Notes under the pieces: model-generated | What the model was told of the DNA's origin: nothing | What the model saw: the letters and a program-made list of their open reading frames with translations, nothing else | The model's database searches: none | Assembly (NCBI GenBank): GCA_022572685.1 | Contig: JACZVL010000011.1 | Location: 1-32,885, forward strand | DNA: 32,885 nt | DNA from: Pseudomonadota bacterium | GTDB lineage: Bacteria; Pseudomonadota; Alphaproteobacteria; Kiloniellales; J153 | Reading direction: 5' to 3' | Position numbers and translations under genes: made by a program | Part shown: positions 1-32,885 of the stretch, piece after piece | Layout of the letters: the number at the start of each line of letters is the position of its first letter | Numbering within the stretch: the first letter of the stretch is position 1

Positions 1-1
1 C

Positions 2-91
2 GAGATCACCCTGCCCGCCGAATTCGAGACCGAAGCGGTGGCGGCCCCCGAGGCCCCCGAGGCGGTGGCGGTCGGAGCGGCCGGGGAATAG
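2..91 (+). CDS. C-terminal fragment of an unidentified CDS (starts outside window), Ala/Glu-rich tail
   Basis: Open frame from base 2 reads EITLPAEFETEAVAAPEAPEAVAVGAAGE* ending TAG at 89-91; too short to identify. Confidence 0.4.
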   Translation, partial: EITLPAEFETEAVAAPEAPEAVAVGAAGE

Positions 92-188
92 CCGGCGTGC
101 GGCGGGCCGGAATCGGACGGGGCGGCCCCCTTGGCTGCCTCCGGGGCCACCCCGCGATGCCGGGTCTCGAGATCGACGCTTCCTGGTA

Positions 189-788
189 TTAGCTCTCGAT
201 CTCCCAGGCGCCGTCCGGCTGCCGGCAGGCGCGGCCGTAGGTGGTCTCGGTCTTGCCGCCGATGGTCGCGGTCGAAGTGTATTCGCGGCAGTAACGGTTC
301 TCGGCCACCTGCACGGTCTTGGTCGGCGTGATCCGATAGCGGGCGCCGCTGTCCGGGTTGTTCCAGACGATCTCCTGGCCGTCCTCGGCGTGCTCCAGGC
401 TCTGGGCCAGGCAGCTCTGGTCGGCTTGGTCCATGGAGCGGCCGATGTTGTTGCCGACCAGGAAGCCGAGCAGGGTGCCGGCGGCGACCGCGGCCAACTG
501 GCCCCTGCCCTTGCCGATCTGGGAGCCGAGCAGGCCACCGGCGGCGCCGCCCAGCAGGCCGCCGATCAGGTCGCGGTTGCAGCGTCCCAGGCCGATCTCG
601 TAGGGCGGGACGTAGGCCCGCTGCACCCGGTGCTTGTTCTTGCCCTTGTGCTTGGCCCGGTAGCCCCAGGCCGGCGCCCAGGGCGGCGGCTCGGCGCTGA
701 CCGGCGCGCTCCACACCGCGCCACAGGCCAGGATCAAGGCCGCGATGGCCACCCGTTTCGATCTGGAAAAGTTGCTCGTTCGTCGCAT
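189..788 (-). CDS. Glycine-zipper (RT0821/17-kDa surface antigen-like) outer membrane protein
   Basis: Signal-like N-terminus; glycine zipper LIGGLLGGAAGGLLGSQIGKGRGQLAAVAAGTLLGFLVGNNIG; C-terminal CREYTSTATIGGKTETTYGRACRQPDGAWEI typical of the family; ATG at 788 with GAGG upstream. Confidence 0.82.
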   Translation of the reverse strand: MRRTSNFSRSKRVAIAALILACGAVWSAPVSAEPPPWAPAWGYRAKHKGKNKHRVQRAYVPPYEIGLGRCNRDLIGGLLGGAAGGLLGSQIGKGRGQLAAVAAGTLLGFLVGNNIGRSMDQADQSCLAQSLEHAEDGQEIVWNNPDSGARYRITPTKTVQVAENRYCREYTSTATIGGKTETTYGRACRQPDGAWEIES

Positions 789-886
789 TGTCCTACCTCG
801 CATCCGATTGCCTCGCCGAATCCCACGTCCTCATAGGGTATTACGGGGATCACGGGGGAATCATCCCCGCGACCGGTCGGGGCGCC

Positions 887-1294
887 TTAGTTGAATCCGG
901 TCCGGCCCTTGGCCTCGCGGTCGAGCACGTCCTTGCGGAATGCGCGGACCGCGCCCTTGATGGTCCAGGGCTCATAGCCCGCGGCGCTGGCGTTTTCGGC
1001 GAACCACTTGCTGCGCAGCCGGACCAGGCGCAGGCGGGCGTGCTGGCGCAAGCCGGCCACGCTGCACAGCACCGTGAGGCCCAGAAAGATCAGGGCCAGA
1101 CTGAGCGGCCACGCCATCAACCAGGCGATCGTCGGGCCGATGACCGGAAAGCTCAGATCCGGGCGCCCGAAGAAGCTGATCCAGGCGGCCAGGATCGAAT
1201 AGGAGTTCCACGCATCCTCGGCGAACCAGCCGTAGAGCTGGTAGCCGAACAGCGCCACTCCATAGTATATCAGGCACAGACCGATCGTGATCAT
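887..1294 (-). CDS. Small hypothetical membrane protein
   Basis: 135-aa ORF with three hydrophobic segments followed by a basic C-terminal tail. Confidence 0.6.
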   Translation of the reverse strand: MITIGLCLIYYGVALFGYQLYGWFAEDAWNSYSILAAWISFFGRPDLSFPVIGPTIAWLMAWPLSLALIFLGLTVLCSVAGLRQHARLRLVRLRSKWFAENASAAGYEPWTIKGAVRAFRKDVLDREAKGRTGFN

Positions 1295-1457
1295 CAGAAG
1301 TTTCTCCGCCAGGCCACCCTATAGTGTATTTTCATAAAGTAAAGAATGTGTTAATTAAAATAATGACCGATATAATATTAACATAAATCGTCATTCATTT
1401 AAATACAATTCGATAATTATTTCCATTATGTGATACTTTCGTTGTAATAGCGCCCGT

Positions 1458-2048
1458 CTACCAGCGCAGGATCAGCCCCTCCTTCCCGACTTCATAACCT
1501 TCCAGCCGGCTCAGGAAGCTCATGCCGAGCAGCGAGGTGGACATCGGGGCCCGGATCACGGAGGCGCGCACGTCCTCGATCTCCAGGTCGCCGATCCGCA
1601 ACTCGGACAGCAGCAGCGGGGCGCCCCGGATCTCGCCGTTGGCGGTTTGGAAGCGCTCGCTGAACTCCAGGAAATCGACCCGATGCCCCAACCGCTCGGC
1701 GTCCTCGGCCGTGAGGATGACCTGGCTGGCGCCGGTATCGACCAGGAACAGGATCTCCACGCCCTCGACCTCGGCGGTGACCGTGAAATGGCCGTTCCGG
1801 CCGGCTGGAATGACTATCTCCGCGCCGGTCGCCGTGGTTCGGGCGATCTGTCTCGGCGCCGATCCGGCGTTCCGCGACTGTTCGAGGGCGGGTTCGGCGA
1901 CTCGCTCGCTGCCCCATTTCATGACTCCCAGCAGCAACAGGCTGCCGGCCAGCAGCACCGCGACATTGCGTGCGGTACGCCAGAGCACACCGGTGCCCGC
2001 GTCGTCCTGATAGGACTCTTGGTTCCACTGATCGTAGGAATCCGGCAT
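1458..2048 (-). CDS. TIGR02281-type retropepsin-like aspartic protease, membrane-anchored
   Basis: N-terminal TM segment; FLVDTGASQVILTAEDAERLG active-site motif and LLGMSFLSRLEGYEV C-terminal motif. Confidence 0.82.
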   Translation of the reverse strand: MPDSYDQWNQESYQDDAGTGVLWRTARNVAVLLAGSLLLLGVMKWGSERVAEPALEQSRNAGSAPRQIARTTATGAEIVIPAGRNGHFTVTAEVEGVEILFLVDTGASQVILTAEDAERLGHRVDFLEFSERFQTANGEIRGAPLLLSELRIGDLEIEDVRASVIRAPMSTSLLGMSFLSRLEGYEVGKEGLILRW

Positions 2049-2300
2049 GGCGCGACGTGTTTCCTGGTGGTGGCGGACGGGCCCGTTCGGCGCCTCGATT
2101 ATCTCTCCGGTATCGATAAAAGTTCGCTAAGCCAGCGATTCATTCCCTCAGGTTTCTCGGGGATTTGGGCGGCTGGCCCAGGCAATCGGCCGTCTTCCGC
2201 GGGCCCTGCCGGGGCGGCGGTAAGCCTTCGTTAACCGTGGCGGACCTATCACGGGGCCTTGCGCGGGCCGCTCGGCCCGGCCGCTATCGGGAGAATCGTC

Positions 2301-2705
2301 ATGAGCCGGATTCAGATGCCGCTAACCCCCGACCCCGAGATCCTGAACCCCGAAGCCGCCGGACCGGGAAACCGCCGCCAGTGGCCGCGTTACGCGCTCC
2401 TGAAACGCGACAGCTTCACCGTTACCACCGACGGCCACCCAGGCACCGACGGCACCTGCGCCATCGAGGACATCTCGCTGGGCGGCGCCCGGCTGCGCAT
2501 GGAGGGGCCGGTTCTGGGCGGTCTGGAGATCCGGATCGAGCATCCACGCCTGGGCCATGCCTTTGCCCGGCGCTGCTGGAAGGCCAAGGATCATCTGGGC
2601 GTGGCCTTCGACCACTCCGAGCCCTCCCTCGCCTTCATCGCCGGCTGCGTGGCCGAAGGGGTCGAGATCGGCCCCGCGGAACCGTTGGCGGAACCGGCGG
2701 CGTAA
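2301..2705 (+). CDS. PilZ domain-containing protein
   Basis: RYALLKRDSFTV...CAIEDISLGGARLRMEG pattern of PilZ; ATG at 2301 with GGGAG upstream. Confidence 0.72.
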   Translation: MSRIQMPLTPDPEILNPEAAGPGNRRQWPRYALLKRDSFTVTTDGHPGTDGTCAIEDISLGGARLRMEGPVLGGLEIRIEHPRLGHAFARRCWKAKDHLGVAFDHSEPSLAFIAGCVAEGVEIGPAEPLAEPAA

Positions 2706-2720
2706 CCGCGAGAGCGCGGT

Positions 2721-3491
2721 ATGAACCACCTCGACTTCACGGGCCGCCACGCGATCGTGACCGGCGGCGCCAAGGGCATCGGCTACGCCACCGCCGAGCG
2801 CCTGTTGGCCTCCGGCGCCGGGGTCACGCTCTGGGACATCGACGAGCCGCGCCTGACCCAGGCCGCCGAGACGCTCGGCGCGATAGGCGGCGCAGATGGA
2901 GGCGAAGTCCACAGCTTGACCGTCGACGTCGCCGACGCCGGCGCGGTCGCCTCGGCGATGGAGGCGACGCTCGACGCCAGCCCGGTGATCGACATCATGA
3001 TCGCCAACGCCGGCGTCTCGGGGATCATCAAGAACGCCTGGGACTACAGCCTGGAGGAGTGGAACCACCTGATCCGCCAGGACCTGACATCGGTGTTCCT
3101 GTCGTGCCGGGCGGTGGTGCCGCAGATGGTGGCGCGCGGCTACGGCCGCATCGTCGTGGTCGCCTCGATCGCCGGCCTGGAGGGCGCGCCGACCAACGCC
3201 GCCTACGCCGCCGCCAAGGCCGGCGCCATCGGCTACACCAAGGCGCTCGGCAAGGAGCTGGCCAAGACCGGGGTGATCGCCAACTGCCTGGCGCCCTCGG
3301 CGATCGATACCGAGCTCCTCGGCGGGGTGACCCAGGAATATCTCGACACCGTGGTGCTGTCCAAGATGCCGATCGGCCGCCTCGGCCGGCCCGAGGAGGC
3401 CGCCGCGCTGATTTGCTGGCTGGCCTCGGAGGACTGCAGCTTCTGCGCCGGCGCGGTCTTCGACCTCTCCGGCGGCCGCGCGGTGTATTAG
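2721..3491 (+). CDS. SDR family oxidoreductase (FabG-like)
   Basis: TGGAKGIGYATAERL cofactor motif, NAGVSG, YAAAKAG catalytic Y/K, C-terminal GGRAVY. Confidence 0.9.
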   Translation: MNHLDFTGRHAIVTGGAKGIGYATAERLLASGAGVTLWDIDEPRLTQAAETLGAIGGADGGEVHSLTVDVADAGAVASAMEATLDASPVIDIMIANAGVSGIIKNAWDYSLEEWNHLIRQDLTSVFLSCRAVVPQMVARGYGRIVVVASIAGLEGAPTNAAYAAAKAGAIGYTKALGKELAKTGVIANCLAPSAIDTELLGGVTQEYLDTVVLSKMPIGRLGRPEEAAALICWLASEDCSFCAGAVFDLSGGRAVY

Positions 3492-3541
3492 GGCGGATCG
3501 GGGTTGAGTGGATTCGCCGCCGGCGATTGAGGGCAAAGTCA

Positions 3542-4339
3542 TTGACGAAGTATCCTTTACTGCTATCGCTGATCGTCATCCTGTTTGGCGTTGCGGGCCT
3601 GGGCGCGATATCGGCCAACCGCGACAACAACGCCGTCAGAATACTGTTCATCGGCAATAGCTTAACCTCCGCCAACAATCTTCCCGCCATGGTCGCGGCG
3701 ATCGCCGACTCGCGCGGCGTCGAGGTGATCACCGATGCTCATACGCCGGGTGGGGCAAGGCTGCGTAACCATGCCGCCAACAAAAATGTTTTGCGGAAAT
3801 TACGGAAACAATCCTGGGACTTCGTCGTTCTCCAGGAGCAAAGCCAGTCCCCGGGTTTTAATGACTGGCAACTCGCAAGGGACGTATTTCCCCATGCGAC
3901 GCGTCTGGTCGAGGAATCCAAGAAGGCCAATCCCGAGACCAGCGTGATTTTTTATATGACCATGGCCCACCGCAACGGCGATCCCCAAAACCAAAATGTT
4001 TCGCCGGAACTGCTCACCTATGAAGGCACGCAAAGACGTATCAATGGAAGCTACTTAACGATGGCGCGGGACAATCAGGCGTTGGTCGCGCCCGTGGGCG
4101 AGGCCTGGCGGATTGTCCGCGAAGAACGGCCGGATATTGCCTTGTATGCCGACAATACCCACCCCAATCCAACCGGAACCTACCTGGCGGCCTGCGTATT
4201 TTACGCGACGCTTTTCCAAAGCCCGTGCACCGGTGCGGCAGTACCGCGTCAGGTAAACCAACAGATCGCGGAGTTTTTGCAGAAAACCGCCGATGACGTC
4301 GTGTTGACATCGGGAAAAAGATGGGACTGGCGGGAGTAA
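3542..4339 (+). CDS. SGNH/GDSL-like hydrolase family secreted protein (probable TTG start)
   Basis: N-terminal hydrophobic segment; ILFIGNSLTSANNLP block I and ADNTHPNPTGTYLAACVFY (DxxHP) block V; the ORF track extends it falsely upstream. Confidence 0.7.
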   Translation: MTKYPLLLSLIVILFGVAGLGAISANRDNNAVRILFIGNSLTSANNLPAMVAAIADSRGVEVITDAHTPGGARLRNHAANKNVLRKLRKQSWDFVVLQEQSQSPGFNDWQLARDVFPHATRLVEESKKANPETSVIFYMTMAHRNGDPQNQNVSPELLTYEGTQRRINGSYLTMARDNQALVAPVGEAWRIVREERPDIALYADNTHPNPTGTYLAACVFYATLFQSPCTGAAVPRQVNQQIAEFLQKTADDVVLTSGKRWDWRE

Positions 4340-4384
4340 TTCTTGGGGCTGTCCCAGATAACTACGCTCGACAGACCGGCCACT

Positions 4385-4783
4385 TCAGTCGAGGTTTTCC
4401 TCTTCCAGCAGCTTCGGGTTGACCTCGCGCAGGCGCGCCAGCATGGCGGCCCGTACGATCGCATAGATTTGGGCCTCGCCGTCGCGCTTGGCGCCGCGGA
4501 TCTCGCTGGCCAGGCGCCAGTTGAGGCGCAGCAGGGTCTCCTCGACCGCCTCGGCCTCGCGCGCCGCCGGGGTCCGGGCTTCGCCATAGAGCTCGGCGAG
4601 GGCGTCCGCCTCGGCTTCCAGCGGCCCGGTCCCCGCGGTCTGCTCCGCCGCCGCGATTCCCAGGGCCTTGGCGATCAGGCGCGCCTGATGGCGCAGGTCC
4701 TCGGGCAGCGCCGGGAGCAGCGCGCCGAGCAGGAGCGCCCGGGCGTGGCGCAGCAGATCGGTGCCGTCCGGGCCGTCGCGCAT
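4385..4783 (-). CDS. DUF6285/LvaB-like small protein
   Basis: 132 aa with PALPEDLRHQARLIAKALGIAAAE and LRLNWRLASEIRGAKRD; start overlaps the stop of the upstream APH-like kinase (TAATG). Confidence 0.68.
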   Translation of the reverse strand: MRDGPDGTDLLRHARALLLGALLPALPEDLRHQARLIAKALGIAAAEQTAGTGPLEAEADALAELYGEARTPAAREAEAVEETLLRLNWRLASEIRGAKRDGEAQIYAIVRAAMLARLREVNPKLLEEENLD

Positions 4784-5850
4784 TAGGCAACCCGCCAGGT
4801 TTCGGGCGCGGTCCGGCGCAGGATCTCCAGCTCCAGCTCCGGCGGGGTGAGGCGGCCGGTCAGCGCCAGCTCGAGCGAGACCTCGCCCCCCGAGAGGGTG
4901 CGCGCGCCCTGCTGCAGGGCGATCACCGCCCAGCGCAGGTGCGCCATGATCTCCCAGTAGGCGACCGCCTCGGGATCGATCTTGCGGCCGGAGGCGCGTT
5001 CGTAGCCGCGGTAGAAGGGCGCCCGCGCGGCGATGCCGCCGGCTTCCAGGTCCGGGCGGCCGTAGCGCCAGCACTTGGCGCAGAACCAGCCCAGGTCGCT
5101 GATCGGATCGCCCCAGGCGGCGAATTCCCAATCGAGCACCGCGGTCAGGCCGTGGTCGTCGACCAGGTAGTTGCCGCTGCGGAAATCCTGGTGCGTCAGC
5201 ACAATCTCGCCCCTTGGCTCGCCCCCTGGCTCGCCGGCCGGCGGCGCGTGGGCTTCGCACCAGCGCAGGCCCCACTCCAGCCCGGGATGGGGCCGGCCGA
5301 GGCGGTCGAGAAAGACGCGGTAGGACTTGATCGCGTGGCGCGCCGGATCGGGCGACGGCTGGTCGAGGAACTCGAGGCCCGGCTCCGGCGGCGTGATCCG
5401 GTGAATCTTGGCCAGCTCCTCGCCGAGCCGCCCGGCCAGCGCCTCGCGATCGCCGCCGAGAGAGGTGTCGGCGACCACCTGGTGGCCGAGCGCCACGCCG
5501 GGGAGGTGGCGCATCAGGTAGAACGGCGTGCCGAGGATTTGGGAATCGCCGCACAGCCACAGCGGCTCGGGCACGGTGACCCCGGCGCGCCAGACCGCGC
5601 GCAGCACCGCGAACTCCTGGGGCCGGCTGAGGCTGGCGGCGATCTGGGTCGGCGCGTCGCTGCGCAGCACCAGGTCCTGGCGGCCCGGCAGCGCGCCGCC
5701 GTCGAAGTCGATCTCCAGGCGCCAGTTCTCCTGGATCGCGCCGCCGGTGAGCGGCGTCGCCTCGACGATCTCGGCGGCGCGGGCGCCCGAGCTCGCCCTG
5801 AGAAAGTCTTCCAGCGCCGGGCGCGCCTCGGCCAGGAGATTCAACGTCAT
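4783..5850 (-). CDS. Phosphotransferase family protein (APH / ACAD10-11 kinase-like)
   Basis: GGAIQENWRLEIDFDGG, VLTHQDFRSGNYLVDDHGLTAVLDWEFAAWGDPISDLGWF (Brenner and DFG-equivalent motifs). Confidence 0.85.
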   Translation of the reverse strand: MTLNLLAEARPALEDFLRASSGARAAEIVEATPLTGGAIQENWRLEIDFDGGALPGRQDLVLRSDAPTQIAASLSRPQEFAVLRAVWRAGVTVPEPLWLCGDSQILGTPFYLMRHLPGVALGHQVVADTSLGGDREALAGRLGEELAKIHRITPPEPGLEFLDQPSPDPARHAIKSYRVFLDRLGRPHPGLEWGLRWCEAHAPPAGEPGGEPRGEIVLTHQDFRSGNYLVDDHGLTAVLDWEFAAWGDPISDLGWFCAKCWRYGRPDLEAGGIAARAPFYRGYERASGRKIDPEAVAYWEIMAHLRWAVIALQQGARTLSGGEVSLELALTGRLTPPELELEILRRTAPETWRVA

Positions 5851-5882
5851 TGCGAGGTTTTCTATATTACGAATTGAAATAA

Positions 5883-6656
5883 TTACATTTTCGCGCTTTG
5901 ACCGCCGTCGATCACGAGCACCTCGCCGGTCATGTAGCGGCCCGCCTTGGAGGCCAGCAGCAGGAGCGCGCCATCCAGGTCCTCGGGCCGGCCGAAGCGG
6001 CGCTGGGGCACGCGCTTGACCAGGGCCCGGCCGGCCTCGCCGCCGAGCAGCTCGCGGTTCATCTCGGTCTCGATATAGCCCGGCGCCAGTGCGTTGACCC
6101 GCACGTCGTGGCGCGCCAGCTCGACCGCCAGCGCCCGGGTCAGGTTGATCAGCCCGCCCTTGGAGGCGCAGTAGGGCGCCAACCGGCTGGCCCCGCCGAG
6201 GCCCATGATCGACGCAATATTGACGATCGAGCCGCCGTGACCGAGCTTGGCCATGTGGGCCGCGACCTCCTGGGCCATCAACCAGGCGCCCTTGAGGTTG
6301 GTGTCGAGCACCCGGTCCCAGTCCGCCTCTTCCTGCTCGAACACCGGCTTGTCGAGCGCCACCCCGGCGTTGTTGATCAGGATCGACACCGGCCCCAGCT
6401 CGGTCTCGGCGACGCGCACGGACTCGCGCACCGAAGCCGGGTCGGTCACGTCCAGCGGCACCGCGATGGCGCGGCCGTCGAAGGCCGCGATCTGCCGGAC
6501 CAAGTCGTCGAGCGGTTCGGGGCGGCGCGCGGCGGCGGCGACCTTGGCGCCGTGGCGCGCGAGCGTCAGGGCGAAGTGCCGGCCCAGGCCGCTCGAGGCC
6601 CCGGTCACGATCGCGACCTGGCCTTCGAGATCGAACAGTCGGGCGGCCGCGCTCAC
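5883..6656 (-). CDS. SDR family oxidoreductase (GTG start)
   Basis: TGASSGLGRHFALTLARHG, NNAGVAL, YCASKGGLINLTRALA, GEVLVIDGGQSAKM; GTGA overlap with upstream ligase stop. Confidence 0.9.
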   Translation of the reverse strand: MSAAARLFDLEGQVAIVTGASSGLGRHFALTLARHGAKVAAAARRPEPLDDLVRQIAAFDGRAIAVPLDVTDPASVRESVRVAETELGPVSILINNAGVALDKPVFEQEEADWDRVLDTNLKGAWLMAQEVAAHMAKLGHGGSIVNIASIMGLGGASRLAPYCASKGGLINLTRALAVELARHDVRVNALAPGYIETEMNRELLGGEAGRALVKRVPQRRFGRPEDLDGALLLLASKAGRYMTGEVLVIDGGQSAKM

Positions 6657-8320
6657 GGTTCCAGCACCCGGGGTTCCAGCACCCGGGGCTCCAGCGCCCG
6701 GGCGCGCTCGCGCAGCACGAACTTCTGGATCTTGCCGGTCGAGGTCTTGGGCAGCGGCCCGAACACCACGGTCTTGGGCGCCTTGAAATGGGCCAGCACC
6801 TCGCGGCAGAAGCCGATGATGTCCTCGGCGCTCGCGTCACTATCCCCCCCTGCGCCATCCTTGAGGGTGACGAAGGCGCAAGGCGTTTCGCCCCAGATCT
6901 CGTCGGGCCGGGCGACCACCGCCGCCTCCAGCACCTTGGGATGGCGGTACAGGGCCTCCTCCACCTCGAGGCTGGAGATGTTTTCGCCGCCCGAGAGGAT
7001 CACGTCCTTGGAGCGGTCCTTGATCTCGATGTAGCCGTCCGGGTGGCGCACCGCCAAATCGCCGGTTCGGAACCAGCCGCCGCTGAAGGCTTCCGCGGTG
7101 GCGCTAGGGTTTTTCAGGTAGCCCTTCATCACGGTGTTGCCGCGCAGCATGATCTCGCCCAGCGAGGTGCCGTCCCAGGGCAGCTCGGCGGCGCTCTCCG
7201 GATCGGCGACTTGAATCTCCTCGAGGGTCAGGTAGCGCACCCCCTGGCGCGCCAGCTTGCCGGCGCGCGTGGCCTGGTCCAACTTCTCCCAGCCCGGCTG
7301 CCAGGCGCAGACCGTGGCCGGCCCGTAACATTCGGTCAGGCCGTAGAGGTGGGTGACCCGGAAGCCGTCGTTCTCCATGGCCTCGATCACCGCGCTCGGC
7401 GGGGCGGCGCCGCCGGTCGCGATCTCGACCCGGTGGTCGAAGCGGACCTTGTCCGCGGCCGGCGCGTTGGCCAGCGCGTTGAGCACGATCGGCGCCCCGC
7501 ACAGATGGGTCACCCGGTGCTCGGCGATCAGCGCGAAGATTCGCGCCGGCTCGACCTTGCGCAGGCAGACATGGGTGGCGCAGGCCGCGGTCACCGCCCA
7601 GGTGAAGGTCCAGCCGTCGCAGTGGAACATGGGCAGGGTCCAGAGATAGACCGAATCCCGGACCAGCCCGAAGGTGATCATGTTGCCGAAGGCGTTCAGG
7701 TAGGCGCCGCGGTGGTGATAGACCACGCCCTTGGGGTTGCCGGTGGTGCCCGAGGTGTAGTTGAGCGAGATCGCCTGCCATTCGTCGGCCGGCTCGCCGG
7801 GATCGGCGTTTTCGTCGCCCTCGGCGAGCAGCGCCTCGTAGTCGAGTTCGCCGATCGGCGCGCCGCGCTCGGCCAGGGCGTCGTCGATGCCGACCACCAG
7901 CGGCGGGTTCTCGACCCGGTCGAGCGCGGCGCGCACCACTTCGGAGAACTCGCGATCCACCAGCAGCACCTTGGCGCCGCCGTGCTCCAGGACGAAGGCG
8001 ATGGCCGCCGCGTCGAGCCGGATGTTGAGCGGATTCAAGCTCGCGCCGGCCATCGGCACGCCGTAGTGGGCCTCCAGCATGGCCGGGGTGTTGGGCGCCA
8101 TGATGGCGACCGTGTGCCCACGCCCGATGCCGCGCGCGACCAGCGCCGAGGCCAGGCGGCAGGAGCGCGCGTAGAGCTCCCGATAGCTGGTGCGGTGGGG
8201 CCCGTGGATGACCGCGATCTTGTCCGGATAGACCGCCGCCGCCCGGCGCAGGAAGTCGAGCGGGCTGAGCGGCGTCGAGTTGGCCGGGTTGCGATCCAGG
8301 TTCCGCTCGAACAGCGACAC
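6653..8320 (-). CDS. AMP-dependent acyl-CoA synthetase/ligase
   Basis: NYTSGTTGNPKGVVYHH (A3), YGLTECYGP (A5), GWFRTGDLAVRHPDGYIEIKDRSKDVILSGGENIS (A7-A8), PKTSTGKIQKF (A10). Confidence 0.93.
   Translation of the reverse strand: MSLFERNLDRNPANSTPLSPLDFLRRAAAVYPDKIAVIHGPHRTSYRELYARSCRLASALVARGIGRGHTVAIMAPNTPAMLEAHYGVPMAGASLNPLNIRLDAAAIAFVLEHGGAKVLLVDREFSEVVRAALDRVENPPLVVGIDDALAERGAPIGELDYEALLAEGDENADPGEPADEWQAISLNYTSGTTGNPKGVVYHHRGAYLNAFGNMITFGLVRDSVYLWTLPMFHCDGWTFTWAVTAACATHVCLRKVEPARIFALIAEHRVTHLCGAPIVLNALANAPAADKVRFDHRVEIATGGAAPPSAVIEAMENDGFRVTHLYGLTECYGPATVCAWQPGWEKLDQATRAGKLARQGVRYLTLEEIQVADPESAAELPWDGTSLGEIMLRGNTVMKGYLKNPSATAEAFSGGWFRTGDLAVRHPDGYIEIKDRSKDVILSGGENISSLEVEEALYRHPKVLEAAVVARPDEIWGETPCAFVTLKDGAGGDSDASAEDIIGFCREVLAHFKAPKTVVFGPLPKTSTGKIQKFVLRERARALEPRVLEPRVLEP
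6657..6701. repeat. 3 tandem copies of a 15-bp repeat (ggttccagcacccgg) at the 3' end of the ligase gene
   Basis: Copies at 6657-6671, 6672-6686 (identical) and 6687-6701 (degenerate); encode LEPRV-LEPRV-LEP at the ligase C-terminus. Confidence 0.88.
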
Positions 8321-8418
8321 GTCTTGTGGTTCCCCAGGTGGTGGGCTAGGTGGCGGGGCCGCGATTTTGCGCTATGGTTGGGCCCGGCCCGGAAAAGGTC
8401 AACCCCGGCTGGGGTCAA

Positions 8419-8506
8419 GGCCGGGGCAACTTCGGGCCGGGGCAACTTCGGGCCGGGGCAACTTCGGGCCGGGGCAACTTCGGGCCGGGGCAACTTCGGG
8501 CCGGGG
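8419..8506. repeat. 5.5-copy perfect tandem repeat of 16-bp unit GGCCGGGGCAACTTCG
   Basis: Full copies at 8419-8434, 8435-8450, 8451-8466, 8467-8482, 8483-8498, plus partial ggccgggg 8499-8506. Confidence 0.97.
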
Positions 8507-8518
8507 ATGGGAGATCCC

Positions 8519-9187
8519 ATGGAAATCGACATCTTTTCCGACACCATCTGTCCCTGGTGCTTCATCGGCAAGCGGCGCCTGGAGCGGGCGCTGGCCGAGC
8601 GCCCGCAGCCGAACCTGACGATCCGCTGGCGCACCTTCCAGCTCAACCCGAACATGCCGGAGGGCGGCATGGACCGGAAGCGCTATCTCGAGGTCAAGTT
8701 CGGCGGCCCGGTCAACGCCCAGGCGGTCTACGACCAGGTCCGCGCCGCCGGCGAGAGCGAGGGCATCGATTTTGCCTTCGAAGAGATGCGCCGCACGCCC
8801 AACACCATCGCCTCGCACCGGCTGATCCGTTACGCCGCCGGGGCCACCGAGGCCACCGGGGGGCCCGGGCGCCAGGACGCGGTGGTGCAGGCGCTGTTCG
8901 ACGCCTACTTCCTGCGCGGCGAGGACATCGGCGACTTGGACGTGCTGACCGCCGCCGCCGAAACCGGCGGCCTCGACGCCGCGGCGGCCCGCGCCTTCCT
9001 GGAGGGCGATGCCGAGGACGACGAAGTCCGCGCCGAGGACCGGAGCGCGCGCCAGGCCGGCATCAGCGGCGTGCCCTGCTTCATTTTCAACGGCCGCCAC
9101 ACCCTCGCCGGCGCCCACCCGCCCGAGGTCCTGCACCGGCTCTTCGATCTGGCGATGCAGGAAGAAGTGGCCGAAGCCGAGGCCTGA
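8519..9187 (+). CDS. DsbA family oxidoreductase (FrnE/2-hydroxychromene-2-carboxylate isomerase-like)
   Basis: MEIDIFSDTICPWCFIGKRRLERAL with CPWC; GISGVPCFIFNGRHTLAGAHPPEVL; GGGAG upstream of ATG 8519. Confidence 0.87.
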   Translation: MEIDIFSDTICPWCFIGKRRLERALAERPQPNLTIRWRTFQLNPNMPEGGMDRKRYLEVKFGGPVNAQAVYDQVRAAGESEGIDFAFEEMRRTPNTIASHRLIRYAAGATEATGGPGRQDAVVQALFDAYFLRGEDIGDLDVLTAAAETGGLDAAAARAFLEGDAEDDEVRAEDRSARQAGISGVPCFIFNGRHTLAGAHPPEVLHRLFDLAMQEEVAEAEA

Positions 9188-9189
9188 AG

Positions 9190-9245
9190 CGCCCTCACCC
9201 TCCCGCTGACGCGGGTCCCTCCCTCTCCCGCAAGCGGGCGAGGGT
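9190..9245. repeat. REP-like intergenic repeat, copy A
   Basis: cgccctcaccctcccgctgacgcgggtccctccctctcccgcaagcgggcgaggg; contains hairpin ccctctcccgc-aa-gcgggcgaggg; near-identical to copy B. Confidence 0.72.
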
Positions 9246-9261
9246 AAGTTGATTGGTCCGA

Positions 9262-9312
9262 CCGAAAAGATGGGTAATACTTTGGACCGGCGACATGGGT
9301 AACACTTTTTGC
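9262..9312. mobile_element. Possible terminal remnant of an IS481-like insertion sequence
   Basis: Reverse complement reads gtgttacccatgtcgccggtcc...gtattacccatcttttcggtcg: two direct GTRTTACCCAT..CGGTC boxes, as I recall at IS481-type ends; no transposase in window. Confidence 0.35.
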
Positions 9313-10506
9313 TCATCCCCGAACTGGTTTGCGCCGCGAGGATAGCGCGAAGGCGGCTAGCGAAAGCGTTGCGGCGGCAATCATGAATCCGATCATGGGA
9401 TAAGGCGTTCCATTCTGCCACATGCCGGCCAATTGGGCGAAAAGGGCGGCGACCAGCATCTGCAGGAATCCCACCAATCCCGAGGCCGCGCCTGCGACCC
9501 GCGGATCGACCGAGATTGCGCCGGCTATGGCGTTGGGCATCGATATGCCATTGCCCAGTCCCAGCAGGACGACGGGCCCGAACAGGGACCAGGGGACCCA
9601 GCCGAATGTCAGAAGGCAGACCAAGCTCAGAAACGTGCCCAAGACAGCCAGGCCGCTGCCCAAATAGACCATGCGTTCGACGCCGACACGCTCGGAAATC
9701 CGGCCGGCGATGAAGTTTCCGATCATGAACGCGAATGAGATAGCAATGAAGAAAACACCGTACATACTGGCCGGACGACCCATTACAACGATGACGACGT
9801 AGGGCGCCGCCGCCGCGAAGGCGAAGAATGTGGCGATGGCAAAGGAGCTTTGAAGGGCAAAACCTCGGAATTCCGGGTTCCGCAGCAGTTGGGCGAAGAC
9901 GACGATCATGTTGCGAACGCCGGCGAAGGATTCCCGCTCGTCATGGGTCTCGGGCAGGCGCGCGACCACCAGCGAAGTCACCAGGATGCCGGCCAGACCG
10001 ACAAAAGCAAAATTGGCCCGCCAGCCGAAGTAATCGTTGATGACTCCGCCGATCGCGGGAGCCAGCATGGGGGCGATCACCATGGCGGTCGTGACATAGG
10101 CGATCATGCTGGCGGCCCGCTCGCGGCCGTAAATATCGCGAATGATGGTCCGGGTCAGCACCAGACCCGCGGCGCCGCCGACGGCCTGAATGGTTCGGCC
10201 GACGACCAGAGTGGTGATATCGGGCGCGAGGGCGCCCACCAGGCTGCCGACCAGGAACAGGGCCAAGCCAAGAATGAGCAGGGGCCGTCGTCCGAAGCGA
10301 TCCGACAAGGGTCCATAAACGAGCATGGAAAAGGATATCGCGACCATGGACAGGCTGAGTACCAATTGGGCCGTGGCGGCGGAGACACCCAAATCGGACT
10401 GGATCAATGGTAGCGATGGCAGAAAAATCTGCATCGCCAAGGGTCCGAGCGCTGTGGCGGCGACCAGGGTGACGAGAAACAGCCGGGGTTTGATGATTTC
10501 CTGCAC
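9313..10506 (-). CDS. Bcr/CflA-type multidrug efflux MFS transporter
   Basis: 12-TM pattern; FLPSLPLIQSDLGVSAATAQLVLSLSMVAIS, GPLSDRFGRRPLLILGLALF, LTRTIIRDIYGRERAASMIAYVTTAMVIAPMLAPAIGGVI. Confidence 0.9.
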   Translation of the reverse strand: MQEIIKPRLFLVTLVAATALGPLAMQIFLPSLPLIQSDLGVSAATAQLVLSLSMVAISFSMLVYGPLSDRFGRRPLLILGLALFLVGSLVGALAPDITTLVVGRTIQAVGGAAGLVLTRTIIRDIYGRERAASMIAYVTTAMVIAPMLAPAIGGVINDYFGWRANFAFVGLAGILVTSLVVARLPETHDERESFAGVRNMIVVFAQLLRNPEFRGFALQSSFAIATFFAFAAAAPYVVIVVMGRPASMYGVFFIAISFAFMIGNFIAGRISERVGVERMVYLGSGLAVLGTFLSLVCLLTFGWVPWSLFGPVVLLGLGNGISMPNAIAGAISVDPRVAGAASGLVGFLQMLVAALFAQLAGMWQNGTPYPMIGFMIAAATLSLAAFALSSRRKPVRG

Positions 10507-10642
10507 GCGACGATCCGATTCGATAGCGGCTCATTCGCGCATCCGCGAGCGCGAGAATTTCCAGGTCGCACCCCTTCGCCAAAGTCTAGGGTTGGTGGGT
10601 AGCCCTGTCCATCCACGCCAAATGCCGGCGTGCCTTCAACCG

Positions 10643-10696
10643 CCGGCGCCCGCCACCTTGGCCAATTCGTCGAGCAGTCTTCGGACGCCGAGGCCT
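10643..10696 (-). pseudogene. Short duplicated remnant of the mfd 3' end
   Basis: Minus strand encodes LGVRRLLDELAKVAGAGG*, matching the Mfd C-terminus LRGVRRLLDELVKVAG* encoded at 11176-11226. Confidence 0.68.
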
Positions 10697-10701
10697 GAGA
10701 A

Positions 10702-10757
10702 CCGCCCTCACCCTCCCGCTGGCGCGGGCCCCTCCCTCTCCCGCAGGCTGGCGAGGG
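10702..10757. repeat. REP-like intergenic repeat, copy B
   Basis: ccgccctcaccctcccgctggcgcgggcccctccctctcccgcaggctggcgaggg; same orientation as copy A with few differences. Confidence 0.72.
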
Positions 10758-10791
10758 GCAGTTGGTTCTCCCTCTCCCCCCGGCGCGAGGC

Positions 10792-11052
10792 TTATTGGTT
10801 CATTTTCTCTTTGACGTCGTCGAGGATACGGATCGACTGGCCCATTTTGCTCATGTCGCCCTGCTGATGCGCTTCCTCGTGCATCAACGTGCCCAGACTG
10901 AGCTGCTCCAGCAGTGCGCCGAGGCGTTCGGACGGCAGGGTCGAGGACTGGAGCTGCTCGTTCACCTGGGGAAATTCCGTGGTGCCGCGGCAGGCGAGCG
11001 CCGATCCCGAAATCAGGACCAGGAAAACACCGGTTAGCACAAATAACCTCAT
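10792..11052 (-). CDS. Small secreted hypothetical protein
   Basis: MRLFVLTGVFLVLISGSALACRGTT signal peptide; ATG at 11052 preceded by ggagaacggacc. Confidence 0.6.
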   Translation of the reverse strand: MRLFVLTGVFLVLISGSALACRGTTEFPQVNEQLQSSTLPSERLGALLEQLSLGTLMHEEAHQQGDMSKMGQSIRILDDVKEKMNQ

Positions 11053-11175
11053 GGTCCGTTCTCCTTCTTGTTGGTGACCAGCGCATCGCGACGACGGCAC
11101 GCCGGGCCACCGGTGAGCTTTATCGCGTACCCGCAAATTTAGCACAAGACGCGGGGCGCGCCGAGGCCCGAATCC

Positions 11176-14100
11176 CTACCCCGCCACCTTGACCAGCTCG
11201 TCGAGCAGTCTTCTCACGCCGCGCAGGCGGGCGGGGGGGTCGTCCCACTGGCGCTGGTAGACCAGCTTGTGGTCGGGGCGCAGCTTGACCGCGCCGCCCT
11301 GGCGGCCCCCCTGGCGACCGATATAGGCGACCAGCTCGGCGGGTTTGGCGAATTGGTTCTTATGGAACGAGATCACCGCGCCCTTGGGCCCGGCGTCGAC
11401 CTTGTCGACGCCTGCGGCGCGGCACAGGCGCTTGATCGCGATCACCTGAAGCAGGTTCTCGACCTCCTCGGGCAGCGGCCCGAAGCGGTCGATCAGCTCG
11501 GCGGCGAAACCCTCGATCTCGGCCTTGTCGACCAGGGTCGAGAGCCGCCGGTAGAGGCCGAGCCGGACGCCCAAATCGGCGACGTAGTGTTCCGGGATCA
11601 TGATCGCGGTGCCGATGTTGATCTGGGGCGTGAAGGCCTCTTTCGGAGCCTCGACGTCCCGGCCGCCCTCGCGCGCCCGCGCCACCGCCTCCTCGAGCAT
11701 CTGCTGGTAGAGCTCGATGCCGACCTCGCGGATGTGGCCGGACTGTTCCTCGCCGAGCAGGTTGCCGGCGCCGCGGATATCGAGATCGTGGCTGGCCAGG
11801 GTGAAGCCCGCGCCCAGGCTGTCGAGGGTCTGCATCACGCCCAGGCGCTTTTCGGCGGCCGGGCTCAGCAGCCGCCCCGGCGGCAGGGTCAGATAGGCGT
11901 AGCCGCGCAGCTTGGCGCGGCCGATGCGCCCGCGCAGTTGATAGAGCTGGGACAGGCCGAAGTTGTCCGAGCGGTGCACGATCAGGGTGTTGGCGTTCGG
12001 GATGTCGAGCCCGGACTCGATGATGTTGGTGCACAGCAGCAGATCGAAGCGGCGGTCGTAGAAGCCGCTCATGGTGTCCTCGAGCGCGCGCGGCGTCATC
12101 TGCCCGTGGGCGACCCCGAGCTTGATCTCGGGCACCAGTTTGCGCAGGCGCTCCTCGAGCTCCGGCAGATCGGCGACCCGCGGGCAGACGTAGAAGATCT
12201 GGCCGCCACGGAAATGCTCGCGCAGGATCGCCTCGCGCACCACCACAGGATCGTAGGGCAGCACGAAGGTGCGCACCGCCAGGCGGTCGATCGGCGGGGT
12301 CGCGATCATGCTCATGTCCTTGACCCCGGACATGGCGAGCTGGAGGGTGCGCGGGATCGGCGTGGCGCTGAGGGTCAGCACGTGGACGCCTTGGCGCAGG
12401 GATTTGAGCCGCTCCTTCTGCTTGACGCCGAAGTGCTGCTCCTCGTCGACCACCAGCAGGCCGAGATCGCGGAACTCGATCGACTTGCCGAGCAGCGCGT
12501 GGGTGCCGATCACGATGTCGAGCCGGCCGTCCTTGAGCCCGGCCTTGGTCTCGGCGCTTTCGCGGGGGCCGACCAGGCGCGAGATCTGGCCGATGTTCAC
12601 CGGCAGCCCGGCGAAGCGCTCCTTGAAGGTCATGGCGTGCTGGCGGCAGAGCAGCGTGGTCGGCACCACGACGGCGACCTGCTTGCCCTCCATGACCGCG
12701 ACGAAGGCGGCCCGGAGCGCGACTTCGGTCTTGCCGAAGCCGACGTCGCCGCAGATCAGCCGGTCCATGGGCCGGCCGGCGGCCAGGTCCTCCAGGGTGT
12801 CCTCGATGGCGCGCTCCTGGTCCTCGGTCTCCGGATAGGGAAAGCGGGCGGCGAATTCGTCGTACAGGCCGGGCGGCGACTCGAGCACGTCGGCCGTCTG
12901 CATGGCGCGCGCCGCGGCCAGCTTGATCAATTCGTCGGCGATGTTCTTCAGGCGCCGCTTGACCCGGGCCTTGCGCGCCTGCCAGCCGGCGCCGCCCAGG
13001 CGGTCGAGCTCGACCTCCGCGTCCTCGGAGCCGAAGCGCGACAGCACCTCGATGTTCTCGGCCGGCACGAACAGCCGGTCGCCGCCCTGGTACAGCACCT
13101 TGAGGCAGTCGTGGGGGGCGCCGTGCACGTCGAGCGCCACCAGCCCGTCGTAGCGGCCGATGCCGTGCTCCAGATGGACCACGTAGTCGCCCGCGTGCAG
13201 CGCCGAGACCTCGGTCAGGAAATCCTCGGCGCGGCGCCGCCGGCGCGGCGGCCGGGCGATGCGCTCGCCCAGGATGTCTTGTTCGGTGATGATGCTGAGC
13301 CCGGGCGCGCCGAAGCCGCGCTCGATCTCCAGCGTGGTCAGGCCCGCGGTCCCGGCCGGCAGCGCCTGGGCCTCGGCCCAGGTGTCGAGCGGCGCCAGCG
13401 GCGGCAGGCCGTGCTCCTGCAGCAGCGCGCCCAGGCGGTCGCGGGTGCCGGCGCTGTAGCCGACCACCAGGACCCGGCGTCCGGCCGCCTGCTCGGCGGC
13501 GATATGGGCGTCGACCGCGTCGAACAGGTTGGTCTCGGTGCTGGTCCGCGCCTCGGCGAAGTCGCGGCCGCGCCGGCCCTGGGCGTCGAACACCCGCTCC
13601 AGGTGCTCCGGCGCGTCGAATGGCGAGATTTGGCCGACCGCGCGGCCGGCCAATGCGGCATCCCAGTCCGCCGCGTCGAGATAAAGCGCCTCGGGCGCGA
13701 GCGGCTTGTAGACCCAGCCGCCGGCCGCGCCGCTGCCCTCCAGGTCCTGGCGGGCGCGGTAGTAGTCGGCGATGGTTTCCAGCCGCGCGCCGCGCGCCTC
13801 CTCGGCCTGATGGTCGAGGGTGACCGCGGTTCCAGTCCCGGCGGGCAGGTAGTCGAACAGGGTATCCAGGCGCTGGTGGAACAGCGGCAGCCAGTGCTCC
13901 ATGCCCGGGTGCAGGCGCCCGGCGCTGACCGCCTCGTAGAGCGGGTCCGCGCCGCGCACCGCGCCGAAGGCGCGCAGGTAGCCGGCGCGGAACCGCTCGA
14001 TCGACTCGGGCTCCAGGATCACCTCGTTGACCGGCTTGAGCAGGAGCGAGTCCGTGGTGCCGCTGCTGCGCTGGGTGAGCGGGTCGAAGCGGCGGATGCT

Positions 14101-14703
14101 TTCGAGCTCGTCGCCGAAGAAGTCGAGGCGCAGCGGCAGCTCCTCGCCCGGCGGGAAGACGTCGACGATGCTGCCGCGCAGGGCGTACTCGCCGGGCTCG
14201 CCCACGGTTTCGGCGCGCAGGTAACCGTTGCGCGCGAAGTAGCCGGTCAGCGCCTCCTGCGCGAGCCGCGCGCCCGGGGCCGCCGCCAGCACCCGCCCCG
14301 CCAGCGCCGAGGCCGGCGGCACCCGTTGCAGCAGCGCGTTGACCGTGGTGATGACCACGCGCGGGGCCTGGCGCGCGCCGTCCTCCGCCAAGCGGCCCCC
14401 GTCTTCCGCCAAGCGGCTAAGCGTGTCGATGCGCCGGGCCAGGATGTCGCGGTGCGGGCCGACCCGGTCGTAGGGCAGGCAGTCCCAGGCCGGGAACGTC
14501 AGCACCTCGGTCTCCGGCGCGAAGAAGCCCAGCGCCGCCTCGAGCCGCGCCATGCGCGCGTCGTCGCGGGCGACGTGGAGCAGCGGGGCCGGCGCCCGCG
14601 CGACCGCGAGGCCGGCCAGCAGCAGGGCGTCCAGGCCCTCGGGCGCGTTGGCGATCAGCGTCCGGCCGGGGCGCTCCAGGCGTTCGGCGAGCGTTTCGGT
14701 CAT
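11176..14703 (-). CDS. mfd: Transcription-repair coupling factor Mfd
   Basis: 1175 aa; DYVVHLEHGIGRYDGL (RID), GDVGFGKTEVALRAAFVA (Walker A), [48 protein letters not shown]. Confidence 0.98.
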   Translation of the reverse strand: MTETLAERLERPGRTLIANAPEGLDALLLAGLAVARAPAPLLHVARDDARMARLEAALGFFAPETEVLTFPAWDCLPYDRVGPHRDILARRIDTLSRLAEDGGRLAEDGARQAPRVVITTVNALLQRVPPASALAGRVLAAAPGARLAQEALTGYFARNGYLRAETVGEPGEYALRGSIVDVFPPGEELPLRLDFFGDELESIRRFDPLTQRSSGTTDSLLLKPVNEVILEPESIERFRAGYLRAFGAVRGADPLYEAVSAGRLHPGMEHWLPLFHQRLDTLFDYLPAGTGTAVTLDHQAEEARGARLETIADYYRARQDLEGSGAAGGWVYKPLAPEALYLDAADWDAALAGRAVGQISPFDAPEHLERVFDAQGRRGRDFAEARTSTETNLFDAVDAHIAAEQAAGRRVLVVGYSAGTRDRLGALLQEHGLPPLAPLDTWAEAQALPAGTAGLTTLEIERGFGAPGLSIITEQDILGERIARPPRRRRRAEDFLTEVSALHAGDYVVHLEHGIGRYDGLVALDVHGAPHDCLKVLYQGGDRLFVPAENIEVLSRFGSEDAEVELDRLGGAGWQARKARVKRRLKNIADELIKLAAARAMQTADVLESPPGLYDEFAARFPYPETEDQERAIEDTLEDLAAGRPMDRLICGDVGFGKTEVALRAAFVAVMEGKQVAVVVPTTLLCRQHAMTFKERFAGLPVNIGQISRLVGPRESAETKAGLKDGRLDIVIGTHALLGKSIEFRDLGLLVVDEEQHFGVKQKERLKSLRQGVHVLTLSATPIPRTLQLAMSGVKDMSMIATPPIDRLAVRTFVLPYDPVVVREAILREHFRGGQIFYVCPRVADLPELEERLRKLVPEIKLGVAHGQMTPRALEDTMSGFYDRRFDLLLCTNIIESGLDIPNANTLIVHRSDNFGLSQLYQLRGRIGRAKLRGYAYLTLPPGRLLSPAAEKRLGVMQTLDSLGAGFTLASHDLDIRGAGNLLGEEQSGHIREVGIELYQQMLEEAVARAREGGRDVEAPKEAFTPQINIGTAIMIPEHYVADLGVRLGLYRRLSTLVDKAEIEGFAAELIDRFGPLPEEVENLLQVIAIKRLCRAAGVDKVDAGPKGAVISFHKNQFAKPAELVAYIGRQGGRQGGAVKLRPDHKLVYQRQWDDPPARLRGVRRLLDELVKVAG

Positions 14704-14981
14704 GGGCGTCGAGTCAGGGGGCGCAGGGTGAAATCTCTAAGTAACTGCAAGATGTCGGTGTCCAGCTCCGGTGGCGGGGCGTCCTGGCCGATGACCCAGG
14801 CGTAGACCAGCGGCGAAGGGGCCTCGAGCAAGGCTTCGAAGCGGTCGACCTGCCCCGCATCCAGGGCGTCCAGCCGCTCCGCGGCGAAGCGGCCGAGCAA
14901 CAGGTCGAGCTCCTTGGTGCCGCGGTGCTGGCTGCGGTACTTCAGGCGCTTGCGGCGAATCTCGAGGCTTTCGGAGGTCAC
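14700..14981 (-). CDS. sdhE: FAD assembly factor SdhE
   Basis: 93 aa; RRKRLKYRSQHRGTKELDLLLGRFA (RGxxE motif), EAPSPLVYAWVIGQ; TGA overlaps mfd ATG. Confidence 0.92.
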   Translation of the reverse strand: MTSESLEIRRKRLKYRSQHRGTKELDLLLGRFAAERLDALDAGQVDRFEALLEAPSPLVYAWVIGQDAPPPELDTDILQLLRDFTLRPLTRRP

Positions 14982-15066
14982 GGGCGGATTATCACAGGCT
15001 CTTGGGTTCGGGCTAGGGTATAAAGCGTCAAGCGCCGTCTGTCAGTGGCTGTCCCGGGAAAAAGCC

Positions 15067-17148
15067 TTGCGACCCGAGATTCTGTTTCCCCTCTTCGCTC
15101 CGGTCACCAGCCTGCCCGGCGTCGGGCCGCGCAGCGCGAAATCGATCGAGGCCCTGGCCGGTCCGCAGGTGGTCGACCTCTGCTGGCACCTGCCCAGCGG
15201 CGTGATCGACCGCCGCTACGCGCCCAAGATCGCCGAGGCGGAGCCGGACCGGGTCGCGACCCTGATCCTCCGCGTGGGCCAGCACCTGGCGCCGCGCAAC
15301 CCGCGCCAGCCCTACCGGGTCGCCTGCTTCGACGACAGCGGCGAGATCTCCCTGGTGTTCTTCCACGCCCATGCGGACTACCTGACCAAGGTGCTGCCCG
15401 AGGGCGAGACGCGGGTGGTCAGCGGCAGGCTCGAGCGCTTCGGCGGGCGGCTGCAGATGACCCACCCCGATCACATCGGCCCGCTCGAGGAGCTGGCGCG
15501 GATGAAGCGCGTGGAGCCGGTCTATCCGCTGACCGGGGGGCTGACCCTCAAGCCGCTCGGCAAGGCGATCCGCGCCGCCCTCGAACGCGCGCCGGAGCCG
15601 CCGGAATGGCTCGATGCGGCGCTGGTGACGCGCGAGCGCTGGCCGGCCTGGCGCGCCGCGCTCGGCGCCGCCCACGCGCCCGAGGGACCGGAGGCGCTGT
15701 CGCCCCTGACCCCGGCGCGCCGGCGCCTGGCCTATGACGAGCTGCTGGCCAACCAGCTGGCGCTGGCCCTGATGCGCCACCACCAGCGCAGCCAGCACGG
15801 CCGGGCGCTGCGCGGCGACGGCCGGCTCTGCGACAAGGTGATCGCCGCCCTGCCTTTCGAGCTGACCGCCTCCCAGCGCCAGACCTGGTCCGAGATCGCC
15901 GCCGACATGGCCAGCGAGGCGCGCATGCTGCGCCTGCTCCAGGGCGACGTCGGCAGCGGCAAGACCGTGGTCGCCCTGCTCGCCATGCTGGGCGCCGTCG
16001 AGGCCGGCGCCCAGGCCGCGATCATGGCGCCGACCGAGATCCTGGCGCGCCAGCATTTCCATACCCTGGCGCCGCTGGCCCAGGCGGCGGGCGTCGGCAT
16101 CGAGCTGCTGACCGGGCGCGACAAGGGCAAGGCGCGGGAGGCGGCGTTGCAACGCCTGGGATGCGGCGAATCGGCGCTGGCGGTCGGCACCCATGCCCTG
16201 TTCCAGCAGGAGGTCGAATTCCACGATCTCGCGCTCGTGGTCATCGACGAGCAGCACCGCTTCGGGGTGCACCAGCGCCTGACGCTGGCCTCCAAGGGCC
16301 GGGCGGTGGATGTCCTGGTGATGACCGCGACCCCGATCCCGCGCACCCTGGTGCTGACCTCCTACGGCGACATGGAGGTGTCGCGCCTGACCGAGAAGCC
16401 GGCCGGGCGCCAGCCGATCGACACCCGGGTCATGCCGCTCGAGCGCCTGCATGACGTGATCGAGGGCGTCGCCCGCGCGCTCGACGGCGGGGCAAAGGCC
16501 TATTGGGTCTGTCCGCTGGTCGAGGAATCCGAGGTCAGCGACCTGGCCGCGGCCGAGGCGCGCGCCGAGGAACTCAAGCAGCGCTTCGGCGCCCGGGTCG
16601 GGCTGGTGCACGGGCGCATGAAGGGCAAGGACAAGGACGCGGTCATGAAGGCCTTCGCCGAGGGCCCGCTCGCGCTCCTGGTCGCGACCACGGTGATCGA
16701 GGTCGGAGTCGACGTGCCAGCCGCCAGCATCATGGTGATCGAGCACGCCGAGCGTTTCGGGCTGGCGCAGCTACACCAGTTGCGCGGGCGCATCGGCCGC
16801 GGCGCGGCGCGCTCGACCTGCCTGCTGCTCTACCAGAGCCCCTTGGGCGAGACCGCGCGGGCGCGCATCCAAATCCTGCGCGAGACCGACGATGGCTTCC
16901 GCATCGCCGAGGAGGACCTGCGGCTGCGGGGCGCCGGCGAGCTCCTGGGCACGCGCCAGAGCGGCTTTCCCGAGTTCCGCCTGGCCGACCTCGCGGTTCA
17001 CGGCGAGCTCCTGGCGCTGGCGCGCGACGATGCCCGGCTGATCCTCGGCACCGACCCGGATTTGACCGGCCCGCGCGGGCCTGCGCTGCGCGTGCTGCTC
17101 TACCTGTTCGAACGCGACGCGGCGGTCAAGTACCTGCGTTCGGGATGA
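15067..17148 (+). CDS. recG: ATP-dependent DNA helicase RecG (probable TTG start)
   Basis: [15 protein letters not shown] wedge domain; [71 protein letters not shown]. Confidence 0.95.
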
Positions 17149-17163
17149 ATGAAATCGCCGCGC

Positions 17164-18639
17164 TTACGCGCTTTCGGCGATCTTGGGTTCCTCGTCCCCG
17201 TCCCCGCGCCCGTCCGCTGCCTCGGCGCCGGCCGGCGGGGTCACGATGCCGCCGGAGACCACCATCTTGATGCCCTCCTCCACGGTCATGCGCAGCGTTT
17301 GAATCTCGTCGCGGGGCACGAACAGCAGGAAGCCCGAGGTCGGATTCGGCGTGGTCGGAAGGAACACGTTGACCACGCTCTCGGCGGTCTGGTTCTGGAT
17401 GTGGTCCACGGTCTCGCCGGTGACGAAGCCGATCGCCCAGCTCTCCTTGCGCGGATACTGGAACAGGATCACCTGCCGGAATGCCTTGCTCTGTTCCTTG
17501 AGCACGGTCTCCAGCACCTGCTTGACCGCGGCGTAGACGCCCCGAATCACCGGCATGCGGTCGAGCAGGCGCTCGCCCAGGCCGACCAGGTTGCGCCCGA
17601 CCAGCCCGGCGGTCAGGAAGCCGATGGTAACCAGGACGAAAACGGCGACCAGGACGCCCAGGCCCGGCAGGCTGAACGGCAGATAGGTCTCCGGGTTCCA
17701 TTGCGCCGGGATGAAGGGGATGACCCGGTCGTCGATCCAGGACACCAGGGCCCAGCCGATCCAGATGGTGATGCCGATCGGCGCGGTGACCAGGATCCCG
17801 GCGAAGAAATAATTGCGCAGCCGCATCAACGGGCCCAGCGCATCGGCGTGGTGCGACTCTGCGTCCCCTGCTTCCGCCGGTTTGGCCGGTCGGGCCTCGG
17901 TTCGGCGCTGGCGGGCGTTGGCCGCCTCGAGGAACTCGGCGGCCTCCTCGGCGTTGCGCCGGCGCGGCACCAGGATGCCGCCGGAGATCACCAGCTTGAT
18001 GCCCTCCTCCACGGTCATGTCGAGGCGGTGGATGTCACGCTCGGGAATGAACAGCAGGAAGCCGGTGGTCGGGTTGGGGGTCGCCGGAATGAACACGTTG
18101 TAGACCGTCTCGGCGGTAAGCTTCTGGACCTCGCCCACGGTCTGGCCGGTGATGAAGCCGACCGCCCAGATGCCGCGGCTCGGATACTCGATCAGCACGA
18201 CCTCGTTGAAGGCCGTCGACTGCTGGGACAGCACGGTCTCGAAAACCTGCTTGGTCCAGCTGTAGATGCTGCGCGCGATCGGCACCGCGGCGACCAGGCG
18301 CTCGCCCAGGCGCACGATGGCGCGGCCGGCGATTCCGGTGGCGATGAAGCCGGCGAGGGTCAGGAACACCACCGAGACCACCAGGCCCAGGCCGGGCACG
18401 GAGAACGGCAGGTAGGTTTCCGGATTCCAGCGCGGCGGCACCAGCGGCGTGACCTGGTTGTCGATGAAGCCGATCACCTGCCAGGCCAGCCAGAAGGTGA
18501 TGCCGACCGGCGCGGTGACCAGGACGCCGGCGAAGAAATAGTTGCGCAGGCGCGCGACCGCACCGGGACCGGCCGACGGCTTGGGCCGGGCTGGATCGGC
18601 GTCCTCCGGGGCGTCGTTCTGGGCCGTTTTCTGGTTCAC
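17164..18639 (-). CDS. Membrane protein with two tandem DUF502 domains
   Basis: RLRNYFFAGVLVTAPVGIT...ISGGILVP and RLRNYFFAGILVTAPIGIT...VSGGIVTP, two full-length homologous halves in one uninterrupted ORF. Confidence 0.88.
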   Translation of the reverse strand: MNQKTAQNDAPEDADPARPKPSAGPGAVARLRNYFFAGVLVTAPVGITFWLAWQVIGFIDNQVTPLVPPRWNPETYLPFSVPGLGLVVSVVFLTLAGFIATGIAGRAIVRLGERLVAAVPIARSIYSWTKQVFETVLSQQSTAFNEVVLIEYPSRGIWAVGFITGQTVGEVQKLTAETVYNVFIPATPNPTTGFLLFIPERDIHRLDMTVEEGIKLVISGGILVPRRRNAEEAAEFLEAANARQRRTEARPAKPAEAGDAESHHADALGPLMRLRNYFFAGILVTAPIGITIWIGWALVSWIDDRVIPFIPAQWNPETYLPFSLPGLGVLVAVFVLVTIGFLTAGLVGRNLVGLGERLLDRMPVIRGVYAAVKQVLETVLKEQSKAFRQVILFQYPRKESWAIGFVTGETVDHIQNQTAESVVNVFLPTTPNPTSGFLLFVPRDEIQTLRMTVEEGIKMVVSGGIVTPPAGAEAADGRGDGDEEPKIAESA

Positions 18640-18728
18640 ACTCCGGGATTCCTGAAATTCGGCATGGGCGACCCCACTATAGGGGCCTGCCCCCAGCTTG
18701 CCAGCACTCCCTTAAGGAATTGGAGTCG

Positions 18729-19595
18729 CTAGAGGAATTGCACCAACTCGGCGAGCGTCTCCGCCGGCGCCTCCTCGGCCAGGAAATGGCCGCAGGGCAG
18801 CGCCTTGCCGCGCACGTCCCGGGCCCGCTCGCGCCAGATTTCGAGCACCGGGTAGCTGCGTTCGATCACGCCCCCGGCGCCCCATAGCACGAGCAGGGGG
18901 CAGGCGAGCTTGCGGTCCAGGTCGGCGCGGTCGTGCTCCAGGTCGATTCCGGCGGCGGCCCGGTAGTCCTCGCAGGTGGCGTGGATGGTCGCCGGATCGC
19001 GGAAGCAGCGCTGGTACTCGGCCAGCGCGGCCGCGTCGAAGCTGCCCGCGCTCTGGCTCCACTTGCCGAGCTTCTTTTCCAGGTAGTAGTCCGGGTCGGC
19101 GCCGATCAGGCGCTCGGGCAGGTCGTAGGGCTGGATCAGAAAAAACCAGTGGTAATAGGCGCTGGCGAAGGCCATGTCGGTGCGTTCGTACATGGCCAGC
19201 GTCGGCGCGATGTCGAGCACCGCCAACTTGGTCACCCGCTCCGGGTGGTCGAGGGCCAGGCGGTGGCCGACCCGGGCGCCGCGGTCGTGGCCGACCACGG
19301 CGAATTTCTCGAAGCCGAGCGCGGCCATGACCTCGACCTGGTCCTGGGCCATGGCGCGCTTGGAATAGGCTTCGTGATGGTCGCCGCCGGGCGGTTTGGC
19401 GCTGTCGCCGTAGCCGCGCAGGTCGGTCAGCACCACGGTGAAGCGTTTCGCCAGGGCGGGCGCGATCCTGTGCCACATGACCTGGGTCTGGGGGTAGCCG
19501 TGCAGCATCAGCAGCGGCGGCCCCTGCCCCGCCTTGCGGACGTTAATTTCGGCGCCGGAGGTGGCGATGCGGGTCTGTTCGAAGCCGTCGAGCAC
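18729..19595 (-). CDS. Alpha/beta hydrolase, fluoroacetate/haloacetate dehalogenase-like
   Basis: LMLHGYPQTQVMWH, VVGHDRGARVGHRLALDHPERVTKLAVLDI, YYHWFFLIQP, CEDYRAAAGIDLEHD, CGHFLAEEAPAET. Confidence 0.78.
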   Translation of the reverse strand: MLDGFEQTRIATSGAEINVRKAGQGPPLLMLHGYPQTQVMWHRIAPALAKRFTVVLTDLRGYGDSAKPPGGDHHEAYSKRAMAQDQVEVMAALGFEKFAVVGHDRGARVGHRLALDHPERVTKLAVLDIAPTLAMYERTDMAFASAYYHWFFLIQPYDLPERLIGADPDYYLEKKLGKWSQSAGSFDAAALAEYQRCFRDPATIHATCEDYRAAAGIDLEHDRADLDRKLACPLLVLWGAGGVIERSYPVLEIWRERARDVRGKALPCGHFLAEEAPAETLAELVQFL

Positions 19596-19674
19596 GGGAA
19601 ATCGGTTCTCCGTTCCGCGAATTGAAGCTATACTGGTCGGTGCCAGTCTAGTGGAGTTCGTGAGCTCGCGTCAC

Positions 19675-20724
19675 ATGCCGTTTCCGGCCCGCCTGGTATC
19701 GCTCGCCACCGCCGTGCCCCCCTTCGTTCTGCGTCAGGACGAGGTCCGGGCCGAGGCCCAGAATCTGTTTCGCGAGCGCGGCAACCTGATCGCACGTATG
19801 CTGCCGGTCTATGACAACGCGGGCGTCGAGACCCGTTACTCCTGCGTGCCGCTCGATTGGTACCGGTCGACCGGCGGCTGGAAGAACCGCAACGCGCTGT
19901 ATATCGAACACGCGGTGGAGTTGCTCCGCCGCGCCGCGCAGGACTGCCTGACCCGCGCCCAAGTCCCGGCGGAGCGCGTCGACACCATCGTCGCGGTTTC
20001 GAGCTCGGGTATCGCGGTGCCGAGTCTCGATGCCCGAGTGATGGCGGCGCTGCCATTCCGTCACGACGTGCAGCGGCTGCCGATCTTCGGCCTGGGCTGC
20101 GCCGGCGGCGTGCTCGGCCTGGCGCGCGCGGCCGCCATGGCGCGCGCCGCGCCCGGCAGCATGATCTTGCTCCTGGTGGTCGAACTTTGCGGCCTGACCT
20201 TTCGGGACAGCGACGCCGGCAAGAGCAACATCATCGCCACCGCGCTGTTCGGCGACGGCGCGGCGGCGGCGCTGGTCACCTGCGACCGCGACACGCCGGG
20301 CCCGGAGCTGGTCGGTTGGGGCGAGCATACCTGGCCCGACACCCTCGATGTCATGGGCTGGCGCGTCGAGGAGGACGGCTTCGGGGTGCTGTTCTCGCGG
20401 GCCATCCCGGGAATCGTGCGCGAGCGCTACGGTGCGGCGGTCGACGGTTTCCTGGCCCGCCAGGGCTTGGGGCGCGAGGATCTGGACGGCACCCTGTGCC
20501 ACCCGGGCGGGGCCAAGGTGCTGGACGCGCTCGAAGCGGTCTTCGACCTGGCGCCGGGCGCCATGACCGACGCCCGCGCGGTGCTGCGCGACTACGGCAA
20601 CATGTCCGCCGCCACGGTGCTGTTCGTGGTCGAGCGCGCGCTGGCGCGCGGCCTGCGCGGCCGCCACCTGGTGTCGTCGCTGGGGCCCGGATTCACCGCC
20701 GGATTCCTGCTCCTGGAGGCGTGA
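19675..20724 (+). CDS. Type III polyketide synthase (chalcone/stilbene synthase-like)
   Basis: Cys in FGLGCAGGVLGLARA, His in LCHPGGAKVLDALE, Asn in RDYGNMSAATVLFVVERAL; C-terminal LGPGFTAGFLLLE. Confidence 0.9.
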   Translation: MPFPARLVSLATAVPPFVLRQDEVRAEAQNLFRERGNLIARMLPVYDNAGVETRYSCVPLDWYRSTGGWKNRNALYIEHAVELLRRAAQDCLTRAQVPAERVDTIVAVSSSGIAVPSLDARVMAALPFRHDVQRLPIFGLGCAGGVLGLARAAAMARAAPGSMILLLVVELCGLTFRDSDAGKSNIIATALFGDGAAAALVTCDRDTPGPELVGWGEHTWPDTLDVMGWRVEEDGFGVLFSRAIPGIVRERYGAAVDGFLARQGLGREDLDGTLCHPGGAKVLDALEAVFDLAPGAMTDARAVLRDYGNMSAATVLFVVERALARGLRGRHLVSSLGPGFTAGFLLLEA

Positions 20725-20727
20725 GCC

Positions 20728-21249
20728 GTGATCGGCCTGCCTCAGATCATCGCGCTCTTGGTGGCGGTGCAGCGCCTGGGTGAGTTGGCCTACGCGCGGC
20801 GCAACACCAGACACCTGGTGGCGGCCGGCGGGGTCGAGCACGGCGCCGGCCACTATCCCCTGATCGTCGCCCTGCACGGCGGCTGGCTGGTGGCGCTGTT
20901 CGCGCTGGTGCCGCCGGACGCGCCGCCGAATTGGGGACTGCTCGGTGGCTACGGCCTGCTCCAGCTCGGCCGGCTCTGGATCATCGTCAGCCTGGGCGCC
21001 CGCTGGACCACCCGGGTGATCGCCCTGCCCGGCGCCCCGCCGGTCCGGCGCGGGCCCTATGGTTTCCTGCGTCATCCGAACTACCTGGTTGTGGCCCTGG
21101 AGATTCCGCTGCTGCCGCTCGCCTTCGGCGCCTGGCAGATGGCGCTCGGCTTCGGACTCGCCAATCTCGCGCTCCTCGCCCACCGCATCCGCGTCGAGGA
21201 CCGCGCGCTGGCAGGGTCCCGCGCTCCCTGGGATCAACTGGACAGGTAG
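20728..21249 (+). CDS. Isoprenylcysteine carboxyl methyltransferase (ICMT) family protein (GTG start)
   Basis: GARWTTRVIALPGAPPVRRGPYGFLRHPNYLVVALEIPLLPLAFGAW; starts 3 nt after the PKS stop. Confidence 0.87.
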   Translation: MIGLPQIIALLVAVQRLGELAYARRNTRHLVAAGGVEHGAGHYPLIVALHGGWLVALFALVPPDAPPNWGLLGGYGLLQLGRLWIIVSLGARWTTRVIALPGAPPVRRGPYGFLRHPNYLVVALEIPLLPLAFGAWQMALGFGLANLALLAHRIRVEDRALAGSRAPWDQLDR

Positions 21250-21716
21250 TGCCGCGCCATCAGGAGGACGGCGAGCGTGTTGCCGAGCACGATCAGGGCG
21301 ATCATGAAGAACAGCACGATATAGCTGTGCAGCCGGCCTTCGCGGGCGGCCTCGGCGCCGCCCAACTGGACGAAAATGTTGGAGAAGCGGGCGCCGATCT
21401 CCTGCATGCGGTGCAGCTCGGTGTTCTGCCAGACCTGGTAGACGATCAGCAGGTAAATCGCCCCGGCGCCGATCAGGAAGCTGGCGAGCACCAGGCCCTT
21501 GGCCGCGAAGGTGGAGATATCGACCAGCTCCGGCACCGCGACGGTGGCGGCGAACAACAGCAGCGTGCCGCCGACCAGTTTCCACTGCCGCTCCCGGGCG
21601 AAGCGGACCGACATGCCGGAATCCTGATAGAGAACGCGCAACTCGGCGTGGGTGCTCTCGTCGAGCTCGGAGGGCGTGACGCCCGGACCCGATTTGCCTT
21701 CGCTCTCGTCGGCCAT
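21234..21716 (-). CDS. Hypothetical membrane protein
   Basis: 160 aa with about three TM segments; its 3' end overlaps the 3' end of the convergent ICMT gene by 16 nt. Confidence 0.68.
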   Translation of the reverse strand: MADESEGKSGPGVTPSELDESTHAELRVLYQDSGMSVRFARERQWKLVGGTLLLFAATVAVPELVDISTFAAKGLVLASFLIGAGAIYLLIVYQVWQNTELHRMQEIGARFSNIFVQLGGAEAAREGRLHSYIVLFFMIALIVLGNTLAVLLMARHYLSS

Positions 21717-21860
21717 GGCCGCTCCCCCTGGTTCGCCCGGCAATGGTTCGGCTCGCGCCGAGTCGCTCAGGTGGGAATCATGCCGTATCGGGACCGGGCG
21801 CACAACCACGCGCCCAAAGGGCCGCCCGGGGGGGCGACCAGGGGGCCCGCCAAGGGGCTT

Positions 21861-21946
21861 GGTGCGGCTGAGAGGACTCGAACCTCCACTCCCTTGCGAG
21901 AACTAGCACCTGAAGCTAGCGCGTCTACCAATTCCGCCACAGCCGC
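21861..21946 (-). tRNA. tRNA-Leu (anticodon CAG)
   Basis: Minus strand gcggctgtggcggaattggtagacgcgctagcttcaggtgctagttctcgcaagggagtggaggttcgagtcctctcagccgcacca; anticodon arm CTAGC-TTCAGGT-GCTAG; encoded CCA. Confidence 0.96.
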
Positions 21947-21971
21947 GTGGCACCAAGTCCGGGGCCCCCGA

Positions 21972-21999
21972 TATATCGGGCCGGTCCGTCGGTCCGCAA
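21972..21999 (-). promoter_or_regulatory. Putative sigma70 promoter for tRNA-Leu(CAG)
   Basis: Minus strand TTGCGG (21994-21999) -16 bp- GATATA (21972-21977); the -10 lies in palindrome cccgatatatcggg (21967-21980). Confidence 0.45.
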
Positions 22000-22002
22000 G
22001 GG

Positions 22003-22266
22003 TTATACCAAAGGTCCTTAGTAATGACCCATAGAGACGGCTTCCCAAGGCTTTCGGCAAGGAGCGCGTGGCGTGGCGATGCGGGGCATCGCGAGCCATG
22101 CGGGACGCCGTCCGAAAACCTTGGGAAGCCGCCTCCGGTCGCGCGGGCGAACCGCCGGGGGCGTCGGGAAGCCTTGCCGATGTCCCACATCGCCGGCGGC
22201 TCCCCTCCTGCCCGGCGGATCGCCCGCGCGATCTCTATGGGTCATTACTAAGGACCTTTGGTATAA
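22003..22266. mobile_element. MITE-like fold-back element with perfect 35-bp terminal inverted repeats
   Basis: Left ttataccaaaggtccttagtaatgacccatagaga (22003-22037) is the exact reverse complement of 22232-22266; further nested inverted repeats; no transposase. Confidence 0.85.
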
Positions 22267-22267
22267 A

Positions 22268-22354
22268 TGGTGCGGCTGAGAGGACTTGAACCTCCACGGG
22301 GTTTCCCCCACAGCGACCTCAACGCTGCGCGTCTACCGTTTCCGCCACAGCCGC
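22268..22354 (-). tRNA. tRNA-Leu (anticodon GAG)
   Basis: Minus strand gcggctgtggcggaaacggtagacgcgcagcgttgaggtcgctgtgggggaaaccccgtggaggttcaagtcctctcagccgcacca; anticodon arm CAGCG-TTGAGGT-CGCTG; encoded CCA. Confidence 0.96.
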
Positions 22355-22393
22355 CCGCTCGAACTTCGCCGGATCCTTTGGCACGGAGCCGGT

Positions 22394-22421
22394 TTTATAG
22401 CGTCCGCCCGCCAAAGGGCAA
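22394..22421 (-). promoter_or_regulatory. Putative sigma70 promoter for tRNA-Leu(GAG)
   Basis: Minus strand TTGCCC (22416-22421) -16 bp- TATAAA (22394-22399), about 40 nt upstream of the tRNA. Confidence 0.5.
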
Positions 22422-22567
22422 TTGAATTCTACCGATTTTGGAGGCGAATTCGAGGTTCGGTGGGGCTTTACGGCCGCGCCACCGGCACTATGCTGGATTC
22501 CGGGGCCGAATCCGGCCGCCGCCGGAGGACGCGCGGCCACGGCCGCACAGCCTTGGAAAGCCCAGCC

Positions 22568-22924
22568 ATGAGCGACGGCAGCGACATCGATCCGGAAGCC
22601 GTCCGTGCGGCCTTGATCGCGCGCCGCGAGGGGCTGCTGCGCCTGGTGGGCTCGAGCGCCGAGGCGCGCCGAACCGTCGTGCTCGACCAGAGCCGGGTCG
22701 GGCGCCTGTCGCGCATGGACGCCCTGCAGTCCCAGGCGATGGCGGTGGAAACCGATCGCCGCCGCAAGGTCGAGCTGCAACAGATCGAGGCGGCGCTCGG
22801 CCGCATCGAGGACGGCGACTATGGCACCTGCGCCGGCTGCGGCGAGGCGATCGCGCGAAAACGCCTGGCGCTCAATCCGACCACGCCGGTCTGCATCGAT
22901 TGCGCCCAGTCCGCGGGCCGCTAG
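22568..22924 (+). CDS. TraR/DksA family zinc-finger transcriptional regulator
   Basis: ALGRIEDGDYGTCAGCGEAIARKRLALNPTTPVCIDCAQ, four-Cys zinc finger. Confidence 0.88.
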   Translation: MSDGSDIDPEAVRAALIARREGLLRLVGSSAEARRTVVLDQSRVGRLSRMDALQSQAMAVETDRRRKVELQQIEAALGRIEDGDYGTCAGCGEAIARKRLALNPTTPVCIDCAQSAGR

Positions 22925-22937
22925 CCGCTCCTTGGTA

Positions 22938-23129
22938 TCAGCCCTGGCGCCAGACCTGGCTCGACTTGCAGCGCTTGCAGATGCGGTTGTGCGGGCCGGC
23001 GGAGCCGAACCTCTCGCCGCACAGCAGGCAGCGGCGCAGGCAGGCCGGGTCCTTGTGGCTCTCGGTCTCGGGCTCGGTGGGCTCGGTCTTGGGCTCGGTC
23101 TTGGGCTCGGTCTTGGTCGTCTGGGACAC
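22938..23129 (-). CDS. Small zinc-ribbon-like protein with TEPK-repeat N-terminus
   Basis: 63 aa; MSQTTKTEPKTEPKTEPTEPETES then CLLCGERFGSAGPHNRICKRCKSS (CxxC...CxxC). Confidence 0.6.
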   Translation of the reverse strand: MSQTTKTEPKTEPKTEPTEPETESHKDPACLRRCLLCGERFGSAGPHNRICKRCKSSQVWRQG

Positions 23130-23249
23130 GGTGCATCGGCCTCCAGCCTCCTAGGTAGGGGGCGATGCGGTCGAAACCTTGTCCGGATTGGGGCAATCCT
23201 GGGATGGTGGCCCTGGGGTCGCGGGCGACGCCGGCAAAAAGGCTGGAAT

Positions 23250-24503
23250 TCAGCGGGTCTTGGGCTGCCACTGTTGCGCCAGGCGCTGGGCCTCGTTGAG
23301 CTGATGGGCGCTCATGCCGCGGGCCAGGGCGTCGCGGCGGCGCGCGGCATCGGTGCGCGCCTGGCCCGGCGCAAACCGCGCGGCGGCGAGGTTGTACCAC
23401 TTGTAGGCCTGGACCAGGCTGACCGGCAGGCCGGCGCCGCCGTGATAGAGTTTCCCGAGCGCCAGTTGCGAGTCCGGGTCGCCCTGCTCGGCGGCCAGTC
23501 GATACCACTTGGCCGCCTCGGCGTAGCTCTGGGGCACGCCCTGGCCGCGCGCGGACATGGCGCCGAGATAGTGCTGCGCCACCGCCAGGCCCTGCCCGGC
23601 GGCCAGCCGCCAATAGCGGATCGCCTCGATGTCGTCCTTGGGCACGCCCAGGCCGTTGGCGTACATGTAGGCCAGATTGTGCTGCGCGTCCGGATGGTCC
23701 TGCGCCGCCGCCAGTTGCCACCAGCGCACCGCTTCGCCGTAATTCTGGCGCACCCCGCGGCCTTTCTCGTAGAGCACGCCGAGGTTGGACTGGGCCGCCG
23801 GCTGGCCTTGAAAGGCGGCCTTGGTCCACCACGCCGCCGCCTGGGCGTAGTCCTGCGCGACCCCGAGGCCCTTCGAATAGAGGTAGCCGAGATTGGTCTG
23901 CGCCTCGGCGGCGTCCTGTTCGGCCGCCTGGCGCCACCAGGCGGCGGCCTGGACGTAGTCTTGGGGCACGCCGAGGCCGCGCTCGTAAAGCGCGCCCAGG
24001 GTGGTCTGGGCGCCGATGTGACCCTGGGCGGCCGCCTTGCGCCACCAGACCGAGGCCTCGGCAAAGCTCTGCTCGACGCCCAGGCCCTTCTCGTAGTGGG
24101 CGCCCAGCCGGGTCTGGGCCTTCACGTGGCCCTGGTTGCCGGCGCGGCGATACCATTCGGCGGCGGCCGCGTAGTCCCGCGCCACCCCCTCGCCCCGGGC
24201 ATAAAGCTCCGCCAGGTTGAACTGGGCCTCGGCGTGGCCCTGTTCGCCGGCCAGCCGGTACAGCCTGACGGCCTCGGCCGAATCCTTTTCGACGTCCTCG
24301 CCGGCGGCATAGAGCCCGGCCAGGTGGACTTGCGCCAGCACGTCCCCAGCTTCCGCGAGCGGGCCCCAGATTTCGACCGCCGCGGCATAGTCACCGCGGT
24401 CGGCCGCTTCCAGGCCGGTCTCGAAGCTCGGGGTCGGGGTCTGGCAGGCCGCCAGGCCGAGCGCGGCGGCGATCGCGAAACACGCTAGGAGACGTCGCAT
24501 CAT
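23250..24503 (-). CDS. Secreted Sel1-repeat (TPR-like) protein
   Basis: Lipoprotein-like signal (FAIAAALGLAACQ) and about 9 units of ~36 aa such as AAAWWRQAAEQDAAEAQTNLGYLYSKGLGVAQDY. Confidence 0.92.
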   Translation of the reverse strand: MMRRLLACFAIAAALGLAACQTPTPSFETGLEAADRGDYAAAVEIWGPLAEAGDVLAQVHLAGLYAAGEDVEKDSAEAVRLYRLAGEQGHAEAQFNLAELYARGEGVARDYAAAAEWYRRAGNQGHVKAQTRLGAHYEKGLGVEQSFAEASVWWRKAAAQGHIGAQTTLGALYERGLGVPQDYVQAAAWWRQAAEQDAAEAQTNLGYLYSKGLGVAQDYAQAAAWWTKAAFQGQPAAQSNLGVLYEKGRGVRQNYGEAVRWWQLAAAQDHPDAQHNLAYMYANGLGVPKDDIEAIRYWRLAAGQGLAVAQHYLGAMSARGQGVPQSYAEAAKWYRLAAEQGDPDSQLALGKLYHGGAGLPVSLVQAYKWYNLAAARFAPGQARTDAARRRDALARGMSAHQLNEAQRLAQQWQPKTR

Positions 24504-24651
24504 GGTCCAAAATCCTAAGTTTTTCGGCCTTCTGTCCTAGTGTGGGTCCGCGCTGTTATAGGCCCGCCGGGGCCGAGGGGGCAACCGCCGGGGCCTGGGG
24601 ACGCCCTCACCCAGGTTTCGATTCAAGTTTGCCCGGGGGGTCGGCCTCCAC

Positions 24652-24679
24652 TTGAGAGAATCGTCTGCAGAGGTATAAT
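24652..24679 (+). promoter_or_regulatory. Putative sigma70 promoter upstream of cytochrome c gene
   Basis: TTGAGA (24652-24657) -16 bp- TATAAT (24674-24679). Confidence 0.5.
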
Positions 24680-24885
24680 TCCGAGGTTAATAATGCGTTA
24701 CCGGTGCGCGTAGCCGTTGGGGGCAGAAAATGTTGCTGGCGCAGCTTTTCCGCAGCAATCGTCAAGCGTGGCGAACCGACCGTCGTCGACGGCAACGGCC
24801 GGACACGCCACCATGGCGATCCCGGGGCGGCGGCTATAGCCGGCCGGTGGGACCTGCCCGGATATCGGAACCGCGGAGGAAGCTC

Positions 24886-25257
24886 ATGAAGCGGCCGGCG
24901 CTTGCCGTCGCGATCTTGGTGGCGGCGAGCTTTCCGATTGCCTCGGCTGGGGCCGGGGGCCACGTCGAGGCCGGACGCAAAATCGCCGAAACCCACTGCG
25001 CGCGCTGTCACGTGGTCGGCGATTTCAACCCCATGGGCGGCATCGGCTCGACGCCGTCGTTCCAATTGCTGGCCAAGCGCGACGATTGGCTGGAGCGATT
25101 CCAGACCTTTTTCGAGCGCCGGCCGCATCCGGTCTTCGTGCGCGTGCCCGGCGTGGCCCGCTGGACCACGCTACCGTCCCACGTCAAGGAGTTCATGGTG
25201 ACGCCGGCGAACCTCGACGACGTCATCGCCTTCGTGGAGACGCTCCGGCCCGAGTGA
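24886..25257 (+). CDS. Small monohaem cytochrome c
   Basis: Signal peptide MKRPALAVAILVAASFPIASAGA; haem motif CARCH; C-terminal helix NLDDVIAFVETLR. Confidence 0.88.
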   Translation: MKRPALAVAILVAASFPIASAGAGGHVEAGRKIAETHCARCHVVGDFNPMGGIGSTPSFQLLAKRDDWLERFQTFFERRPHPVFVRVPGVARWTTLPSHVKEFMVTPANLDDVIAFVETLRPE

Positions 25258-25303
25258 CGGAAGGGATTCGGAGTGGACGACCGGCCCAGCCCCCGGCCCC
25301 GGC

Positions 25304-25654
25304 CTAGATCGACCAGCCCGCCAGATAGAGATTGTTCGCGACCAGCAGCACGTAGGCCACGCTGACCACGGCGCCGGTGGCCAGCATGCGTTTGGAGGGA
25401 ATCCACAGCACCAGATAGGCGAGTGCCAGGTGGAACGCCATCTTCGGGAGCGACCACCAGGAGCCCAGGTCCAATTGCATCGAGCGCAGCAGCGGGTTGC
25501 CCTCGATTTGACCCGCGGCCAGCGCTACATTCGTCGAGACCAGGTCCAAGCCACCCACGATCACCATGGTGAAGGCCAATACCCGGCCCCAGCGCCGGAG
25601 CCGGTGGTCGTTTCGTGATGTGCGCGCGATACGCCGCGCCAGATCCAAACGCAT
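25304..25654 (-). CDS. DUF5658-like membrane protein
   Basis: VGGLDLVSTNVALAAGQIEGNPLLRSMQLDLGSWWSLPKMAFHLALAYLVL: TM helices and EGNP motif. Confidence 0.6.
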   Translation of the reverse strand: MRLDLARRIARTSRNDHRLRRWGRVLAFTMVIVGGLDLVSTNVALAAGQIEGNPLLRSMQLDLGSWWSLPKMAFHLALAYLVLWIPSKRMLATGAVVSVAYVLLVANNLYLAGWSI

Positions 25655-25996
25655 GACCACCCCAGTTCGCTTCTCGCCTGACCGATCGATTAACCATAGC
25701 GGTTAAGCATGTGATATTCCAGCCGAAATAGCTCAACTTTGGCGGGAAAGCAGGGTCTGGAGCGGCCCGCGCCGCCCGCGTTGCTCCGTCGATTCAAGGA
25801 AATACGTCAGGGCATTGATATTACTTATGTTTATTGCAGTTGGACTCGGGTTTGGGGGCCACGTGGCGGGAACCCGGGACCAGGCCCCTATCGCCACCAC
25901 CGCCCGTTCCTGGGCCGCACGTCCGGTTGGGCCTCGGCGCCCGCGCTGCCCGCAAACGAGAGATCGGCGGCCGCCGCGGCTCGGCATGAGCCCGCG

Positions 25997-26431
25997 CTAA
26001 ATGATGAACTGTTGCTTCCTCCGGTGAATGAGGATGCGATTCACGAGGCCCAGCTTTTTCTCGAGCTCGTCCAGGGAGAACGGTTTCTTGATGTATCCGG
26101 TCACACCAAGGGACTTCGCCTCGGTGACCGAGTCGTAGTCGGCCAGGCCGGTGATCATAAGGAACGGCATGTCCGGATCGCAGGTCCGGACCTGTCTCAA
26201 CAGCTCTACACCGGTCAACCTCGGCATGTTCCAATCGCAGAGCACGAGGTCGATCTCGCCCTCTTCGGTGAAGATGCCCAGGAGGTCCAGTGCCTCCATC
26301 CCGTCCTTGGCGGTGAACACCTGGGTAATGCCAAGGTCCTTCAGCATGTTCCGGATCAGGTTCATGGACTCGAAGCTATCCTCGACCAGGAGGATCTTCA
26401 ATTGGTTCAGGCTCATGTCAAGCTGAGACAT
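25997..26431 (-). CDS. CheY-like single-domain response regulator
   Basis: KILLVEDSFESMNLIRNML, LVLCDWNMPRLTGVELL, MITGLADYDS, GYIKKPFSLDEL. Confidence 0.92.
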   Translation of the reverse strand: MSQLDMSLNQLKILLVEDSFESMNLIRNMLKDLGITQVFTAKDGMEALDLLGIFTEEGEIDLVLCDWNMPRLTGVELLRQVRTCDPDMPFLMITGLADYDSVTEAKSLGVTGYIKKPFSLDELEKKLGLVNRILIHRRKQQFII

Positions 26432-29123
26432 TGCTTAGCATCCTCTCGCCTCGACCGGAATGTGGACTGCCACTCCGATCGAGTTCGTCGCGGATCTCCC
26501 GGGCGAGTTCCTCCGGTGAAACCGGCTTGCTCAGGAAGGGCGTGCTCTCCGGTATCTCGACGCTGCCGGTACCTCGCGTCGGATACCCCGAAATGAACAC
26601 GGCCTTCAGCTCCGGACGTTTCTCCAAAAGGATTTTGTAAAGCTCGAACCCACCGAGCGACGGCATCACCACATCGCTGAGCAGCAGGTCGATGGACCGG
26701 TCGAGGTTCTCGTCGAGCTCCAAGGCCTCCAGACCGTTGCCCGCCACGAATACGGTGTATCCCAGATCGCACAGCACTTCGTGGGTCAGCTCCAGAAGCC
26801 GGTCGTCGTCCTCCACCAGGAGGATCGTCTCGCCCTTGCCCCGGTGCTCCAGCGCCACCTGCGCGGCCGCGGCCACTTCCGGCGCCTGTTCCACGACCGG
26901 CAGGTAGATGTGGAAGGTGGTGCCCACGCCGAGTTCGGTGGCGACGTCGATCGTGCCGCCCGACTGCTCGACGAAGCCATAGACCATCGCCAAGCCCAAC
27001 CCGGTCCCCTTGCCTTGTTCCTTGGTGGTGAAGAACGGCTCGAACAGGTGCGCCATCGTGTCTTCCTCGATTCCGGTTCCCCGGTCCGTCACCGAGATCC
27101 TTACGTAGCGCCCGGGTCCGATTTTCCCGTGTAGCCAGGTGGCCGCCTCCGTCACCTCCTCGATGCGCGCGCCGATCGTGATCTCGCCGCCCTCGGGCAT
27201 GGCGTCGCGCGCGTTGACGGCGAGGTTCATGATGGCCTGGCTGAACTCGGACTGGTCGGTCTTGACGCAGACCTTCTTGTCCGCGACCTCGATCCAGACG
27301 TCGTGGGATTCGCCGACCGAATGCACCAGCAGCCCCTTGATCTCGCCCAGGGCGTCGGCCACCCGGAACACGCGCTTCTCCATGATTTGGCGGCGGCTGA
27401 ACACGAGCAGCTGCTTGGTCAGGCTCGCGGCCTTTTCCGTGGCCGAGAGGATTTGTTCCAGGGATTTTCCGGCCACCTCTATGTCGTCGGGATGGCTCAG
27501 TATGCGCCGCGCGTAGCCCGAGATGACCATGAGAAGATTGTTGAAGTCATGGGCGATGCCGCCGGTCAGCCGGCCGACCGCCTCCATCTTCTGGGCGTGG
27601 TTGAGCTGCTCCTGGATCTGCTTGCGTCCCGTGACTTCGCTGCCGTAAAGGTTGATATAGGTTTCATCCTCGACCGGACAGATCGTGAAGGTGAACGCGC
27701 GGCTTTCGGCTTCGAATTCCAGTTCCCCGCGGCCTCCCGATTCCAGGGCCTGCCGCAACGTGGTTGCCAGCGAAGCGCCCAGGACCTGCAGATCGGCGGA
27801 TTCGAACAAGGCGCCGAACTCGCGGGCCGCCGGGTTGGCGTAAAGGACCTGTCCGGCCGCGGTCACGCGCAGCACCGGGCTCGGGTTCTCGTTCACGAAC
27901 TTGGCCATGTCCAAGATGCGTTTGCGGGCCAGTGTTGACTCGGTGATGTCCCGAATGATGACCGTGAATATCTTCTCGCCGTTTCGGTCGATCTTCGAGA
28001 TCGAAGCCTGGGCCGGAAACACCGAGCCGTCGGCGCGCAGTCCCGATATGTCACCTGTTTCGTCCATCATGCGGACGGCGGTCGTGGCGTTCCCGAATCT
28101 CCTCAGATACCTTTTATAGATTTCCCGAAACCGCATCGGAATCAGCAAATCGAAGGGTTGGCCGATTATCTCCTTCGCGGCATGGCCGAACATGGCTTCG
28201 GCGCCCTTGTTGAACAACTCGACGACCCCGCCGGCATCGACGGCCATGATCGCCTCGGGCGCGATTTCCAGGATCGTCGCAAGGCGCTCCTCGCTTGCCT
28301 GCAGCGCCGCCTCCGCCGCGCGGCGCTCGATGGCGTTCTGCCGGAAGATCCGCACGGCCCGGGCCATGGCGCCGATCTCGTCGCGCCGGTCGAGTTCCGG
28401 AATCTCAGCGTCATGATCGCCCTCGGCCAGCCGCGACATGGCGTCGCCGAGCGCCTTCAGCGGCCGGGTCAGCCGGACCCGGGTGAACAGGTAGAACCCG
28501 ATCAGCAGGACCGCCACCAGGGTCCCGACGATCACGGACGAGATCACCAAGAGCTGGATCACCCGGCTGGTCGCGGCGTAGACTTGCTCGCCGCTTTCTT
28601 GACGCGCCGCGCGCAGTTCCGCCTCGAGGGTATCGAAGGCCTCCAGCGCGGCGCTGTCGTCGATGCCGCTGGTCAGGTGGATGTCTTCCGCGGCAACCCC
28701 ATCGAGAACCAGGCGCTCGGCCAGGGAAACGCGCGCCCAGTGTTCGTCGATGGCGGTATTGACGGTGTCGAGCGCGACCCGTTCCCTCTGGGTCGTTCCC
28801 AGCGACTGATATCGGGTCAGGGCGATCGTGGCCCCGCGCAGGCTCTTCTGCACGTCGATCAGGCGGCGCTGGTCCCGGCGCAATATGAAATCGCTGATCT
28901 GATGGATCATGCCGCCGTATCCGAGCGCGGCCCTCAGGTCACCCAGTACGATCGCCTTGGTGGCCGCGCCCTTGTCGAAGCGCTCCCAGGTATCGGACAT
29001 GTGGCGCGCCTCGACGAACACCATCGTCGACGACAACCCGACGACGAACGCGGTGATCAGCAAGGCCGCGTTGATCGCGTTCCCGATGGTTTGAATACGG
29101 ACATGTTGCAGCCACTCGAACAT
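26418..29123 (-). CDS. Hybrid sensor histidine kinase (TM-sensor-TM-HAMP-PAS-PAS-HisKA-HATPase-REC)
   Basis: [29 protein letters not shown]-box [25 protein letters not shown]-box [16 protein letters not shown]-box [39 protein letters not shown]. Confidence 0.95.
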
Positions 29124-29150
29124 GGTAACGCCTCGCCCTTCACGCCGCCG

Positions 29151-29720
29151 TCAAGACCGGGATTTCGCCAAAATGGACGCCAGCCGACGGTGCGCCAGAT
29201 CGACCAGGCCGTAGACATGAGAGGGTGTCTTGCCGCGAAAACTGTTGCGCGCGTAGAACTGTGTAATCGGCAGTTTCCGGTTGCCAAGTTCGAGAATATG
29301 GCCCACCAGGTCATCGAGCACATGGCCACTCTCCAGAAACACGTCGCTGGGCGTCACGGTCCGCTCGCCTCCGTCGCCCGAGGGCGTGCCTGTTCGGCGC
29401 CCGGGTGACTCGTCGTTATGCGGTGAATGGAAGTCGTGGAACCGGGATTGGAAAGCCTTCACCAGGGCCAGGACGTCCCTGGGTTGCTTGCCTTCGAACG
29501 GCTTTGGCGCGGTCGCGGAGAGCTCGCCGACCCAGCGCTCGTCGTCCGAGGTAAGGCCCCCGACCGCGAGCAGACTGTTGTTGATGTTGACCCAGAGCCC
29601 GAACACCTGGCTGGGAGTCAAGCCCAACTCCAGCGCGCGCGCTTGGCCCGGACTCGCAACCGTCCCCAGAGCCACTGCCCCCAGAACCGTTGCCATCGCC
29701 AAGGCGATCGTCTTCAGCAT
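29151..29720 (-). CDS. Secreted/periplasmic hypothetical protein with four imperfect (T/K)PSxVfxL repeats
   Basis: MLKTIALAMATVLGAVALGTVASPGQARA signal; LTPSQVFGLWVNINNSLLAV, KQPRDVLALVKAFQSRF, VTPSDVFLESGHVLDDL, KTPSHVYGLVDLAHRRLASI. Confidence 0.65.
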   Translation of the reverse strand: MLKTIALAMATVLGAVALGTVASPGQARALELGLTPSQVFGLWVNINNSLLAVGGLTSDDERWVGELSATAPKPFEGKQPRDVLALVKAFQSRFHDFHSPHNDESPGRRTGTPSGDGGERTVTPSDVFLESGHVLDDLVGHILELGNRKLPITQFYARNSFRGKTPSHVYGLVDLAHRRLASILAKSRS

Positions 29721-30205
29721 CGGAACCCTCGCCCTTGGTTGCGCCGGGACGGCCGGCAGAGATGCCGTCACCGTCCCGGTCGCCGTTGCCCCAGACCTGG
29801 CCTCGTCGAGGCCACGCCCTCTCGTACCCCTCGCCGCCCGGTCCCGTTGGCCCGGCCACGGCCACCAGCCGCCGGCCCGAACGAGCCCGGGCGCGATCGG
29901 CGGAAACCTCCCGCCGTCGCCCCAGCCAGAAAATAATCTGGCATCCGGCTACAGTAAGTAGCGGTTCGATTTTAAAATTGACTTAACATCCGACAGTCGT
30001 TACGTAATTATATCGTTGATAATAGTAGGAGCTATAACTATTGATATACTATATACTAATCTTGTCAGGCAACCTATCTAGATTTGCAGGTGCGCCCGGC
30101 GCGCGGTTTCGCCGGCGCCGGTGATCGGGCCTGGACACTGGGAGTGGAGCCGCGTGATCGGGTTCGGCGGCGGCCCGCACCGGTGCCCAAATCGGAGATG
30201 TTGTT

Positions 30206-30397
30206 ATGTCAGGGCAATTTCATATTGCACGGTCCGAAGGTGTGACGGATAATCGCGACAGTAGCCCCTGTGGACCGGAACTCTTCGTCCAAGTTGAAAG
30301 GTCGGCCACTCGCAATGCCAAGATCGCTGGCGGAATCATGGAATTCGGCGAGTGGCCCGTGCGGATAGGTGTGGGGAGTTGCCAATGCGTGTATTGA
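30206..30397 (+). CDS. Possible small leader ORF overlapping the LuxR regulator start
   Basis: ATG at 30206 with GGAG about 8 nt upstream; 63 aa; overlaps the next CDS by 13 nt; no recognisable homology. Confidence 0.25.
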   Translation: MSGQFHIARSEGVTDNRDSSPCGPELFVQVERSATRNAKIAGGIMEFGEWPVRIGVGSCQCVY

Positions 30398-31038
30398 TCG
30401 CCGACGACCACCCCATGGTGGCGGACGCGCTTTCCGTGTACTTGCGGGAGGTCGATCCCGACACCGAGATCACGATCTCGCAGAGCCTGGATCAAGCGCT
30501 GAACGTGGTGCGGGAAGACAGCCGATACGACGTCGTGTTTCTCGACAAGAACATGCCGGGCATGCACGGTCTCGATGGCCTGACGCGGTTTCGGAAGTGT
30601 TTGCCGGACACCCCGACGGTGATCATTTCCGGCCTCGCCTCCCGCGCCGATATTCTGGAGGCCTTCGAGCGTGGCGCCGTCGGCTTCATCCCCAAGGATA
30701 TGTCCTCCGACGCGATCATCAAGGCGCTGGGGCTCGTCATGGCCGGCGAAAAGTACGTGCCCTTTCAGATCATCGGCCCGAATGACGCCGCGGGAGAGTC
30801 CGGCCGCGGCGGCAACGATCCGGACTGGGGACCCGACAACCCGCTCGCCACCCTGACGCCGCGCGAGCGCCAGGTGCTGTCCCAGGTTTTGGATGGATGC
30901 TCGAACAAGGAGATCGCCCGCGAACTCGGCGTGAAGGAGATCACCGTGGCGTTTCATCTCAGGGGCGTGTTCAAAAAGCTCGGTGCGTCGAACCGCACCC
31001 ACGCCGCGACCCTCGCCCTGAAGCTGGGCTGGAGCTAG
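30385..31038 (+). CDS. LuxR/NarL family response regulator
   Basis: RVLIADDHPMVADALSVYL, VVFLDKNMPGMHGLDGL, LTPRERQVLSQVLDGCSNKEIARELGVKEITVAFHLRGVFKKLGASNRTHAA. Confidence 0.95.
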   Translation: MRVLIADDHPMVADALSVYLREVDPDTEITISQSLDQALNVVREDSRYDVVFLDKNMPGMHGLDGLTRFRKCLPDTPTVIISGLASRADILEAFERGAVGFIPKDMSSDAIIKALGLVMAGEKYVPFQIIGPNDAAGESGRGGNDPDWGPDNPLATLTPRERQVLSQVLDGCSNKEIARELGVKEITVAFHLRGVFKKLGASNRTHAATLALKLGWS

Positions 31039-31112
31039 ATGGCGACTGCAGGCTCGACGAAGCCGGGGCGCGTCCGCGGCGCAGCGCGTCGGCGGGTCGC
31101 CAAGTCCTGACG

Positions 31113-32885
<1,773 letters not shown>

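Follow-up and report, generated by a model that had tools for sequence, protein, structure and literature searches.

What is the 264-bp inverted-repeat segment that fills the spacer between two tRNA-Leu genes in an alphaproteobacterial genome: a fixed structure of the tRNA operon or a mobile element and, if mobile, moved by which transposase? The window, that is, the whole 32,885-nucleotide stretch analysed here, lies in contig C54 of a metagenome-assembled genome (MAG; 3.23 Mb, 81% complete, 274 contigs). The initial annotation had proposed a mobile, non-autonomous fold-back element with 35-bp TIRs and a TA target duplication of the IS630/Tc1 type, which might act as a terminator or processing hairpin or target tRNA boundaries.

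Structure and dispersal of the element

The described repeats, hairpin and tRNA spacing are all present in the window sequence. The sequence TTATACCAAAGGTCCTTAGTAATGACCCATAGAGA (22003–22037) has a perfect inverted copy at 22232–22266, an inner inverted pair (22038–22057 and 22112–22131) matches at 19/20 positions, and a gcgatgc-ggg-gcatcgc hairpin occupies 22076–22092. Comparison of boundaries over 103 two-ended copies confirmed the suggested mobile core of 258 bp (22006–22263); the outer 3 bp of each presumed 35-bp TIR are target flank, so that the true TIR is 32 bp long. The left TIR (22006–22037, plus strand; TACC...TGACCCATAGAGA) shows 0 mismatches to the right TIR (22232–22263, minus strand), as read from the sequence, and has the end layout common to IS630-branch ISs, with TACCAAGGAGCG at the element ends. 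The 32-bp end occurs twice in the window and 0 times in shuffled windows. The TNA flanks, delimited by flank statistics over 101 copies, are TTA on the left (22003–22005, plus strand) and TAA on the right (22264–22266, plus strand), the middle base of the latter being unlike that of the former.

The RNA fold of the element has an energy of −194.9 kcal/mol, whereas shuffled sequences average −112.4 (z = −16); the opposite strand gave z = −17. On either strand the TIRs pair into a long stem that carries two long imperfect hairpins, arm 1 (22038–22131) and arm 2 (about 22137–22231); the interior, not demonstrably coding, consists of these two palindromic arms rising from one stem. The part 129–264, which takes in arm 2, still matches in a second bacterial family. 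In the copy G000:C253:7748–7993 (L034), arm 1 is inverted relative to arm 2, which suggests that this arm flipped across the inverted repeat it contains. As in other MITEs, the element has TIRs, a size (258 bp) below about 600 bp and no transposase gene. An Rfam search found the two tRNAs only. Elsewhere in the window, at 8419–8506, lies a perfect 16-bp tandem repeat of 5.5 copies (GGCCGGGGCAACTTCG), flanked by an acyl-CoA synthetase-like ORF and a DsbA/FrnE-like ORF (names read from the ORFs).

Both neighbouring tRNA genes were predicted by ARAGORN on the minus strand: tRNA-Leu(GAG) (22268–22354), whose 3′ end is separated by 1 bp from the right TNA, and tRNA-Leu(CAG) (21860–21946), the downstream gene of the pair. 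This proximity of a tRNA 3′ end, together with the very stable fold on both strands, would suit a fixed cis-regulatory structure of the tRNA-Leu operon, either a terminator or a processing hairpin. As an origin of the segment such a structure is already refuted and keeps almost no probability: in 7/7 family relatives where the (GAG)–(CAG) pair was found, the two genes stand 67–133 bp apart with the same spacer empty, many copies occupy unrelated loci, one of them between pheS and pheT, and only 3/103 copies have a tRNA within 250 bp. The last count also gives no support to the targeting of tRNA boundaries. The window spacer of 321 bp comes down to about 60 bp once the element and one flank are subtracted, and the short spacer was probably a tolerable landing place for this copy. 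At the −35 proposed for tRNA-Leu(CAG), a consensus scan found no sigma-70-type promoter, which is weak evidence in an alphaproteobacterial host.

Sequence searches identified at least 16 copies, full or partial, in the same genome, and the element matched in 15 of 41 genomes (this one and 40 relatives), among them 7 of the 8 other family members; some genomes contain many copies. A segment that was single-copy and conserved at this locus in all relatives would have argued for a fixed structure; instead, copies are many and sites are occupied in one genome and empty in others, as is typical of dispersed MITEs, and the proposal of a mobile, non-autonomous element stands. The 103 distinct two-ended copies come nearly all from Kiloniellales/Rhodospirillales-type MAGs, and the commonest length is exactly 261 bp (46/103). 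A second subfamily, from another bacterial family, is 260–261 bp long and differs in the sequence of its arms but retains their two-armed arrangement. When GTDB contigs were scanned with part of an alternative end, the matches listed included MAGs and genomes of alphaproteobacterial or proteobacterial origin, among them that of Pelagibius sp. Alg239-R121. No phage and one plasmid matched the element, the latter over a short stretch. Because several copies lie at contig ends, these repeats probably break many MAG assemblies. Searches of the literature, by motif and by subject, found no paper on the repeat. The family is widespread in uncultured Kiloniellales and relatives, with no earlier description found, and a candidate helper is proposed for it below.

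Several variant forms were also observed. Minimal palindromes, in which the two ends are joined almost directly, occur at L208:7624–7668 and near L053:1494–1524, L261:5707 and L275:2712, one example being the 45-bp TACCAAGGAGCGTTGATAATGACTCATTATCAACGCTCCTTGGTA; some of them have TNA flanks. Solo ends, comprising TNA and about 25 bp of TIR, were seen at L101:653, L216:3851, L233:4910, L261:4645 and L246:697, none of them with a second end found close by; several have TTTCATGGG in common just inside. Five copies (L193, L212, L218, L253 and L160) are lengthened by inserts within the arms (a common 54-bp insert, a short tandem repeat or about 150 bp), their length still being a multiple of 3.

Target duplication and a candidate helper

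The part that stays constant over the 103 two-ended copies, TACC...GGTA, is flanked by TNA on the left in 88/101 and on the right in 87/101 copies, with C before in 54/101 and G after in 47/101. Of the 77 copies with TNA on both sides, 48 have identical middle bases, against a shuffle mean of 26.9 and a count reached in 0 of 20,000 shuffles; A/A (18) and T/T (25) pairs far outnumber A/T (8) and T/A (5), so that direct agreement is far above palindromic agreement. This agreement and the C/G context therefore indicate a 3-bp TNA duplication at C-TNA-G, and thus the target-site duplication expected of a MITE, although the window copy itself has unequal flanks (TTA/TAA). The TA duplication first proposed is ruled out by the direct repeat of the middle base and by a Paracoccus yeei reading frame, described below, that requires 3 bp. 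In this the family departs from canonical IS630/Tc1-mariner elements, of which ISY100 duplicates TA (PMC2170065).

The window copy is among 29 of the 77 copies whose middle bases are unequal, a share that exceeds what mutation alone easily explains; recombination between copies, mutation or an effect of the joining step could each contribute. An unequal TNA pair also flanks the IS L354, which lies beside an IS3 transposase gene, a setting in which rearrangement is likely.

The IS630 affinity suggested initially is upheld by the ends, which are common to a branch of IS630 ISs present in relatives and on Azospirillum, Paracoccus, Methylobacterium and Rhodovastum plasmids. These ISs have TACC ends, most have TGACT at the same spacing and most are flanked by identical TNA on both sides. 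The relative G001 holds two IS630-type (DDE_3) ISs with such ends, L312 and L319, some plasmid-borne relatives of which are annotated ISAli2 or ISAli3. The left end of the 1,166-bp, TTA...TTA-flanked L312, TACCAAGGAGCGCTTGAGTTGACTC, is identical to the MITE end at 20/25 positions, the first 14 consecutively, compared with 13/25 for its right end and 9–15/25 for other ISs of the branch. In Paracoccus liaowanqingii, a TTA/TTA-flanked IS of the branch interrupts a polysaccharide pyruvyl transferase gene, and once the IS and a single TTA are taken out, the resulting frame can be aligned over 106/106 amino acids with uninterrupted P. yeei genes. An IS630 branch thus makes a 3-bp TNA duplication within a family described as duplicating TA. 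Since the MITE has both the branch-type ends and the branch TNA duplication, as expected of an ISAli2/ISAli3-like IS630 derivative, the likely helper, judged by the TACC-N15-TGACTC end layout and the duplication in common, is an IS of this branch. In a Rhodovastum atsumiense plasmid (RHOApc, L360), a small element with TTA-TACCAATG...CATTGGTA-TTAG ends lies directly upstream of an IS630 copy and is apparently another MITE of the branch.

The initial annotation had suggested looking for a transposase-bearing element with the same TIR; the best match to the MITE end was the left end of L312, and within the window's own genome, an 81%-complete MAG, no transposase enclosed by MITE-type ends was found, and the DDE_3 matches were fragments or lacked such ends. 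As no intact helper was found there, we infer mobilisation in trans in this genome. Other candidate parents were set aside: loci with PF01609 and PF13586 (IS4/IS5-type) transposases lacked a matching end pair, the IS5-like L302 had a solo MITE end upstream only, the IS1380-like transposase next to one copy (L081/L088) was a neighbour and not its parent, and TIR pairs 0.6–2.2 kb apart (L212, L283, L284 and others) consisted of two MITEs, of ends paired by chance or of one MITE end plus ordinary genes.

An IS5/PIF-Harbinger-type transposase might also move the MITE, the likeness to IS630 ends then being convergent. IS1031-type IS5 and PIF/Tourist elements make TNA/TWA duplications at CTTAG-type palindromic targets, and the genomes studied contain IS5-type transposases; none of the IS5-type loci examined, however, is bounded by a pair of such ends. 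DDE_3 IS630 loci are, with the same end layout and TNA duplication, and we consider an IS5-type helper very unlikely. We therefore favour, with a probability of about 0.87, the reading that the window copy belongs to a MITE family moved in trans by ISAli2/ISAli3-like IS630 (DDE_3) transposases. Such a transposase would recognise the TACC-N15-TGACTC ends, excise the element by cut-and-paste and insert it at C-TNA-G, where fill-in would yield the TNA duplication.

Stop-codon sites and conserved shape

With a crude gene caller, 82 insertion sites were classified: 27 coincide exactly with the stop codon of a gene, 30 lie between genes and 25 were classed as lying inside genes. Stop codons account for 27/57 (47%) of the non-genic sites, compared with 45/228 (19.7%) of the non-genic CTNAG sites (Fisher p = 4e-5) and 6.7% of all CTNAG sites in the same DNA. 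Genes ending at copies encode PheS and CtaG-, RibD-, HtpX- and TopA-like proteins (names from reading the sequences), of which PheS and the CtaG-like gene only were compared with relatives. The gene terminating at the TSD in G000:C58 stops at the same residue (...VRGL) as PheS of the four relatives in which this end could be read. In relatives, pheT starts 8 bp after pheS in one case and the pheS stop overlaps an ATG in two, and in the window's own genome the element separates the pheS stop from the pheT start; a strong terminator or other strong block is therefore unlikely in this orientation.

The simplest reading of the stop-codon excess is retention. If the element inserts at a TNA that serves as a gene's TAA or TGA stop, on either strand, the duplication would rebuild this stop and leave the gene whole, which would explain the survival of such insertions under selection. 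This would offer a transposon a simple, testable route into operons that leaves the upstream gene unbroken. Active seeking of stop codons or gene 3′ ends, to which the persistence of the excess among non-genic CTNAG sites might point, seems to us improbable: rebuilding of the stop by duplication predicts retention without targeting, and none of 13 related IS630 ISs lies on a stop codon, as judged with the same crude caller in a small sample from other species. It is also unlikely, if not negligibly so, that the IS630-branch system is steered to gene ends and spreads a constrained, two-armed 261-bp element order-wide as a common 3′-UTR module; if so, the TNA duplication would leave stop-codon insertion nearly harmless.

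The two-armed shape itself is conserved. In 39 alignable 261-bp copies with a median ungapped identity of 0.835, 94.8% of cells are paired over 111 consensus pairs, and 54 pairs changed on both sides compared with at most 29 in column shuffles, which ignore relatedness and were applied to a consensus fold derived from the same sequences. Self-correction of the palindrome could also produce paired changes without selection, and for these reasons the covariation shows a conserved shape and not a proven function.

A translated peptide under selection, resembling Rickettsia palindromic elements and read in frame 0 from TACC on both strands, was also considered. Of the copies whose length preserves the frame, 37/55 read through frame 0 without a stop on the plus strand and 33/55 on the minus strand, and multiples of 3 make up 18 of the 32 distinct lengths (p = 0.006). 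Variability, however, does not differ by codon phase (p about 0.5), and the frame-0 peptides predicted from related copies match no Pfam or NCBIfam family. Most members of the second subfamily are 260 bp long and its 261-bp members contain stops; the window copy, too, has a frame-0 stop on each strand. We regard a selected peptide as highly improbable and the frequently open frame 0 as a curiosity.

Comparison with known systems

RUP, a MITE linked to IS630-Spn1, is 107 bp long with stops in all six frames, whereas the present family is about 261 bp and two-armed, with a 32-bp TIR and a TNA duplication. The likeness is that of a short non-autonomous element, thought in Streptococcus pneumoniae to be moved in trans by an IS transposase (PMC2229807). 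With ISAli2/ISAli3-like ISs of the IS630 branch, the MITE has in common the TACC...TGACT ends, the TNA duplication and the C..G context; these ISs, however, are about 1.16 kb long and carry a transposase, and of their sequence the MITE has the ends alone, its interior being unrelated. PIF/Harbinger-Tourist MITEs and IS1031-type IS5 elements resemble the family in their 3-bp TNA/TWA duplication within a CTNAG-like palindrome but use another transposase family, whereas the MITE ends match those of IS630-branch ISs. Correia/NEMIS and Rickettsia palindromic elements are palindromic and MITE-like, with open frames through some of them (PMC2229807); they have other ends and other hosts, and are fused into genes, whereas a large share of the copies described here lies on or after a stop codon. 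The CIR repeats of Caulobacter and Brucella are likewise alphaproteobacterial intergenic repeats whose RNA forms two arms (PMC2229807), but they have no closing terminal stem, whereas the arms of the present family stand on a long TIR stem.
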